NCBI RefSeq assembly: GCF_030817275.1
Contig: NZ_JAUSZD010000002.1
Location: forward strand, 2,046,001-2,110,000
Origin: Paenibacillus sp. V4I7
GTDB taxonomy: Bacteria > Bacillota > Bacilli > Paenibacillales > NBRC-103111
Direction: 5' to 3'
DNA: 64,000 bases
The notes below the pieces were generated by a model. It worked only from the letters and a program-made list of their open reading frames with translations, searched no databases and was not told where the DNA came from. Shown piece after piece: positions 1 to 64,000 of this stretch. The position numbers and the translations under genes are program-made. Positions within the stretch are counted from its first letter, which is position 1. Each line of letters begins with the position of its first letter.

Positions 1-1
1 C

Positions 2-487
2 CTCATTCGTACTGCGGCGATCGAGAGTGAGCTGCCTGATTACGAGCCAATGGTTTCCGGCAAGGTTATGAATCGAATTTATGAAGATGAGTCATGGCGA
101 ATTCCAGTTTCTGAACGTATGTATGCAATCTCTTACACGCTTAGACGGAATCTTACTGCTGTTATTGCTTTTTGTTTAGCCTTATTCGTATTCAGCTTCT
201 TATTTGCAATTGTGTACGATGGTACGCCGCAATCCTCAATAGCAACTGCGGATAATTCCTTGTTTGATCTCCAAGCGCCTCAAGCCTTGAAGACCACAGG
301 AGCTGAATCGATGAATGGCCATAAGATGGGAGACGCGGTAGCGAGCCTGAATCCTAGTTTCATGGAACCTTTACGCTTCCACGTTGGACCTATTCACTCT
401 TATCCGCATTACTTACTGGTCGTTTCGATACTAGGTCTAATTGCTACAATCATTATTATGAATTGGTTATCACGAACAAAAGCATAA
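2..487 (+). CDS. C-terminal part of a membrane protein (5'-truncated by window edge)
   Basis: The frame is open from base 2, so the gene starts before the window; the first Met in view is at 50. After about 50 soluble residues there is a hydrophobic segment (about residues 35-56 counted from that Met), then a polar stretch of about 60 residues, a second hydrophobic segment near the end and a short basic tail. It is therefore a two-pass membrane protein. The layout, a cytoplasmic N-terminal part followed by membrane segments, resembles membrane anti-sigma factors of Paenibacillus, but the part that would carry a zinc-finger motif is outside the window, so that is a guess. It ends directly in a terminator. 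Confidence 0.6.
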   Translation, partial: LIRTAAIESELPDYEPMVSGKVMNRIYEDESWRIPVSERMYAISYTLRRNLTAVIAFCLALFVFSFLFAIVYDGTPQSSIATADNSLFDLQAPQALKTTGAESMNGHKMGDAVASLNPSFMEPLRFHVGPIHSYPHYLLVVSILGLIATIIIMNWLSRTKA

Positions 488-510
488 TGCTCCTGTAGGA
501 GCATTTTTTA
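488..510 (+). terminator. Rho-independent terminator
   Basis: Stem TGCTCC / GGAGCA with a four-base loop TGTA, followed by a run of six T. It begins at the base after the stop codon of the upstream gene. Confidence 0.85.
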
Positions 511-539
511 TTTTATAGAGATGGTGGAGGGGCAAGCAA

Positions 540-1121
540 ATGACAACAATCGGATTCATACGACATGGGAGTACAGAGTGGAATCGTCTTGGAAAGCTGC
601 AGGGGCAGCTGGATACGGAATTAACCGGGGAAGGCAGAGAGCAAGCACGGTTACTTGGACTAAGATTAGCACAAGAAACCTGGGATGGCATTATAAGCAG
701 TGACCTGATGAGAGCAAGAGAAACTGCACAAATTGTTTCGGACCTATCTGGGATACCCATTATACGCACGGACAAGAGGCTAAGAGAGCGTAAATATGGA
801 CAGGTAGAAGGAACTACCGTTGCGGAAAGAGAAGAGCGCTGGGGGCCCGATTGGAAGCTTCAGGAACTAGGTCAAGAGTCGGATGATGATCTATGGAAAC
901 GATGGACAGAGCTAGAAGAAGATTTGATTCAGGCATATCCGAATGGGAAAATATTATTAATTTCTCATGGTGGTTTTATCGTGCAGATTCTTAGGGTTCT
1001 TCGCATGGATAGTGAAGATTTTCTACAGAATACATCTCTGACCATTCTACTTCGCCAAGAAGAAGGCTGGGAGCTTCAATTATATAACTGTTTAACTCAC
1101 TTACAATCTATAACTGAATAA
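540..1121 (+). CDS. Histidine phosphatase family protein (phosphoglycerate mutase-like)
   Basis: A 193-residue protein of the histidine phosphatase superfamily. The catalytic phosphohistidine motif RHGSTEWN lies at residues 8-15, an LRER segment near residue 80 supplies the conserved Arg/Glu, and the second catalytic His is in SHGG near residue 143. Such enzymes remove phosphate from small metabolites; the substrate cannot be read from the sequence, and candidates include CobC-like, GpmB-like and broad-specificity phosphatases. The ATG is preceded by GGAGGGG at 526-532. The gene is a single transcription unit between two terminators (488-510 and 1136-1168). Confidence 0.9.
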   Translation: MTTIGFIRHGSTEWNRLGKLQGQLDTELTGEGREQARLLGLRLAQETWDGIISSDLMRARETAQIVSDLSGIPIIRTDKRLRERKYGQVEGTTVAEREERWGPDWKLQELGQESDDDLWKRWTELEEDLIQAYPNGKILLISHGGFIVQILRVLRMDSEDFLQNTSLTILLRQEEGWELQLYNCLTHLQSITE

Positions 1122-1135
1122 TGACTATAAAGTAA

Positions 1136-1168
1136 AACATGACTTTTTTGAAAGAGTCATGTTTTTTT
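1136..1168 (+). terminator. Rho-independent terminator
   Basis: Nine-base stem AACATGACT / AGTCATGTT closing a ten-base loop and running into a T tract, just after the phosphatase gene. Confidence 0.85.
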
Positions 1169-1256
1169 ATTTCGATTGGAATATTTTCGGTGAAAAATCC
1201 CATAATGGTTACTAGAAACCTCGGAGCTGAAAGCTTCGCTAAATGGGGGATGTAGG

Positions 1257-2417
1257 ATGGAAATGAACCTAGCGGATATGCTCAGTTATGCCGATATCCA
1301 TGAATTAGGCCGAATTGCTCATACCTACGAGTGTGAGTGCAATGGTCATTCGAAGAATGAATTGATTCAATCGATTTTGAGCACGGCGCTGCGCAGAGAG
1401 ATTTTCGAGAAGCATATACAAGGCTTAACCTTGGAGGATATTCGTTTTTTGAATTCGCTGCTTTTCGATCCTCGCAATGCTTTCAGTATTGAAGAACTTG
1501 TCGCTAGAGTTCAACAATCACGATTTCAGAAGGAGGATTCAGAGGAATGGAATCCCCGGGATATGATCATTAAATTCAAGAAACTTGGATGGTTGTTTAA
1601 CGGCTATTCCCAGCAAACGAAGTTTTTATTTCATGTCCCGCAAGATCTGAAGCGTAGATTTAGTGATGTTCTAACCGGTCAGTTCAAACAAAACCTGAAA
1701 ACAACAGATGAACCCCATGTATATCGTGATGAGCAATTACTTATCGTCGATGACATCTACCATTTCTTGACGTTCATCTCTCAAGAGCAGGAAATACCAC
1801 TCACAGTGGAAGGTTCTATGTACAAAAGACAGCTTCAACAAATTCTCAATCGATTATCAGTTCAAGAAGAGATGGTACCCAAAGGGACATGGCGATTCGG
1901 TTATGGCCGTATGTTTAAGGAGTACCCGAACCGGTTTTCTTTCATCTATGATTATTGCTATTACAGGCAACTCATTAGTGAGCATTCACAAACACTTCGA
2001 TTAACAGAAGAGGGAAAAGCGCGGTTGGTAGAAGGCAAGAAAGAAAATATAGCAGAAGTGTATAAGTTCTGGCTGCGGCTTTATAAAAATCCGATTCCGA
2101 ATGTCCAAAGCATAGTGGCATGGATTGATCGTTTAGGTGGGCAATGGGTGACCATGGCATCACTAGGAGAAGTGCTTTGTAAACTTGTTAAACCTTTCTA
2201 TTATGATAGTTCTGAATCGATCGTGGAACAACGTATTCTACAAATGATGATGCATTTGGGCCTAATTCGGATCGGGGAAGATCAGGAGAATGGAACTGTA
2301 ATTCAAGTCACCAAGCTCGGAACGAAAGTGATTCAAGGAACATTTGTAGCTGAAGAAGATAAAGTCGTCCTCTTTCTGGATAAAGAAAGCAAACGGTTCA
2401 AAGAAGACGTCAAGTAG
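1257..2417 (+). CDS. Conserved-looking protein of unknown function, 386 aa
   Basis: I do not recognise this gene. It is a soluble, charged 386-residue protein with no signal peptide or membrane segment. The first about 45 residues (LADMLSYADIHELGRIAHTYECECNGHSKNELIQSIL) alternate short helices in a way reminiscent of SAP or other small nucleic-acid-binding modules, and the C-terminal half (from about residue 200) contains helix-turn-strand blocks that could be winged helices; both are impressions, not matches to a named family. It stands at the place occupied in B. subtilis by ypiA, but it does not show clear TPR repeats. The start at 1257 follows GGGGGATG at 1245; a Met two codons later is possible. 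Its TAG stop is followed by 67 in-frame codons with no stop. Confidence 0.7.
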   Translation: MEMNLADMLSYADIHELGRIAHTYECECNGHSKNELIQSILSTALRREIFEKHIQGLTLEDIRFLNSLLFDPRNAFSIEELVARVQQSRFQKEDSEEWNPRDMIIKFKKLGWLFNGYSQQTKFLFHVPQDLKRRFSDVLTGQFKQNLKTTDEPHVYRDEQLLIVDDIYHFLTFISQEQEIPLTVEGSMYKRQLQQILNRLSVQEEMVPKGTWRFGYGRMFKEYPNRFSFIYDYCYYRQLISEHSQTLRLTEEGKARLVEGKKENIAEVYKFWLRLYKNPIPNVQSIVAWIDRLGGQWVTMASLGEVLCKLVKPFYYDSSESIVEQRILQMMMHLGLIRIGEDQENGTVIQVTKLGTKVIQGTFVAEEDKVVLFLDKESKRFKEDVK

Positions 2418-2595
2418 ATAGGTAAAGACACATTCCTATTGAATCGGGCGATTGAAGGAAGCGCTAATGTACCGAGTGAATATGATGGAGTAGGGGCATA
2501 CACAAGGGGTTGGCATACACCAAGAAACAGACTTACATGTTTTTGCGAAAAAGAAGCTCCTGACAAACCGCGGACAACATTTGGAGGTAGGTCTC

Positions 2596-2784
2596 ATGGG
2601 AAAAATGAATGTATCTAACGATGCGCTGCTGGCACTTTTCGCGGAAATGGTTTGGGATAATGCCATACGCAAATATAAAGAAGAAAATCTCTATAAAGAG
2701 ATTGACCGCGCTTTAGCCAAAGGAGATCAAACTACGTTCCTAGCTCTAACATCTGAGCTTAAAACCTTACAATCTTTGGGTTAA
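2596..2784 (+). CDS. Stand-alone IDEAL-domain protein, 62 aa
   Basis: The small protein carries the IDEAL pattern in its second half: a Trp near residue 19, then LYKEIDRALAKGD, then F..L..ELK.L. IDEAL domains are about 40 residues long and in B. subtilis occur in YpiB (after UPF0302) and ComK-binding contexts. Here the domain stands alone, with no UPF0302 part. A longer reading from TTG at 2581 is possible, but GGAGGT at 2583-2588 is the obvious ribosome binding site for ATG 2596 (spacing 7), so I use the shorter form. The position just upstream of the ypiF-qcr region matches that of ypiB in B. subtilis, which suggests it is the ypiB counterpart reduced to its C-terminal domain. The function is unknown. 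Confidence 0.8.
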   Translation: MGKMNVSNDALLALFAEMVWDNAIRKYKEENLYKEIDRALAKGDQTTFLALTSELKTLQSLG

Positions 2785-2822
2785 TTCCTTATTTGGTGGC
2801 GGCCATAAACACGTAACAGAAG

Positions 2823-2854
2823 GGCATGTGAATCTTATTCACGTGTCTTTTTTT
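2823..2854 (+). terminator. Rho-independent terminator
   Basis: Stem CATGTGAAT / ATTCACGTG (one G-T pair), three-base loop, then a run of T. Confidence 0.85.
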
Positions 2855-2939
2855 GCTGAATTCGGGTGAAAAAAGAACTAATTCGGCGATCCACGCGTCC
2901 ATTTAAAGAGCATTATATCCAAACATAAGGAGACAACGA

Positions 2940-3971
2940 ATGAAAAAAATGATAAAAAACTCCCGTTTTCGAAAAGTAATGACATCCGTTCTTTTAATCA
3001 CAGGTCTAATTGTAGGAGCTGCGTCAGTGTATGCATCTTTTCTATATAACAAGTTGAATCAGACGCTGGATCATATTGCTGCGCCTGAAGTCACTACAGT
3101 ATCAAATTTAAATGAAGAAAGCGTTGTACCTGTTACGCAAGCAACTAATCCCATAGAAAAGCCGCTAACATTCCTTCTAACGGCAATAGATGAACGAGAA
3201 GGTAATGAGGGATCGCTGAATACGGATGTCATGATGCTGTTCCGAATTGATCCGAAAACGCATCAAGGTACGGTGGTATCCATTCCAAGGGATCTGGAGA
3301 TTGAAGCAGATAAGTCAGGATTAAACGGATCTCATAAAGCAAATTATTTCTATGCTTATTATTACAATAAAAATAAAGACACGGCCCTTCATGAAACCAA
3401 AAGACTGTTCAGTGATGTTTATCAAGTCCCAATTGATTATATGGCCGTTATTAATTTTGAAGGCTTTCGGAAGCTCATCGATCAATTAGGGGGAATGACC
3501 GTCGAAGTTGATATGGATATGCGCTATCAGGATGAAAGTGACGGCACGGATATTCATCTGAATAAAGGAAAACAGCAGTTAAATGGCAAACAAGTGTTAG
3601 ATTTTATCCGTTACCGTAAATCCAATTTAGGCACTGCAGAATCCTCTGATATGGAGCGGAATCAAAGAGAACAGCTAGTGCTTAATCAGTTACTCGATCA
3701 ATTAACTACATTGAATGGTTTGACCGCTTGGGGAGGTGTGCTTGATATCATTGGAGGATCCATTAAAACGGATATTCCAGCCGATCAGCTTCGTACATTG
3801 ACGAAATCCTACCGTGACTTGAAACCTGCAACCGTTCGCTACATCCAATTAAAAGGCGAATGGGAGAGCCCTTATCTGGTTGTGAAGCAGCAAGATCTGG
3901 AGGAAGCGCTTGGAGCGCTGCGTGGTCAACAATCGGGTGAGCAGATTGACAGTCAGATAAGGACGGATTAA
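2940..3971 (+). CDS. LytR-CpsA-Psr (LCP) family cell-wall polymer ligase
   Basis: LCP enzymes transfer undecaprenyl-linked teichoic acid or capsule polymers to peptidoglycan on the outside of the membrane. The 343-residue protein has a basic start and one membrane anchor (about residues 13-35), then an extracellular LCP domain from about residue 78. Family landmarks are LLTAIDERE, an Asp-containing NTDVMMLFRID segment, SIPRD with the pyrophosphate-binding Arg, a central INFEGF..LID..GG segment, and DFIRYRK followed by MERNQREQ. The start is ATG 2940 with AAGGAG at 2928. It is a monocistronic gene or the first of a unit with ypiF; no terminator separates the two. Which polymer it ligates cannot be told. 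Confidence 0.93.
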   Translation: MKKMIKNSRFRKVMTSVLLITGLIVGAASVYASFLYNKLNQTLDHIAAPEVTTVSNLNEESVVPVTQATNPIEKPLTFLLTAIDEREGNEGSLNTDVMMLFRIDPKTHQGTVVSIPRDLEIEADKSGLNGSHKANYFYAYYYNKNKDTALHETKRLFSDVYQVPIDYMAVINFEGFRKLIDQLGGMTVEVDMDMRYQDESDGTDIHLNKGKQQLNGKQVLDFIRYRKSNLGTAESSDMERNQREQLVLNQLLDQLTTLNGLTAWGGVLDIIGGSIKTDIPADQLRTLTKSYRDLKPATVRYIQLKGEWESPYLVVKQQDLEEALGALRGQQSGEQIDSQIRTD

Positions 3972-4041
3972 AGTACAAGATGAGATTCATGACATTACAT
4001 AGCTAGCCTACATTTGGCAAACAATAGGGGAGGACGAGTCG

Positions 4042-4473
4042 TTGAAGTTTAATGATATATCAGCACAGGATTGGCCAGAATTGAAACCTTATTTGGACAC
4101 CTGTTTACTTCCATTGACGGGGTTGACTGGGTTTGAAGATCCGGCACAAGTGACAATCGCGTTAGAACAGCTTCGAGATGCACTGGAAACGATTGAAATT
4201 CCTTATAAGGGCAGAGTAGTAACCTATCCAGCGCTTCACTACATAACGGGTACGGATATGAAAGAACAGTTGAATGCCATCTCACTTCATTTAAAAAGAA
4301 TGGGGTTCCGCTATGTAATCGGTCTTACCATACATACAGAAGCAGCTCTTTGGAAAGCAGAGCAAACAGATTTGCTGATTATTGTCGATATGAAGCAGTG
4401 GACAAGTCAATCGGAACTAATTAAATCAAGTATTTCCAAACAAGTACAAGAACTATGGCAGCAGAACGATTAA
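4042..4473 (+). CDS. ypiF: DUF2487 family protein (YpiF)
   Basis: This 143-residue soluble protein matches YpiF of Bacillus, which also precedes qcrABC. The function of the family is unknown. The start is TTG at 4042 with GGGGAGG at 4027-4033, spacing eight bases; no ATG in frame lies nearby. The fold appears alpha/beta with a final helix. The gene is separated from qcrA by 283 bases that carry a separate strong promoter, so it need not be co-transcribed with the reductase genes. The identity rests on sequence resemblance and on conserved gene order. Confidence 0.82.
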   Translation: MKFNDISAQDWPELKPYLDTCLLPLTGLTGFEDPAQVTIALEQLRDALETIEIPYKGRVVTYPALHYITGTDMKEQLNAISLHLKRMGFRYVIGLTIHTEAALWKAEQTDLLIIVDMKQWTSQSELIKSSISKQVQELWQQND

Positions 4474-4621
4474 CTTTAAACGGATAAGCGTATTAATGGA
4501 AAAAAAGTTGTGCAGGATAAGGGGAGAAATTAATTTCTATAGCTTCCAAAAAGTTGTGACAATTTCGTTAAAATTTATCTAATGGCCCAGATTTCAAGTG
4601 ACCAAAAGGAGTTATGGATTC

Positions 4622-4650
4622 TTGACGACCTAGTAGACGTAGGCTATTAT
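4622..4650 (+). promoter_or_regulatory. Sigma-A-type promoter of the qcr operon
   Basis: TTGACG at 4622-4627 and TATTAT at 4645-4650 with a 17-base spacer, giving a transcription start near 4657 and a leader of about 100 bases before qcrA. Confidence 0.75.
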
Positions 4651-4708
4651 TAGTAATGTCCTAGTTATGTAGTGTAATGTCGAACGACACGTGATAGAGG
4701 TAACTGAC

Positions 4709-4726
4709 GTCCGAGAGGGTTCGGAC
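4709..4726 (+). other. Stem-loop in the qcrA leader
   Basis: Six-base arms GTCCGA / TCGGAC around a six-base loop, lying between the promoter and the qcrA ribosome binding site. It has no T run, so it is not a terminator; it could stabilise the leader or bind a regulator. Confidence 0.5.
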
Positions 4727-4756
4727 ATCGGCCAATGTAGGAGGGTAGACCTGAGA

Positions 4757-5302
4757 ATGAGTGATCATAACAATCACAAAGAAGAGCAGCATGGGAAGAA
4801 GCCCGGGACCAAACGCGAAATGTCTCGTCGACAATTTCTTTCTTATACCCTTGGTGGCGCTGGAGGATTCATGGCAGCCGGTATGATGATACCGATGATA
4901 CGGTTTGCTGTAGATCCTGTCCTTCAAAAGAAGAAAGCATCAGATTGGGTAAAAGTTGTCGAGGAAAGTAAAATTTCAAATGTTCCACAATCGTTTACGT
5001 TTCAAGTTCATCAGGTAGATGGCTGGTATGAAAGTGATGTTGAACTGCTTGCTTGGATTTCCAAAGACAGCAAAGGTAATATTCTGGCGCTGAATCCAAC
5101 TTGTAAACATCTTGGCTGTACGGTGAACTGGAACGATAACCCTGCTTACAAAGATCAGTACTATTGTCCTTGTCATGGTGCGCACTATACGCCTGAAGGT
5201 AAGAATCTTGCCGTAGCACCTAAGCCTTTGGATGAGTACACAACCAAAGTAGAGAATGGTTTCGTTTACGTGGGACAACTGCATGCTAACACAAGAGTAT
5301 AA
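4757..5302 (+). CDS. qcrA: Menaquinol:cytochrome c reductase, Rieske iron-sulfur subunit
   Basis: This is the Rieske [2Fe-2S] subunit of the bc-type complex that passes electrons from menaquinol to cytochrome c. The protein has 181 residues from ATG 4757, with AGGAGGG at 4739-4745 upstream; a longer in-frame reading from 4691 would place the promoter leader in the coding region and is rejected. A twin-arginine motif SRRQFL near residue 30, followed by a glycine-rich hydrophobic segment, marks a Tat-exported, membrane-anchored protein. Cluster ligands are Cys116/His118 and Cys137/His140, with Cys121 and Cys139 as the usual disulfide pair. It is the first gene of qcrABC. Confidence 0.96.
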   Translation: MSDHNNHKEEQHGKKPGTKREMSRRQFLSYTLGGAGGFMAAGMMIPMIRFAVDPVLQKKKASDWVKVVEESKISNVPQSFTFQVHQVDGWYESDVELLAWISKDSKGNILALNPTCKHLGCTVNWNDNPAYKDQYYCPCHGAHYTPEGKNLAVAPKPLDEYTTKVENGFVYVGQLHANTRV

Positions 5303-5319
5303 GGAGGCGTCACGATCAG

Positions 5320-5991
5320 ATGTTTAAAAACGTATACAACTGGATTGACGAACGTCTTGATATTACGCCTATGTGGAGGGATGTAGCAGATCACGAGGTT
5401 CCAGAACACGTTAACCCTGCTCATCATTTTTCCGCTTTCGTTTATTGCTTCGGCGGATTGACGTTTTTCATCACAGTTATCCAAATTTTGTCAGGAATGT
5501 TTTTAACCATGTACTACACTCCTGATATCATAAACGCGTATGCCAGCGTTGATTACTTACAACATAAAGTAGCTTTCGGTGTTATCGTTAGAGGTATGCA
5601 CCACTGGGGAGCTAGTTTAGTTATCGTAATGATGTTCTTACATACCCTGCGCGTGTTCTTCACAGGTTCTTATAAAGCACCACGTGAAATGAACTGGGTG
5701 GTAGGCATGCTCATTTTCTTCGTTATGTTAGGTCTTGGTTTTACAGGATACCTGCTTCCATGGGATAACAAAGCGTACTTTGCTACGCAAGTAGGTATGA
5801 AGATTGCAGCGGAAGTACCTTTCGCAGGACCTTACATCGAAACATTACTACAAGGTGGAGAAATTGTTGGCGCACAAACGTTAACTCGTTTCTTTGCTAT
5901 TCATGTGTTCTTCCTGCCTGGCGTTCTGCTCGCTTTGCTTGCCGGACACTTCTTCATGATTCGCAAACAAGGTATTTCCGGACCGCTATAA
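5320..5991 (+). CDS. qcrB: Menaquinol:cytochrome c reductase, cytochrome b6 subunit
   Basis: The 223-residue integral membrane subunit binds the b hemes and forms part of the quinol sites. Four hydrophobic helices are visible, with the heme-ligand histidines in GMHHWGAS / FLHTLRV and FFAIHVFF / AGHFFM. Cys43 in HFSAFVYCFGG is at the position where the Bacillus and cyanobacterial proteins attach an extra c-type heme covalently. The PWDNKAYFA-like segment (LPWDNKAYFATQ) is characteristic of b6-type proteins. It lies 17 bases after qcrA with AAGGAGG upstream and is clearly in the same operon. Confidence 0.97.
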   Translation: MFKNVYNWIDERLDITPMWRDVADHEVPEHVNPAHHFSAFVYCFGGLTFFITVIQILSGMFLTMYYTPDIINAYASVDYLQHKVAFGVIVRGMHHWGASLVIVMMFLHTLRVFFTGSYKAPREMNWVVGMLIFFVMLGLGFTGYLLPWDNKAYFATQVGMKIAAEVPFAGPYIETLLQGGEIVGAQTLTRFFAIHVFFLPGVLLALLAGHFFMIRKQGISGPL

Positions 5992-6011
5992 ATTAGGGAG
6001 GGGCGAATAGC

Positions 6012-6902
6012 GTGGCGCATGGTCATAAGTCTGACGAAAAAATCGTTTACGTAGGGGATTCCCGCGTAGTTAAGAAAACACAAGAGCAACGACTGATTCC
6101 TAAAGATTATTCTGCTTATCCGGGAAAATCGGAAGCATTCGTACCTAACTTCTTGTTGAAAGAATGGATGGTTGGTGTTGTCGTATTGGTCGGTATGCTA
6201 GTACTGGTCATGACCGAACCAGCTCCGTTAGGTTATCCTGCGGATCCTAAGAACACTGCTTTCATTCCGATGCCGGATTGGTACTTCTTATTCATGTATC
6301 AATTATTAAAATATCCATATACATCTGGTGATTATGTTGTTCTGGGAGCCGTTGTTGTACCTGGTTTACTGTTCGGGGGCCTGCTTCTTGCTCCGTTCTT
6401 GGACACAGGTAAAGAGCGTCGCTTCTACAGAAGACCAATCGCTTCAAGCTTGATGATTTTGTCTCTAATCGCTTGTACGTATTTGACGTATACTTCTTGG
6501 TCTCATTACCAAGTAGAATTGAAAGAGAAAAACATCATTCCTGAGCACATTAAGCGTGAGGAAGAAATGCACGCGAACAAAGGTGCTGCTGCTGGTGGCG
6601 GTGGTGCGAAGGAAACGAAGAAATCTGCAGCAATCGTTGCAGCAGATGATCCTGGTGCAGAACTGTACAAGAAAGCAACATGCTTATCTTGCCACGGTGC
6701 TGGACTTAAAGGGATGCCGGCTTCTGGCGTACCAGCCTTGCTAGGTATTGGTGATAAGATGTCCCAAGATGAGATTCTTGGCGTTATCAAAAATGGTAAA
6801 GGCAACATGGGTAAACAATATCAAGGTAACATTGATAAAGGCTTAAGCGATGCTGATATTAATAAACTTGCTGAATGGTTATCCAAACAAAAAGCTCAAT
6901 AA
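6012..6902 (+). CDS. qcrC: Menaquinol:cytochrome c reductase, subunit IV fused to cytochrome c
   Basis: The protein has 296 residues from a GTG start with GGGAGGGG upstream. The N-terminal two thirds is the three-helix subunit IV (PDWYFLFMYQLLKYP is its hallmark, around residue 93). After a charged, Gly/Ala-rich linker (about residues 182-210) comes a small class I cytochrome c domain with one heme site CLSCH near residue 223 and an axial Met in the following GMPASG or NMGK segments. The fusion is typical of Bacillales qcrC. A terminator follows at 6909-6940, so the operon ends here. Confidence 0.97.
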   Translation: MAHGHKSDEKIVYVGDSRVVKKTQEQRLIPKDYSAYPGKSEAFVPNFLLKEWMVGVVVLVGMLVLVMTEPAPLGYPADPKNTAFIPMPDWYFLFMYQLLKYPYTSGDYVVLGAVVVPGLLFGGLLLAPFLDTGKERRFYRRPIASSLMILSLIACTYLTYTSWSHYQVELKEKNIIPEHIKREEEMHANKGAAAGGGGAKETKKSAAIVAADDPGAELYKKATCLSCHGAGLKGMPASGVPALLGIGDKMSQDEILGVIKNGKGNMGKQYQGNIDKGLSDADINKLAEWLSKQKAQ

Positions 6903-6908
6903 ACAAGG

Positions 6909-6940
6909 AAACCTGATCGCGAGAGCGGTCAGGTTTTTTT
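6909..6940 (+). terminator. Rho-independent terminator after qcrABC
   Basis: Stem ACCTGATCGC / GCGGTCAGGT with loop GAGA and a run of seven T. Confidence 0.9.
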
Positions 6941-6970
6941 AGATAAGTTCGCACAAGAGGAGGAGCTTAC

Positions 6971-7630
6971 TTGCAGCAAGGTTTGTCCGTTTCCTATTTT
7001 TGGAGCAAGGATTTTCTGCTCAGCAAAAAGATGTTGTGGGCGTTTTTCATTTCAAACCTTTTAGGAACCGTTTATGGCTATGAGTGGTACTGGGCACAAA
7101 TGGTCGATACGATTGCTAACTATCCGGTTTGGTACGTATATTTTGTTCCGGACAGCCCAACAGCCAGCTTGTTCTTCACTCTATCAATCGGATTCCTGCT
7201 TATGGACCGTTCTTTGGATCGGCAACCGAATAAGCTTTATCGTGCTATTCGCGGATTTGTTGAAGCATTCGCATTGATTACCTCATTTAAATATGGAATC
7301 TGGGCGGTTGCCATGATATGGACAGGTGCGTGGCAGGGTGTTCCAGTCGGCTGGGATGGTTGGATGCTGACAGGCTCCCATCTGGCAATGGCTGTGGAAG
7401 CACTGCTATTTGTTCGATGGTATAGGTACAGGCTAACGGCTATTATCATTGTCGCCATCTGGACATTTTGGAACGATTTCATGGATTATGAAAGAGGGAT
7501 TTTTCCACGTTTACCTCGAGAACTTCATAACAATCTACTTACGATAGAATGGTTCACAGTAGGGTTAAGTATGACTGGTATATTGATTGCGGTCATATGC
7601 CTGCTTATCCGTAAGAAAAGAAGTACATAA
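6971..7630 (+). CDS. ypjA: DUF1405 membrane protein (YpjA)
   Basis: A polytopic membrane protein of 219 residues with about six hydrophobic segments. Sequence and position (directly after qcrC, before ypjB) match B. subtilis YpjA, a DUF1405 protein of unknown function. The start is TTG 6971 with AGGAGG ending six bases upstream. Aromatic-rich loops such as GYEWYWAQMV and YVYFVPDSP are typical of the family. The conserved link with the qcr genes suggests a role close to the respiratory chain, but this is only inference. Confidence 0.85.
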   Translation: MQQGLSVSYFWSKDFLLSKKMLWAFFISNLLGTVYGYEWYWAQMVDTIANYPVWYVYFVPDSPTASLFFTLSIGFLLMDRSLDRQPNKLYRAIRGFVEAFALITSFKYGIWAVAMIWTGAWQGVPVGWDGWMLTGSHLAMAVEALLFVRWYRYRLTAIIIVAIWTFWNDFMDYERGIFPRLPRELHNNLLTIEWFTVGLSMTGILIAVICLLIRKKRST

Positions 7631-7696
7631 CCGCATAGCAGCTGGTCTAAATTGGGACAAACCTCCATATGATGATGGTGAAGGAGGGGATGTCCC

Positions 7697-8575
7697 ATGT
7701 TTAATTATTCCGGTATGAAATGGTTAACGACCACACTTCTGCTGGCAGCCGTTATAAGTATAAGCTCAGCTTGTGGAGTTAGCACGAGTACAAACGGACA
7801 AGCCGCTAAGCCAATAGATCCTGAACAAGTAGAGCGGATAGCCTTTTTGAACCAAATTGCCGATGATATGTATAAACAAACCATGGATGGTCAAGTAACA
7901 GAAGCAAGAAATAAACTGATGCAAATGTCTGATCAGATTCCTAAGATTCATTTCGAGGGGATTACATCTGTTGAGGGGTTAAATGCTTTAACGGAGACGA
8001 TTACGCAAGCAAAAAGGGTCTATAATGCCGCAGCCTATTCACCAGAAGAAGGGCAGATCGCCGTCGCCAAAATTCGTTTAGCCACGGATGCGCTAACACA
8101 TAAGAACCAGCCCATGTGGCTGCAATACTATAAAGTGCTGCAAAATGATACAAATAGCCTGAATGAGGATGTTAAAGCGAATAAACAGAAGGAGGCGTTG
8201 GCGAATTTTGGTAAGCTCTCGCAGCATATTGCCATTATTCATCCATCTTTGCTGATTAGCCGAGATGCCGCTTCCGTCGAAAAGCTTGATTCGCTGCTTG
8301 CTTTTATCCGTACGAATTTGAATAGTCAGCCTATGTCTACTCGACAATTGGAATCAGGGCTTGACCATCTAAATCACGTTCTGGATGATTTGTTTCTGAA
8401 GAACAAGGATGCGATCGCTTTCGTGCCAATTACAGACCCTAGACAGCCAATCATCTGGTCGTTAGGTATTGGTCTCATTATTGTCAGTGTACTATCTTTC
8501 GTTGGATGGAGAATGTACCAATCAGGACGACATATCGTGCCGGTTAAGCAATCAAGAGAAAGCGAAAATAGGTGA
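7697..8575 (+). CDS. ypjB: Sporulation-associated protein YpjB
   Basis: The 292-residue protein has an N-terminal signal segment (residues 8-26) ending in SISSAC, which could be a lipobox although Ser at -3 is unusual, then a helical extracytoplasmic domain of about 210 residues. A C-terminal membrane helix (about residues 252-272) and a basic cytoplasmic tail follow. This arrangement and the place after ypjA match YpjB, a protein described in the sporulation context in Bacillus; its biochemical role is not known. GGAGGGG at 7684 precedes the ATG. Confidence 0.85.
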   Translation: MFNYSGMKWLTTTLLLAAVISISSACGVSTSTNGQAAKPIDPEQVERIAFLNQIADDMYKQTMDGQVTEARNKLMQMSDQIPKIHFEGITSVEGLNALTETITQAKRVYNAAAYSPEEGQIAVAKIRLATDALTHKNQPMWLQYYKVLQNDTNSLNEDVKANKQKEALANFGKLSQHIAIIHPSLLISRDAASVEKLDSLLAFIRTNLNSQPMSTRQLESGLDHLNHVLDDLFLKNKDAIAFVPITDPRQPIIWSLGIGLIIVSVLSFVGWRMYQSGRHIVPVKQSRESENR

Positions 8576-8580
8576 AACAT

Positions 8581-8626
8581 AAAAGTGGGTCAAGCAAGCT
8601 TCTACAGCTGCTGGACCCACTTTTTT
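8581..8626. terminator. Bidirectional terminator between ypjB and ypjC
   Basis: AAAGTGGGTC pairs with GACCCACTTT, extended by imperfect inner pairing, with T runs on both strands; it serves the two converging genes. Confidence 0.85.
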
Positions 8627-8629
8627 GCG

Positions 8630-9502
8630 TTACTTTTGTTTGAATCCTTCACCAATAACATCATGCACATCACCAATAATGATGAATGCCCTAGGATCCA
8701 TTGAATGAATGAGTTCACGAAGCCTTCTGGTTTCATGACGATAGACGACGCAATAAACAACTTCTTTATTATTGCCGGAGTAGGCGCCTCTAGCTGGGAA
8801 TAAAGTCACTCCCCTGTCTAGTTCCGTCGTAATGGCTTGTGCTAATTGACTTGCTTGATCGCTAATAATGGTAAATGCTTTGGCCGCGTAAGCGCCCTCG
8901 GAAATATAATCGATGAGCCGAGAGCTTACGAAGACGGCAACAAGTGAATATAAGACCTTTTCTTTTGGTAAATAGATGAACGAAGAGCCAATGACGATGA
9001 CGTCAATAATGAGGATGATTTGTCCAACACTCCAACCTCTCTTCTTATTGCCGATATGAGCCAAAATGTCAGAGCCACCCGTAGTGCCTCCGAAACGGAA
9101 GACAAGTCCGAGTCCAATCCCGAGTGTAATACCTGCATATAGAGTTGCTAGAAAGTAATCCTGCGTGGTGTGAAATGGGACCAGCCATTCTATTCGGATG
9201 AGCAGCTCCATGATCCATAGAAAGAAAGACAGCGAGACGACGCCGAAGATGGTGTATAGCATCTGTCCTCTGCCGAAATTTTTCCAACCGATATAAAACA
9301 ATGGGATATTAATTACAAGGGTAGATATGGACGGTGGCACGTTTAGTACGTATTTAAGCAGCAATGAAACACCTGTAACCCCGCCCTCCATTAACTCATT
9401 GGAAATAACAAAATAGTGCAAACCAAACGCATAAATAGCCGTACCGATCATAATTGCAACAACATTCGTAAATCGATCAGCAAATCGTTCCTTAAATCTC
9501 AT
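8630..9502 (-). CDS. ypjC: YitT family membrane protein (YpjC)
   Basis: This 290-residue protein has an N-terminal YitT/DUF161 membrane region of about five helices (to about residue 205). It contains FGGTTGGSDILA, a family signature, and a C-terminal soluble DUF2179 domain (ITTELDRGVTLFPARGAYSG, then the region ending RAFIIIGDVHDVIGEGF). B. subtilis YpjC stands at the same place between ypjB and ypjD. The transport or regulatory role of the family is not settled. The minus-strand ATG at 9502 has GGAGGA upstream. Confidence 0.9.
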   Translation of the reverse strand: MRFKERFADRFTNVVAIMIGTAIYAFGLHYFVISNELMEGGVTGVSLLLKYVLNVPPSISTLVINIPLFYIGWKNFGRGQMLYTIFGVVSLSFFLWIMELLIRIEWLVPFHTTQDYFLATLYAGITLGIGLGLVFRFGGTTGGSDILAHIGNKKRGWSVGQIILIIDVIVIGSSFIYLPKEKVLYSLVAVFVSSRLIDYISEGAYAAKAFTIISDQASQLAQAITTELDRGVTLFPARGAYSGNNKEVVYCVVYRHETRRLRELIHSMDPRAFIIIGDVHDVIGEGFKQK

Positions 9503-9613
9503 TCCTGTTCCTCCAAATACTTGATGTTATCGCCAAAAAAATTTGTCAACTTTTCTTCTATAGTTTAACATAGTAATGATAACTCGGTGAAGATGATGGA
9601 AAGAAGGGTGAAC

Positions 9614-9952
9614 ATGTCCGAACGTACACTTAAAGATATACAACAAGAGGTTGACACTTATATTTCCCAGTTTAAGGAAGGATATTTCAGTCCTTTATCA
9701 ATGCTGGCAAGAATGTCAGAGGAAGTTGGTGAATTAGCCCGAGAGGTGAATCATACATACGGTGAAAAGCCCAAAAAAAGCACGGAAGAAGACAATTCAA
9801 TTGAGCTTGAACTCGGTGATATTCTTTTCATAACCATTTGTTTCGCGAACTCTTTGGGCATTGATTTGACGGAAGCTCACGATAAAATCATGCACAAATT
9901 CAACACGCGGGATGCGGGGCGATGGACCAAAATTAACACCGAAACTACATAA
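9614..9952 (+). CDS. ypjD: MazG-like nucleotide pyrophosphohydrolase (YpjD)
   Basis: A 112-residue all-helical MazG-type NTP pyrophosphohydrolase, probably a house-cleaning enzyme for non-canonical nucleotides. The metal-binding acidic pattern is visible: SEEVGELAREVNH (EExxE) near residue 32 and ELELGDILF (ExxxD) near residue 65. ATG 9614 with GAAGGG at 9603-9608 gives a protein that begins like other YpjD proteins (MSERTLKDIQQEVD); the upstream GTG at 9587 has no site. It follows the B. subtilis order before dapB. Confidence 0.9.
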   Translation: MSERTLKDIQQEVDTYISQFKEGYFSPLSMLARMSEEVGELAREVNHTYGEKPKKSTEEDNSIELELGDILFITICFANSLGIDLTEAHDKIMHKFNTRDAGRWTKINTETT

Positions 9953-10016
9953 GCTTCATAAACTATACCATCCCCAATAACGGGAGACTCGATTTCGAGT
10001 GGAGGAGGATGGGCAG

Positions 10017-10520
10017 ATGAATGGAGAAATTCAAATACAGAAAGCGTACGAATCCATACTTGGTCATGATTTTGAAAAAGCCATTGAATGGTTTGAAAAA
10101 GCGATAGCTGAAGAACCAAACAATGCTGCCTATCACTACAAGCTATCGATTACTTTCGCAAGAAGTAACAAATTGCATAAAGCCATTGAGCATGCTTCTA
10201 GGGCATTAGAGTTGGTTAAAGATAATGAAGTTTATCGTTATCATCTGCAAGTGCTGCATGCAAGAGAATTAGTTGAAAAAGCACAAAAACAGCTAAGTGC
10301 CCAGTCAGAGCATGCGGAACGCGCGATTTTCTTACTGAAAGAAGCGATTACTCTTGATCCTCTGGCTATTGAAGCGTATCTTATTCTAGGAGAAGCATTT
10401 GCTTTTCGAAAGGATTATGGGAGAGCCTATCAAACCGTTATGGAAGCGGTTCGTTTGGAGCCTCACCATGAAATTGCGAAACAGCATGCGGCGCTCTACC
10501 AACAAAAGATGAAATTATAG
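10017..10520 (+). CDS. Tetratricopeptide-repeat protein
   Basis: The 167-residue protein is made of TPR-type helix pairs. The clearest copies are around residues 8-40 (SILGHDFEKAIEWFEKAIAE), 41-75 and 115-160 (AYLILGEAFAFRKDYGRAYQ). It has no signal peptide. TPRs bind protein partners; no enzyme domain is present, so the role is unknown. GGAGGAGG at 10001-10008 sets the start at ATG 10017 rather than at GTG 9999, which lies upstream of the site. A short perfect hairpin (ACTCGA TT TCGAGT, 9987-10000) abuts this site and could affect translation. It lies between mazG and dapB and is probably co-transcribed. Confidence 0.85.
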   Translation: MNGEIQIQKAYESILGHDFEKAIEWFEKAIAEEPNNAAYHYKLSITFARSNKLHKAIEHASRALELVKDNEVYRYHLQVLHARELVEKAQKQLSAQSEHAERAIFLLKEAITLDPLAIEAYLILGEAFAFRKDYGRAYQTVMEAVRLEPHHEIAKQHAALYQQKMKL

Positions 10521-10554
10521 GCTTGAAACATACAAAAAGGAGATAGTCTCAAAC

Positions 10555-11358
10555 ATGGATCGTAAAATTCGAGTAGCCGTTATTGGTGCAAGTGGAAGAA
10601 TGGGGCGAGAGGTCGTGAAGACCGTACTCACAGAGTCCGATATGGAATTGGTGGCGGGGGTTAACCGCTCCTCTGGCCCAATTGATTTAGGAAGAATGGT
10701 TGGATTTGAAGAATGTGGGGTTACAATGAGCAATGATTTGGAGCAGGCTCTCACAGAATCCAGGCCAGACGTTTTAGTAGATTTTACAGGTCCGCAAACA
10801 GCGGTTTCACATACAAACCTGGCTATACGCCTAGGAATTCGCCCAGTAATGGGAACAACGGGATTTACGCCGCAAGCTATTGCTGAATTGGACAAGCAGT
10901 GCCAAGAAAGTGGAATTGGCGGAATCATAGCTCCGAATTTCTCAATAGGGGCTATACTTATGATGAAATTTGCTGCTCAAGCGTCTAAATACTTCCCTAA
11001 TCTAGAAATCATTGAGTATCACGGGGATCAAAAGCTGGACGCTCCTTCTGGAACGGCAGTGAAAACCGCGGAACTTATCTCCGAAGTTAGAGGAGAGCTG
11101 CGTCAAGGGAATCCGAATGAAGAAGAAACAATTGAAGGTTCGCGCGGTGGGTATTACAATGGATTTAGAATACATAGTGTTCGACTGCCTGGAATCTTTG
11201 CTCAGCAGGAAGTTGTTATGGCGGAGCAAGGCCAAGCGCTCAAAATTAGACATGATTCCTATGATCGTGCAGCCTATATGCCGGGCGTTGCCATTGCAGT
11301 ACGTAAAGTGATGACATATAGCGGAATGATTTATGGATTCGAGCATTTTATAGATTAA
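10555..11358 (+). CDS. dapB: 4-hydroxy-tetrahydrodipicolinate reductase
   Basis: DapB makes tetrahydrodipicolinate from hydroxytetrahydrodipicolinate with NAD(P)H, on the route to meso-diaminopimelate, lysine and spore dipicolinate. The 267-residue protein shows the Rossmann motif GASGRMGRE at residues 11-19 and the substrate motif KLDAPSGTA near residue 163, with the catalytic Lys. The usual double His before it (HH) is read here as YHG, so the first His is kept and the second replaced by Gly; this is a small deviation. AAGGAG lies 12 bases upstream. It starts the run dapB-mgsA-bshB1-bshA-cca. Confidence 0.96.
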
Positions 11359-11384
11359 AGAGCCCTAGGGGAGTGGAAGACAAG

Positions 11385-11804
11385 ATGTTAAAGATAGCGT
11401 TAATTGCCCATGATCGTAAGAAAGATGAAATGGTGAACTTCGTTATAGCGTATGAACATGTATTCGAGGGTCATAAGTTATATGGAACAGGGACGACAGC
11501 ACAGCGGATTATGGATGGCACCAAATTAGACGTACATCGATTTATGTCAGGTCCACTTGGGGGAGACCAGCAAATTGGCGCATTGGTAGCACAAAATGAG
11601 ATGGATTTTATTATTTTCCTTCGAGATCCATTAATGGCTCAACCACATGAACCCGACATTATTGCTCTGCTGCGTCTATGTGACGTTCAGGGGATTCCTT
11701 GCGCTACGAATGTAGCAACAGCCGAACTACTCGTCAGAGCGCTTGATCGCGGTGATTTCGGTTGGAGAGAGTTAGTACATAAATATAAGCCAGGTATTGA
11801 ATAA
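11385..11804 (+). CDS. mgsA: Methylglyoxal synthase
   Basis: MgsA converts dihydroxyacetone phosphate to methylglyoxal and phosphate, a bypass of lower glycolysis under phosphate limitation. The 139-residue protein begins [16 protein letters not shown], as in the family. It contains the phosphate-binding TGTTAQRI, the catalytic segment [12 protein letters not shown] and [13 protein letters not shown] with the conserved His and Asp. GGGGAG at 11368-11373 favours ATG 11385 over an overlapping GTG at 11373. Its stop is followed by a single base and then the start of bshB1, in line with the Bacillus gene order, where methylglyoxal detoxification is tied to bacillithiol. Confidence 0.95.
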
Positions 11805-11805
11805 G

Positions 11806-12498
11806 ATGAGCGAATCTCTTGATATTCTTATATTTGGCGCGCATGCAGATGATGCTGAGATTGGCATGGGGGCCACGATTGCCAAACATACCAAGCGTGG
11901 GCTTAAGGTTGGACTTTGTGATTTAACCTATGCCGAAATGTCCTCTAATGGCACAGTGGAAACAAGGATCGAGGAGGCTGAACAAGCTGCGAGTATTCTT
12001 GGCGTGAAAGTTCGTACGAATCTGGGACTACCGGATCGAGGGTTATTTGCTACACAGGCAAATATTGAGCGTATTACGCAAGAAATCCGTAAATTTAAGC
12101 CGAGAATCGTATTTGCACCCTACTGGCAGGATCGGCATCCAGACCATGTAGCCTGTTCGGGCTTGGTTCAGGAAGCTGTTTTTAACGCTAAGCTTCGCAA
12201 GTATCTGCTTGATTCTGAGCCCGTGAACGTGGAACAGATGTACTTTTATTTTATAAATGACGTTTACGAAGCTGATCTCATGGTGGATGTAACCGATTGT
12301 TATGATGAAAAAATTGCAGCACTGAGCGCTTATCGCTCACAATTTATAACGGGTCAAGGTACGGTAGCCACGCCTTTAAATCAAGGCTATATCGAACGAG
12401 TTGAAGCTAGAGATCGCATATTAGGTCAAAAGCGCATGTTAAGTTATGCAGAAGGTTTCGTATCTAAGCTGCCCTTGGTGGTAGATCAATTCGTTTGA
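11806..12498 (+). CDS. bshB1: Bacillithiol biosynthesis deacetylase BshB1
   Basis: BshB1 removes the acetyl group from GlcNAc-malate in bacillithiol synthesis. It is a LmbE/PIG-L-type zinc deacetylase: the metal-binding motif GAHADDAEIG (H, DD) is at about residues 11-20 and HPDH near residue 107. ATG 11806 lies one base past the mgsA stop; a TTG at 11797 overlapping mgsA is an alternative. The ribosome site is weak (CCAGG at 11790), which fits translational coupling to mgsA. bshA, the glycosyltransferase that makes its substrate, follows after 15 bases. Confidence 0.94.
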   Translation: MSESLDILIFGAHADDAEIGMGATIAKHTKRGLKVGLCDLTYAEMSSNGTVETRIEEAEQAASILGVKVRTNLGLPDRGLFATQANIERITQEIRKFKPRIVFAPYWQDRHPDHVACSGLVQEAVFNAKLRKYLLDSEPVNVEQMYFYFINDVYEADLMVDVTDCYDEKIAALSAYRSQFITGQGTVATPLNQGYIERVEARDRILGQKRMLSYAEGFVSKLPLVVDQFV

Positions 12499-12513
12499 TC
12501 GGAAAAGAGGTGC

Positions 12514-13689
12514 ATGATGAAAGATAAACTTAAGATTGGAATTACCTGCTACCCGACTTTAGGTGGTTCAGGTGTTGTTGCTACTGAACTTGGCAAGCTG
12601 CTTGCCGAAAAAGGACACGAGGTTCATTTTATTACACACAGTATGCCTTTTCGTTTGGGTAAATTTCATAAAAATATTTTTTATCATGAAGTGGAAGTCA
12701 GTCAATATTATGTCTTTCGTTATCCGCCTTATGACCTTTCTCTTGCCAGTAAATTAGCGCAAGTCGCCAAGATGGAAGAGTTAGATTTACTACATGTTCA
12801 TTATGCCATTCCTCATGCCGTCTGTGCACTTCTGGCGAAACAGATGGTTGGCAGTAAGCTGAAGGTTGTTACGACACTTCATGGAACGGATATAACTGTT
12901 CTGGGACAGGATCAATCGATATCTGACTTAATTCGCTATGCTATTAATGAAAGCGATGCGGTAACAGCGGTTTCGAAAGATTTAATTAAAGAAACAAGAG
13001 AATTATTGGACATCGACCGTGACATCGATCTAACTTACAATTTCGTCGATAAACGGGTGTATTATCCTCGTGATATTACGAAGCTTAGAGGCGAGTTTGC
13101 TCGGCCGGAAGAGAAGATTCTTATTCATATTTCTAATTTCAGACCTGTCAAACGTGTGCAGGATGTTATTGATATTTTTGCAAAAGTTAGCAAGCAGATT
13201 CCGTCACGTCTTTTGTTCGTGGGAGAAGGTCCTGATTTATCCAAAATGATTTCTAAGGTAAAGGAACTTGGCCTCACAGATAAGGTAACGTTCTGTGGTA
13301 AACAGGATGATGTAGCACAGGTGATTTCCCTTGCTGACGTGATGCTGCTTCCTTCGGAAAAAGAGAGCTTCGGTCTGGTGGCCTTAGAAGCGATGGCATG
13401 CGGGGTGCCGACGATCGGCTCCAATGCCGGCGGGATTCCCGAGCTCATTACGCACGGTGAAACGGGCTATTTAGCAGATGTTGGGGATACTGATAAAATG
13501 GCCGAACATGTCGTAAACTTGCTTAGTAATCAAGTATTGTACGAACAAGTGGCACAGAATTGTTTGACGCGTGCTCGGCATACATTTTGTAATGATATAA
13601 CTACGGTTCAATATGAGGAAATTTATTATCGCGTGCTGGGAAGAGAGCTTCCAGAATCTCATCGCATTACAGCTTCGTCCTGTCAATAA
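12514..13689 (+). CDS. bshA: N-acetyl-alpha-D-glucosaminyl L-malate synthase BshA
   Basis: BshA joins UDP-GlcNAc and L-malate, the first step of bacillithiol synthesis. The 391-residue GT4 glycosyltransferase starts LKIGITCYPTLGGSGVVATELG, the glycine-rich N-terminal motif of BshA, and has the nucleotide-sugar segment PSEKESFGLVALEAMACG near residue 285 (EX7E). Two ATG codons, at 12514 and 12517, are possible after AAGAGGTG. It forms a unit with mgsA and bshB1 upstream and cca downstream. Confidence 0.96.
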   Translation: MMKDKLKIGITCYPTLGGSGVVATELGKLLAEKGHEVHFITHSMPFRLGKFHKNIFYHEVEVSQYYVFRYPPYDLSLASKLAQVAKMEELDLLHVHYAIPHAVCALLAKQMVGSKLKVVTTLHGTDITVLGQDQSISDLIRYAINESDAVTAVSKDLIKETRELLDIDRDIDLTYNFVDKRVYYPRDITKLRGEFARPEEKILIHISNFRPVKRVQDVIDIFAKVSKQIPSRLLFVGEGPDLSKMISKVKELGLTDKVTFCGKQDDVAQVISLADVMLLPSEKESFGLVALEAMACGVPTIGSNAGGIPELITHGETGYLADVGDTDKMAEHVVNLLSNQVLYEQVAQNCLTRARHTFCNDITTVQYEEIYYRVLGRELPESHRITASSCQ

Positions 13690-13715
13690 GAGGATGTTAG
13701 CAGGTTAGGAGTACC

Positions 13716-15035
13716 ATGTCGGATGTTGTTAAAATAAAAGTAATAGATCGTGGAGCTTCCTTAGTTCTCTCTAAGCTTACAGAAGCTGGGTATGAGGCTT
13801 ATCTTGTAGGTGGTTGTGTTCGTGATGCTGTGCTAGGCCGACCGATCAAGGATATCGACATTGCGACGTCTGCATTGCCGGAGCAGGTGATGTCCTGCTT
13901 CCCGCGGACGGCGCCGACAGGGCTGCAGCACGGCACCGTAACCGTCATCCTGGCACAGGGAACCTATGAGGTGACGACGTTCCGCAAAGAAACGGAATAC
14001 GAGGGCTTTCGCCGTCCGGCTTCCGTCGAATACATTTCGGATTTGACGGAGGATTTGAAGCGGCGCGATTTTACGATGAACGCTATGGCGATGGACGCGG
14101 CGGGCGTTGTGTTGGATCCTTTTGCAGGGCAAAAGGATCTTGTGGACGGGATGCTCCGCTGCGTTGGGGCTGCTGAGGAGCGTTTTGGAGAAGATGCGCT
14201 GCGCATGCTTCGCTGTGTTCGTTTTGCCTCGACCTATGGACTGGAGGTCGAGTCGAGTACGTGGCAAGCGCTGCTTGCGCAAGCTCCGCTGCTGCGCCAC
14301 ATTGCAATGGAGCGCGTGCGCAGCGAGCTGCAGCGCATGGTCGAAGGGCCAGCCCCGGCGCGGGCTGTGCGGTTACTGTTGGCGAGCCGCCTCACGGCTT
14401 ACCTCAAAAAGCAGCTGCCGCTGCCTTTTGAGCGCTGGCTCGCGTGGGATGACGCGCTGGACGCTGTCAGCGCGCTGGAAGGGCAGCATGACCGCTGGGT
14501 GATGCTGCTGATGCTCTTGGAGATGCCGGCGGACACGGTCCGCACGGCGCTCCAGGAGCTGACCTTCTCCCGCGCCGATTGCGAAGCGGTCGTGGCGGTG
14601 CTGGCCCTGCGCGAGGCTGTGGCCGCGCAGCTTACTGGCGGCGCCGCGCAGGAAGCCGCGTTAGTGCCGGACCCGGCTCCGCTGGAGCGGGTCTGGAAGC
14701 TTGGCGCGGTGCGCCGCGGCGAAGCAGCAGCCCGCGCTCTGCTGCGGCTGCTGCGCGTGCTGCCGCAATGCCCTGAGCAGCGCGGCGAGCTCGCGCGCTT
14801 CTTGCAAACCGCCGCGCCGGAGCTACTGCGCCGCGGGGAGGATTGGCTGAAGGAGGTTCCCTGCTTCAGCCTGAAGGAACTCGCCATATCCGGCACGGAT
14901 TTGGCGGAGGAGCTTGGCCGGCAGCCGGGTCCATGGATGGGCATACTGCTGCAGCAGCTGCTCGAACGAACCGCGCTCGGAGAACTCCCGAACGAGCGAG
15001 AATCACTTTTACTTGCCGCGCGTGCTGCGAAGTAG
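13716..15035 (+). CDS. cca: CCA tRNA nucleotidyltransferase
   Basis: Cca adds or repairs the 3'-CCA end of tRNAs. The 439-residue protein has the class II head domain with LVGGCVRDAVLGRPIKDIDIATSA (residues 30-53, catalytic DxD in DID) and RRDFTMNAMA near residue 118. A neck region with EERFGEDALRMLRCVRF follows, then a variable helical body and tail. From about 13,880 to the end the coding sequence is much richer in G and C than its neighbours, whereas the first 160 bases are not. The final stem of the terminator begins inside the gene. It lies 26 bases after bshA. Confidence 0.95.
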   Translation: MSDVVKIKVIDRGASLVLSKLTEAGYEAYLVGGCVRDAVLGRPIKDIDIATSALPEQVMSCFPRTAPTGLQHGTVTVILAQGTYEVTTFRKETEYEGFRRPASVEYISDLTEDLKRRDFTMNAMAMDAAGVVLDPFAGQKDLVDGMLRCVGAAEERFGEDALRMLRCVRFASTYGLEVESSTWQALLAQAPLLRHIAMERVRSELQRMVEGPAPARAVRLLLASRLTAYLKKQLPLPFERWLAWDDALDAVSALEGQHDRWVMLLMLLEMPADTVRTALQELTFSRADCEAVVAVLALREAVAAQLTGGAAQEAALVPDPAPLERVWKLGAVRRGEAAARALLRLLRVLPQCPEQRGELARFLQTAAPELLRRGEDWLKEVPCFSLKELAISGTDLAEELGRQPGPWMGILLQQLLERTALGELPNERESLLLAARAAK

Positions 15036-15056
15036 CAGCGCAGCGCGGTTTTTTTA
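15016..15056 (+). terminator. Rho-independent terminator overlapping the end of cca
   Basis: CCGCGC / GCGCGG extended by GTGCTGC / GCAGCGC (one bulged A), loop GAAGTA, then a run of seven T. The 5' arm lies within the last codons of cca. Confidence 0.85.
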
Positions 15057-15263
15057 TTATTTGAAGGAGCTACTTTACTCCTACTTACAGCTTTGTTCAC
15101 ATTTGAGGTGCCTTAAATCGGAATCAGACAAGCTACCAGGTCCATAGTCTCGAAAGAATTAGTACCGATTTATCCCCAAATTGTTACACGAACAACAACA
15201 ATTGCAAAATGACCGGATGAATCGGTCTCAAAATAAATCCCGATAGATCGTGAGTGAAATCGT

Positions 15264-16232
15264 ATGAACGAACGTATATTAGAGCTGTTCCAAGAGTTCC
15301 CGGAAGCTTATGTTTCCGGTGAGGAAATCAGCCGCCGACTTAACGTTAGCCGCACTGCAATCTGGAAGCATATTGAAGAGCTTCGATCGGCAGGCTATGA
15401 ATTTGAAGCTGCGCCGCGTAAAGGGTACCGATTGCGGAGTAAGCCTAATTCATGGCAAGTGAACGAATTATTGAGTGGATTGAAAACCAAGGTTCTCGGT
15501 CAGAAAATCCATGTTTACGGGGAAGTCGAATCTACACAGACGATAGCACATGCTCTCATTGCATCAGGTGCTCCTGAAGGCACGATTGTGCTGGCAGAGG
15601 CACAGACAGCAGGAAGAGGCCGAATGGGGCGAACGTGGCATTCTCCGGCCGGCAAAGGGATCTGGATGAGTCTGGTGTTAAAACCGCGCATTCCGGTCTA
15701 TTTCATGCCTCAATTAACGCTGCTTAGTGCGGTAGCGCTATGTCGATCCATCCAGAAGGTTTGCCAGGTAGACATCGGCATCAAGTGGCCTAATGATCTT
15801 CTAATTAAAGGCAAGAAGGTAAGCGGTATCTTACTTGAAAGCAGTGGGGAAGATGAACGGCTCAAGTATGTAGTTGCAGGAATTGGCATCAGTGTAAATT
15901 TGAAGCAGGAGGATTACCCCGAGGAACTTCGGAATATCGCGACTTCACTTGCGATTGAGTCGGGGACTGACATCCCAAGAGAAAGTTTGGTACAAGCTTT
16001 TCTTTTAGAATTTGAAGATCTCTATGCGCTTTATATGGAGAAGGGCTTCGCCCCAATCCGTTTGCTGTGGGAGGCTCTCAGTGTAACTTTGAAGCGTCCA
16101 ATCCGCACGCATACCCCTGCAGGTGTCATTGAAGGTATTGCTGATTCGTTGGATGATTCCGGGGCATTAACGGTAATCACACAAGCTGGAGAGAAAATAA
16201 AGATCTATTCCGGAGATATTGAACTGAAGTAA
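15264..16232 (+). CDS. birA: Bifunctional biotin-[carboxylase] ligase / biotin operon repressor
   Basis: BirA makes biotinyl-AMP, attaches biotin to acetyl-CoA carboxylase and represses biotin genes. The 322-residue protein has an N-terminal helix-turn-helix (residues 17-42, GEEISRRLNVSRTAIWKHI). The ligase domain carries GRGRMGRTWHSP (adenylate loop, near residue 116) and KWPNDLLIKGKKVSGIL, and ends in the small SH3-like C-terminal domain. The ribosome site is poor (GTGAG only). The 228 bases before it, from cca, show no recognisable element other than the cca terminator. Confidence 0.95.
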   Translation: MNERILELFQEFPEAYVSGEEISRRLNVSRTAIWKHIEELRSAGYEFEAAPRKGYRLRSKPNSWQVNELLSGLKTKVLGQKIHVYGEVESTQTIAHALIASGAPEGTIVLAEAQTAGRGRMGRTWHSPAGKGIWMSLVLKPRIPVYFMPQLTLLSAVALCRSIQKVCQVDIGIKWPNDLLIKGKKVSGILLESSGEDERLKYVVAGIGISVNLKQEDYPEELRNIATSLAIESGTDIPRESLVQAFLLEFEDLYALYMEKGFAPIRLLWEALSVTLKRPIRTHTPAGVIEGIADSLDDSGALTVITQAGEKIKIYSGDIELK

Positions 16233-16255
16233 AGGTATCAAATGGAAGCAACATT

Positions 16256-16264
16256 TGGTATAAT
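16256..16264 (+). promoter_or_regulatory. Extended -10 promoter of the panB leader
   Basis: TGGTATAAT, a perfect -10 preceded by the TGn extension; the -35 (TATCAA at 16236) is weak, as expected for an extended -10 promoter. The start would be near 16271. Confidence 0.7.
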
Positions 16265-16270
16265 AGCAAG

Positions 16271-16477
16271 ACAAGGCGGTATCCTTAAAGGAACTGCACT
16301 TGCAGCTTGACGATTGTAGTTTGTTTACAAAGGAATAGGACTTGAAACAAGATGTTGGATTCTGCTCTGAGCCTTATGGGACCGAGACAGAGGGATCATT
16401 GGATTCTTTCTGCATGCGATCCTTTTAGCTCTTAGCTAAAAGGTTTTTTTATTTTATATGAGGAAGCTGGGATAACA
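16271..16477 (+). promoter_or_regulatory. Structured 5' leader of panBCD, candidate pan RNA motif with attenuator
   Basis: A leader of about 205 bases lies between an extended -10 promoter and panB. It contains several possible helices: TTGTA / TACAA (16314-16331), CTCTG / CAGAG (16365-16392, with single A opposite A inside) and GGATC / GATCC (16393-16422). It ends in an intrinsic terminator, with the panB ribosome site 20 bases further on. Promoter, folded region, terminator and gene in this order is the layout of a riboswitch or attenuator. A conserved RNA named the pan motif is known upstream of panB in Firmicutes; I cannot verify the match base by base. Confidence 0.5.
16421..16450 (+). 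terminator. Terminator within the panB leader
   Basis: Ten-base stem CCTTTTAGCT / AGCTAAAAGG with loop CTT, then seven T. It ends 27 bases before the panB start, so it either ends a short leader RNA or acts as an attenuator. Confidence 0.85.
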
Positions 16478-17335
16478 ATGGAACAACGTAAGGCGCTTAC
16501 GACAGCTAAGATGAGAAAAATGAAGCAAGATGGCGTTCCCATTACAATGGTAACTGCTTATGATTATCCATCAGCCCGCTTAGCGGAAGAGGCTGGCATT
16601 GATGTCATCCTAGTAGGTGATTCTCTGGGGAATGTAGTACTAGGCTACGATTCAACCTTGCCTGTCACTATGGATGATATGGTTTACCAGACGCGAGCCG
16701 CGGTGCGTGGAGCTTCAAATACGTTCATTGTAGCGGATATGCCTTTCTTGACTTACCATGGCAGCTTGGACACGACATTTCGGGGAGTAGCCCGATTAAT
16801 GCAAGAGGGCGGAGCAAAAGCGGTTAAGCTGGAAGGCGGAGCTGAGATTGCAGCTACTGTCAAAGCGATTACGGAAGCCGGTGTACCGGTCGTCGGACAT
16901 TTGGGTTTAACTCCGCAATCCGTACATCAACTTGGTGGATTCCGCGTACAAGGACGCAGCTCCGAACAAGCGGAGAAACTGCTCAGTGATGCTAAAGCTC
17001 TTGAGAAAGCGGGAGCTTTCGCGGTGGTCTTAGAGCTGGTGACGGATGAACTGGCTGAATGGGTAACGAAGCAGCTATCGATTCCTACGATTGGAATTGG
17101 TTCTGGGATTCATTGCGATGGCCAGGTGCTTGTATATCATGATCTTCTCCAGTATGGTTCTGACAGTGCTGCCAGAAAGTTCGTAAAAGCATACGCGAAT
17201 ATAGGGGAAACTATTCGTGCAGGTATTGGGGAATATGTGAAAGAAGTGAAAGCACGGGCATTCCCTGCGCCAGAGCATACGTTTCATATGGACAACGATG
17301 TTGTTGAATACTTATATGGCGATAAGGAGAAGTGA
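16478..17335 (+). CDS. panB: 3-methyl-2-oxobutanoate hydroxymethyltransferase
   Basis: PanB makes ketopantoate from 2-oxoisovalerate and methylenetetrahydrofolate, the first step to pantothenate and coenzyme A. The 285-residue TIM-barrel protein shows MVTAYDYPSARLAEEAG and DVILVGDSLGNVVLGYDSTLPVT near residues 24-65, with the metal-binding Asp residues. KLEGG and GHLGLTPQSVHQLGG follow, with the catalytic region around the conserved Glu in VLELV. GAGGAAG precedes the ATG. It is the first gene of panBCD; the downstream start overlaps its end. Confidence 0.97.
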   Translation: MEQRKALTTAKMRKMKQDGVPITMVTAYDYPSARLAEEAGIDVILVGDSLGNVVLGYDSTLPVTMDDMVYQTRAAVRGASNTFIVADMPFLTYHGSLDTTFRGVARLMQEGGAKAVKLEGGAEIAATVKAITEAGVPVVGHLGLTPQSVHQLGGFRVQGRSSEQAEKLLSDAKALEKAGAFAVVLELVTDELAEWVTKQLSIPTIGIGSGIHCDGQVLVYHDLLQYGSDSAARKFVKAYANIGETIRAGIGEYVKEVKARAFPAPEHTFHMDNDVVEYLYGDKEK

Positions 17336-17340
17336 GAAGC

Positions 17341-18222
17341 ATGGAAGCGATCCAGACCATGGAAGTTATTCATTCAATTGCTGATTTGCGTTCTCGTATA
17401 AGGGACTACCGACGCAAGAACGACCAATCTGTTGGGTTTGTGCCGACAATGGGTTATTTACACGATGGCCATGCAAGTTTGCTGCGCAAAGCACGTACTC
17501 AAAGTGGACTTGTCGTGCTAAGTATATTTGTTAATCCGCTCCAGTTCGGTCCAGGTGAGGATTTCGAGCGGTATCCGCGAAATACGGAACGGGATTTGCA
17601 ATTAGCGGAAGCCGCGGGCGTTGACCTAGTGTTTATGCCATCTGTGAGCGAAATGTATCCGACACCGACGCGCACTACGGTCAGTGTGACAGGTCTTACC
17701 TCCAGACTTTGCGGAGCATCGCGCCCTGGGCATTTTGATGGGGTCGCAACTGTCGTTAGCAAGTTGTTTCATATTGTACAGCCTGATCAAGCGTTTTTTG
17801 GTCTGAAGGATGCCCAACAGGTTGCTGTCATTGAGCAAATGGTGCAAGATCTCAATCTCGGCATCGAGATTGTTCCATGTCCTATTTTGCGTGAAGCAGA
17901 TGGGCTGGCCATGAGCTCGCGCAATGTGTATCTTTCTGAGGAAGAGCGTAAGCATGCTTTAGTTTTGTCTCAATCCTTACAAAAAGCAAAGGCATTTGTA
18001 GAATCACATACAACTTTCACACCACAGGAGCTCGAAAGCTTGGTCAGCCAACATATTGCGACTACACCTTTAGCTCTGATTGACTATGTAGAGGTACTAG
18101 CTTATCCGACATTAGAACCTTTTGAAAATAGCCATCATACCCAATCTATTATCATTGCTTTGGCTGTCAAATTCGGCAAAACGCGTTTGATCGATAATTT
18201 AATTTTACAAGTAGGGAAGTGA
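17341..18222 (+). CDS. panC: Pantothenate synthetase (pantoate--beta-alanine ligase)
   Basis: PanC condenses pantoate with beta-alanine using ATP. The 293-residue protein contains [14 protein letters not shown] (the HIGH-type ATP motif), [31 protein letters not shown] and SSRNVYL (the KMSKS-like loop). AAGGAGA at 17324-17330 suits ATG 17341 (spacing ten); a GTG at 17332 overlapping the panB stop is too close to the site. It is followed by panD with close spacing. Confidence 0.96.
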
Positions 18223-18227
18223 CTTCC

Positions 18228-18611
18228 ATGTTTCGAACAATGATGAAAGCTAAAATACACCGGGCAACCGTTACGGAAGCGAATTTGAATTATATCGGAA
18301 GCATTACGATTGATGAAGATTTGATCGATTTGGTTGGTATGTTACCGAATGAGAAAGTGCAAATTGTGAACAACAACAATGGTGCACGTCTGGAAACGTA
18401 TATAATTCCGGGACCTCGCGGCACAGGTGTGATTTGTTTAAATGGGGCTGCAGCTAGGTTGGTTCAGACCGGTGATACGGTTATTATTATTTCTTATGCA
18501 ATGATGACCGATGAAGAAGCTAGGAAGCATCAACCAACGATTGCCATTATGGGCGAAAACAATAAAGTTGCGCAGCTTCTCAAAGAAGAAGAGCATTCCA
18601 CCATCCTTTAA
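18228..18611 (+). CDS. panD: Aspartate 1-decarboxylase precursor
   Basis: PanD makes beta-alanine from aspartate for pantothenate synthesis. It is a pyruvoyl enzyme that cuts itself between Gly24 and Ser25. With ATG 18228 as start the sequence YIGS places Gly at 24 and Ser at 25, exactly the family position, which settles the start against the overlapping GTG at 18219. Other landmarks are the lysine and arginine pockets in [14 protein letters not shown] and the NGAAARL segment. It has 127 residues and is the last gene of panBCD. Confidence 0.97.
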
Positions 18612-18691
18612 GAGGGATCACTTCCATGCATGAAATCGGCTCTGTTTACAAAGAATGAGGGTAAGCTTTCGAAGCAAAGGTGGGATGCCAA

Positions 18692-19285
18692 ATGTTTAAG
18701 CATTTATTTTCCACAATGAACGAGGTTTTGGAAGAAATCCAAAAAGAATATCCGAATAGTGACGTGGAAAAAAAGGCGGAGCTCGACGAACAATTGCAGG
18801 TGTTGAAAACGATGAGCGATGAGTTCATCGAAGCGTGGCTGCTTTTTGAGGAGAAGTTGGGAAAGTTTTATGGGGCCGTACCGATGAGTACCCAAACCCT
18901 TCATGATGAGCTGATGGATCTAGATGTGTCCGGGAAGCAAACGGATGAATTCATGCGGGGCCAGGGATATTACAAGCTTTATATGTACGATCAAGCAATC
19001 AAAGAATTCGAAGTGTTGATTCAAAGACAACCGGACTTTTTGCTTGCTAGGGTATATTTAGCAATGGGTCATTTGCGCAAAGGGGAGTTTGGAGAAGCGT
19101 ATCAACACTTCAAGTTCCTGCTGCCCTTGACCGACAATACCAAGATGAAGGCCATTTCGTATAACGCAATGGGCTGCATACAAGTACAAAATCAGAATAT
19201 GGAAAAAGCCTTTGAATATTTTCAAAAAGCTTATCACACCGATCCTTCTTGCATGGAGCCGCTGATCAATTTGGACGAATCCTAA
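18692..19285 (+). CDS. TPR-repeat protein
   Basis: The 197-residue cytoplasmic protein has a charged, coiled-coil-prone N-terminal part (residues 1-60, rich in Glu, Lys and Leu). Three TPR-like helix pairs follow, from about residue 85 (GQGYYKLYMYDQAIKEFEVLIQRQPD) and residue 120 (ARVYLAMGHLRKGEFGEAYQHF) to residue 190 (MGCIQVQNQNMEKAFEYFQKAY). AAAGGTGGG at 18677-18684 sets the start at ATG 18692 rather than GTG 18680. It is a protein-binding scaffold with unknown partners; it stands between panD and dinG without terminators. Confidence 0.85.
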   Translation: MFKHLFSTMNEVLEEIQKEYPNSDVEKKAELDEQLQVLKTMSDEFIEAWLLFEEKLGKFYGAVPMSTQTLHDELMDLDVSGKQTDEFMRGQGYYKLYMYDQAIKEFEVLIQRQPDFLLARVYLAMGHLRKGEFGEAYQHFKFLLPLTDNTKMKAISYNAMGCIQVQNQNMEKAFEYFQKAYHTDPSCMEPLINLDES

Positions 19286-19360
19286 TTCGGAAGCGGCTAA
19301 CTGGGTATTCCCTTTTCCTAATAAGATTTGGTATGCTAGGAGAAGTGCAGGACGAAAGGA

Positions 19361-22231
19361 TTGAAGATACACGTCATGAAATTTGCAGTTTTGGATTTTG
19401 AAACGACAGGAAGTCAGCCTGCGGATGAAATTATTCAGGTTGGACTCGTCATTATAGATCAATTTCAAATTACTCACAGGTATACTTCTCTGGTCAAACC
19501 AGGGATAAGTATACCTTCTTCGATTACAACACTTACAGGGATAACGGAAGACATGGTTGCGGATGCTCCCTCGATTGACCAAGTCATGGCGGATATGTTT
19601 CCGCTGTTGTTTGATTGTGTCCTTGTGGCGCACCATGCGGCTTTTGATTTATCCTTTTTGCAAAAAGGACTAACGAAAACGGGATACCCGCCTTTCACAG
19701 GACGTGTGCTGGATACGATGGATTTGCTACGCATCTTATTTCCATCTATTTCAAGTCTTCAACTCAGCATGGTGGCCGGCTTATTCGGCATTGATCATGA
19801 AAGGCCACACCAAGCGGATAGTGATGCGGAAGTAACAGCGGCCATATGGATTAATTGTATGGAACGGTTGCTGGGTCTGCCGCTTCTTACGGTTCAACGC
19901 TTACAACATCTTTTCGAAAACGGCAATAGCGATTTAGGATGGTTCCTCGATGAAATATGCGCATACAAAGAATCTATCACCAGCGTGGATATGGATACGA
20001 ATCGATATTTCCGGCAATTTACGCTTAATGTCACAGATTGGGGCGATGAGGAGGATACGCGCAGTGACTCCGATGCGGACGGTTTAGGTTCATCTTTTAC
20101 GGATTTCCATCAAGGATTGAAAACAGCTTTGCGTGAAAAATTCGAGATCTTTGAAGATCGTGAATCCCAAGAGCAGATGATCCGAGAAGTTGAAAAGTCA
20201 CTCGAGCATGATCAGCATTTGATGATTGAAGCGGGAACAGGAACAGGGAAGTCCCTAGGGTATTTAATACCATCCATTTATTATGGCATCAAGTATGAGA
20301 AGAAAGTGATCATCTCTACGCACACGATTAACTTACAAGAACAGCTTCGTGAGCGGGACATTCCTCTCTTGAAGGAGATTTTCCCTATCCCTTTCAAAGC
20401 TGCTGTGCTCAAAGGGAGAAGTCATTACTTATGTCTGCGTAAATTCGAAACAAAGCTAACAACTCGTGATTACGAGAATGGCAAGGAAGATCCGATAACG
20501 GCAGCACAAATGGTTGTATGGCTAAGTGAGACGGAGCATGGAGATGAAGAGGAGCTGCATTTTGGAAATAAAGGTGCCCAGTTCTGGTATTCGGTTGCAA
20601 GTGACACAGATTCTTGTTTGAACCGCATGTGCCCTTGGTACAAAAAATGCTTCTATCATCGCGCTCGGAATGATGCCAATACGGCCGATGTGATCATCAC
20701 GAACCATTCCCTCCTCTTTACGGATATGAAGGCTGAGAACCGCCTTTTACCGTCTTACAAGCACCTTGTCATTGATGAGGCTCATCACTTTGAAGAAGTG
20801 GCCAGTAAGCATCTTGGCATTGAGCTGCATTCTTCCGCATTTTATCATTCGTTGCTATGGCTGTATAAAGATAATCGCAGCGGCCAATTACCGATGCTGC
20901 GGTTTCGATTACAGAAATCGGATGAGCAGCAGGAACGCGCGGCCACTTGGAGTCAAACCATTGACGGGCTCTTCCCCAAAATTGTGAAAATCAAAGAGGA
21001 TTGGGATCGACTCAGCGAAGCGCTCTATGAGCTGCTATCATCTAGGAGTGATCCTTCGCAATCAGAGAACTCACAGTACGTACTTCGGATGAAGCCCGAA
21101 ACGCTTCCGACCGAATGGCGAGAGCTTCTGATCATGGAAGACAATATTTATTTGAATGCGAATGATTTACTCCGCACGCTTGATAAATTGTTAAATGAAG
21201 TGAAGGATATGCAGGAGGTTTTCGGTGTTCAAGGTTTAGTCACCGATTTGAATGGTACGGTAAAGGAACTGTACAACCATCGAGATGCCCTGCACTTTTT
21301 TATGAAAATGGCCGATGAGGGTTATGTCTACTGGATGGAAGCCGGCACCTATGCCAAATCGAAGTCACTGCAGCTTGTATCCGTGCCTACCGATGTAAGT
21401 GGGCTGCTTCAGCAGCATTTCTTTGAGACTAAGGACAGTATTATTCTGACCTCCGCGACTTTGTCTGTTAATAAATCTTTTCAATATTCAGCGGATCAAT
21501 TAGGGTTAGTTATCCCTGAGGATGAACAATCGGGCAAGCTGAAAACCATTCAATTGCCATCTCCGTTTAATTACAGAGAGCAAGCTCTTGTCGTGATTCC
21601 TCGGGATTTTCCGACGATCAAAGGTGCTGGTGATCCTGTTTTTATCAACGCACTTATAGAGTCGCTTAGTGATGTTGCGCGAATTACCAAAGGGCGTATG
21701 TTGATTTTGTGCACTTCGAATCGTATGCTTAAGCAAATTTATGCCGGCATGAAGGATCTCTTAAAGCCGCATGGGATTACCGTGCTCGGGCAGGGGGTTG
21801 ACAGCGGTAATCGGAGCAAACTGACCCGGATGTTCCAAGATAACAAAATGTGCGTCCTACTAGGCACCAGCTCGTTCTGGGAGGGTGTCGATATTCCAGG
21901 AGATGCGTTAAGCTGTCTTGCTATTATACGTTTGCCGTTTCAACCGCCTAATCATCCTCTTGTTGAGGCGAAATGTGAAAATATTAAAAAACGCAATGAG
22001 AATCCATTTATGAAATTTTCTGTGCCACAGGCTGTCATTCGATTTAAACAGGGCTTTGGCCGACTTGTTAGACGAGCATCCGATAAAGGTATCGTTATCA
22101 TCTATGATACTCGTGTCATTGATACGTATTATGGCAAGCACTTCCTTTATTCATTGCCTGGTCCGAAGATAGAGCATATGACGACTGAGCAAATGTTACC
22201 TAGGATTGAAGAGTGGATGGGGGAGGCGTAG
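19361..22231 (+). CDS. dinG: DinG-type helicase with N-terminal DEDDh exonuclease
   Basis: The 956-residue protein joins a 3'-5' exonuclease of the DnaQ type (DFETTG near residue 11, HHAAFDLSF, HQADSD) to an XPD/DinG-like superfamily 2 helicase. The helicase has Walker A in EAGTGTGKSLGYL (about residue 307) and DEAHH near residue 473. Four cysteines at about 358, 419, 424 and 430 (C...C-x4-C-x5-C, in SCLNRMC and KKC) match the iron-sulfur ligands of E. coli DinG, so a cluster is likely. The start may be TTG 19361 or ATG 19376; neither has ideal spacing from AAAGGA. It is probably a structure-specific DNA repair enzyme. Confidence 0.94.
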   Translation: MKIHVMKFAVLDFETTGSQPADEIIQVGLVIIDQFQITHRYTSLVKPGISIPSSITTLTGITEDMVADAPSIDQVMADMFPLLFDCVLVAHHAAFDLSFLQKGLTKTGYPPFTGRVLDTMDLLRILFPSISSLQLSMVAGLFGIDHERPHQADSDAEVTAAIWINCMERLLGLPLLTVQRLQHLFENGNSDLGWFLDEICAYKESITSVDMDTNRYFRQFTLNVTDWGDEEDTRSDSDADGLGSSFTDFHQGLKTALREKFEIFEDRESQEQMIREVEKSLEHDQHLMIEAGTGTGKSLGYLIPSIYYGIKYEKKVIISTHTINLQEQLRERDIPLLKEIFPIPFKAAVLKGRSHYLCLRKFETKLTTRDYENGKEDPITAAQMVVWLSETEHGDEEELHFGNKGAQFWYSVASDTDSCLNRMCPWYKKCFYHRARNDANTADVIITNHSLLFTDMKAENRLLPSYKHLVIDEAHHFEEVASKHLGIELHSSAFYHSLLWLYKDNRSGQLPMLRFRLQKSDEQQERAATWSQTIDGLFPKIVKIKEDWDRLSEALYELLSSRSDPSQSENSQYVLRMKPETLPTEWRELLIMEDNIYLNANDLLRTLDKLLNEVKDMQEVFGVQGLVTDLNGTVKELYNHRDALHFFMKMADEGYVYWMEAGTYAKSKSLQLVSVPTDVSGLLQQHFFETKDSIILTSATLSVNKSFQYSADQLGLVIPEDEQSGKLKTIQLPSPFNYREQALVVIPRDFPTIKGAGDPVFINALIESLSDVARITKGRMLILCTSNRMLKQIYAGMKDLLKPHGITVLGQGVDSGNRSKLTRMFQDNKMCVLLGTSSFWEGVDIPGDALSCLAIIRLPFQPPNHPLVEAKCENIKKRNENPFMKFSVPQAVIRFKQGFGRLVRRASDKGIVIIYDTRVIDTYYGKHFLYSLPGPKIEHMTTEQMLPRIEEWMGEA

Positions 22232-22233
22232 AG

Positions 22234-22854
22234 TTGAAAACACAAAAAATATCGGAAGCCGTCGTTCGGAGGCTGCCCATTTATTTACGCTTTCTGAATG
22301 AACTTGCGATGAAAAATGTATCGACGGTATCTTCGCAGGATTTGGGTCAAAAGCTTGATCTGAATCCAGCACAGATTCGCAAGGATTTGGCTTATTTTGG
22401 GGAATTCGGTAAAAAGGGAATCGGCTATGACATTGCTTACTTAATTGAGAAGATTAGACAGATCCTAAAGTTGGATCGCCATATTCAAGTAGCTCTTGTT
22501 GGGGCGGGTAACCTAGGCCGAGCTTTATGCAATTATAATACTTACTTGCGGAATGATATGAAAATTGTCGCAGTTTTTGATGCTATGCCAAGCAAAGTAG
22601 GGGAATCGATTAACAATCTAATCGTTCAGCCGATGCATGAGATGAAGCAGGTTTTATCTGAATTAGGCGTTCGCATCGGCATCATTACGGTTCCTGCGAA
22701 TGAAGCTCAAAATGTAGCCAATCAATTCGTAGACTGCGGGATCGAAGCCATATTGAATTTTGCTCCCGTTATTATTAAGGTTCCTCCGGAAGTGCGTGTG
22801 CATCATGCGGATTTTACAACCGAATTGCAAAGTTTAGCGTATTATTTGGATTAG
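22234..22854 (+). CDS. rex: Redox-sensing transcriptional repressor Rex
   Basis: Rex senses the NADH/NAD+ ratio and represses fermentation and respiration genes. The 206-residue protein has an N-terminal winged helix (SEAVVRRLPIYLRFL, SSQDLGQKLDLNPAQIRKDLAYFGEFG) and a Rossmann domain with GAGNLGRAL near residue 91, then the C-terminal swapped helix. The start is TTG 22234, just after GGGGGAGG at 22219-22226; the upstream ATG 22213 lies inside dinG and before the site. Its site is within the end of dinG, so the two are coupled. Confidence 0.96.
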   Translation: MKTQKISEAVVRRLPIYLRFLNELAMKNVSTVSSQDLGQKLDLNPAQIRKDLAYFGEFGKKGIGYDIAYLIEKIRQILKLDRHIQVALVGAGNLGRALCNYNTYLRNDMKIVAVFDAMPSKVGESINNLIVQPMHEMKQVLSELGVRIGIITVPANEAQNVANQFVDCGIEAILNFAPVIIKVPPEVRVHHADFTTELQSLAYYLD

Positions 22855-22895
22855 AAAAAGGCACGACCCAATTCCCTTGGGTCGTGCCTTTATTT
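22855..22895. terminator. Bidirectional terminator between rex and pit
   Basis: Twelve-base perfect stem GGCACGACCCAA / TTGGGTCGTGCC, loop TTCCC, with A and T runs on the two sides; it serves the converging rex and pit genes. Confidence 0.9.
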
Positions 22896-22896
22896 T

Positions 22897-23898
22897 TTAG
22901 AAAATAAATCTGAATAGTACGAAGTAGATCGAAAATGCGAGCACGATGCTGATTGGAATCGTAATAAGCCAAGTGATCAGCATACGGCCAACGGTGCCCC
23001 ATTGAACCTCATGGAAGCGCATGACACTGCCTGTCCCGATAATCGCGGAGGAAATAACATGCGTCGTAGACAATGGTTTACCCCAATGGGTAGAGAACTG
23101 AATAACGAGTGATGACGTTAAGTCCGAGGCAAAGCCATTGATGGGCTCGATTTTAACAATCTTCCCGGATACTGTTTTAATAATTCGCCATCCACCGATG
23201 GATGTTCCAAGCCCCATGGCAAGAGCGGCAGAAATTTTCACCCAAAGCGGCACATTCAGATCGGTTTGAACACCAGCAGCTACGAGACCGAAAACGATAA
23301 TACCCATGGCTTTTTGTGCATCGTTTCCACCGTGGGAATAGGATAGTAATCCAGCTGATAGAATTTGCAGGGTACGGAAAATGCGATTAAGCTTCGACCT
23401 TGATCTGTTTCCGGACCATATAATGATGTATTTGATCAAAATCATAATCAAGTAACCAAGCGCGAAAGCAATAATCGGCGATAAAACCAAAATGATCATA
23501 ATTTGGGTAAAACCACTCCAGTTCACCGAGTTGATGCCGGCTCCTGCGATAACTGCACCAGCTAGAGATCCTAGCAAGGTATGAGAAGATGAAGATGGAA
23601 TCGCAAGATACCAAGTCAACAAGTTCCATATGATAGCAGCAAGTAAAGCAGCGATAACGACTTCAACGCCATTTTCAATTTTAGCCGGGTTGGCAATGCT
23701 TCCACCAACGGTTTTGGCGACTTCTGAGGAAACCATGGCACCAACGAAATTAAGAATAGCGGCCATGGCGATGGCTACACGTGGACTTAGCGCACGTGTG
23801 GAAATGGAAGTTGCAATCGCATTAGCCGTATCGTGAAATCCATTGATGAAATCAAAAAGTAAAGCAAGCACAACGATAACGATTAAATAAGTTAACAT
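22897..23898 (-). CDS. pit: Low-affinity inorganic phosphate transporter (Pit family)
   Basis: The 333-residue membrane protein of the PiT family takes up phosphate as a metal-phosphate complex with protons. The two inverted family repeats are visible: FDFINGFHDTANAIATS near residue 16 and SYSHGGNDAQKAMGI near residue 192. About nine or ten membrane segments are seen. The minus-strand ATG at 23898 follows AGGAGG. It lies 64 bases after the DUF47 gene, a pairing known for this transporter. Confidence 0.95.
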   Translation of the reverse strand: MLTYLIVIVVLALLFDFINGFHDTANAIATSISTRALSPRVAIAMAAILNFVGAMVSSEVAKTVGGSIANPAKIENGVEVVIAALLAAIIWNLLTWYLAIPSSSSHTLLGSLAGAVIAGAGINSVNWSGFTQIMIILVLSPIIAFALGYLIMILIKYIIIWSGNRSRSKLNRIFRTLQILSAGLLSYSHGGNDAQKAMGIIVFGLVAAGVQTDLNVPLWVKISAALAMGLGTSIGGWRIIKTVSGKIVKIEPINGFASDLTSSLVIQFSTHWGKPLSTTHVISSAIIGTGSVMRFHEVQWGTVGRMLITWLITIPISIVLAFSIYFVLFRFIF

Positions 23899-23962
23899 GA
23901 TTTCCTCCTAAGAGTTTTCCATTTGGAAAACTTTCTTCGTAAACATAGGACACGAATGTGCC

Positions 23963-24589
23963 TTATGAATAGCGAAGTACAACGCTATCAAGGATATTGG
24001 CTACATCTTCACAAGCATCCGTTGTTTCTTCCAAACGCTCATAAATTTCTTTTAGTTTAAAATCTTCGTACACGTCTTTACGTGTAATGAAAATTTGGCG
24101 AATCCCTTCGCGCATCAAACGGTCTCCGTCATTCTCAAGGGAATTAATAGCAACCGTATGCTCGGGGATTTGCATGTATTTTTTCTTCGCCAGAAGCTTG
24201 AATGCATCCAGCATATGTTGGCAAGAGTCTACAATGACAGCCGAAAACTCTTTCATATAAGAATCTGTATGGGATACAGCAAGATAGTCGAAACGAGCAA
24301 TTGTAGCTTCAATACCGTCTGTTACATCATCCACTTTGGAGGCTAGAACCATAATGTCTTCACGATCAATCGGTGTAATAAATACTTTGTTTAAACCTTT
24401 AAAAATTTCGTGAGTAATGGAATCACCTGCATGCTCTAAATCGTTAATCGCTTTTACATATTCAATAGGCGGTTTATCGCCCATCATAGCTGTGCGAAAT
24501 AGTTGAGCAGTTTGCAATGCGTTTTCTGCAGCACGGATGAGAAGTTGCAAGAAATCGACTTCGTTCTTTTTCGTGAATAACGTTGTCAT
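23963..24589 (-). CDS. DUF47 / PhoU-like phosphate transport accessory protein
   Basis: The 208-residue all-helical protein of the DUF47 (PhoU-like, YkaA/TIGR00153) family has the typical acidic metal-binding patterns DLEHAGDSITHEI, KVDDVTDGIE and EETTDACEDVANIL. These proteins are found beside Pit transporters and are thought to control them. It lies upstream of pit on the same strand and is surely its operon partner. The minus-strand ATG at 24589 is preceded by AGGAGG. Which signal it reads cannot be told from the sequence. Confidence 0.92.
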   Translation of the reverse strand: MTTLFTKKNEVDFLQLLIRAAENALQTAQLFRTAMMGDKPPIEYVKAINDLEHAGDSITHEIFKGLNKVFITPIDREDIMVLASKVDDVTDGIEATIARFDYLAVSHTDSYMKEFSAVIVDSCQHMLDAFKLLAKKKYMQIPEHTVAINSLENDGDRLMREGIRQIFITRKDVYEDFKLKEIYERLEETTDACEDVANILDSVVLRYS

Positions 24590-24726
24590 ATAATCCTCCT
24601 ATATTTTACTATATGTACTAAGTTTTGATCGAATATGTAAGATAAACAGACCAAATGGTAGAAAAAACTCACAAAGTTAAAAGTATCATAACAATTGCAT
24701 CTAAAGCAACGAAAATTCCGTGACAA

Positions 24727-24743
24727 TTTACAATTTCTTAACA
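24727..24743 (+). promoter_or_regulatory. Possible PhoP-type direct repeat upstream of the pit operon and mtaD
   Basis: TTTACA and TTAACA in direct orientation with a five-base spacer (11-base period), resembling the TT(A/T/C)ACA repeats bound by PhoP in Bacillus. It lies in the 245-base gap between the divergent pit operon and mtaD. Only two repeats are seen, where functional boxes usually have four. Confidence 0.3.
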
Positions 24744-24756
24744 TCACTTGGCTTCC

Positions 24757-24785
24757 TTGATTTTACAAGCCCGAAGATGTAAAGT
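24757..24785 (+). promoter_or_regulatory. Candidate sigma-A promoter of mtaD
   Basis: TTGATT and TAAAGT separated by 17 bases, each matching four of six consensus bases, about 50 bases before the mtaD start. Confidence 0.45.
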
Positions 24786-24834
24786 TTAAAAAGCAATATC
24801 TTTAATAGAATGAGCATAGAGAGGGATTTTTAGT

Positions 24835-26130
24835 ATGAAAAAAACATTAATTATGAACGGTTTTTTTATCTCAAATCATGAAGCGAAATCGTCTATAAAA
24901 GGCTGTATGGTTATAGAGGGCAGCCAGATTACATACATCGGTGAGGAAATACCTGAACCTCGAGAAAATTATGACGAAATCATTGACGGCACGAACAAGC
25001 TTTATATGCCTGGTCTTGTGAATACGCATGGTCACGCAGCGATGTCGCTTTTACGCGGATACGGTGACGATCTTGCTCTCCAAATTTGGTTAGAAGAGAA
25101 AATGTGGCCGATGGAAGCCAAATTCAACGCCCAAGATGTGAAATGGGGGACGCAATTAACGATTCTAGAGATGGTTAAAGGTGGTACGACAACTTTTGTA
25201 GATATGTATGACCATATGAACGAAGTTGCTAAGGCCGTTGAAGAATCGGGTATGCGCGGTGTTCTGACCCGAGGTATTATAGGTCTTTGTCCGCCGGAAG
25301 TACAAGATGCTAAATTGAAAGAAGCCACCGAGTTCGCAAAAAACTGGCATGGCGGTGCGAATGGAAGAATCACAACAATGATGTCCCCACATGCACCCTA
25401 TACATGTCCACCAGACTATATAGAACGAATTGTTCAAGTGGCCCATGATCTAAACCTGCCCATCCATACCCACATGTCGGAGACAAGTCGTGAAGTTCAA
25501 GGAAATGTTGAGCAATACGGTTTGAGACCCGTTGCACATTTAGAAAAGCATGGCGTGTTCAGCAGACCGACGCTCATCGCGCATGGTGTTCATCTCACAG
25601 ATGAAGAAATCAGTATCCTTAAGCAATATGATGTTCGTATTTCCCACAACCCTGGAAGCAATCTGAAGCTTGCAAGCGGTGTTGCCCGAGTTCCTGAACT
25701 TTTACGTGCTGGCGTTAAGGTTTCGCTTGGAACGGATGGAGCGGCTTCTAATAATAACTTGGATATGTTCGAAGAAATGAGACTCGCCGCGCTGATCCAC
25801 AAAGGTGTTTCTGGTGATCCTCTAGCTGTGCCTGCGGCAGAAGCACTTCGCATGGGAACAAAAATGGGTGCAGAATCCGTATGGTTAGACAATGTAGGCC
25901 TACTGCAGGCTGGCATGAAGGCAGACTTCATCGCACTGGATATCGACCAACCTCATTTCCTTCCAAAGACGGACTTCGTGTCTCATATTGTTTACTCTGC
26001 ATGTGCAAAAGATGTAGTTGATGTGTGTGTTGACGGAAATTGGATTGTCCGCAAAGGTGAATGTTTAACATTGGATGAAGAAAAAATTAAACGTGAGTTT
26101 GAACAATGCTTCGATAAGCTCATTGGCTAA
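24835..26130 (+). CDS. mtaD: 5-methylthioadenosine / S-adenosylhomocysteine deaminase
   Basis: The 431-residue amidohydrolase deaminates methylthioadenosine or S-adenosylhomocysteine to the inosine forms. Metal-binding and catalytic features are PGLVNTHGHAAMSLLRGYGDD (HxH, about residues 61-70), MSPHAPYTCPPD, IHTHMSETSREV, IAHGVHL and GTDGAASNNNLDMFEEMR. It is close to MtaD of other Bacillales, but guanine or other deaminases of the ATZ/TRZ group look similar. It links to the methionine-salvage genes further on, although it lies in a separate unit. GAGAGGG precedes the ATG. Confidence 0.92.
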   Translation: MKKTLIMNGFFISNHEAKSSIKGCMVIEGSQITYIGEEIPEPRENYDEIIDGTNKLYMPGLVNTHGHAAMSLLRGYGDDLALQIWLEEKMWPMEAKFNAQDVKWGTQLTILEMVKGGTTTFVDMYDHMNEVAKAVEESGMRGVLTRGIIGLCPPEVQDAKLKEATEFAKNWHGGANGRITTMMSPHAPYTCPPDYIERIVQVAHDLNLPIHTHMSETSREVQGNVEQYGLRPVAHLEKHGVFSRPTLIAHGVHLTDEEISILKQYDVRISHNPGSNLKLASGVARVPELLRAGVKVSLGTDGAASNNNLDMFEEMRLAALIHKGVSGDPLAVPAAEALRMGTKMGAESVWLDNVGLLQAGMKADFIALDIDQPHFLPKTDFVSHIVYSACAKDVVDVCVDGNWIVRKGECLTLDEEKIKREFEQCFDKLIG

Positions 26131-26171
26131 GTGAATCCTTGTAAGTTCGTCTGGGGAGGTGAGCGACATTC

Positions 26172-26666
26172 ATGAATGCGAAGCGAACAAGGATCATAAC
26201 ATTCGGTGTATTTATCATTTTGACACTTGGTGTAGTGCTTAGCCGCTTTTATTTAAATGTTCAGAATGAGCACTGGGACGATAAGCGCAAAGCGGTAGAA
26301 ACAGCGTATGAGAAAAGTATTATGACAAAAGCAACCAAGGTGGATTTCTTCTATGGAGATGAACCACTTCAAATCGTTTATGGTGAAGACAAGCTGGGTC
26401 AAGGCGTTATTGTTTGGGTTTCTGACAAAGGGATACACACCGAGATGACTGCTGAATCGTTCCCCGAAACACAAGTACGAGAAACCGTGCTTAAAAAAGC
26501 TCCAGAGATTGAAATAGAACGTGTGCTACCAGGTAAGCTTGGCAATGATTATGTCTGGGAAGTCTTCTATAAAAAGAAAGAAAACAGCGGTACCCGCTAT
26601 TTCTATGATTATTACAAATTCAAGGATGGACTCTATATGGATACGTACCGACTCAGCCTGCATTAG
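26172..26666 (+). CDS. ypmB: YpmB-like membrane-anchored protein (DUF5590)
   Basis: The 164-residue protein has one N-terminal membrane helix (residues 8-27) and an extracytoplasmic domain of about 130 residues with PepSY-like strand-helix pattern. Sequence and position near dinG and asnS match YpmB of B. subtilis; its function is unknown. GGGGAGGTGAG lies about 8-15 bases before the ATG. Its terminator overlaps the stop codon (26651-26682), so the next gene is transcribed separately. Confidence 0.82.
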   Translation: MNAKRTRIITFGVFIILTLGVVLSRFYLNVQNEHWDDKRKAVETAYEKSIMTKATKVDFFYGDEPLQIVYGEDKLGQGVIVWVSDKGIHTEMTAESFPETQVRETVLKKAPEIEIERVLPGKLGNDYVWEVFYKKKENSGTRYFYDYYKFKDGLYMDTYRLSLH

Positions 26667-26682
26667 GCTGAGTTTTGTTGTT
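26651..26682 (+). terminator. Rho-independent terminator overlapping the end of ypmB
   Basis: Nine-base stem ACTCAGCCT / AGGCTGAGT with loop GCATT region and a TTTTGTTGTTT tail; the 5' arm is coding. Confidence 0.85.
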
Positions 26683-26781
26683 TCCACTCATTTCATAAAG
26701 CTAATGTATGCATCGCGTGATATACTCATTGTATAGCAAATCGAAGCAATAAAATACGTATAGAAAGGGGGACGTTGACTG

Positions 26782-27312
26782 ATGAAGCTGCGTCTCTTAC
26801 CTGTCGTCATGAGTGTTATTATCTCTGCTGGAGTTTTATTCGGTGGTTGGTTCGCTTATACAAGCTTAGCTATGGAGAATCCCTTATCTGATATCATTAG
26901 CAAGGTTCCCGGTGTAACGAGCTCAACGATGAAACTGGACAATAACCAAGTTGACATAGAAGTTAGTCTAAACCCAGATGCCAATTTAAGAAATGTTGTC
27001 GAAACGATTCATAAAGAAGGTGCATCCATTATCGGAAAGCGTTCTTTGAATATAGATGTGAAGAGCAACCCGTCCGAGAAACTGGATCAGTGGTGGTCCA
27101 AAGCCTTATTCGAGGTTGCACAAGCAATGGAGACAAAGCATTATGCAGACATTCCAACTACGCTGCAGAAATATGCTGAGGGTGTTCCAACTATGAAAGT
27201 AAATAGCGAAATGGATCAAACCTATGTATATATTCGTTTGACAGATGGTGATGCTACCAAATTCATCATGCTACCTAGAACTTCCCAGATAGGAGTGTGG
27301 CCGAATGAGTAA
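26782..27312 (+). CDS. Membrane-anchored protein of unknown function, operon partner of the FtsH-like protease
   Basis: I do not recognise this 176-residue protein. It has one N-terminal hydrophobic segment (residues 5-28) and an otherwise polar, probably extracytoplasmic domain with two alternating strand-helix halves (VTSSTMKLDNNQVDIEVSLNP and ETKHYADIPTTLQKYAEGVPTMKVNSEMDQTYVYIRL). No Cys is found in a lipobox. The ATG follows GAAAGGGGG. Its end overlaps the start of the FtsH-like gene by eight bases, which implies translational coupling and a shared task, such as a substrate adaptor or regulator of the protease. Confidence 0.75.
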   Translation: MKLRLLPVVMSVIISAGVLFGGWFAYTSLAMENPLSDIISKVPGVTSSTMKLDNNQVDIEVSLNPDANLRNVVETIHKEGASIIGKRSLNIDVKSNPSEKLDQWWSKALFEVAQAMETKHYADIPTTLQKYAEGVPTMKVNSEMDQTYVYIRLTDGDATKFIMLPRTSQIGVWPNE

Positions 27313-28807
27313 AATATATAAAGAAATTGGGATTGGATTTATACCGGTTCTCTTGATCTTTTTAGCATTTCTAGGTGTGAATGTGATACCTATCTTGTTT
27401 GTAAGTGTATTGGGTGTTTCCTTGTTTTACATGATTAAAGGCCGCGGAGGTGCTGGTATATCTGCTGGTGGAGATCGTAAAAGCAAAAATCGTACGCCTT
27501 CGTATTTGACGTTTGACGAGATCGGCGGACAAGATCGCGCTAAGAAAGAATTGATGGAAGCTCTTGATTTTCTGATCAAGCATGAAGAAATTAAGAAATT
27601 AGGTATTCGTCCACTCAAAGGGATCTTGCTTACTGGCCCTCCTGGAACAGGGAAAACGTTAATGGCCAAAGCGGCTGCGCATTATACGAATTCAGTTTAT
27701 ATGGCTGCTTCAGGTAGTGAATTTGTTGAAATGTACGTCGGTGTTGGTGCAAGTCGTGTACGTGACCTTTTTAAAGAAGCTCGGACACGCGCTGTTAAAG
27801 AAGGCAAAGACAATGCGATTATTTTTATTGATGAGATTGATGTTATCGGCGGTAAACGTGATGGCGGTCAACATCGTGAGTACGATCAGACGCTGAACCA
27901 GCTATTAACTGAAATGGATGGTATTCATACGAATGATGCTCCCCGTATTTTGATCATTGCAGCAACAAACCGCAAAGAAATTCTCGACAGTGCTTTATTG
28001 CGTCCTGGACGTTTCGACCGTCATATTGAAGTGGATTTACCCGATAAGAAAGGGCGTTTATCCATTCTCGATATTCATGTAAAAAATAAACCGTTAGCTG
28101 AAGGCGTTTCTTTGGATATGATTGCTGATCAAACCTTTGGTTTCTCTGGCGCGCAGCTAGAGGGCGTTCTGAATGAGGCCGCCATTTATGCCATGCGAGA
28201 AGATAAACTGGCTATTGAACAGCACCATCTAGCTTCTGCGATTGATAAAGTGATGATGGGAGAAAGAACGGATAAAGAAACAGCGCAAGAGGAAAAAGAG
28301 CGCGTTGCTTATCACGAATTAGGACATGCGATTGTTGCTGAAATTGTTCGCCCTGGCTCAGTTTCTCAGGTTACCGTTAGTCCGCGGGGGAAAGCGCTGG
28401 GATATGTGCGTCATAATCCGCCTAAAGATCATTATTTGTACACCAAGGATTATATTGAACAACAAATTATGATTGCTCTCGGCGGCGCCGCGGCTGAAGA
28501 AATCTTCTATGGTGGACGTAGTACAGGTTCGCGTAACGATTTCGAACAGTCACTTTCCATGGTTCGTAATATGATGGATTCCGGACTTACGTCTCTTGGT
28601 ATCATTGACCGTGATATGGTGACGAAGGATCAGCTCATGAAAGAGAACACGATCATTCTTGATGCGCTCATGGTTCGTACCAAAGAGTTGTTAGAGCAGC
28701 AGCGAAATGTATTCGAACATTCCTTTGCGATTCTGATGAAGGAAGAAGTTCTTTCTGGCGATACATTCCGCAAATTGTTTGATGCTTCTGTTTCGAAGAG
28801 TGCATAA
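27305..28807 (+). CDS. Compact FtsH-like AAA+ zinc metalloprotease
   Basis: The 500-residue protein is an FtsH paralogue, not FtsH itself. Two hydrophobic segments (residues 8-25 and 28-45) form a tight hairpin with almost no extracellular loop, whereas FtsH has about 70 residues there. The AAA domain has Walker A GPPGTGKT (residues 111-118), the pore-loop region EFVEMYVGVGASRVRDLF, FIDEID and an RPGRFDRHIEVDLP second region. The M41 zinc site HELGH is near residue 337, and an Asp in SRNDFEQ is the third ligand. It is coupled to the upstream unknown membrane protein. Likely substrates are membrane proteins; the target is unknown. Confidence 0.92.
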   Translation: MSKIYKEIGIGFIPVLLIFLAFLGVNVIPILFVSVLGVSLFYMIKGRGGAGISAGGDRKSKNRTPSYLTFDEIGGQDRAKKELMEALDFLIKHEEIKKLGIRPLKGILLTGPPGTGKTLMAKAAAHYTNSVYMAASGSEFVEMYVGVGASRVRDLFKEARTRAVKEGKDNAIIFIDEIDVIGGKRDGGQHREYDQTLNQLLTEMDGIHTNDAPRILIIAATNRKEILDSALLRPGRFDRHIEVDLPDKKGRLSILDIHVKNKPLAEGVSLDMIADQTFGFSGAQLEGVLNEAAIYAMREDKLAIEQHHLASAIDKVMMGERTDKETAQEEKERVAYHELGHAIVAEIVRPGSVSQVTVSPRGKALGYVRHNPPKDHYLYTKDYIEQQIMIALGGAAAEEIFYGGRSTGSRNDFEQSLSMVRNMMDSGLTSLGIIDRDMVTKDQLMKENTIILDALMVRTKELLEQQRNVFEHSFAILMKEEVLSGDTFRKLFDASVSKSA

Positions 28808-28811
28808 GTTG

Positions 28812-28839
28812 ACCGTTGGCCTGTGGCCAGCGGTTTTTT
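28812..28839 (+). terminator. Rho-independent terminator
   Basis: Stem ACCGTTGGCC / GGCCAGCGGT, loop TGT, six T; five bases after the FtsH-like gene. Confidence 0.88.
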
Positions 28840-29028
28840 CGTATGTAGGATTTGGAATTGTGTCAAAGCTGAGATAATCTAGCGAATGTTTTGTGTATAC
28901 TAATGAAATTAAGGAACAAAAATTGTATGATATGATTGGGTTTTCGAGTTGAGGTTGGATTGAGAATTCATTGAGGATGTTAATAAGAAGTTGGCAAGAA
29001 CGCAGCGTGGGAGAAGGAGAAACATAGC

Positions 29029-29901
29029 ATGGTATTCAAAACAATTGGTGTAATCGGTGGAGGAACGATGGGACAGGGGATTGCTGAAATGCTCGCTGCC
29101 CGTGGCTTGGACGTATTACTCGCTGAAAAAACAACCGATAAGCTGGAACGCGCAATTGAACAGATTACGGTCAGCTTAGATAAGCAATTAGAACGGTGGT
29201 CATTGACAGAAGCGGAGAAAAAGCTGATTCTAGCCAAAATCAGAAAAGCCGATTCGCTGCAAGACATGGCCGCTTGCGATATGGTTATTGAGACGATTTC
29301 GGAAGATTTGAATGCAAAAAAGCATGTATTTTTTCAATTGAATCAAATTTGTTCGCCAACTATTATTTTAGCAACGAATACATCCACCCTTAGCGTGACG
29401 GAGATTGCGGCGGTCACCACGAATCCCGAACGTGTGATTGGGCTTCATTTTTTGCATCCCGTTGCGAAAATTGATCTCGTCGAAATTATTCGAGCGATGA
29501 AAACGTCGGACGAAACCTTCAATCAAACACGCCGCTTCGTGGACGAGCTCATTTTAAAGAAAAGTATTAAGGTCACGGAGTCGCCTGGATTCATTACAAC
29601 GAGGCTAATTTGCACATTGATTAATGAGGCGCTGCACACGCTGTCCGAAGGAGTTGCTTCCGCTGAGGATATCGATAACGCCATGCGGATCGGCTATGAT
29701 TTCAAATATGGTCCTCTGGAAATGTGTGACCGATTCGGGTTAGATTCCGTACATGCAGCACTTGAAGGCATGTTTCGTGATTATGGGGACATGAAGTACC
29801 GTCCGTCCTTCCTTTTGAAACAAATGGTGCGAGCGGGGCATCTGGGAGTCAAAACAGGAGAAGGCTTTTTCCGTTATGACAAGGATGGTGACCGTTTGTG
29901 A
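29029..29901 (+). CDS. 3-hydroxyacyl-CoA (3-hydroxybutyryl-CoA) dehydrogenase
   Basis: The 290-residue NAD-dependent dehydrogenase interconverts acetoacetyl-CoA and 3-hydroxybutyryl-CoA or homologues. The Rossmann motif is GVIGGGTMGQGIAEML (residues 7-22). The catalytic His is in LHFLHPV, near residue 143, with the partner Glu in VEII, and ATNTSTLSV is conserved. The C-terminal helical domain carries ESPGFITTRL. Length and motifs suit Hbd or MmgB; the substrate chain length is uncertain. GGAGAAAC precedes the ATG. Its last bases overlap the ackA start as GTGA, so translation of the two is coupled. Confidence 0.93.
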   Translation: MVFKTIGVIGGGTMGQGIAEMLAARGLDVLLAEKTTDKLERAIEQITVSLDKQLERWSLTEAEKKLILAKIRKADSLQDMAACDMVIETISEDLNAKKHVFFQLNQICSPTIILATNTSTLSVTEIAAVTTNPERVIGLHFLHPVAKIDLVEIIRAMKTSDETFNQTRRFVDELILKKSIKVTESPGFITTRLICTLINEALHTLSEGVASAEDIDNAMRIGYDFKYGPLEMCDRFGLDSVHAALEGMFRDYGDMKYRPSFLLKQMVRAGHLGVKTGEGFFRYDKDGDRL

Positions 29902-31106
29902 ATATTCTCGTTATAAATGCAGGGAGTTCTTCGCTTAAGTACCAACTATACCAAATGGAAGATGAGGCTGTACTTGCCAAAGGTAAGGTAGAGCGAATCG
30001 GGATGGAAACAGCTATATTGACGCATGAACCGACGGGAAAAGCCGAAGTTCATGAGGTTAGGGAGATTCTCGAACATACGACAGCCATTCGCAAGGTGCT
30101 TGAGTTGCTGGTGCACCCTGAACACGGCGTACTGTCGTCCACCTCAGAAATAGACGCCGTCGGCCATCGAGTCGTTCACGGCGGTGAATCTTTCAAGACC
30201 TCCGTCCTCGTTAATGACGAGGTGAAGAAGGAGATTAAGCGGCTCTTCGATTTGGCGCCGCTCCACAATCCGGCGCATATGCTCGGCATCTCAGCGGTGG
30301 AGGCGAACATGCCCGGCGTGCCGCAGGCCGTCGTCTTCGACACCGCCTTCCATCAGTCGATGCCGGCGCACGCCTACCTATACCCGGTACCGATGGCCCT
30401 GTACCGGAAGCACAAGGTGCGCCGCTATGGCTTCCACGGCACCTCGCACAACTACGTGAGCGAGCGTGCCGCAGCCTTCTTAGGCCGCCCGCTGGAGCAG
30501 CTGAAGCTCGTTACCTGTCACATCGGTAACGGAGCTTCCTGCGCCGCCGTGATGGGCGGCAAGTCCGTGGATACGAGCATGGGGATGACCCCGCTCGAAG
30601 GGCTGATGATGGGCACGCGCAGCGGCGATCTGGATCCGGCCATCGTGCCCTATGCGATGGGCAAGGAGGATTTGACGCTGGGCGAGATCAGCTCCATGCT
30701 GAATAAGCACAGCGGGCTGCAGGCGATCTCGGGGATCTCCAGCGATATGCGGGAGATCGTGGAAGCACTGGAGGCGGGCGATAAGAACGCCGCGCTGGCT
30801 TTTGAGATGTATGAGTATCGGCTGCGCAAATACATAGGCGCTTACGCCGCGGCGATGAATGGCATCGATGCGATTGTTTTTACAGCTGGCGTCGGAGAAA
30901 ATTCCGAGCTGCTGCGTAAAAAGGTCTGCGAACGCCTGACATTCCTCGGTGTGGAATTCGATGAAGAAGCGAACCGCAAGGGGAGAGGTCTGGAGCGACG
31001 GATTTCGAAGCAAGGCTCGAAAGTGGAAGTGCTTGTGATCCCAACGAATGAGGAGTGGGTAATCGCTCGAGATACATTTGGCCTCATTCAGTCACAAACG
31101 GTCTGA
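29898..31106 (+). CDS. ackA: Acetate kinase
   Basis: AckA interconverts acetyl phosphate and acetate with ADP/ATP. The 402-residue protein starts with the family motif NILVINAGSSSLKYQL and shows GHRVVHGGE, VFDTAFHQSMP (catalytic Asp), YGFHGTSHNYV, CHIGNGAS and FTAGVGENS. The start is GTG 29898, overlapping the preceding stop by four bases, with no strong ribosome site of its own. From about 30,180 to 30,880 the gene is markedly richer in GC than its ends. Butyrate kinase is related but shorter, so acetate kinase is the better call, although the dehydrogenase partner hints at short-chain acyl metabolism. Confidence 0.95.
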   Translation: MNILVINAGSSSLKYQLYQMEDEAVLAKGKVERIGMETAILTHEPTGKAEVHEVREILEHTTAIRKVLELLVHPEHGVLSSTSEIDAVGHRVVHGGESFKTSVLVNDEVKKEIKRLFDLAPLHNPAHMLGISAVEANMPGVPQAVVFDTAFHQSMPAHAYLYPVPMALYRKHKVRRYGFHGTSHNYVSERAAAFLGRPLEQLKLVTCHIGNGASCAAVMGGKSVDTSMGMTPLEGLMMGTRSGDLDPAIVPYAMGKEDLTLGEISSMLNKHSGLQAISGISSDMREIVEALEAGDKNAALAFEMYEYRLRKYIGAYAAAMNGIDAIVFTAGVGENSELLRKKVCERLTFLGVEFDEEANRKGRGLERRISKQGSKVEVLVIPTNEEWVIARDTFGLIQSQTV

Positions 31107-31128
31107 TTTGGAATGCCTAGATAGATTT

Positions 31129-31157
31129 TTCTCATAGAAATAGAAATAGTGTACAAT
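31129..31157 (+). promoter_or_regulatory. Candidate promoter of asnS
   Basis: TTCTCA and TACAAT with a 17-base spacer; the -10 matches five of six bases. It lies between ackA and asnS, about 95 bases before the asnS start. I found no T-box sequence in this leader. Confidence 0.45.
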
Positions 31158-31252
31158 AAAGAAGTGTTCAGTAGGCCGAGGCTTCGGATTTTTATTGAAT
31201 ATGATGACGAAGTAAGATGTTAATGAAAACTTTAAGGAGGTTCAAAAGCAGA

Positions 31253-32542
31253 ATGAAATGTACGATAAGCGAAGTTAAACATCATGTCGGCGAGTCGGTT
31301 ACCATTGGCTGTTGGCTAAACAAGAAACGTTCAAGTGGTAAAATTCAGTTTTTACAACTAAGAGACGGTTCCGGATATATACAAGGTGTCGTAGTCAAAA
31401 GTGATGTAGGAGAAGACGTCTGGGAAGCCGCTTCTAAGCTAACACAGGAAAGCTCACTTTACATAACTGGAAAAGTGAAAGAGGATACGAGGAGTAAAGG
31501 CGGCTTTGAGCTAGATGTCCTGGGCATAGAAATTATCCAAGTGACGGAAGAATATCCGATAACACCGAAAGAGCATGGCGTTGATTTCTTGATGGATAAC
31601 CGCCACTTGTGGATTCGAAGTCCACGTCAGCGTGCAGTGCTCGTGATTCGGGCTCAAATTATTCAGGCCGTTCAGCAATTTTTCAATGAGCGTGGCTTCC
31701 ATTTGGTCGATCCACCGATTTTAACCCCTTCCTCATGTGAAGGAACAACGAATTTATTTCACACCAAATACTTTGATGAGGATGCCTTCCTTACACAAAG
31801 CGGACAGCTCTATATGGAGGCAGCCGCGATGGCACTTGGCCGTGTGTACTCTTTCGGTCCAACATTTCGTGCAGAGAAGTCCAAGACACGCAGACACCTT
31901 ATCGAGTTCTGGATGATTGAACCGGAAATGGCTTTTGTCGATCATGTCGAGAACCTGGAAGTACAGGAGCAATTCGTTTCTTATATCGTTCAAACCGTGC
32001 TCAAAAATTGTGGAGCAGAGCTGGAAACATTAGAGAGAGACACAACGAAGTTGGAGAAAATTCAAGGCAGCTTCCCACGAATTACGTATGATGAGGCCGT
32101 AGACTTCCTACAAAAGAACGGTCATGAATTCGAATGGGGCGAGGATTTCGGTGCTCCGCATGAAACTGCGATTGCTGCTCAATATGAAACACCGGTTTTC
32201 ATTACGCATTGGCCGACAGAAATTAAAGCGTTCTATATGAAGCCTGATCCTAGCCGTCCGGAAGTCGTGCTTTGTGCCGATATGATTGCGCCTGAGGGGT
32301 ATGGAGAAATCATTGGAGGCAGCCAAAGGATTGATGATCCTGAGCTAATGGAGCAGCGCTTCCAGGAGCATGAACTGTCGAAAGAAGCCTATCAATGGTA
32401 CCTTGATCTTCGGAAATATGGCACCGTGCCGCATTCCGGTTTCGGACTTGGACTGGAACGTACGGTTGCTTGGATTTGTGGTTTGGATCACGTGCGCGAA
32501 ACGATTCCATTTCCTCGTCTCTTATACCGTCTGTACCCGTAA
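31253..32542 (+). CDS. asnS: Asparagine--tRNA ligase
   Basis: This class IIb synthetase charges tRNA-Asn. The protein has 429 residues from ATG 31253, preceded by AAGGAGG at 31234-31240; a reading from ATG 31217 would start before this site and is rejected. It has an N-terminal OB-fold ([17 protein letters not shown]), motif 2 ([24 protein letters not shown]) and motif 3 ([15 protein letters not shown]). The first residues ([19 protein letters not shown]) align with AsnS of Bacillus. dnaD follows after 35 bases, as in B. subtilis. Confidence 0.97.
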
Positions 32543-32577
32543 ACGGGTTTATCGACCATGGGTAGAAAGGGGATCGG

Positions 32578-33258
32578 ATGAGTATACAATCTAGTACACA
32601 GCAGCAGATAGAAGCTGTCCTTGTGGCCGGCTTTCTGGAAGGAAATGTTGGAGTCCCAAGCCTTCTTCTCAAAAATTACCGCGCCCTTCAGTTGAGCGAA
32701 ATTGAAGTCATGACACTGATTCATTTGATATCATTTCTGGAAAAGGAAAAGAACGACTTTCCAACCACGGATGAGATTCAATTCCGCATGTCAGCTTCAC
32801 CAGATCTGGTCATTGCGAGCTTGCAGAAATTGATTCATGAGCAGTTCATCGCGATCGATGAGGATACAGCAGAAATAACGGGGATACGTAGTGAGCGATA
32901 CAATCTTACGCCGTTATACCAGAAATTAGCCAAACGGGTAGCCGAGCAGCAGATGGCAGAGCTAACTGCGATCCGCGCATCTATTCCGTCTGATGAGAAT
33001 GCCAAAAATATTTATACAACATTCGAAAAAGAATTTGCACGTCCGTTAACTCCTATGGAGCTGGAAACAATCAGCGGTTGGTTGGATAAGGATATGTACA
33101 AAGAAGAGCTCATTATGACGGCTCTGAAAGAAGCTGTATTTGCAGGTAAAGTACACTTCCGTTACATTGACAGAATATTACTGGAATGGAGCCGCAATCG
33201 AGTGGCGACTGTGGACCAAGCCAAGGAATATTCGCAGCGATTTCGACAATCTAGATAA
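32578..33258 (+). CDS. dnaD: DnaD-family primosomal replication protein
   Basis: DnaD acts with DnaB and DnaI in primosome loading and also remodels DNA. The 226-residue protein has an N-terminal winged-helix oligomerisation domain (residues 1-110, with EIEVMTLIHLISFLEKEKNDFPTTDE). The DnaD C-terminal domain starts near residue 140 (IYTTFEKEFARPLTPMELETISGWL) and ends with the YIDRILLEW signature. AAGGGGA precedes the ATG. The asnS-dnaD pair is conserved, but the usual next gene nth is found 25 kb downstream here. Confidence 0.94.
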   Translation: MSIQSSTQQQIEAVLVAGFLEGNVGVPSLLLKNYRALQLSEIEVMTLIHLISFLEKEKNDFPTTDEIQFRMSASPDLVIASLQKLIHEQFIAIDEDTAEITGIRSERYNLTPLYQKLAKRVAEQQMAELTAIRASIPSDENAKNIYTTFEKEFARPLTPMELETISGWLDKDMYKEELIMTALKEAVFAGKVHFRYIDRILLEWSRNRVATVDQAKEYSQRFRQSR

Positions 33259-33261
33259 ATA

Positions 33262-33317
33262 GAAAAACGTCCTAATTTCTCACAGTTCTCAACTGGAGAA
33301 GATGGGACGTTTTTTCA
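33262..33317. terminator. Bidirectional terminator after dnaD
   Basis: AAAAACGTCC pairs with GGGACGTTTTTT, with an inner arm TTCTC / GAGAA. T runs on both strands serve dnaD and the converging membrane-protein gene, whose stop lies within the 3' tract. Confidence 0.85.
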
Positions 33318-33824
33318 TTGGGGCTGCCAGTTTTTGTAATGCTTTTTAGCCAGACTATATAAGATCGTGTTCAGAGCAAAGGTTAAGAGATAGACAGGAA
33401 AAGAGTAACTAAGTTCCCAACCATTATATTGAAAGATAGAAAAGGTGACAGCAAGAGCTTCAAAGCCAACAGAGGCAATTGCCCAAACCAGTATATGTAT
33501 AAACTGATTAGGAGCACGAAGTGGATACTTGTCATAAAAATATACATAGAAATAGCCAACTAGAGGAAAAGGAATCGAGTAAAGTAGAAAATCAAACAAA
33601 TCATAGTGGGGCGTATCCATAATCTCATACACATTATAAGGGTAATCGGTAGACAAGATATTATCGACGGCTCGTCCCAAATAGGAGTTGAAAATCATCA
33701 TGAGCAGCGCGATAGGAAGTGGAATTCGCTTAGGGAGCATGCAATATAGCAGGATCAATGCCATCATAGTGATCGTAGCAAAGCCTTCGTTCGCATCAAA
33801 ATAAATCGGTGGAATTAGGATCAT
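33315..33824 (-). CDS. CBO0543-like membrane protein
   Basis: A polytopic membrane protein of 169 residues with five or six hydrophobic segments and short loops. The pattern (MLPKRIPLPIALL, DYPYNVYEIMDTPHYDLFDFLLYSIPFPLVGYFYVYFY) resembles the CBO0543 family of Bacillales membrane proteins, which has no known function. Its start overlaps the stop of the upstream membrane gene by four bases (ATGA), so the two are translated together. The region is AT-rich. The family name is moderately sure, the function unknown. Confidence 0.72.
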   Translation of the reverse strand: MILIPPIYFDANEGFATITMMALILLYCMLPKRIPLPIALLMMIFNSYLGRAVDNILSTDYPYNVYEIMDTPHYDLFDFLLYSIPFPLVGYFYVYFYDKYPLRAPNQFIHILVWAIASVGFEALAVTFSIFQYNGWELSYSFPVYLLTFALNTILYSLAKKHYKNWQPQ

Positions 33825-34294
33825 ACAGGTTGTTTGTCCCTACCTTTCAACCATCGAATTACGTACATTAGTCCTACAGTAGAAACGATAAAAGTTAGCC
33901 AAACTACAAAAGACCACCAAAATTTCCAGTGCACGATATATACATAACCGGCAAGCTCCATAATAATATGCATACTTGCTAATATAAGGGTATAAAAACT
34001 AATGAGAATTATGCGTAGCCCCTTATGTTTGATTTTTAAATAAAAATGCAGAAACCAAATCATGGACATAGGGAATAATAATATATAATAGAACATGGTA
34101 TCCCAAAATATTTGGTAAGTGCGATAAGGCACAATCAGCTTTAAATTCGTTACTACAATTTCAGAAAAATCTTCCCCGAACAGTGAAACCCAGAACCAAT
34201 AGACTAAGACCTCAAAGAGATTCATGTTTTTTTTAACATATACATAAGAGATGAAAAGAAATAGAAATAAACTTGTATTAATGACTGAGAACAT
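33821..34294 (-). CDS. Small polytopic membrane protein, partner of the CBO0543-like gene
   Basis: The 157-residue protein has about five membrane segments and is rich in Phe, Tyr and Trp. It looks like a divergent relative of the gene that follows it, with which it overlaps by four bases. The start at 34294 has AAAGGAA upstream at a rather long spacing. No catalytic motif is seen. It probably forms a membrane complex with its neighbour; the role is unknown. The base composition is the most AT-rich in the window. Confidence 0.68.
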   Translation of the reverse strand: MFSVINTSLFLFLFISYVYVKKNMNLFEVLVYWFWVSLFGEDFSEIVVTNLKLIVPYRTYQIFWDTMFYYILLFPMSMIWFLHFYLKIKHKGLRIILISFYTLILASMHIIMELAGYVYIVHWKFWWSFVVWLTFIVSTVGLMYVIRWLKGRDKQPV

Positions 34295-34371
34295 AGGCGT
34301 ATTTGTATTCCTTTGCTAACTGATTTGACAGCTAGAAGTAGTGTGACCCATCCTGAGCGATTCTATGAGAC

Positions 34372-34416
34372 AAAAAAAGCCAGAACCTCTCCTAAGTTGG
34401 AAGAGGACCTGACTTT
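34372..34416. terminator. Terminator after mtnB (minus strand), also T-flanked on the other side
   Basis: Imperfect stem GTCAGGTCCTCTTCC / GAGAGGTTCTGGC on the minus strand, followed by seven T after the mtnB reading direction. It ends the long minus-strand pro-mtn run. Confidence 0.75.
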
Positions 34417-34430
34417 TAATCATGTAGCTA

Positions 34431-35072
34431 TTAATTGCCTTTATGAAGCAAGTGCGAGCGGTATATGTATTCGAAAAGGAACTCGAACGCTTCCAGATGG
34501 CGCTTAGCTTCAAAAGCATTCGCTCCCCAGGCATAAATACCATGTTTGCGCAGTACGATTCCAGGGATTCGCGGAATAATCGCACCTTCCACCAACTCGG
34601 CGATGCGAGGGATTTCAGCATAATTGGGTAAAATAGGAATCTCGATCTGAGCTTCTTCATCCCAAATATTGAAAGCTTTAATAAGCTCAACACCATCTAC
34701 AGGTATGCTTTTACGTTCCCAATACAATTCAGAGATCAAATTATTGAATATCGTATGTACATGGAAAATGGCGCCTGCACCTGTTAAACGATAGATTTCA
34801 CTATGAATCAAGGTTTCTGCCGATGGCTTCAGGCTTGTAGCTTCTGTCGGTTGACCTTTCTCATTCACGAGTAGAAAATCCTCAGGTGTTTGCACGGATT
34901 TATCTCTGCCGCTTGATGTAATTGCGAATGTGAATGCGTCAGGCTCGAAGCCTCCTACACGAACAGACAGATTACCGCTCGTTGCAGGAAACCATCCTCT
35001 GGCCGCTAAATTAGCTTTAATATCACGCAAATCAGCGAATGCACGCTGCTTTTCTTCCAGTAAAATACTCAT
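34431..35072 (-). CDS. mtnB: Methylthioribulose-1-phosphate dehydratase
   Basis: MtnB dehydrates 5-methylthioribulose-1-phosphate to diketo-methylthiopentyl phosphate in methionine salvage. It is a class II aldolase-type zinc protein of 213 residues with GWFPATSGNLSVRV near residue 26, SSGRDKS, HVHTIFNN (HxH ligands, near residue 104) and the third His in RKHGIYAWG. Its start overlaps the mtnX stop by four bases (ATGA). It is the last gene of mtnWXB; an mtnD gene, which follows in B. subtilis, is absent here. Confidence 0.95.
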   Translation of the reverse strand: MSILLEEKQRAFADLRDIKANLAARGWFPATSGNLSVRVGGFEPDAFTFAITSSGRDKSVQTPEDFLLVNEKGQPTEATSLKPSAETLIHSEIYRLTGAGAIFHVHTIFNNLISELYWERKSIPVDGVELIKAFNIWDEEAQIEIPILPNYAEIPRIAELVEGAIIPRIPGIVLRKHGIYAWGANAFEAKRHLEAFEFLFEYIYRSHLLHKGN

Positions 35073-35731
35073 ACTACAGGTTCAGCCTCCAGTTGCTTCA
35101 TAATATCAAAGAAAGTTTCGAATGGGTGATACGGATAGTCTAGCTGCTTACACATATCGATGAGATGAGAGCGAGCAAAGATCGTATCGACCAGTTTAGC
35201 ACCCTCGAAATCCGTTATACTATCTCCGATGATAATTCGCTCATATCGATTAGCGTCATAAGAGCGAATAATGCTTGTTTTGCACATTCCACAGTCTGTT
35301 GTACAATGCTCGTCACAACGGTTTGGCCACAAAATCTCAATGGTGTTTCCTTCAAATGTGCTGGCATTACAGTAGATATGCTCACTTGGGATTGCAAATG
35401 GCTTCAACAGCGGATAGATAAAGAAATCAATGCCGCCGCTCGTAATCAAAAGCTTAATATTGTGTTCTTTGCAATAATCAACGAATTCTTTGAATCCATC
35501 ACGAATGACTGCGTTACTGATCGCATATTCGACAATCTCATCCTTACGGGAAGTAGGGAGGAGGGCGAACATTTCACCAACACCTTGGCGTATGGATATA
35601 CTTTTGTCCAAAATTTGTTCCACGATGGCTTCCCAACCAGCTGGGTTGAAATGCTTCATGATGGCAACGATGTTATCGTTCACAGTAATGGTACCGTCAA
35701 AGTCACAAAAAATAATGCGTTCCTTACTCAT
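35069..35731 (-). CDS. mtnX: 2-hydroxy-3-keto-5-methylthiopentenyl-1-phosphate phosphatase
   Basis: MtnX removes phosphate from the enolised intermediate in the Bacillus-type methionine salvage route. It is a 220-residue HAD phosphatase with FCDFDGTIT (residues 7-15, nucleophile Asp), a conserved Cys-containing insert (NRCDEHCTTDCGMCK), LLITSGGIDFF and GDSITDFEGA with the second acidic pair. ATG 35731 overlaps the mtnW stop by four bases (ATGA), and GGGGGA lies upstream; a longer start at 35746 is not needed. Confidence 0.95.
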   Translation of the reverse strand: MSKERIIFCDFDGTITVNDNIVAIMKHFNPAGWEAIVEQILDKSISIRQGVGEMFALLPTSRKDEIVEYAISNAVIRDGFKEFVDYCKEHNIKLLITSGGIDFFIYPLLKPFAIPSEHIYCNASTFEGNTIEILWPNRCDEHCTTDCGMCKTSIIRSYDANRYERIIIGDSITDFEGAKLVDTIFARSHLIDMCKQLDYPYHPFETFFDIMKQLEAEPVV

Positions 35732-36996
35732 TCGGGAGTCCCCCAAGTATCGATAGCTGATTGTAACTCTGGATGTGTTTGGGCGTAGTCTTGAAGTGTA
35801 ATTCCTTGCATAGTTGCGTCAATCGCCTGACGGAAGGCTTGCCCGCCAGCAATCGTACCTAGTGGATGTCCATGGATGCCTCCACCTGCATTGACGATGA
35901 CATCGTTGCCGAAATCACGCAGAATAAGCGGGACAAGTCCAGGGTGAATGCCTGCGGAAGGGACCGGAAAGCTTGAAGCTAGTTTCAGTTGTACATCGGC
36001 AGGAGCATTATAGGTGTAATCTTTTCGTAAATCATCCGTTAGAAGCGCATGCTTAATTGCCATGTTCTCTTCTCTAGGCATAACGACAGAGCCATAAGGA
36101 GATGGGAACAGCACTAAATCTGCTCCGGCCAAACGCATGAGCTTACCAAGCAGCACAGAAGCGGATATCCCATAGTGCGGTGATGGATAAGTCGCACCTG
36201 CCATGGCAGGATGAGCCATGATGGGGATCGTTATTTCCGGGTCCGAGCTTAATTCATGCAGTGTATCGAAACCGTACGCTAATACATTAAATAGTAAAGC
36301 ATTAGCTCCGGCACCGATTGCTTTCTTGGCTTGAGCTGCAAGCTTGGATGTGGGTCCGGTTAAATTGACAGCATAGAGCAGCTTTTGTCCTGTTTCCTTA
36401 GTGGCTTGTGCTGCTGCTTTCAGGCAAGTCTCGATCCGTTTCTCCAATGGTGTTAATAGATTTTCAAACAGAATCTCATCGTCTTTAATGAGATCCACAC
36501 CGCCGGCTGCTTGCAAATAAAATTGTTCACGCAGAGCTGGAAGCTCATACCCGACAACCGATTTAAAGATACTCATTAATAAGGGGCGATCATGCACACC
36601 AAGGAGCTCTCGGATACCTTGCATACCGAATTTGGGACCGGAAAAGCCAGATAAGAAATCAGATGAGAAGGATAAGTCAATTAGCTTTATTTTGCCGTCC
36701 ATCGACAGCTTTCCGAATACGGTGACCAACAAGGCAGGGATGTCCCTGCTGAAGTTAATATCTGGATATGCAATTGTGATATCGGCATAGCGGTTTGAAA
36801 TAGGTTCTCCATGAGCGGGCTCATGCACTTCAACCGAAATGACTTTCCCTAAATGCTTCTCCATTTGCGCTTTTTGCGCTTCGGGCAGTTCGGTCCAGCT
36901 GCCAACCGTAAGGCCGACAGCGATGCTTGTTGCTTTTTTATGAAAATCGGCTTTCTCATCGAAACTCCGATAGGTGGCTAGACAATATGCGTTCAT
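35728..36996 (-). CDS. mtnW: 2,3-diketo-5-methylthiopentyl-1-phosphate enolase (RuBisCO-like protein)
   Basis: MtnW is a form IV RuBisCO-like protein that enolises diketo-methylthiopentyl phosphate. The protein has 422 residues from ATG 36996 (AGGTGA at spacing nine); another ATG three codons earlier is too close to this site. GGVDLIKDDE keeps the Lys that is carbamylated and the acidic metal ligands; the phosphate-binding GGGIHGHPLGT is near residue 372. SSFPVPSAGIHPG stands where photosynthetic RuBisCO has different residues. It follows proC by 43 bases without a terminator. Confidence 0.95.
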   Translation of the reverse strand: MNAYCLATYRSFDEKADFHKKATSIAVGLTVGSWTELPEAQKAQMEKHLGKVISVEVHEPAHGEPISNRYADITIAYPDINFSRDIPALLVTVFGKLSMDGKIKLIDLSFSSDFLSGFSGPKFGMQGIRELLGVHDRPLLMSIFKSVVGYELPALREQFYLQAAGGVDLIKDDEILFENLLTPLEKRIETCLKAAAQATKETGQKLLYAVNLTGPTSKLAAQAKKAIGAGANALLFNVLAYGFDTLHELSSDPEITIPIMAHPAMAGATYPSPHYGISASVLLGKLMRLAGADLVLFPSPYGSVVMPREENMAIKHALLTDDLRKDYTYNAPADVQLKLASSFPVPSAGIHPGLVPLILRDFGNDVIVNAGGGIHGHPLGTIAGGQAFRQAIDATMQGITLQDYAQTHPELQSAIDTWGTPE

Positions 36997-37039
36997 CGTA
37001 AACATTCACCTGCTTTAGATAGAATTAGATCTCATGAAA

Positions 37040-37909
37040 TTAGGAGGATTTCGATACGGGGCTTGGCGCAGCAATTTGTTCGCCCATTTCTTTGGCTCGC
37101 TCTGCAGAACGAAATACCGCTTGTGAGATAGCTTCGCTAAACTGAAAGCGATCCAATGCTTCAATAGAAGCTTGCGTTGCCCCATTTGGCGATGTGACCT
37201 TGCGACGAAGCTCAGCAGGATTTTCTTGCGTAAGCTGAACCATATGCGCGGCTCCGAGCACTGTTTGAAGTGTTAATTGGTGTGCATCTTCTGCGGAAAG
37301 GCCACCATCAATGCCAGCTTTGATCATGGCTTCCATGAAATAGTAGACATAGGCAGGACCGCTGCCGGATACGCCTGTCAGAATTTCTAGTTTCTCTTCC
37401 TCCACGATCGTTACAATACCAACGGCCTCAAACATTTGAGTAGCCACTTGTTTGAATGTAGCATTGACCTTGGAGGAGAAGCTCATCCCTGTAGCGCCTA
37501 GACCAATTGTGCTGGACGTGTTCGGCATCGTGCGAACAATCGGCATATTGGTTTGCAGTAGAGCTTCTGTTTTCGCGATAGAGAGCCCAGCAATGACCGA
37601 AACAAGAAGCTGCTGTTCGTTCAAAAGCGGCTGCAGCTCAGCGAAGGCATTCTCCACATCCTTAGGCTTCATGCAGAGAACGACGACATCGGCAACACGA
37701 AGAAAGGTTTCCTTCGTTAACGGGTCTGACGTTGCCTGTAGACCGTATTCCGAACGTAGGAAAGCCAACCTGTCTTGATCCGAACGATTCATCACATATA
37801 TATTTTGAGGATCAGCGACTTTGGTTTCAATGAGTCCGCGAATGATCGCTTCCGCCATCGAACCAGCGCCGACAAAGGCAATTTTGGTTTGGGATAAAGT
37901 AGTGGACAT
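37040..37909 (-). CDS. proC: Pyrroline-5-carboxylate reductase
   Basis: ProC reduces pyrroline-5-carboxylate to proline. The protein has 289 residues from ATG 37909, with AAGGAGG directly upstream; a 68-residue longer frame overlaps proA and is rejected. The Rossmann motif is FVGAGSMAEAIIRG, and VRTMPNTSSTIGLG and the dimer-domain signature GVSGSGPAYVYYFMEAMIKAG near residue 175 are clear. It closes the proline set proB-proS-proA-proC on one strand. Confidence 0.96.
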   Translation of the reverse strand: MSTTLSQTKIAFVGAGSMAEAIIRGLIETKVADPQNIYVMNRSDQDRLAFLRSEYGLQATSDPLTKETFLRVADVVVLCMKPKDVENAFAELQPLLNEQQLLVSVIAGLSIAKTEALLQTNMPIVRTMPNTSSTIGLGATGMSFSSKVNATFKQVATQMFEAVGIVTIVEEEKLEILTGVSGSGPAYVYYFMEAMIKAGIDGGLSAEDAHQLTLQTVLGAAHMVQLTQENPAELRRKVTSPNGATQASIEALDRFQFSEAISQAVFRSAERAKEMGEQIAAPSPVSKSS

Positions 37910-37937
37910 CGTATATTCCTCCTTGAATTTTGAATCG

Positions 37938-39185
37938 TTATTCGCGTATTTGTCCGCTTCCATAAACGCGGTATTTGGTTGAAGTAAGCGATGGCAGACC
38001 CATGGGTCCGCGAGCGTGAAGCTTTTGGGTGGAGATGCCGATTTCCGCTCCGAAGCCGAATTCAAAACCATCGGTGAAGCGAGTCGAAGCATTGTGATAA
38101 ACAGCCGCCGCATCTACTTCCTGTAAGAATCTTTCGGCATTGGCCGCATCTTCCGTCACGATACATTCAGAGTGCATGGTGCCGTATTCACGAATGTGAG
38201 CAAGAGCTTCATCGAGATCCTTCACAACTTTGATGTTAAGTATGTAGTCCCCATATTCGGTTTTCCAATCTTCGATTTCGGCAACTTGCATACTAGGTAC
38301 TAACTCACGAGCTCGTTCGTTACCTTTGAGCGCAACATGAGCACCTTTGAAAGCCTCTGCTATGGCACCTAAATGCTTATCTGCAATAGACTCATGCACA
38401 AGTAATGTTTCCATGCTATTGCAAACAGAAGGACGCTGAGCTTTGGCGTTGATCCCGATGCGAACGGCCATATCGAGCTTTGCACTTTCATCTATAAAAG
38501 TATGACATACACCCGCACCTGTTTCAATGACAGGAACAGAGGCGTTATTGACAACATTTTGAATAAGAGAATGCCCGCCCCTTGGAATAAGCACGTCGAT
38601 GAGTCCATTCAATTTCAGCATTTCATCCACAGAACTGCGGTCTGCGCTTAGAATCAGTTGAAGTGCATCAGCGGGAATGGCAGAACGGCTTAATGCTCCG
38701 TGCAAAACTTCAACGATTTTCTCATTGGAAAATAAAGCGGAAGAACCGCCACGCAGAACGACTGCGTTGCCTGTCTTGAGACATAAACCTGCTGCATCAA
38801 CGGTCACGTTAGGTCTTGCTTCATAAATAATGCCGACCACACCAAGCGGCACACGGATTTTGCGAATGCGCAGACCGTTTGGACGTTCAAATGCTTCCAA
38901 TGTATCCCCAACAGGATCTGGGAGCTCGGCTATTTGACGCAGACCTTCAGCGATCGCTGCGATGCGGGATTCATTTAGAGCTAAACGGTCGAGTAGGGAA
39001 GCGCTTGTGCCTAATTCTTTGCCACGCTGCAAATCTTTGGCGTTCGCTTCGATAATTGCTTGCTGCTCCGTTACAAGGCTATCTGCCATAAGGAGTAGTG
39101 CCGCATTCTTTTGTTCAGTTGTGAGATTACCCATGGTCTGGGCAGCTTGTTTGGCTAATTTAGATTTTTGAACGACTTCACTCAT
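37938..39185 (-). CDS. proA: Glutamate-5-semialdehyde dehydrogenase (gamma-glutamyl phosphate reductase)
   Basis: ProA reduces gamma-glutamyl phosphate to the semialdehyde with NADPH, the second step of proline synthesis. The 415-residue ALDH-fold protein contains GVVGIIYEARPNVTVDAAGLCLKTGNA, LRGGSSA, the catalytic Cys region with SVCNSMETLLVH, and ASTRFTDGFEFGFGAEIGISTQKLHARGPMGL at the end. GGAGGTCGA precedes the ATG. Its first bases overlap the end of the broken proS frame by eight. Confidence 0.96.
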   Translation of the reverse strand: MSEVVQKSKLAKQAAQTMGNLTTEQKNAALLLMADSLVTEQQAIIEANAKDLQRGKELGTSASLLDRLALNESRIAAIAEGLRQIAELPDPVGDTLEAFERPNGLRIRKIRVPLGVVGIIYEARPNVTVDAAGLCLKTGNAVVLRGGSSALFSNEKIVEVLHGALSRSAIPADALQLILSADRSSVDEMLKLNGLIDVLIPRGGHSLIQNVVNNASVPVIETGAGVCHTFIDESAKLDMAVRIGINAKAQRPSVCNSMETLLVHESIADKHLGAIAEAFKGAHVALKGNERARELVPSMQVAEIEDWKTEYGDYILNIKVVKDLDEALAHIREYGTMHSECIVTEDAANAERFLQEVDAAAVYHNASTRFTDGFEFGFGAEIGISTQKLHARGPMGLPSLTSTKYRVYGSGQIRE

Positions 39186-40888
39186 GGGAAGATCGACCTC
39201 CTGCTTGGAATAAAGAATGGCAATGCGTAAGTATATGCTCTACAGATCGTTCATATTGACTGCCGGTTCTGCGCTCCTTACATTCTACAACTCGCTCACT
39301 TGCTTTCTTGCCGACTGTTATTCGCAGAGGGAAGCCGAGTAGATCCGAATCATTGAACTTAACGCCAGGACGTTCATCCCGATCATCCCATAGGACGGAG
39401 TAGCCTGCCCTAACTAACGTTGTATAAATCTCTTCGGATAATTTCATTTGAGCTTCATCCTGAACATGAACGGTCAGAAGATGAATGGAAAATGGCGTAA
39501 TGGATTCAGGCCATATAATGCCTCGTTCATCATAGTTTTGCTCGATAATGGCAGCTAGCACACGTGAGACACCAATGCCATAGCAGCCCATAATGATGGG
39601 CTCGGAAATTCCATTCTCGTCGCTAAACGTTGCACCAAGGGAACTGCTGTATTTGGTGCCGAGCTTAAATACGTGTCCAAGTTCTATCCCTTTCGCAAAA
39701 GAGAGCTCATGCCCACAATGGGAACATAACTCACCTTGGGCGACATTGCGTACGTCATGATAAGATATCGTTCCTAAATCGCGTTCGACTTCCACATAAA
39801 CCAAATGATAATCGGATTCATTGGCTCCTACGACAGCGTCCTTCAAGTCCCTGATAGAGGAATCAGCGATGATTCTCACATTCTGGAGTCCAATTGGACC
39901 GATAAAACCGGCAATGGATCCTAGTTTCTCTATGTCTACTTCGGAAAGCATGGAGATTTCAACAGCCCCAATAGCTTGTTTCAGCTTGATCTCATTTAAT
40001 TCATAATCGCCTCGCAGGAGGACAATAAGGGGAGCTCCATCTGCTTGTAAAGCAACAGATTTAATGATCTGATTGGCATCTATTTGTAGAAATTGACTAA
40101 GCTGTTTGATGCTTGTCACTTGCGGCGTGTGAATTTTCACTGGTTGCGAAGTGGGTAAAATGTTATCCAACCGCTCGGATTTCTGTTGTTCTGGTACCGT
40201 TCCGATTGCTTTTTCAATATTCGCTGCATACTGGCAGGAGGTGCAGTGGACGATTGTATCCTCACCAACATCAGCAAGGGCCATGAATTCATGGGTATCC
40301 GTACCGCCGATAGCGCCGGAATCAGCTTCAACCGCTCGGAACAGTAATCCGCATCGTGTGAAAATGTTAACATAAGCGTTAAACATACTTTGATAGCTGG
40401 CATCTAGCCCGCTTTCCGTACGGTCGAAGGAATAGGCATCCTTCATAAGGAACTCTCGTCCGCGGAGCAGACCGAATCGGGGTCTACGCTCATCGCGATA
40501 CTTCGTTTGAATCTGATATAGCGTGACAGGCAGCTTCTTGTAGGAATGAATCTCGTCCTTCACGATCGTCGTGATGACTTCCTCATGGGTAGCTCCTAGT
40601 GCAAACTCTCGACCGTTCCGATCTTCCAGCCCATCTGCCTGAGGCCTTCCACAGTTCAGAAGGGTGGAGAGCTGGCATTAGCATTTCCTGTGCACCGGCT
40701 GCATCCATTTCCTCTCGGACAATTTGTTGTATGTTTTGTAAGGCTTTAAGACCTAAGGGTAAATAGGAGTAGATTCCGCTGGAGAGCTGTCGAATTAATC
40801 CCGCACGCAGCATCAGTCGATGGCTGGCGGCTTCTGCCTCTCCCGGAACGTCACGTAAGGTAGGGTTAAGCAATCGTTGTTGTCTCAT
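39178..40888 (-). pseudogene. proS: Frameshifted proline--tRNA ligase (proS), about nine conserved residues deleted
   Basis: The 5' part (40888 to about 40639) reads a normal bacterial ProS start through [19 protein letters not shown] and then runs into a stop at 40583. In the next frame [19 protein letters not shown] continues the enzyme without a break to 39178, including YRDERRPRFGLLRGREF (motif 2), the YbaK-like editing insert and the anticodon domain. Bacterial ProS proteins have about nine residues (such as a YGPELMR segment) between GRW and the L-x-DR-x-G motif; here one base is left, so about 26 bases are missing. The rest is well preserved, so the lesion looks recent, or is a sequence error. 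A functional ProRS must then be encoded elsewhere. Confidence 0.85.
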
Positions 40889-40913
40889 GGCCCAGAGAGC
40901 CTCTCTTTCTTCA

Positions 40914-42014
40914 TTAGGTTAAAGGAACCCATTCATCTCGGTGAATGACTTCGATTCGGGCAACTTCCACACGTTTCTGGACCTCATCGGTCGATAGTCC
41001 AGCGGCGGCTTGCACCTGCCAAGCCGCGTAATTGACGACGCCGCGTCCTAGCAGCGCGCCTTCGATGCTGATCACCTCGACGACGTCGCCGGGGTGGAAA
41101 TCCCCTGCAGCGCCTGTGATGCCGGCAGGAAGCAAGCTCTTGCCCCCGCTGAGCAGGGCCGCTTTGGCGCCTTGGTCAACGATGATTTGCCCTTGCGGCA
41201 GCGAGTGGAAGCCGACCCATTGTTTCTTCACCGGCAGGTTGTTCAGAGCCGTGTCGAAGTACGTGCCCTTGCCGCTGCCATCCACGGCATGCGGCAAATC
41301 ACCGGGCTCGAGTACGCGCCCGATGAACACCGGCACGCCCCCGCGCATCGCGATGCGGGCGGCCTCAACCTTCGAGCGCATGCCGCCGGTGCCGACCGCG
41401 CTCCCAGCGCCTCCAGCGAAGCTGAACAGCTCATCGCTGATGGCGTCCACGCGATCGATACGCTGCGCGTTTGCGTTTTTGCGGGGATCGTCCGTGTACA
41501 GGCCGTCCATATCTGTAATGATGATCAATTTGTTCGCTTTGACCAAATTGCCTACTAAGGCAGACAACGTGTCATTGTCGCCGAATTTCAGTTCATCCAC
41601 CGCGACGGTGTCGTTCTCGTTAATGATCGGTACGACGCCGCGCTGCAGCAGCTCGTCGACCGTCATCAGCGCGTTCTGCACGCGCTTGCGGTTAGAGAAG
41701 TCGTACCTTGTGAGCAAAATTTGCGCCACGCTGATGCCGTGGGACGCAAATGCTTCGTGGTACGCCTGCATGAGAAGCGCTTGACCGACAGCGGCTGCGG
41801 CCTGCTTCTCGTGCAATACCTTGGGCCGCGTGCGGTAGCCAAGGGAGGTGAAGCCTGCGGCAACTGCGCCTGAGGTAACCAGCAGGACTTGATGGCCGTC
41901 CTGCTTCAATTGCGCCAGCTCCGACGCGAAAAAACGTATTTTATCCGGATTGAGGCCCCCGGTATCTGAAGTTAAAGAGCTGCTGCCGATTTTGACGACG
42001 ATTCGCTGAGTCAT
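40914..42014 (-). CDS. proB: Glutamate 5-kinase
   Basis: ProB phosphorylates glutamate in the first and feedback-controlled step of proline synthesis. The protein has 366 residues from ATG 42014 with AAAGGATG upstream; a frame starting 13 codons earlier would begin inside the terminator tail. The kinase domain starts [16 protein letters not shown], with [22 protein letters not shown] and the [12 protein letters not shown] nucleotide region; a C-terminal PUA domain begins near residue 275. Much of the gene (about 41,000-41,930) is GC-rich relative to its surroundings. A T-box leader precedes it. Confidence 0.96.
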
Positions 42015-42029
42015 ATCGATCCCATCCTT

Positions 42030-42334
42030 TGATTTACATGTATGTAGATACAAAAAAGACTCCCGTCCTCAACACATAAGGACGAAAGTCTGTAGCTTCC
42101 GCGGTACCACCTTAGATTGGCGCACACCGATGGCGGCTGCACCCAACTCTAGATTCCCTAAATAACAGCAGGGCACTGTTCAACTCATCGTTGACTGTTC
42201 AGGGGCGGGTTCGGAATCGGTTCACGGCAAGCTCTCTCAGTCTATGGAGCTTACTCTCTGTTTTCGTGCTTAACGGTTCCTACTATTCCCATCATAACGT
42301 TGCGATATAGAAGTTTTTGATGACTTCCTTTTTT
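42030..42334 (-). promoter_or_regulatory. T-box leader of the pro operon, probable Pro specifier CCG
   Basis: Read on the minus strand, the leader has the T-box sequence AAGGTGGTACCGCG at 42112-42099 and then a terminator (GACTTTCGTCC with GGACGGGAGTC and a T run, 42092-42054). Stem I has the S-turn AGTA on its 5' side. On the 3' side GAA is followed by CCG (42220-42218) and a purine, with lower stem GGAAT / ATTCC and upper stem CACG / CGTG. CCG is a proline codon at the expected specifier place, so uncharged tRNA-Pro would switch on proB and the genes behind it. Confidence 0.9.
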
Positions 42335-42362
42335 ATTCTATCTAGAATAGCACGCTGTACAA
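42335..42362 (-). promoter_or_regulatory. Candidate promoter of the pro operon T-box
   Basis: On the minus strand TTGTAC and TAGAAT with a 16-base spacer; the -10 is part of a small dyad ATTCTA GA TAGAAT. It lies just upstream of Stem I of the T-box. Confidence 0.5.
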
Positions 42363-42441
42363 GTGTTTGTAAAGAAGCAGAAGCCTAGGCTGCATAGGCG
42401 AGCAAGTGATGGAGCCAATGACGAGCCTCTTAATTATCGGT

Positions 42442-43644
42442 TTAACCAAATAGATTTAGTTTGCCGATACGTTGTACAGCCTCTTCTAATCTTTCCTCGG
42501 TGGATAAGAGTCCAAGCCTTACATAGCCTTCTCCGTGCGTTCCGAAGCCAACGCCTGGTGCGACGACAACCTTCGCTTCTTGTAGAAGCAAATCGGCGAG
42601 ACTTTGTGAGGTGTGCCCTTTTGGAACAGGAAGCCAAGAGAAGAAAGACCCCTTTGAAGGGCGTGCATGCCAGCCGATATTGGAAAGAGCTGTATAAAGG
42701 GCATTGCGTCGGCTCTCGTAAACATCACGCAGCTCAGTAACACAATCCTGCGAGGCTGTGAGAGCAGTTGCGGCTGCCACTTGGATACCGCCGAACAGCG
42801 AGCAGTAGTAATGATCCTGCATCAAGTTAATAAGACGGATTACTTCTCGGTTCCCTAGGGCAAAGCCTACACGCCAGCCAGCCATGTTGTACGTTTTGGA
42901 GAGGGTATAGAACTCGATACCCACTTCTTTGGCACCTGGTGTCTGCAGGAAGCTGATCGGCTTCTTGCCGTCGAAGCCGATCGCACCATAGGCGAAATCA
43001 CTTGCGACGACAACACCATGCTTGTGTGCGAATTCGACCGTTTCTTCATAAAAGGAAGCGGGAGCCGTAGCGCCTGTTGGGTTGTTCGGATAATTAATGA
43101 ACATCAGCTTCGCGCGGTTCAAATCGGATTCTTTGAGCTGTGAGTAGTCAGGCAGAAAGTTGTTTTCTTCTCGCAAGGGCATGAAAGCCATTTCGGCGCC
43201 AGCAAGTGCAACTCCTGACCAATAATCCGGGTAACCAGGATCAGGAACCAGACATACATCTCCAGGATTGAGCAAACATTGTGCGATCTCGATCAGTCCT
43301 GTTTTACCGCCAAAAAGAATCGCTACTTCCGTTTCAGGATCAAGATCTACGTTGTGATCCTCCTTATACCTTTGAGCAATGGCTTGTTTCAGAAATGGAA
43401 ATCCGCTGAAGGGCGGATATTTATGATACAACGGGTTAGCAGCCGCTTCTTGTATAGATGACACGATATGCGTAGGCGTAGGGCGGTCTGGATTCCCTTG
43501 GCCAAGATTAATGACGTCATGACCCGCAGCAATTTGCTCATTGGCTTTGCGTACTAGTGAAGCAAAAAATTGCGTTGGAAGTCCGTTCATACGTTCAGCA
43601 GGCTGTATCGTAAATGGGCTTGTTGTTGGGGATATTCTAGTCAT
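42442..43644 (-). CDS. mtnE: PLP-dependent aminotransferase, methionine-salvage type (MtnE-like)
   Basis: The 400-residue fold-type I aminotransferase is close to B. subtilis MtnE (YkrV), which makes methionine from 4-methylthio-2-oxobutyrate. GHDVINLGQGNPDRPTP near residue 40, NYPNNPTGA, and YTLSKTYNMAGWRVGF with the PLP Lys near residue 240 are seen. No other substrate clue exists, and LL-diaminopimelate or aspartate aminotransferases are related. Its place beside mtnU and upstream of mtnWXB on the same strand supports MtnE. A weak hairpin (GCCTA / TAGGC, 42384-42400) lies after it and before the pro promoter. Confidence 0.85.
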   Translation of the reverse strand: MTRISPTTSPFTIQPAERMNGLPTQFFASLVRKANEQIAAGHDVINLGQGNPDRPTPTHIVSSIQEAAANPLYHKYPPFSGFPFLKQAIAQRYKEDHNVDLDPETEVAILFGGKTGLIEIAQCLLNPGDVCLVPDPGYPDYWSGVALAGAEMAFMPLREENNFLPDYSQLKESDLNRAKLMFINYPNNPTGATAPASFYEETVEFAHKHGVVVASDFAYGAIGFDGKKPISFLQTPGAKEVGIEFYTLSKTYNMAGWRVGFALGNREVIRLINLMQDHYYCSLFGGIQVAAATALTASQDCVTELRDVYESRRNALYTALSNIGWHARPSKGSFFSWLPVPKGHTSQSLADLLLQEAKVVVAPGVGFGTHGEGYVRLGLLSTEERLEEAVQRIGKLNLFG

Positions 43645-43798
43645 GTTTTAATTCACACTCCGGAGGTCGGGATTTTAATTAATAACCTTAATGTAACATG
43701 ATTAATCTTTTTTTCATAGTGATGAAAATAATCGATTTTACATCGAGCGGTCAATATCATAAAGTTAGTTCAATAGTTACGGAAAGGTGCTGAAGACC

Positions 43799-44326
43799 AT
43801 GTCGGACAACACAAAAGTGGCGCAAGTTTTTTTGCAGGAATCCATACGTGCATTTGTAAATATGAAGAAGCTGGCGGATAAAGCTTTCATGCAAACGGAA
43901 GATGCTCATTTTTATTTAACGTTAGATGAGGAGTCGAATTCGTTAGAATTGTTGATTAAGCACATGCACGGGAACATGTTGTCACGATGGACAGATTTCT
44001 TAACAACGGATGGCGAAAAGGAAACTCGGCAGCGTGATGGTGAATTTGAAAGCAGCCATTACACGCGGGAAGAGCTTATTTCCTTTTGGGAGGAAGGCTG
44101 GAAGGTTCTGTTTGATACTCTGCACGCACTCACTCCGGATGATGTTCTTAGGACCGTTCAAATTCGAGGCGAAGGGCATTCTGTACTGCAAGCCATTCAG
44201 CGCCAAGTGTCTCATTATGGTTACCATGTGGGGCAAATCGTTCTGCTCAGCAAACATTGGGCCAATCAAAATTGGGAGACTTTAAGTATAGCAAGAGGAC
44301 AGTCCAAAGCGTTCAAACCTTCATGA
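43799..44326 (+). CDS. DinB superfamily protein (DUF1572)
   Basis: The 175-residue four-helix protein resembles the DUF1572/YfiT branch of the DinB superfamily. Metal-binding histidines are probable in LIKHMHGNMLSRWTDFL (near residue 55) and in QVSHYGYHVGQIVLL (near residue 140). GGAAAGG at 43781-43787 sets the start at ATG 43799 rather than GTG 43787. DinB-type proteins act as thiol or metal-dependent transferases, and with bacillithiol present it could be a bacillithiol transferase, but this is inference. It lies between mtnE (divergent) and mtnU. Confidence 0.85.
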   Translation: MSDNTKVAQVFLQESIRAFVNMKKLADKAFMQTEDAHFYLTLDEESNSLELLIKHMHGNMLSRWTDFLTTDGEKETRQRDGEFESSHYTREELISFWEEGWKVLFDTLHALTPDDVLRTVQIRGEGHSVLQAIQRQVSHYGYHVGQIVLLSKHWANQNWETLSIARGQSKAFKPS

Positions 44327-44405
44327 GTTCCATTGAGTTCAAACTTAAATTAGACTACTATAGAGAGATATTGGTAATCTGCCGCCTGGAAGGAGTTATC
44401 CTAGT

Positions 44406-45206
44406 ATGTCCGAATCACAATTACTACACATTGCACTTATTCAAATGGATATTCAAATCGGTGAACCCGATACGAACTTTGCTCAGTTGGAGAAGCTTCT
44501 GCATCAAGCGGTTAATGGAGATCAAAAGCCTGATGTGATCGTATTTCCCGAGATGTGGAATACAGGATACGCTTTAACCGAGATTCAGCAGTTGGCTGAT
44601 CCTAACGGTGTTAGGACGAAAGCTCTTTTGAGTGATTTTGCCCGGACCCATCGTGTCAACATCATCGGCGGATCCATTGCTGATAAAAGAGACGATCGTG
44701 TTCTGAACACGATTTATGCCTTTGATCGCGAAGGCGCGGAAACAGCCGAGTACTCCAAAATCCACTTGTTCCGTCTCATGGACGAGGAAAAGTTTCTACA
44801 TAGCGGCGATCAGCTTGGCCGATTTGAGCTTGAAGGCGTTCCGGCTGGCGCGATGATCTGCTATGACATTCGTTTCCCTGAGCTTGCGCGCAAATTAGCG
44901 CTGGATGGGGCACAAATTTTATTCGTTCCTGCGGAATGGCCGCACCCACGTTTGCATCACTGGCGTACGCTGCTCATGGCCAGAGCCATTGAGAATCAGA
45001 TGTATGTCGTTTCCTGTAATCGTGTTGGGACTAGTGGTACAACGAATTTCTTTGGTCACTCGATGGTGATTGATCCTTGGGGCGAAGTGCTGGTGGAAGG
45101 CGATGAGAGCGAAGCGATTTTACATGCAACCATCGACTTGACGGAAGTTGTGCGTGTTCGCGCTAAAATTCCGGTCTTTGAAGACCGCCGTCCACATTTG
45201 TATTAG
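44406..45206 (+). CDS. mtnU: Omega-amidase of the nitrilase superfamily (MtnU-like)
   Basis: The 266-residue carbon-nitrogen hydrolase has the Glu-Lys-Cys triad: Glu in VFPEMWNTGYAL (near residue 46), Lys in EYSKIHLFRLMDE and Cys in MICYDIRFPELAR. The family member YkrU (MtnU) in B. subtilis lies beside mtnE and is thought to hydrolyse the 2-oxoglutaramate formed by the glutamine-dependent transaminase. The same divergent mtnE / mtnU neighbourhood is kept here with one DinB gene in between. GGAAGGAG precedes the ATG. Confidence 0.9.
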   Translation: MSESQLLHIALIQMDIQIGEPDTNFAQLEKLLHQAVNGDQKPDVIVFPEMWNTGYALTEIQQLADPNGVRTKALLSDFARTHRVNIIGGSIADKRDDRVLNTIYAFDREGAETAEYSKIHLFRLMDEEKFLHSGDQLGRFELEGVPAGAMICYDIRFPELARKLALDGAQILFVPAEWPHPRLHHWRTLLMARAIENQMYVVSCNRVGTSGTTNFFGHSMVIDPWGEVLVEGDESEAILHATIDLTEVVRVRAKIPVFEDRRPHLY

Positions 45207-45233
45207 TCTAAATAAAAATGTACCTGCACCTAT

Positions 45234-45262
45234 TTGATTTTTTGTCGGTTTTTCTGTAAACT
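45234..45262 (+). promoter_or_regulatory. Candidate promoter of the glyS T-box leader
   Basis: TTGATT and TAAACT with a 17-base spacer. Just downstream is an inverted repeat of about 26 bases (arms AGCCAATTGA and TCAATTGTGGCT, 45265-45290) lying over the expected start. Confidence 0.5.
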
Positions 45263-45505
45263 AAAGCCAATTGAATGATCAATTGTGGCTGTGAAGGATG
45301 AATAGTACTTGAACAACTTCAAGTTCAGCGAGCTGGGGACGGTGAAAGCCCAGATTGAAGCTCAAGGAAAAGGCTATCCGGAGCCAATACGATAAAGGGG
45401 ATACACTGCTTTATGGGTGTATCAACTAGGGTGGAACCGCGGGTGCATAAGGCTCTCGTCCCTAGGCATTATTTGATGCCTTTGGATGTTGAGCTTTTTT
45501 TGCGT
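45263..45505 (+). promoter_or_regulatory. T-box leader of glyS, probable Gly specifier GGC
   Basis: Stem I has AGTA in GAATAGTA on the 5' side, upper helices CTTGA / TCAAG and CTGGG / CCCAG, and GAAAA-GGC on the 3' side (GGC at 45372-45374) with lower stem GGAT / ATCC. The T-box sequence AGGGTGGAACCGCGGG is at 45428-45443. A terminator follows: CTCGTCCC.. and the hairpin arms GCTC / GAGC around AGGCAT / GATGCC (45452-45501), with a T run. glyS follows 70 bases later. GGC is a glycine codon, in agreement with the gene. Confidence 0.92.
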
Positions 45506-45574
45506 CTGCTCATATCCAAAGGGTCGTCAAAGGTCATTGACCTACACACGAGAAGCTGAAGGAGCGAATGAACA

Positions 45575-46957
45575 ATGAGCGTTACTATGGATCAAGTTGT
45601 AGCATTAGCGAAGCACAGAGGTTTTGTATTCCCAGGTTCAGAAGTGTATGGCGGTTTAGCTAACACATGGGATTACGGTCCTCTTGGTGTCGAGCTTAAA
45701 AACAACATCAAGCGTGCTTGGTGGAAAAAATTTATTCAAGAATCCCCGTATAACGTGGGTCTTGACGCAGCGATTTTGATGAACCCGCAAGCATGGGTAG
45801 CATCCGGTCACGTTGGAAATTTCAACGATCCGATGATCGATTGCAAAAGCTGTAAAGCTCGTCACCGTGCAGACAAACTAATTGAAAATAAATTGGCTGA
45901 GAAAGATATCGAAATCATCGTTGATGGCATGACGTTTGACGATATGATGAAGCTAATCGTAGAGAACAACATCGTGTGTCCAGATTGCGGCAGCAAGGAT
46001 TTCACGGATATTCGTCAGTTCAACCTGATGTTCAAAACATTTCAAGGTGTAACGGAAGCTAGCACCAACGTGGTTTACTTACGTCCGGAAACAGCACAAG
46101 GGATTTTCGTTAACTTCAAAAACGTTCAACGCACGATGCGCAAAAAGCTGCCATTTGGTATCGGCCAAATCGGCAAAAGCTTCCGTAACGAAATCACACC
46201 AGGTAACTTTACGTTCCGTACACGTGAATTCGAACAAATGGAGCTTGAGTTTTTCTGTAAGCCTGGCGAGGACATGAAATGGTTCGAGTACTGGAGAAGC
46301 TTCTGCCATAATTGGCTGTTGTCCCTAGGCGCCAAAGCGGATAACCTTAGACTTCGCGATCACAACGAGGATGAGTTGTCCCATTACAGCAATGCGACGA
46401 CGGATATCGAGTACAAATTCCCGTTCGGCTGGGGCGAGCTCTGGGGTATCGCGGATCGTACAGATTTTGACTTAAAACAGCACATGGAGCACTCTGGTTC
46501 GGACTTCAATTATATTGATCCAGAAACAAACGAGCGTTACATTCCTTACTGCATCGAGCCTTCACTGGGCGCGGATCGCGTTACGTTAGCGCTTCTAATC
46601 GATGCTTTCGAAGAGCAAAAGCTGGAAGGTGACGACAGCCGTACGGTTCTGCACTTCCATCCCGCGCTGGCGCCGATTAAAGCCGCCATATTCCCACTTT
46701 CCAAAAAGTTGAATGAAGGCGCGCAGGCTGTATTTGCCGATCTAGCGAAGCATTTCATGGTGGATTATGATGATACAGGTTCTATTGGTAAAAGATATCG
46801 TCGCCACGACGAAATCGGTACACCATTCTGTATCACATATGACTTTGAGTCCGAAACAGATGGTCAAGTAACGGTTCGTGACCGTGATACAATGGAACAA
46901 AAACGGATGCCAATTTCCGAATTGAAAGCATTCATTGAGAATTCACTTCAATTTTAA
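45575..46957 (+). CDS. glyS: Glycine--tRNA ligase (single-chain, alpha2 type)
   Basis: This is the 460-residue class IIa GlyRS of the homodimeric kind (also called glyQS). It carries the N-terminal [24 protein letters not shown], an insert with four Cys (CKSC and CPDC) that may bind zinc, motif 2 [25 protein letters not shown] and motif 3 [15 protein letters not shown]. The anticodon-binding domain is at the C terminus ([12 protein letters not shown] and [22 protein letters not shown]). It is controlled by the upstream glycine T-box and followed by a strong terminator. Confidence 0.97.
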
Positions 46958-46960
46958 TAC

Positions 46961-47011
46961 TCAGCCCCCTGTGAGAACGTCAATTGACGTAATGACAGGG
47001 GGCTTTTTTTA
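46961..47011. terminator. Terminator between glyS and the cupin gene
   Basis: Ten-base stem AGCCCCCTGT / ACAGGGGGCT with an inner perfect palindrome ACGTCAATTGACGT, followed by seven T on the glyS side; the opposite side overlaps the end of the converging gene. Confidence 0.88.
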
Positions 47012-47500
47012 GATGACATAATCCAAGATTTCGCTGTATGGTAGGTAGCGTGTTACTCCCTGGAGAGGCGGGCTATATACATGAATGGAAACAGCAGGCT
47101 CGTGGAAAGGGTTGCTTAACTGATGAATTTGCTCGCTAGGAGCTTCAAAATATTCACCTGGTCCAATATAGTCATCTGTTTGGGCAACGGGATAACCCTC
47201 GGAGTCTAAGCGGTATTTGGTATTGACTAACGTTCCCTCAACTAAACAAGCGGAGCCGATGGACGAGCCATGGTTATGAATCGCCGTTGCCTCTGAAGCA
47301 GGTATGTGAATCACAATAACTTCGAGCTCTTTCGTGCTAAAGACGACATTCCGACCATAGGGTAGATGTTTGGGCTCTGTTTTATGAACAGGCACCTCAT
47401 GAAGTAAGTTGTCTAAGGATTGTAGAGCTGCTTTAAGCTGTTCTAATGAAGGTTCTTGCAATTTACAGAATGTCTGCTCAATTGCTCTTAATAATGTCAT
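47009..47500 (-). CDS. Cysteine dioxygenase-like cupin protein
   Basis: The 163-residue protein of the cysteine dioxygenase (CDO) family turns cysteine into cysteine sulfinate with O2, or acts on a related thiol such as 3-mercaptopropionate. The iron-binding 3-His set is visible: HNHGSS near residue 75 and the third His in SIHVYSPP near residue 140. The Arg in PYGRNVVF may bind the carboxylate. GGGAGGCGG precedes the minus-strand ATG. The true substrate is uncertain. It stands alone, converging on glyS. Confidence 0.85.
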   Translation of the reverse strand: MTLLRAIEQTFCKLQEPSLEQLKAALQSLDNLLHEVPVHKTEPKHLPYGRNVVFSTKELEVIVIHIPASEATAIHNHGSSIGSACLVEGTLVNTKYRLDSEGYPVAQTDDYIGPGEYFEAPSEQIHQLSNPFHEPAVSIHVYSPPLQGVTRYLPYSEILDYVI

Positions 47501-47742
47501 GGTTTCCGCCTCCCGGGCTAATGCTATCTTTTTATCATTTTTTATTGGGGAATGGATAAGTTTTATTTATATATCATATGCTTTCGGAGGTCAAAGGGTT
47601 AGAGGAATCTGTGGAATTTTAATCAATTTGGTATGTAATCGGTCAGTGGACTGGGATTATTGCCTACTCTAGTGCGATTTCTTTAAGAGGTTGTTATGTC
47701 AAAATTAAAAGGTGGAATCGTGTTTTAAAGTGAGGATGAGGT

Positions 47743-47862
47743 TAATGTTGGTGGATCAATACAAATGTGATTGTCAAAGAAAAAGGCGATTGGAAAATTG
47801 CAGCTTTTCACAACTGCCGCATCCAACCGCCGAATTTTATTCAGAAATGGTTTATGAAGTAA
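47743..47862 (+). pseudogene. C-terminal remnant of an NTF2/SnoaL-like (DUF4440) gene
   Basis: In the frame starting at 47761 the codons read NVIVKEKGDWKIAAFHNCRI and then QPPNFIQ, ending at a TAA at 47860-47862. This is the typical last strand of SgcJ/EcaC and other DUF4440 proteins (G-x-W-K/R-I-A-A-F-H-N-T-R). Upstream the frame is closed by TAA at about 47743, and no start or ribosome site is found. The rest of the 377-base gap (47501-47877) holds no recognisable gene; I take it to be a decayed copy. Confidence 0.5.
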
Positions 47863-47877
47863 TTACATTCGAACGGC

Positions 47878-48750
47878 TTAAACCCGGAACGGAGGCAACC
47901 GTCTGCCATCGATATCCGTGAAGCCATACTGTTCCGCTAGGGCACCTACCTCGAGAAGCTGACCTGCCTTTTGACTTACATGAGGATCGGATGCCAAAGC
48001 GACGACTGCGCGACCGATATATTCCACAGATTCCGTCGGATGAAGTGCTTCAACTTTCATGAAATCAGGATCACCTGCTTGTAAGCCATAATGCTTATAA
48101 ACGGCTTCCGTACGCATCCAGCCAGGTGCTAAAGTAAGCGCGGTAACATCAATATGGTTTGCTTTCAGATTTTGAGACATAGCGCGCGTCATATTCGCAA
48201 CGGCTCGTTTCACCGTGTCATAAAAAACATTGATAGGGTAGTCGCCGCCAATGTCGGAGTAGACGCCTGTGTTAATCAGAAGACCGCGCTTTTGTTCGAG
48301 GAAAAAGGTAGACATCGCATATCGGCTTGAAACCATCTGAGCCTTCAGTCCTGCCTCGAACATTTTGTCCCAACGCGACATCGGCTGCTCCCAAAAGGGA
48401 ACGGAGAAATCGACATCATCATAATCCTCGTATCCGCCCCAAGCATTATTGACCACAATATCGAGCGTCCCTTGTTCTTGTTTAATACGTTCGTACAAAG
48501 CTTTGACATCTTCGTCAATAGTATGGTCACAACGAACGGCGATTCCTAATCCACCGCGCTGCGTAACGGCTTCAGCGGTATCTTCAATCGTACCCGTGAG
48601 ATCTATTCTCGTGGACTTCGCTCTCGTACTGCGTCCTGTCACATAGACAGTGGCCCCAGCCTCTCCAAGTGCTAAGGCAATGCCGCGGCCGCCGCCTCGA
48701 CTGGAACCGGTAACCAAGGCAACCCGTCCTTGCAAGTTTTTTGTTAGCAT
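47878..48750 (-). CDS. SDR family oxidoreductase
   Basis: The 290-residue short-chain dehydrogenase/reductase has ALVTGSSRGGGRGIALALGEAGATVYVTGR (residues 11-40, with an unusual GGGRG glycine region), NNAWGG, and the catalytic INTGVYSD and DTVKRAVANM region. The last segment carries the catalytic Lys, while the usual Tyr of YxxxK is read as FYDTVKR (Tyr present, YDTVK). The substrate is unknown. AAGGAGGCG is directly upstream of the minus-strand ATG. Its leader contains two dyads TTTTC-N4-GAAAA. Confidence 0.9.
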   Translation of the reverse strand: MLTKNLQGRVALVTGSSRGGGRGIALALGEAGATVYVTGRSTRAKSTRIDLTGTIEDTAEAVTQRGGLGIAVRCDHTIDEDVKALYERIKQEQGTLDIVVNNAWGGYEDYDDVDFSVPFWEQPMSRWDKMFEAGLKAQMVSSRYAMSTFFLEQKRGLLINTGVYSDIGGDYPINVFYDTVKRAVANMTRAMSQNLKANHIDVTALTLAPGWMRTEAVYKHYGLQAGDPDFMKVEALHPTESVEYIGRAVVALASDPHVSQKAGQLLEVGALAEQYGFTDIDGRRLPPFRV

Positions 48751-48769
48751 TGTTGCGCCTCCTTAAAGT

Positions 48770-48825
48770 TTTTCGCCAGAAAAATTGGCATCGTAAGCAT
48801 GAACATAGCATTTTCGCCAGAAAAA
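48770..48825 (-). promoter_or_regulatory. Two dyads TTTTC-GCCA-GAAAA in the SDR leader (48770-48784 and 48811-48825)
   Basis: The 15-base sequence TTTTCGCCAGAAAAA occurs twice, 41 bases apart (about four helix turns), each being a dyad with arms TTTTC and GAAAA. The first copy lies just before the ribosome site of the SDR gene, the second about 25-40 bases after the predicted start. They look like operators or paired regulator sites. The rest of 48826-49073 holds only the promoter region and no gene that I can support. Confidence 0.5.
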
Positions 48826-48854
48826 CAGGCGGCATCATTCGCTTCGTGTGCTCA

Positions 48855-48883
48855 GTTTTAATGTTACATCGAATCCATGACAA
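48855..48883 (-). promoter_or_regulatory. Candidate promoter of the SDR gene
   Basis: On the minus strand TTGTCA and TAAAAC with a 17-base spacer; the -35 is half of a dyad TGACAA-ATC-TTGTCA at 48878-48892. Confidence 0.5.
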
Positions 48884-49073
48884 ATCTTGTCATAGTATTT
48901 ACAGTGCTGGAGAGATGTATCGCTCGACTCAAGGAGAGGATGCAGAACTGATGTATTTTGTTCATCTAATTTTTTCGTTTTCGAGGGAATTTCAATTTAT
49001 TCGTTTATTATGATGTACTTTTGCATCAAAATGTAAGGTGCAACCATTGCAGCGGTTACATTGAATCCAACTT

Positions 49074-50042
49074 TCAATTCAACTCATTGCCGTATGCATG
49101 CTGCATAGCACGAATTTGCTCACGAATCCAATTCACCATTTCCAAGGGCTCTTCGACTAAGGCGTCCGCACCCAAGCTGAGAAAATACTTCGAAAAGTAT
49201 GATAAATTGCTTCGATGCATGTCTGTCACTAATAGTCCACTGCCATCATCATAATGTTCAATGTTAACGTCCAGTCCATTGCTACGCTCATAGGTTTTAA
49301 CACCAGCTGGAGTCAGCTTCACCCGGAGCTTCATGGTCATAGGGCCTGCCTCACGCTCTTGGCCTGCTAATAGCCAGTCACCAATCGTGTAGTGTTTGAA
49401 ACTTTTGCTCGGATGTTCGATTCTGGCTAGTTCCAAGCTACGTATACGATCTGCGCGAAATAAGAGAAATCCATCTTTTTGAAAGCAGTAGGAGGGGAAA
49501 TACCAGAAGCCATTGGACGCGTAAATACCGATTGGCTGCACGACTCTCTCTGTGGTCCCATCTTTGGACGCGTAGGTTAGACGTAAAGGCCTTTCATCAA
49601 TAGAAGCTTCCAAAAGCTGTTGCAAGTAGGGGGAACCTTGCGTTCGCGTAGGCGTCCAGAAGGATACTCGATCTTTAAGTGCATCGATTCTTACTTTGGT
49701 ATCTGTAGGGAGATAGTGGTAGAACTTATTCAGCGCTGAAGTCGATTCCGCAGCAAAAGGGAGCGCTCCATAATATTGGAGCGACTGAAAGGCGAAGAAC
49801 ATCGCAACAGCCTCTTGTTCGGAGAACAGAATCGGAGGGAGCATCCGCTTCTTCAATAGGCGGTATCCCCCATGCGGGCCGAATTCGGTATAAAGCGGCA
49901 TCCCTAGCTCGCTTAGTTCCTGTAAATCGCGGTGCATCGTGCGTTCCGAGACGCCGAATTCATCGGCCATCTCTTTTGTCGTGAACTGCATTCGTTCGTT
50001 TACCGCCATCATCAACTGAATTAACCGTTGCGTTTTGTTCAT
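49074..50042 (-). CDS. YafY/WYL-domain transcriptional regulator
   Basis: The 322-residue DeoR-like HTH_11 regulator has a WYL ligand-binding domain. The helix-turn-helix is at residues 20-45 (TTKEMADEFGVSERTMHRDLQELSELG). The wing and GPHGGYRLL follow, and the WYL domain starts near residue 140 (LRLTYASKDGTTERVVQPIGIYASNGFWYFPSYC) with a C-terminal WCX extension. AAGGAGGT is upstream of the minus-strand ATG. It is next to the SDR gene and oriented the same way, so it could control it; the dyads in the SDR leader are candidate sites. The ligand is unknown. Confidence 0.9.
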   Translation of the reverse strand: MNKTQRLIQLMMAVNERMQFTTKEMADEFGVSERTMHRDLQELSELGMPLYTEFGPHGGYRLLKKRMLPPILFSEQEAVAMFFAFQSLQYYGALPFAAESTSALNKFYHYLPTDTKVRIDALKDRVSFWTPTRTQGSPYLQQLLEASIDERPLRLTYASKDGTTERVVQPIGIYASNGFWYFPSYCFQKDGFLLFRADRIRSLELARIEHPSKSFKHYTIGDWLLAGQEREAGPMTMKLRVKLTPAGVKTYERSNGLDVNIEHYDDGSGLLVTDMHRSNLSYFSKYFLSLGADALVEEPLEMVNWIREQIRAMQHAYGNELN

Positions 50043-50063
50043 TGTTGGTTATACCTCCTTGTG

Positions 50064-50957
50064 CTAACCGATTGTTCGCATAACCTCTTTCATTGTGGAA
50101 ACGAAAGCCTCGGCCGCTTTAGAGATGTATCTGCCTTTACGATAGGCGATAACGAGTGTGCGAGTAGGTCTGCCTTCAAGGGTGAGGTGAATGGGTGATA
50201 ATTCGCTGAAGCTTCTTTTTGAAATTAAATAAGGGACGAAACCGATTCCCATGCCTGCAGCGACGAGAGACTGAACCGTTTCCATATTACTGGACTCGAA
50301 AACAATATTGGGAGTAATGCCTGCTTTTTGGCATAGTTCAAGTGTTAGCTTGCGAAATCCTTGCCCTTTTTTCAAAGCAATGAAAGCTTCTTTCTCTAAT
50401 TGTTCGATCCTAATAGGTTCTTTACTTGCTGCTAATCGGTGCAGTGGAGGTACCGCGAGGACGATTTCTTCCTCCAGCAAAGTCTCATAAACGAGAGAAT
50501 CCTCTCGCAAAGGCAAGGACAGTAATGAGATATCCGTTTGTCCATTCATCGTAAGTGTTTCTAAGTTAGCTGAGGTCTCTTCAACGAGTGTAATTTCAAT
50601 ATCCGGATAAGCCGCTTGGAACACAGGAACAACAAAGGGCAAGATCGTTGAACCCGTTATTGGCATACTGCCTACAACTAGGCGACCCTTTTTCATTTGT
50701 GAAATATCTTCCATTTCCTTCTTCAGCTGCTCGACCATGTCGAGGATTTTTTGTGATTTTTCAACAAAAAGAGAACCAGCGTGAGTAAGCTCAACGGAAT
50801 TGGTGCTGCGCTGAAAAAGAAGGACGCCGATTTCTTTCTCTAGCTTGGATAGCTGTTGGCTTAGGGAAGGCTGTGCAATATGAAGTTTCTCCGCGGCGCG
50901 CGAGAAATTGCGTTCGATCGCGATTTGAATCGCATATTGAAGTTGACGTAATTCCAT
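50064..50957 (-). CDS. LysR-type transcriptional regulator
   Basis: The 297-residue LysR regulator has an N-terminal winged helix (MELRQLQYAIQIAIERNFSRAAEKLHIAQPSLSQQLSKLE) and a two-lobed substrate-binding domain from about residue 90. It resembles CynR/CatM-type members; I cannot name the inducer. The start is ambiguous: ATG 50969 is almost at CAGGAG, and ATG 50957 (MELRQLQY, the common LysR start) has a long spacing; I chose the latter. It points away from leuCD but is separated from it by a small membrane-protein gene, so a link to leucine synthesis is only possible. Confidence 0.9.
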   Translation of the reverse strand: MELRQLQYAIQIAIERNFSRAAEKLHIAQPSLSQQLSKLEKEIGVLLFQRSTNSVELTHAGSLFVEKSQKILDMVEQLKKEMEDISQMKKGRLVVGSMPITGSTILPFVVPVFQAAYPDIEITLVEETSANLETLTMNGQTDISLLSLPLREDSLVYETLLEEEIVLAVPPLHRLAASKEPIRIEQLEKEAFIALKKGQGFRKLTLELCQKAGITPNIVFESSNMETVQSLVAAGMGIGFVPYLISKRSFSELSPIHLTLEGRPTRTLVIAYRKGRYISKAAEAFVSTMKEVMRTIG

Positions 50958-51113
50958 CGTAGGGTTCATCTCCTGATATGTAATAATCTTAGCTTGGTTT
51001 ATTGATGCAGCCTATAAAGCATAAAGATAATATACCAGATTTTAAGCTTTGATATGAGAAAAACCTTGATTGAGGACTTTCAATAGTTGAGCATCCGTGA
51101 TTAGAGGTACAAG

Positions 51114-51149
51114 CAAAAGCAGTCTGCGGACAAAATCCACAGACTGCTG
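51114..51149 (-). terminator. Terminator after the small membrane-protein gene
   Basis: Stem AGCAGTCTG / CAGACTGCT with inner GGA / TCC pairs, followed on the minus strand by a TTTTGCTT tail. Confidence 0.7.
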
Positions 51150-51185
51150 TATGAACTAACATATAGGATCATCTATTAAGTGATG

Positions 51186-51332
51186 TTAACTGCCTCTTCT
51201 ACCTGTTACCAAATTGAATACCAAAGATATGACGGCCAAAACGAGCAGAAGATGGATTAAATTCCCTCCGATATCAAACCCGATTCCTAAAGCCCACAAG
51301 ACAAGAATCACTATAAAAATTGTCCAAAGCAT
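51186..51332 (-). CDS. lmo0937-like small membrane protein, 48 aa
   Basis: A 48-residue, very hydrophobic protein reading MLWTIFIVILVLWALGIG on the minus strand and ending in a basic TGRRGS tail. Two helices are joined by a short GFDIGG turn. This matches the lmo0937 family of tiny membrane proteins found in Listeria and Bacillales, often tied to envelope stress. AAGGATG lies ten bases before the ATG (51332-51330), and a hairpin terminator follows. The function is not known. Confidence 0.8.
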   Translation of the reverse strand: MLWTIFIVILVLWALGIGFDIGGNLIHLLLVLAVISLVFNLVTGRRGS

Positions 51333-51532
51333 AGTAACACATCCTTTTCAAAATGTCATAATTGCTTATGCAAGATACTAACCACCTTTTTCATATTCGA
51401 ATCATCCTATAGGAATAATCTATGAAGCTTATAGTTATTATATCTTGGAGCTATGACGTTTTCCGTGCTAAACTACGTTATGAGGGTAAGACATTAACAA
51501 TTAGAGCGGATAATGACAAGAGGTGACTGGAT

Positions 51533-52954
51533 ATGAGTAAAAAGACAATGTTTCAGAAGATTTGGGATAATCACGTTATTAACCAGGAAGAAGGCAAGCC
51601 CAGCGTAATCTATATTGATTTGCAGCTTGTACATGAAGTTACTTCACCGCAAGCTTTTGAAGGCCTTCGTTTATCGGGTCGCAAAGTTCGTAGACCGGAT
51701 CTTACGTTTGCAACGATGGATCATAACGTGCCTACTAAGGATCGTTTCAACATCACTGATCCTATTTCCAAACAACAAATTGATACACTTTCGCAAAACT
51801 GCCGTGACTTCGGCGTTACGTTGTTCGACTTAGACAGCCTTGATCAAGGTGTTGTACACGTTATGGGACCTGAGCTAGGACTTACACATCCAGGTAAAAC
51901 AATCGTTTGCGGCGATAGCCATACATCGACACACGGCGCATTCGGCGCACTTGCTTTCGGTATTGGAACAAGTGAAGTGGAGCACGTTCTTGCTACACAA
52001 ACGCTGCAACAATCCAGAGCAAAATCATTGGAAGTACGCATTACAGGCAATCTGAAACCAGGCGTAACTGCGAAAGATTTGATTCTTGGCGTTATTGCGA
52101 AATACGGTACAGATTTTGCAACGGGTTATGTTATTGAATATACCGGCGAAGCGATTCGTGGTCTTTCCATGGAAGAGCGTATGACGGTTTGTAACATGTC
52201 CATTGAAGGTGGCGCTAGAGCAGGTCTTATTGCACCTGACGAAACAACATTTAACTATTTGCGTGGTCGTGAATACGTTCCACAAGGTACTGACTTTGAC
52301 GCTGCTGTCGCAGAATGGTCAAACCTTGTTACAGACGAAGGCGCTGAGTATGACTGGGTGCTGGAGTTTGACGCTGATACCTTGATTCCGCAAGTGACCT
52401 GGGGAACTAGCCCGGGAATGGGGACGAGCATTACATCACTTGTTCCGGATCCGCAAAGCTTTGAAACAGAAAATGAACGTAAAGCTGCTGAAAAAGCACT
52501 TGAATATATGGATTTAACACCAGGAACACCAATGACAGAACTGAAAGTTGATTATGTTTTCATCGGTTCTTGTACAAATGGTCGTATCGAAGATCTTCGT
52601 GCTGCAGCGAAAATTGCACAAGGTTACACCGTAGATCCTAGCGTTACAGCAATCGTTGTACCAGGCTCCGGACGCGTTAAAATTCAAGCTGAAAAAGAAG
52701 GCTTGGATAAAATTTTCTCTGACGCTGGCTTCGAATGGCGTGATGCGGGCTGCAGTATGTGTTTGGCCATGAACCCAGACGTTCTGCAACCAGGTCAACG
52801 CTGTGCATCGACATCCAACCGTAACTTCGAAGGTCGTCAAGGCCGCGGTGGACGTACGCATCTCGTGTCTCCAGCAATGGCTGTTGCTGCAGCTATCAAA
52901 GGTCATTTCTACGACGTTCGTGATTGGGAAATCAAAGAATACCAACAAGCTTAA
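51533..52954 (+). CDS. leuC: 3-isopropylmalate dehydratase large subunit
   Basis: LeuC and LeuD isomerise 2- to 3-isopropylmalate in leucine synthesis. The 473-residue aconitase-type subunit binds a [4Fe-4S] cluster through Cys in FIGSCTNGR (near residue 348) and in [11 protein letters not shown] (near residue 410). [31 protein letters not shown] is the substrate loop, and [10 protein letters not shown] is at the end. GAGGTG precedes the ATG. It lies 63 bases before leuD, with a hairpin in between. No leuA or leuB is nearby. Confidence 0.97.
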
Positions 52955-52980
52955 TTTGGGCTTATTAAGGCTACGATGCT

Positions 52981-53000
52981 AGTTTTGCTAAAGCAAAACT
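52981..53000 (+). other. Intercistronic hairpin before leuD
   Basis: Perfect eight-base arms AGTTTTGC / GCAAAACT with a TAAA loop, followed by TTTAAGGAG, the leuD ribosome site. It may affect processing or translation of leuD. A very similar hairpin precedes the GerMN gene at 55385-55403. Confidence 0.6.
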
Positions 53001-53017
53001 TTAAGGAGAATGAAAAC

Positions 53018-53623
53018 ATGGAAGCTTTTAATCAACATACAGGCCTAGTCGGTCCTGTAGATCGCGTGAATGTAGATACAGATGCCATTATTCCTAAGCA
53101 ATTTCTAAAAAGAATTGAGCGTTCCGGTTTCGGTCAATTCCTCTTCTTCGAATGGAGATGGGATGAAGCGGGCAACGTTATCGAGAACTTCCCATTAAAC
53201 CAAGAACGTTATCAAGGAGCTTCCGTTCTGCTCTCCCGAGCAAACTTCGGCTGCGGATCTTCCCGTGAGCATGCACCTTGGGCGATTCAAGATTTCGGCT
53301 TCCGCGTTATTATCGCGCCGTCTTATGCTGACATTTTCTACAACAACTGCTTCAAAAACAGCATTCTGCCAATCAAGCTATCGGAAGAGCAAGTTGATGA
53401 ATTGTTCGCTCGTACAGCGAAGCATGAAGGCTACAAGCTGAATGTCGATCTTGAAAACAAGACACTCACTGATGAATACGGCTTGAAAATTCAGTTTGAT
53501 TTGGATGAGCACCGTCGTCAGTTCCTGCTGCAAGGTTTGGATGACATCGGCCTAACACTTCAACATGAAGAGAAAATCACAGCCTATGAGCAAGCTCACC
53601 AAAAACGTTTGGCTTATAAATAA
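53018..53623 (+). CDS. leuD: 3-isopropylmalate dehydratase small subunit
   Basis: This is the swivelling subunit of isopropylmalate isomerase, 201 residues from ATG 53018 (AAGGAG at 53003). A longer reading from 52976 would run through the hairpin and is rejected. Landmarks are [26 protein letters not shown] near residue 17 and [21 protein letters not shown] near residue 70. Two terminators follow. Confidence 0.96.
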
Positions 53624-53636
53624 AATGTGATCATAG

Positions 53637-53679
53637 AAGACGCAATCCAATGAGCTCTTGCATTGGTTGCGTCTTTTTT
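53637..53679 (+). terminator. Rho-independent terminator after leuD
   Basis: Stem GACGCAATCCAATG / CATTGGTTGCGTC with an eight-base loop, then seven T. Confidence 0.9.
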
Positions 53680-53701
53680 TGTTCTTGCTGCATGAACTCA
53701 G

Positions 53702-53727
53702 ACCTAGCCGTTGGCTAGGTTTTTTTC
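53702..53727 (+). terminator. Second terminator
   Basis: Stem ACCTAGCC / GGCTAGGT, loop GTT, seven T; in tandem with the terminator 22 bases upstream. Between it and the amidase gene (53728-53915) I see only a dyad CAACG-GACA-CGTTG at 53831-53844. Confidence 0.85.
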
Positions 53728-53915
53728 TTCTTCTTTTTTTGCAACTTTTGGCAGTTTTCTGCGTCTAATAGATTACTAGATTGTCGATTGGACGGAGGTT
53801 TTGCTGTCGGGCATATGATTATTTTGATACAACGGACACGTTGCTGCTAGTTTTTAAAAGATAGATATTAAGAGTATGAGTTTACAACCCCAATTCCGAC
53901 ATTACATAGAGGTGA

Positions 53916-55349
53916 ATGATGAAATTTCCTGCATTTTGTTTAATGCTGCTAGTTTGCATGCTGCTTCTCCCAACTTATGCGATGGGAGCCGAATCCCCCA
54001 GTGGAATTAAGCTTTATATGAATGAGAAAAAGTTGGTGTCCAACGAAGTCCAGCCCCGTATAGTAAGTGGCAATACGATTGTACCTGTAAGGATTATCGT
54101 TGAAGAAATTGGTGCCAAGGTGAGTTGGGATGAACCCACACGCAAGGTAACCATCGTCAAAGGCGATATGAACATTCAATTGGTTATCGACAGTAAAACG
54201 GCCCTGATTAAAGGTAAGAAGGAAAGTTTGGAAGTAGCGCCAATCATCGAAAAAGGCAACACGATGCTCCCACTTCGTTTCATTGGTCAACTTATGGGTA
54301 TTGAATTTAAATGGGACTCTTTAACCTCTTCTGTTCATATGTTCAAAAAAGATGATTCCGATTCCAAACCAGTTACAGGACCCATCGATGTTGTAGATGA
54401 CCACAATCAAGTAACGCCTCCAAAACCGCCGGTACCGGGTACAGGCACAAATCCAGGAACGATTACACCCGATCCTAATGCCCATTTGTTGACTTCGATT
54501 GTGCTATCTGAGAAGGAGTTAGCTGTGTTCGCGAAAGACGGCTCTTTAGTACCGACTATGATGAAATTATCAAACCCGAATCGCATCGTGTTTGACTTCC
54601 CTAACACAACTTTAGATCCTTCTCTCCAGAAATTGCTTGTAAATAATGCGGGGGAGCTGCCATCTAAGCATCCTCTTGTTGCGAAAGTGCGCTTTTCTAA
54701 CTTTGCTGATAACCCTGCTACGGTGAGAATTATTTTGGATTTGAAAGGATTAGCAGACTATCGCGTTCAGCCTTCTAAGCTTACGAATCAATGGACCGCC
54801 GCGATAGTAGAGCATCAGTTAACCGTGGTGATCGATGCAGGGCACGGGGATAATGATCCTGGTGCGTTATCCATAACTGGCAAGCATGAGAAGGATTTTA
54901 CACTCGCTACAGCGAAGAAGGTAGAGAAGCTTCTTGTTCAGGACAAACGTGTTAACGTCCTTATGACTCGCTCTGATGATACGTTCATTCCACTGGATGA
55001 CCGGGTTTCTTTTGGGAACGACAATCAAACAGATCTTTACCTATCGATTCACGGAAATAGCGCCAAAGCTACGGTTTCGGGAACGGAAACGTATTATAAC
55101 AGACCGGAAAGCTTAGCTTTTGCGAATGTTATTCATAAAAATGTGGTTGCCGCTGCTGGATTTCCTGATCGCAAGGTACGCCAAGCTGATTTCAGGGTCA
55201 TCACCAAAACGAATATGCCGGCTGTTCTTCTCGAAGTGGGGTATTTATCCAATAAGAACGATGAATCTGCCATGTACAAGGAAGCTTTTCAAGACAAAAT
55301 AGCGGCTTCTATCGTTGCTGCCATCAAAGAATACTTGAACCTCAAATAA
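53916..55349 (+). CDS. N-acetylmuramoyl-L-alanine amidase with stalk and AMIN domains
   Basis: The 477-residue exported peptidoglycan amidase has a signal peptide (residues 1-24). A copper-amine-oxidase-like stalk domain (about 30-145, with VPVRIIVEEIGAKVSWD and LPLRFIGQLMGIEFKWD repeats) follows, then a Pro/Thr-rich linker (150-190), an AMIN domain (193-300) and the catalytic amidase_3 domain. Zinc ligands and catalytic Glu are seen in VIDAGHGDNDPGA, KHEKDFTL, SIHGNS and LLEVGYLSN. The domain order is common in Paenibacillus. It starts a run with the GerMN lipoprotein and the SLH protein, so a role in wall turnover or sporulation is likely. Confidence 0.95.
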   Translation: MMKFPAFCLMLLVCMLLLPTYAMGAESPSGIKLYMNEKKLVSNEVQPRIVSGNTIVPVRIIVEEIGAKVSWDEPTRKVTIVKGDMNIQLVIDSKTALIKGKKESLEVAPIIEKGNTMLPLRFIGQLMGIEFKWDSLTSSVHMFKKDDSDSKPVTGPIDVVDDHNQVTPPKPPVPGTGTNPGTITPDPNAHLLTSIVLSEKELAVFAKDGSLVPTMMKLSNPNRIVFDFPNTTLDPSLQKLLVNNAGELPSKHPLVAKVRFSNFADNPATVRIILDLKGLADYRVQPSKLTNQWTAAIVEHQLTVVIDAGHGDNDPGALSITGKHEKDFTLATAKKVEKLLVQDKRVNVLMTRSDDTFIPLDDRVSFGNDNQTDLYLSIHGNSAKATVSGTETYYNRPESLAFANVIHKNVVAAAGFPDRKVRQADFRVITKTNMPAVLLEVGYLSNKNDESAMYKEAFQDKIAASIVAAIKEYLNLK

Positions 55350-55384
55350 GTGACGAAAGCCTTTAAGTGTATGCTTTCGAAGTT

Positions 55385-55403
55385 CGTTTTGCTAGGCAAA
55401 ACG
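55385..55403 (+). other. Intercistronic hairpin before the GerMN gene
   Basis: Perfect eight-base arms CGTTTTGC / GCAAAACG, loop TAG, followed directly by CTAAGGAG, the ribosome site of the next gene. It has nearly the same sequence and place as the hairpin before leuD. Confidence 0.6.
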
Positions 55404-55419
55404 CTAAGGAGTGAGTGAG

Positions 55420-56001
55420 ATGACCAAAACAAGTCGCCTATTTCATGGGGTGCTTCTTGTAAGTGCCATCACGTTGTCTGTAACCGCCTGCGGTCAGAAA
55501 GGTCAACTCGTCGGTGGAGCAACATATCAAGCTACAACCGAGGTGCCGACGCCTACAACTGTGGTACAAAGTCCTGCACCAACCCCAACACCAGAACCTT
55601 TAAAGCAAAAAAAGGTTAAAGTTTTTTACAGTGATCAGGACGAAATGAAACTTATAGAAAAAGAAGTCACAATCAGCTACAAACAGGACGCTGACGTGTA
55701 TGAAGCTGTACTAAACGCACTCAAAAAGAGTGATGATCCTAAAGCGATTCCTTTATTTGATGATCTTACATTCACAAGCACTTCATTTGATAAAGTTAAG
55801 GGTGAATTGAAGATTGATCTCAAATTTGGTCCCAAAACGCAATTAGGCGCTCCGGGTGAGGAGTTGTTTCTACAAGCTTTGAAGAAAACCGTGTTTCAAT
55901 TTCCAGAAGTGAAGTCTTTATATGTACTGAAAAACGGCAAACAAGTGGATAGCTTAATGGGGCATCTAGAGCTTCCGTATCCAATTAAACGACCTAATTA
56001 A
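55420..56001 (+). CDS. GerMN-domain lipoprotein
   Basis: The 193-residue lipoprotein has a signal peptide ending in the lipobox VTAC, with the Cys near residue 24. A Thr/Pro-rich linker (residues 38-65) and one GerMN domain (from about 67 to the end, KVKVFYSDQDEMKLIEKEV to SLYVLKNGKQVDS) follow. GerMN domains are found in GerM, a protein of sporulation and spore germination, in the channel between mother cell and forespore. TAAGGAG sets ATG 55420 over the GTG at 55411. It lies between the amidase and the SLH protein and probably forms one unit with them. Confidence 0.9.
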   Translation: MTKTSRLFHGVLLVSAITLSVTACGQKGQLVGGATYQATTEVPTPTTVVQSPAPTPTPEPLKQKKVKVFYSDQDEMKLIEKEVTISYKQDADVYEAVLNALKKSDDPKAIPLFDDLTFTSTSFDKVKGELKIDLKFGPKTQLGAPGEELFLQALKKTVFQFPEVKSLYVLKNGKQVDSLMGHLELPYPIKRPN

Positions 56002-56030
56002 ATGTAGTAGCAGAGGAGTCTTAATCAACG

Positions 56031-58745
56031 ATGAAAAACAAGAAATTAGCAAGTGCAATTGTTAGCTCTTTAATTATAACTAGCCTGGCAGGGACGCCAG
56101 TTTTGGCAGCAGAGTCAGTAAATACGACATCAACAAGTAATGTAAAGCTTTCTTTCCCTGACGTAAAATCGGACTATTGGGGCATTCGACATATATCCAA
56201 ACTTGCTTTGGAAGGCATTATTGAAGGCTACGAGGATGGTGCTTACCGGGCAGAGAACTCAGTTTCACAGCAGGATGTCCTAATTATGGCTACTCGTATG
56301 ATGGGCTTGCAAGGCGAAGTAGATGCAATGACAACAGCAACGGTGTTTCCAGATTTCATGCTGGTTGATAACTATGCGCGTAATTATGTAGCTATTGCTC
56401 TCCAGAAAGGCTTAATCTCCAACGAGGAAGAGAAAGTTAGAAGCCAAAGCGATAAGTCCAAAGATAAATGGGGCCAGCGAAAGGCAACAAGGGAATGGGT
56501 AGCTGAAGTAGTAATTCGCGCTATCGGGAAGGCAACCACCGCACAAAGCTTATCGACAACACCAACGGCTTTCAAAGATAATAATGACATTAGCAGCTCA
56601 ACATTGGGTTTTGTTAATGCAGCTGTAGCTTTGAAGGTAGTTGATGGCTTTGAAGATGGCACGTTTCAACCTAAAGGGGCAGTCACGCGTGCGCAAATGG
56701 CGGCTTTTTTAAGTCGTTCGCAAAAGGAGCTAGCTACATTGCCTTCACGTGCAGTGAAAGGCTACATGACAAGCTTAACAAGTGGCACAATTGGCCTTAT
56801 GGATAAAGACGGGAATACGAGTACATATAAACTTTCACCGAGCACGGTGTTCTATGGTAATAAAAATGATACGGCGATAGCTGCAAAAACGCTGCAAGAA
56901 ACGTTTGAAGTTTCGCTCGTTCAAGTAAATGGAACAGCCTACTATGTTGAAATTATTAGCGATGAGCTTCAACTGGATATTCATGAGGGTAAACTGTTGA
57001 AATTGAATATGACTAGCCTTAAGGCAACTTTGGATGACTTTGAGAGCTATGATTTAGCGCCGGATGTCGCTGTAACTGATGCGGAAGGACGTGGCTTGAG
57101 CCTAGCTTCTATCGTCAATGGCAGTACGATTCAGTTGCGTAAAAGCAAGATCGTTAAAACCGATAAATATACGTCCATCATTGTTAAGCAGGTACCAGTT
57201 AATAAAACAGCAGAAGGCGCGATTCAAACGTTAAATAAAGATGCGATGCAAATTACGCTTCTTGACACCGTATCAGGCCAGCCTGAAACGTATGGTTTCT
57301 CTAGCAGTTTGATTGCGACTTTACCAGATAACAGCCTCGTAGATATCAATTCACTTCACGTTGGAGATTCGGTTGAGTATACGGTTAAAAATAGTGAAGT
57401 TGTGAAGATTGTAATTAAAAAGCAAGCGGATGTTGGTGTAAGTGTTGAGGGGACACTCAAAGATTTGAGTGATGACAAAACATATTTAACTATCACGAAG
57501 TCGGCAGGTGCGTCATTAGCAGCCTATTTATTAGCTGACAATGTTCAGGTACGTATCAATGGTTTAACAACAGCGAGCATTTACGATCTTGCACCTGGAG
57601 ATCAACTTAAGCTGGATGTACTGAATAACAAGGTTACTTTGATTACGGTAACGAATCGTTCCATTGATAATTTATATTTTGCAAAAATTGATAGCTACAA
57701 TCCAACATCGAAATACTTAACCGTGACCGATAATACAGGTAATCCGCATGTTTATAAAATGACTGATACTGTTTCTATTTCCTATGCTGGAACAACACTT
57801 CCCTTTTCGAGTTTCAACAGTACTTTCACAGCAGGTAAATATGTTGATTTATTAGTTTCGAAAAATGCTGTAACGCAAATTAAAATGTCCTCCCAACTTG
57901 ATGGGGCATTAACACAATTAAATTTACAAACGAATGATATTACACTGAAAACAGACAGTGGTCAAAACTTGACGTTCAAACTTACCTATGCACCGCAGGT
58001 TGAGCTTGCAAATAAACCGAACAGCGCACTTTCTGACTTAAAAGTTGGTGATAATGTGAGTTTATTATTAAGCTTTGATCAGAATATTGTCACGAAAATT
58101 GTAACGAGTAAAACGGCACTTTATAAAACAATTTTATCTAATGTGAACAGCAAGCAAATTACTGTGACGGATGAGGCGAACACTTCGTATGTCATTTCCC
58201 TAGACGGTGTTCCAATCGTCAAAGCGGATCAAAGTGTAGGTTCTATTGCAGACTTTGCTATTGATGATTATGTGAAGCTGACGTTCAAAGGTCTAGCTGT
58301 TGTAAAAGCAGAGCTGATCAGTCCTGTACGCGGCAAAGTTACAGCTGTGGATGCGGCAAGCACAAGCTTAACCGTTCAAGATTTTTCAGGTAAAAGTCAA
58401 GTGATTAACGCAGGCAGCAATTTTGGCGTTAAACTTAATGGCGGCGTAGCATGGAGTTTCACTTCCATCAAAGTGGGCGATCGTGTTCAAGTGATGAAAG
58501 ACGCTAATGATAAAATTATGATACAAGTTGCTGTAGGATCTAAACGGGAAGTGGATAACTACAATAACGTCGTGAACCAATTTTACTTCAAAGCGACAAG
58601 CTCCGGAGAAAAAACGGCTTATAGTATTTTCCCAAGAGCCTATTTCCATAAAGGAACAGATGTCGTGTCGGCATCATCCTTTGCAGCTGGAGATCAAGTA
58701 ACTCTTTATGTGTTAGACGATAAAATTGTTGAGATTGAGAAATAA
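56031..58745 (+). CDS. Large S-layer-homology (SLH) protein with tandem beta-rich repeats
   Basis: The 904-residue exported protein has a signal peptide (residues 1-27) and three SLH modules (about 40-90, 105-175 and 183-235; FPDVKSDYWGIRHISKLALEGIIEGYEDG is the clearest), which bind pyruvylated secondary wall polymer. From about residue 240 to the end it is built of seven or eight degenerate repeats of 75-80 residues. Each ends in a pattern like DL-x2-GD-x-V-x-L...V-x-x-I, and they look like small beta-barrel domains. No enzyme motif is seen. It is an adhesion or surface-layer component; its substrate is not known. Confidence 0.9.
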   Translation: MKNKKLASAIVSSLIITSLAGTPVLAAESVNTTSTSNVKLSFPDVKSDYWGIRHISKLALEGIIEGYEDGAYRAENSVSQQDVLIMATRMMGLQGEVDAMTTATVFPDFMLVDNYARNYVAIALQKGLISNEEEKVRSQSDKSKDKWGQRKATREWVAEVVIRAIGKATTAQSLSTTPTAFKDNNDISSSTLGFVNAAVALKVVDGFEDGTFQPKGAVTRAQMAAFLSRSQKELATLPSRAVKGYMTSLTSGTIGLMDKDGNTSTYKLSPSTVFYGNKNDTAIAAKTLQETFEVSLVQVNGTAYYVEIISDELQLDIHEGKLLKLNMTSLKATLDDFESYDLAPDVAVTDAEGRGLSLASIVNGSTIQLRKSKIVKTDKYTSIIVKQVPVNKTAEGAIQTLNKDAMQITLLDTVSGQPETYGFSSSLIATLPDNSLVDINSLHVGDSVEYTVKNSEVVKIVIKKQADVGVSVEGTLKDLSDDKTYLTITKSAGASLAAYLLADNVQVRINGLTTASIYDLAPGDQLKLDVLNNKVTLITVTNRSIDNLYFAKIDSYNPTSKYLTVTDNTGNPHVYKMTDTVSISYAGTTLPFSSFNSTFTAGKYVDLLVSKNAVTQIKMSSQLDGALTQLNLQTNDITLKTDSGQNLTFKLTYAPQVELANKPNSALSDLKVGDNVSLLLSFDQNIVTKIVTSKTALYKTILSNVNSKQITVTDEANTSYVISLDGVPIVKADQSVGSIADFAIDDYVKLTFKGLAVVKAELISPVRGKVTAVDAASTSLTVQDFSGKSQVINAGSNFGVKLNGGVAWSFTSIKVGDRVQVMKDANDKIMIQVAVGSKREVDNYNNVVNQFYFKATSSGEKTAYSIFPRAYFHKGTDVVSASSFAAGDQVTLYVLDDKIVEIEK

Positions 58746-58768
58746 ATTTGAACGAAAATTAAGTTCAT

Positions 58769-58816
58769 CCGTCTGTATATTAGGAGCTTGACTTCTAAGG
58801 CAGGCGGTTTTTTTTC
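58769..58816 (+). terminator. Rho-independent terminator after the SLH gene
   Basis: Arms CCGTCTG / CAGGCGG around a 25-base loop, then a run of eight T. Confidence 0.75.
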
Positions 58817-58939
58817 TAATTTATAAAATAAATATGGCGATTATTTAGAAAATGTTCGCATTTTGACGCTTTCAAGGATTGATTCTAACGCCACAATTCG
58901 CTACACTGGAGATTATTACGACCCTAAGGAAGTAAAGAC

Positions 58940-59611
58940 ATGACACAGAAGTTAGTAAGGCATATTTTGGATACAATCGGTGAGCTCTTTCCGGATGCAC
59001 ATTGCGAGCTGCGCCACAGTAATCCGTTTGAATTAACGATTGCTGTATTATTATCGGCTCAATGCACCGATGAAACCGTGAATAAGGTGACATTGGATTT
59101 ATTTCAGAAATATAAGCGTCCTGAAGATTACTTGGCCGTTCCACTTACAGAACTGGAGCAAGACATTCGACGGATTGGATTATTTCGAAATAAAGCAAGC
59201 AATATTCAAAAGTTGTGTCAATTGCTGCTGGACAAGTTTGAAGGCGAAATTCCAGAGAAGTACGAACACTTGATCGAACTGCCCGGCGTAGGCCGTAAAA
59301 CAGCAAATGTCGTCGTATCGAACGCTTTCGGGGTACCTGCTATTGCGGTAGACACCCATGTTGAGCGAGTCTCCAAAAGACTAGGATTAGTTGGCTGGGA
59401 CGATTCGGTACTTGAAGTTGAAAGGAAGCTGATGAAGAAGGTTCCGCGCGAAGAGTGGACACAAACGCATCATCGACTTATATTCTTCGGTCGGTATCAC
59501 TGCAAAGCTCAGAACCCGCAATGTACGATATGTCCATTGCTGGACAATTGTCGTGAGGGTAAGAAACGTATGAAACCAAGTGCAACTAGGAAAACTATTA
59601 CAAACAAATGA
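58940..59611 (+). CDS. nth: Endonuclease III
   Basis: Nth is a DNA glycosylase/AP lyase for oxidised pyrimidines. The 223-residue protein has the HhH motif LPGVGRKTANVVVSNAFG (residues 114-131, catalytic Lys) and AVDTHVERVSKRLG with the catalytic Asp. The [4Fe-4S] site near the C terminus has the pattern C-x6-C-x2-C-x5-C (CKAQNPQC...). In B. subtilis it follows dnaD, but here about 25 kb with other genes lies between them. The small gene that follows starts just past its stop. Confidence 0.96.
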   Translation: MTQKLVRHILDTIGELFPDAHCELRHSNPFELTIAVLLSAQCTDETVNKVTLDLFQKYKRPEDYLAVPLTELEQDIRRIGLFRNKASNIQKLCQLLLDKFEGEIPEKYEHLIELPGVGRKTANVVVSNAFGVPAIAVDTHVERVSKRLGLVGWDDSVLEVERKLMKKVPREEWTQTHHRLIFFGRYHCKAQNPQCTICPLLDNCREGKKRMKPSATRKTITNK

Positions 59612-59637
59612 TATGCAGACAAAGGATGGGATTTGAA

Positions 59638-59913
59638 ATGAAATGCATCGCCGTATACACGAATAGCTTTGAACTGTTCTCCGATATTTATGAGCAAGTG
59701 ATTAATACACCCCTAGCCGATAATGAGGAAAAAGTCATTGAAGGTGTAACAGTCAGTGAATCCGGTGAAGTTCCTCAGAATTACATAGACAAGATGAAAA
59801 CGAAATCTGAGGTCGTGGTTATGAAAGTAAAAGACTCCGACATTACGATTTTGCAGCATCGCGATGTCTTTGAGATTTTCTTGCCGGAAAAAGAAAAAGC
59901 CGTAATGTCCTAA
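59638..59913 (+). CDS. Small protein of unknown function, 91 aa
   Basis: The start is ATG 59638 with AAAGGATG nine bases upstream; a reading from 59608 overlaps nth and has no site. It is an acidic, soluble 91-residue protein with a probable alpha/beta ferredoxin-like rhythm: MKCIAVYTNSFELFSDIYEQV, then GVTVSESGEVP, then VVVMKVKDSDITILQHRDVFEIFLP. No family is recognised. It is coupled to nth at its 5' side and ended by a terminator, before the dynamin gene. Confidence 0.75.
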   Translation: MKCIAVYTNSFELFSDIYEQVINTPLADNEEKVIEGVTVSESGEVPQNYIDKMKTKSEVVVMKVKDSDITILQHRDVFEIFLPEKEKAVMS

Positions 59914-59918
59914 AACCT

Positions 59919-59943
59919 AAATCTCCCTTTGGGAGATTTTTTT
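59919..59943 (+). terminator. Rho-independent terminator
   Basis: Nine-base stem AAATCTCCC / GGGAGATTT with loop TTT and a T run. Confidence 0.88.
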
Positions 59944-59991
59944 CTGTTATGTTTGGAGAGAAGAACGGATCATAAGGAGCGGAATGGACGA

Positions 59992-62900
59992 ATGACGCAA
60001 ATGGTGGATATAAGCATCTCGGTTATGCCGGATGCGATTAAGAACATGCAGGTTAAACTGCAAACAAAAGGGGATTACGACAACGCAAGTAAGCTAGGTC
60101 AGCTGCTTGATAAAATAGACGCTGGACGGATGAATATAGCGTTCTGCGGTCATTTCTCAGCGGGAAAATCGACCCTAATTAATCAGCTTTGTGGGCACGC
60201 CTTGCTGCCGTCCAGCCCGATTCCAACAAGTGCAAACATCGTGAGTATTCGTAATGGATCACCGGGTGCTCATGTTACGCATCGCTTGAAGGATGGTACA
60301 TCAAACAATCCGGGCAAACCGAAAACAATTGCGCTTGAAGAATTAGAAGCGTATTGCGTCAATGGTACCGATATTGAAACGGTAGAGATTACGTATCCGA
60401 TTCCGTTTCTGGGTAGTCAAACGGGACTGCTTGATACGCCTGGTATTGATTCTACAGATGATGCTCATCATCAATCTACGGAGTCGGCTTTACATCTAGC
60501 CGATGTAGTTTTCTATGTCATGGATTACAACCATGTTCAATCCGAAGTCAATCTCGCGTTCACGAAGAAGATGAAGGAGTGGGGAAAGCCGCTCTACTTG
60601 GTTGTAAATATGATTGATAAGCACAAAGAGTGGGAGCTTCCTTTTGCACAGTATCAGGAGGGGACGAAGCAAGCTTTTCTAAGCTGGGGCATCGAGCCGG
60701 ATGATTTGCTGTTCGTGACCATGAAGGAGCCGAACCATCCGCATAATGAGTATGCGAAGCTGCAATGGCTCCTAAGTCGTTTGGTTGAGCGCGGTGATGA
60801 TCTGCGAAGCTTCAGCATCGACGCATCCGCGCGTTATCTTGCAGCAGAGCACGGCAAGTGGTTGGCTGATCAGCATGAGCCGCAGAAAGCGGAGCTTATG
60901 GAGCAAATCAGCCAGGACGGTGACGTGCAGGAGGTTCAGGCGCAAGCTGCTGCGAAGCAGGAAGAGCTTGCGGCAGTGAAGGGACGGCCGGAAGCGTTAA
61001 CGGCGGCCCTCCGTAAGGAAGTTGGCATGATCATCGAGAATGCCAATATAACACCAGCCTTGACCAGGGATCAGGCTCATGCATATTTGGAGAGCCGTAA
61101 GCCTGGGTTCAAGGTAGGCTTTTTCTCCAGAGCTGCGCAAACAGCTCTGGAAACGGAGAAACGTCTTGGGACGTTTCAGGCGGATTTGGCTGAGCAGGTA
61201 GAAGCGCAGCTGGATTGGCATCTGAGGGATGCTTTGAAGAGGGCTGCGCAGGAGCAAGGGCAGCATGATCCTGTCCTTACAGCGCAAATCGAAGCGCTGA
61301 AGGTTGACGTGACGATACATTGGCTTGCAGCACAAGTGAATGCTGGCGCAACCTTTGGCGGCGAATATACACTCAACTACATGAAGCAGGTATCCTCTGA
61401 TATTAAACAGCAGTACCGCAAACAGGCGTTTGCGGTGATTGATCTGCTCGCGGCTGCAGTCCGCGAAGGGGGCGCGCAATTGGTTGATACGCTTGCGGTA
61501 GAGCTGGAAGCGCTGGGCGTACGCCTCAGCGCTTGCAGGGAACTGCAGCGCCTCGAGGAAGCCGAGGCGGAGGCAGAGGCCCAGCTGCTGCGCATGGTCA
61601 GCTGGCCTAGACCACCTGCGCCGGCGCTGCCGGCTGCGCAGCAGTACACGGGCATGGAGGAGACGGCAGCAGCCCCGCTGAGCGGGGGACTGCACGTGAC
61701 CTCCATGGGCACGATCCTACAGGCCGCTGCCACGACTGATGACGCGGCCGCAGGCATTACAGCTGCGTCATCAGTGGAGGCAGCTGCAGTGCCTACCGTG
61801 TTCACCTCGGGTGAACACGGTAAGCGCATGGAGCGCAAGGCCGCCGATTTGCAGGCGGCCTCAAGCCTCATCGAGGGCCTGCCGTCGATGAGGTCGATCG
61901 CGCGCTCCATGCGCGAGAAATCGGAACGTCTGCGGCAGCGGACGTTCACGATCGCCCTGTTCGGCGCTTTCAGCGCCGGCAAATCCTCTTTCGCCAATGC
62001 GTTGATTGGGGAAAGAGTGCTGCCGGTCTCGCCGAACCCAACGACGGCGGCTATCAACAAGATCATGCCGCCGCAGGAAGGTTGGCCGCATGGCACAGCC
62101 AAGGTCAAGATGAAGAAGAAGGACGCGATTCTGCAGGACGTTCTCTATTCATTGGACATACTGGGCGTGCAGGCGATTGACATGCTATCTGCCCTAAAAC
62201 GCATAAGCGCACTTTCTCCTGCGGACGTTACGGCCAAAGGGAAGCCGCATTATTCCTTCCTGAAGGCAGTGGAGAAAGGTTGGGCACTAGCCCAAGATCA
62301 TTTAGGCACCGAACTCAAAATCACCAAAGACGAGTTCCCAAGCTATGTTGCAGACGAATCCAAGTCCTGTTTTGTTGAATTTATCGAATTATATTATTCC
62401 AATCCTTTGACGGAACAAGGCATTATATTCGTTGATACGCCAGGAGCCGATTCCATTAATGCCCGCCATACTGGCGTAGCTTTTAACTATATTAAAAATG
62501 CGGATGCTATTCTTTTCGTTACTTATTACAATCATGCTTTCTCGCAGGCCGACCGTGAATTTCTTTTGCAGCTAGGTCGTGTGAAGGATAGCTTTGAGAT
62601 GGATAAAATGTTTTTCATCGTCAATGCGGCTGATCTTGCCGCTAGCTCGGAAGAATTAAATGGCGTAATAAAACATGTGGAAACGAATTTACTGCAGCAC
62701 GGCATCCGAAATCCGCGTATTTATCCAATATCCAGTTATTTGGCTGCAGAGGGCAAAATAACAGGGAACGAAGCGCTGGTTACCCAATCTGGCATTCAGC
62801 CATTTGAGCAAGAATTCGTGAAGTTTACGTTCAATGAGCTTAGCGATGTTGCTATTCATGCTGCTAATTTGGAGCTGAATCGCGCGATTGCGACCATGCA

Positions 62901-63693
62901 GCAATGGCTGGAGCGTGCGCATTCGGGGGAGGAAGAACGGAAGCTTCAGTTAACCAAGCTCGGTCAAGCGGAGAATGCCGGAACAGAGCTTCTGGCAAAT
63001 ACCCTGTATGACGCGGAGCTCAAAGAATTAAAGAAAGAAATTCAGGAGCTTTTGTACTACGTCAAGCAGCGCACGATGTACCGCTTCGGTGAATTATACA
63101 ATTACGCGTTTAACCCTTCGACCTTCCGGGATGATACTAGAGATCCGAAGCAAGCTCTGCAATCTGCATGGGGTGAGCTGCTGCGAATGATTGGCTACGA
63201 TTTATCCCAAGAGGTGTTGGCTACAACGCTCCGGGTTGAAAATCGCATGAATCTGATTAGCAGCAGCCGTGTAAAACGGTGGGAAGTGCAGCTTGGTGAG
63301 TTGATGGAAGGATTCGAAAGTGGAACGTATGAATCAAGTAAGTTCGTAACACCTGAAATTACGTCTAAACTAGAAGTTCCTGATGTAAGCTTGAAGCTGC
63401 TCCATAGTCATTTCAAAAATACGAAGCAATTTTTCGAAGGCGATGGCAAAAGCAAGCTCAGAGCAGATTTAGAAAATCGGATGAATACGCCGGTTGCAGA
63501 ATTTATCGAGCAGCAAACAATGGAGCTTGAACAAGCTTATGCGAATCAGTTGGAAAATTGGCTTGCAACACAGAAAAATCTGATGCTGCAACAGCTGAAT
63601 GAACATGCAGAAGGGCTTCGCGATGCTCTTGAAATGAAGATTGATTTGAACGAACTTATATCCAAACAGCATCAATTAAAGGCTTTTGTTTAA
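59992..63693 (+). CDS. dynA: Double-headed dynamin-like GTPase (DynA type)
   Basis: The 1233-residue protein is made of two fused dynamin halves, as in B. subtilis DynA (YpbR). First G domain: G1 GHFSAGKSTLINQL (about residue 50), G3 LLDTPGIDSTDD, G4 NMIDKHKEW. Second: G1 GAFSAGKSSFANALIGE (about residue 655), G3 VDTPGADSINARH and an NAADL G4. Each is followed by long charged helical stalks. Between the halves is an Ala-rich, GC-rich stretch (about 61,430-62,000). AAGGAGCGG precedes ATG 59992; the reading from 59929 begins inside a terminator. DynA tethers and fuses membranes and helps withstand membrane stress and phage attack. Confidence 0.94.
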   Translation: MTQMVDISISVMPDAIKNMQVKLQTKGDYDNASKLGQLLDKIDAGRMNIAFCGHFSAGKSTLINQLCGHALLPSSPIPTSANIVSIRNGSPGAHVTHRLKDGTSNNPGKPKTIALEELEAYCVNGTDIETVEITYPIPFLGSQTGLLDTPGIDSTDDAHHQSTESALHLADVVFYVMDYNHVQSEVNLAFTKKMKEWGKPLYLVVNMIDKHKEWELPFAQYQEGTKQAFLSWGIEPDDLLFVTMKEPNHPHNEYAKLQWLLSRLVERGDDLRSFSIDASARYLAAEHGKWLADQHEPQKAELMEQISQDGDVQEVQAQAAAKQEELAAVKGRPEALTAALRKEVGMIIENANITPALTRDQAHAYLESRKPGFKVGFFSRAAQTALETEKRLGTFQADLAEQVEAQLDWHLRDALKRAAQEQGQHDPVLTAQIEALKVDVTIHWLAAQVNAGATFGGEYTLNYMKQVSSDIKQQYRKQAFAVIDLLAAAVREGGAQLVDTLAVELEALGVRLSACRELQRLEEAEAEAEAQLLRMVSWPRPPAPALPAAQQYTGMEETAAAPLSGGLHVTSMGTILQAAATTDDAAAGITAASSVEAAAVPTVFTSGEHGKRMERKAADLQAASSLIEGLPSMRSIARSMREKSERLRQRTFTIALFGAFSAGKSSFANALIGERVLPVSPNPTTAAINKIMPPQEGWPHGTAKVKMKKKDAILQDVLYSLDILGVQAIDMLSALKRISALSPADVTAKGKPHYSFLKAVEKGWALAQDHLGTELKITKDEFPSYVADESKSCFVEFIELYYSNPLTEQGIIFVDTPGADSINARHTGVAFNYIKNADAILFVTYYNHAFSQADREFLLQLGRVKDSFEMDKMFFIVNAADLAASSEELNGVIKHVETNLLQHGIRNPRIYPISSYLAAEGKITGNEALVTQSGIQPFEQEFVKFTFNELSDVAIHAANLELNRAIATMQQWLERAHSGEEERKLQLTKLGQAENAGTELLANTLYDAELKELKKEIQELLYYVKQRTMYRFGELYNYAFNPSTFRDDTRDPKQALQSAWGELLRMIGYDLSQEVLATTLRVENRMNLISSSRVKRWEVQLGELMEGFESGTYESSKFVTPEITSKLEVPDVSLKLLHSHFKNTKQFFEGDGKSKLRADLENRMNTPVAEFIEQQTMELEQAYANQLENWLATQKNLMLQQLNEHAEGLRDALEMKIDLNELISKQHQLKAFV

Positions 63694-63703
63694 TGATTAA
63701 ACG

Positions 63704-63747
63704 AAAGGGTTGGTCGGGTTCCATAGAACTTGGCCAACCCTTTTTTG
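63704..63747 (+). terminator. Rho-independent terminator after the dynamin gene
   Basis: AAAGGGTTGG pairs with CCAACCCTTT around a loop with GGTTCC / GAACTT, then six T. The following 216 bases (63748-63963) hold no gene that I can support. Confidence 0.85.
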
Positions 63748-63963
63748 CTTATTGCCATGTAAGGGCTTACATCGATGGTTATCGGGATGATTTTAAAGAA
63801 TAGGGGGGATTCCTGCAAGTTTTTGTGAAGTTATGGGCATTTAAGCGTTTAAATCCTCGTATCCTCTGATTGCTCGCTAATAGGGATGGTGTTAAGATTC
63901 ATTAGGTAATAAAACGCTTTCTAAGCTTTTCCAATTTATCCTTCTTGAGGAGGGGGCCCCAAA

Positions 63964-64000
63964 GTGGAAGTGTTCAGGCAACTGAAGCCGTATTTTTGGC
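63964..64000 (+). CDS. Start of a further gene (cut by the window end)
   Basis: GAGGAGGGGG at about 63949-63958 is followed by GTG at 63964 reading MEVFRQLKPYFW. Only 12 codons are seen. The start resembles those of ABC transporter permease/ATP-binding fusions, but this is a guess. Confidence 0.45.
   Translation, partial: MEVFRQLKPYFW

Follow-up and report, generated by a model that had tools for sequence, protein, structure and literature searches.

In the stretch of the Paenibacillus sp. V4I7 genome analysed here (64,000 nucleotides, below called the window), the genes panB, panC and panD are located directly 3' of a leader containing the pan motif, as in known pan loci (Pfam). The following features, all on the forward strand, were revealed at this locus:

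15264–16232, +, gene of a BirA-type biotin-protein ligase (HTH_11 and BPL; PF03099, PF08279, PF02237), ending 40 nt 5' of the pan motif
16256–16264, +, extended -10 promoter TGGTATAAT, recognised from the sequence; its position, -14, is the commonest in relatives
16273–16394, +, whole pan motif RF01749 (45.4 bits, gathering score 36.2, model 1–92 complete; Rfam alignment)
16273–16301, +, P1 hairpin, arms 16273–16283 and 16291–16301, bulged A at 16281 and 16298
16302–16361, +, linker between P1 and P2, 60 nt
16362–16390, +, P2 hairpin, arms 16362–16373 and 16379–16390, bulged A at 16370 and 16387
16391–16394, +, conserved single-stranded pan tail AGGG (Rfam alignment), belonging to the predicted antiterminator
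16389–16397, +, predicted 5' strand of the antiterminator, AGAGGGATC, with its partner at 16418–16426 (9 bp, -8.4 kcal/mol; comparative support)
16418–16426, +, predicted 3' strand of the antiterminator, GATCCTTTT; 16421–16426 are in common with the 5' arm of the terminator
16421–16450, +, intrinsic terminator, 10-bp stem (16421–16430 with 16434–16443) and then seven T
16460–16466, +, GAGGAAG, likely ribosome-binding site of panB, inferred from the sequence
16478–17335, +, panB, ketopantoate hydroxymethyltransferase (PF02548, 375.7 bits)
17332–18222, +, panC, pantoate-beta-alanine ligase (PF02569, 370.5 bits)
18219–18611, +, panD, aspartate decarboxylase (PF02261, 178.4 bits)

A preliminary description of this DNA had placed an extended -10 promoter, a leader with several possible helices, a strong terminator and panB one after another, and sequence and Pfam analysis agreed with it in both coordinates and order. 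Of 200 dinucleotide shuffles, 196 folded less well than the leader (z -2.49), and the terminator has a 10-bp stem at 16421–16443 with seven T behind it. The window promoter was absent from the output of a simple promoter scan, which demands a -35 match too. It should be mentioned that TTGGATTCT with CTGC close behind it occurs twice in the leader, at 16355–16365 (the start of P2) and at 16399–16413 (just past the tail), and that similar copies are visible in several congeners.

Comparison of the window with all 4227 Rfam families revealed pan (E 1.1e-4) as the sole match at the gathering threshold in the 64 kb; when the whole genome was searched with the pan model, the E value was 3.6e-6. The Rfam search recommended in the preliminary description thus returned a full-length match above the gathering score, and the two tandem hairpins suspected there, P1 and P2, are both part of the Rfam pan alignment; each carries two bulged A, one per strand. 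The window shares with the family these hairpins, their position before panB-panC-panD and the complete model match; it differs in a longer linker, with 29 bases inserted relative to the model, and in nothing essential. The window copy is a true, ordinary member of the pan family, and both the original observation and its first interpretation hold. No second copy was found in the genome by the family model or by the exact P2 pattern, which a diverged or long-linker copy could escape. Two other matches in the leader were rejected: a PyrR binding site (RF00515) at 16318–16453, whose 22.8 bits against a cut-off of 54 (E 0.45) correspond to chance, and SCARNA18, far under its cut-off.

We examined the hairpins in 142 non-redundant motifs, in which the arms of P1 and P2 were placed by conserved letters alone; the letters used for placement are not independent evidence. 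A MAFFT alignment of the hairpin segments had nearly no loop-length gaps and was rejected; in it, paired cells made up no more than 49.6% for P1 and 55.9% for P2. With the letter-based placement, 1289 of 1420 cells were paired in P1 (90.8%; mean of 500 shuffles 72.1%, maximum 74.2%) and 1360 of 1562 in P2 (87.1%; mean 79.3%, maximum 80.9%), and pairing fell to 33–46% when the partners were slid by one or two positions. These counts include 11 of the 142 motifs in which P2 was poorly placed (letter score at most 6 of 11). Two-sided changes were observed in 10 of 10 pairs of P1 and in 9 of 11 pairs of P2. Each of the P1 pairs without anchor letters (5-4, 4-5, 3-6, 1-9 and 0-10) exceeded all 500 shuffles; four of the 11 P2 pairs (9-2, 7-3, 5-5 and 3-7) fell in the range of the shuffles, pair 9-2 being unpaired in 74 of the 142 motifs. 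The four bulged A were kept in 139, 141, 133 and 140 motifs; in the Rfam alignment, either consensus hairpin has five pairs between its bulges. In the window P2 is weak (-5.6 kcal/mol), with U opposite C at 16368/16383 and G opposite A at 16371/16381. Judged by this comparison of sequences, P1 and P2 exist. The preliminary description had made its reading depend on covariation in relatives; in the 142 motifs it is strong, and the bulged A are retained.

The linker, 70% A+T, measured 10–77 nt in the 142 motifs (median 34.5) and 98–171 nt in four congeners missed at the search threshold. In one of these (L288, 1225–1328, genome G016 of the same genus) the linker contains 8.6 tandem copies of a 12-nt repeat; in the three others it is 98–134 nt long. 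At E of at most 0.001, pan was detected in 26 of 30 genomes from the genus, among them the one containing the window, and in 124 of 198 genomes of the order, 222 of 398 of the class and 152 of 398 of the phylum. A control search detected the family in Bacillus subtilis 168. Twelve genomes without a match were examined, namely the four of the genus and eight of the order's 74. P2 was present in the panB leader of every one of them, and in 11 of these leaders the pan model matched weakly, under the threshold (E 0.04 to 3.6); P1 was recognised by a strict pattern in six of the 12 and by eye also in L294, L295 and L298. Since all four congeners possess both hairpins, the figure of 26 of 30 understates the presence of pan in the genus. 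The Rfam model scores long-linker copies under the cut-off, and pan is therefore under-counted.

In total 284 copies of pan were surveyed (L171 and L206, as well as L084 and L175, are the same places, and L082, identical to L081, was left out). TATAAT was found within 26 nt 5' of the motif in 77 of the 284 leaders and in none of the equal control stretches 100 nt further upstream; TGnTATAAT lies within 30 nt of the motif in 60. The commonest position of TATAAT, -14 (28 of 77), is that of the window. As for terminators, an automatic rule gave none in 48 of 281 unique leaders. A lax rule revealed a hairpin in 33 of these 48, some of them doubtful (e.g., L147, L279, L285), and none in 15, among which a short hairpin is still visible by eye in L028, L169 and L180. 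In a few further leaders the sole terminator hairpin by the lax rule lies inside the gene.

The terminator of the window has a predicted competitor. Nucleotides 16389–16397, comprising the 3' edge of P2 and the tail, can pair with 16418–16426, six bases of the terminator 5' arm included. We analysed this pairing in 144 non-redundant leaders, obtained from 233 with a terminator by keeping hairpins at most 110 nt from the motif and then removing redundancy; a few wrong hairpins (e.g., L057, L158) were left in the counts. The mean energy of the tail with the 5' arm of its own terminator was -10.24 kcal/mol; with arms permuted among leaders, which leaves some shared ancestry in the comparison, it was -8.73 (sd 0.18), and none of 5000 permutations was as low. 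Shuffled arms gave -7.50 kcal/mol, the tail against the terminator 3' arm -3.44, and the adjoining upstream segment against the terminator arm -6.12. An overlapping earlier set (142 unique of 167 leaders with a terminator, hairpin start at most 120 nt from the motif) gave -10.38 for own and -9.39 kcal/mol for permuted arms (0 of 2000). Individually, only 47 of the 144 leaders beat 95 of 100 shuffles. Divergent tails retain complementary arms, e.g., in L174, L097 and L171. Comparison of the leaders thus establishes, at the level of sequence, that the P2 3' strand and tail are complementary to the terminator 5' arm and covary with it, and this pairing pattern implies an antiterminator that would compete with both P2 and the terminator.

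A leader terminator and a mutually exclusive antiterminator are therefore both present in the computational analysis, and the attenuator layout proposed in the preliminary description is supported by the terminator, the covarying predicted antiterminator and the family match. One may ask whether the leader is instead an ordinary, unregulated one with a constitutive partial terminator. When the two states of the window leader were constrained, the terminator state was favoured (-49.2 versus -46.8 kcal/mol), and the unconstrained fold (-52.0) also formed the terminator, as such a leader would be expected to do. This ON/OFF comparison does not by itself demonstrate a switch, and since the terminator state is favoured, the ON state must rely on co-transcriptional kinetics. 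The family match, the covariation of the hairpins and of the antiterminator, and the retention of P2 in all 12 of the apparent non-matches examined nevertheless make an unregulated leader extremely improbable.

The position of the antiterminator relative to P2 bears on the direction of control. In 140 of the 144 leaders the pairing extends into the 3' strand of P2. Tail positions 6–10 are each paired in 78–85% of them, positions at or above the bulged A each in at most 49%, and the bulged A itself is paired in 38%, i.e., not in most. The overlap in the window is confined to the two outermost base pairs of P2, and the upper part of P2 could coexist with the antiterminator. The covariation of the P2 3' strand and tail with the terminator arm implies that locking of P2 would switch the operon off.

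Some other leaders are informative in the same respect. By eye, a terminator is missing directly past the motif, and the tail reads as the Shine-Dalgarno sequence of the next gene, in L138, L142, L145 and L147, located before panB-type genes, and in L261, L264 and L266, located before genes for ECF S-components; in L115 and L084 the tail could instead compete with a hairpin over the ribosome site. In all these geometries a binder locking P2 would turn the gene off. The geometry common to the terminator and ribosome-site forms is our main reason for assigning the bound state to OFF. The opposite arrangement, in which a bound factor stabilises the antiterminator and bound pan means ON, draws on the compatibility of upper P2 with the antiterminator in many leaders. 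It has against it that the antiterminator touches the P2 3' strand almost everywhere, that binding should block ribosomes in the seven leaders with a Shine-Dalgarno-like tail, and that repression is expected for genes leading to an end product, and we regard it as quite improbable. With regard to L261, L264 and L266, the N-terminal homology of the putative ECF S-component genes starts at ATT or ATA codons directly past the tail, so these may be non-standard start codons (by eye). The gene that follows the S-component gene (245–251 aa) matched no Pfam family (L264 protein).

Taken together, we consider it reasonably probable that the window leader is a pan-family (RF01749) transcription attenuator that turns panBCD off when the supply of coenzyme A is sufficient. 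Comparison of the leaders suggests the following course. If P2 is free to open, 16389–16397 would pair with 16418–16426, the terminator would be blocked and panBCD transcribed. If a binder keeps P1 and P2 closed, the 3' edge of P2 would be unavailable, the terminator would form and transcription would stop at about 16450. In the minority of relatives in which the tail is an apparent Shine-Dalgarno sequence, the same binding event would block ribosomes.

As to the signal, the genes found under pan are instructive. The first labelled gene of the 284 copies was panB in 161, a PanG/DUF2520-type reductase gene in 78, panC in 19, a PanS-like gene in six, an ECF S-component gene in five, birA in four, an OPT transporter gene in three, bioY in three, panE in two and panD in one; two copies had none. 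A gene of the PanB, PanG, PanC, PanS, PanE or PanD type thus comes first in 267 of the 284, and L189 has no labelled pathway gene. The labels were assigned by BLAST to reference proteins from the window and from these same loci. As any reference locus will match itself, NCBIfam was used to recheck the kinases; for the other labels one example each was checked with Pfam or NCBIfam. The BioY, ECF-S, OPT and Dus examples were above the Pfam cut-offs, and the PanS example (L214) was strong and sub-cut-off (314.1 of 400).

A pantothenate kinase gene belongs to the same gene run in 11 of the 284 copies, probably a lower bound, as at least 2400 nt of downstream sequence are available in just 99 of them; the type I kinase (CoaA) was not among the BLAST references. 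CoaX (type III) was found in the runs of L188, L192, L206, L218, L225, L246, L273 and L282, and a type II kinase in those of L199, L203 and L248. Of the gaps between labelled genes in these runs, 18 of 22 are shorter than 30 nt. All 11 kinases match NCBIfam kinase models and 10 pass at least one curated cut-off; the L218 kinase, cut by the end of the locus, reaches 238.8 bits, under the cut-offs. Some genomes contain two copies of pan, one at synthesis genes and the other at transport and kinase genes (L163 and L192 in G564; L167 and L188 in G931).

Several loci deserve separate mention. In L199, L203 and L248, pan is located before an OPT-family transporter gene and the type II kinase gene, making the transporter a candidate importer of a CoA precursor. 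In L239 (G639), pan with its own terminator is followed 134 nt further on by an amidohydrolase gene (PF07969/PF01979) whose product has a signal-like N-terminus, and then by birA; the enzyme is possibly a pantetheine- or pantothenate-related hydrolase. In the majority of the class-level loci inspected, birA lies directly 5' of pan; in L206 and L246 it lies directly 3'. It is possible that the control of biotin and that of pantothenate are linked. Given the birA or BioY-type genes that accompany pan, the case of B. subtilis PanU is of interest here: this pantothenate S-component is similar to biotin S-components, and BirA represses it (PMC11487621).

Since pan is also found before transporter genes and before genes of type II and III pantothenate kinases, the signal probably lies beyond the kinase, i.e., at coenzyme A. 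Type II and III kinases are not known to respond to feedback by CoA and so would need control of their expression; a cited work on the type II enzyme of Staphylococcus aureus has a title that agrees with this. If one common signal turns off synthesis, uptake and phosphorylation, coenzyme A or a derivative of it would, we infer, suit this role better than pantothenate. The small share of copies with kinase runs is a point against the CoA reading. That pantothenate itself (or ketopantoate or beta-alanine) is the signal would suit the majority of copies, which precede pantothenate synthesis genes of the panB, PanG and panC types. The same motif precedes pantothenate-consuming kinases, in one case (L218) within the run panG-panB-panC-panD-coaX, and there would be little sense in shutting off a consumer while its substrate is abundant; for this reason a pantothenate-level signal seems improbable. 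The signal would thus most likely be coenzyme A or a close derivative.

Two kinds of sensor can be considered. The first is a true riboswitch, in which coenzyme A (or dephospho-CoA or acetyl-CoA) would bind directly to P1 and P2 and binding would likewise mean OFF. The bulged A are nearly invariant and the regulon spans synthesis, transport and phosphorylation, as suits a CoA riboswitch; in addition, a review points to CoA as a riboswitch ligand that is conspicuously missing (PMC9971707). On the other side stand the simplicity of the hairpins and the A+T-rich linker, which varies from 10 to 77 nt in the 142 motifs and reaches 171 nt, with 12-nt tandem repeats, in one congener. Such an arrangement is better suited to two separate contact sites than to a single compact pocket. 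Furthermore, the 2010 description of the motif reads it as suggestive of a site for a dimeric protein (Weinberg et al., 2010; PMC2864571). We see direct binding as the leading rival of a protein binder, and as a possible but rather unlikely explanation. Slightly more doubtful still is the broad form of this idea, in which pan would be the long-missing CoA-sensing RNA, its bulged-A hairpins binding CoA and governing pantothenate synthesis, uptake and phosphorylation through termination or masking of the ribosome site.

The second kind of sensor is a protein. In the attenuator mechanism that we prefer, the binder would be a CoA-responsive, probably dimeric RNA-binding protein gripping the two similar hairpins; this is the least certain step. 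Protein-dependent attenuation is exemplified by PyrR-pyr and LicT/RAT, in which a leader hairpin competes with a terminator or antiterminator. Their small RNA sites and possible binding of a dimer, together with the competition in the leader, are the features that pan would have in common with them. To our knowledge, there is no known regulator protein for pan, which distinguishes it from both systems.

In the accessible parts of the literature, the 2010 description of RF01749 names only panB, panC and aspartate decarboxylase genes and contains no expression platform (PMC2864571). A transcriptome paper on Paenibacillus riograndensis SBR5 from 2017 lists pan in the 5' UTR of panB-panC-panD (PMC5670726). 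That leader belongs to the same family and, like the window, stands in the 5' UTR of an operon of the same gene order; it is listed there without a mechanism, as far as the accessible text goes. Pan-related terms are absent from the main text of Sun 2013 (PMC3766115), and in the accessible parts of the respective papers Warneke 2024 (PMC11487621) and a FEMS review (PMC12570885) do not mention a riboswitch, the regulators named by Rodionov 2019 (PMC6593275) do not include pan, and PMC8563996 contains nothing on it. In the open-access literature, most subscription papers lying outside this scope, we found no ligand, regulator or ligand experiment for pan, in line with the statement of the preliminary description that its ligand is not established, and no account of a pan antiterminator or of kinase and transporter targets.

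What the present analysis adds is a specific, testable switch mechanism and an argument from the regulon for a signal at the level of CoA. The register of the predicted antiterminator gives the exact mutations able to prove or disprove the switch, and the regulon, with its synthesis genes, pantoate and pantothenate transport and kinases, is a concrete reason to test coenzyme A over pantothenate. If a protein senses CoA, pan RNA would be a bait for finding that protein. If the RNA itself does so, the gap named in the riboswitch-ligand review (PMC9971707) would be filled. In addition, pan leaders offer a practical handle for vitamin B5 production strains.
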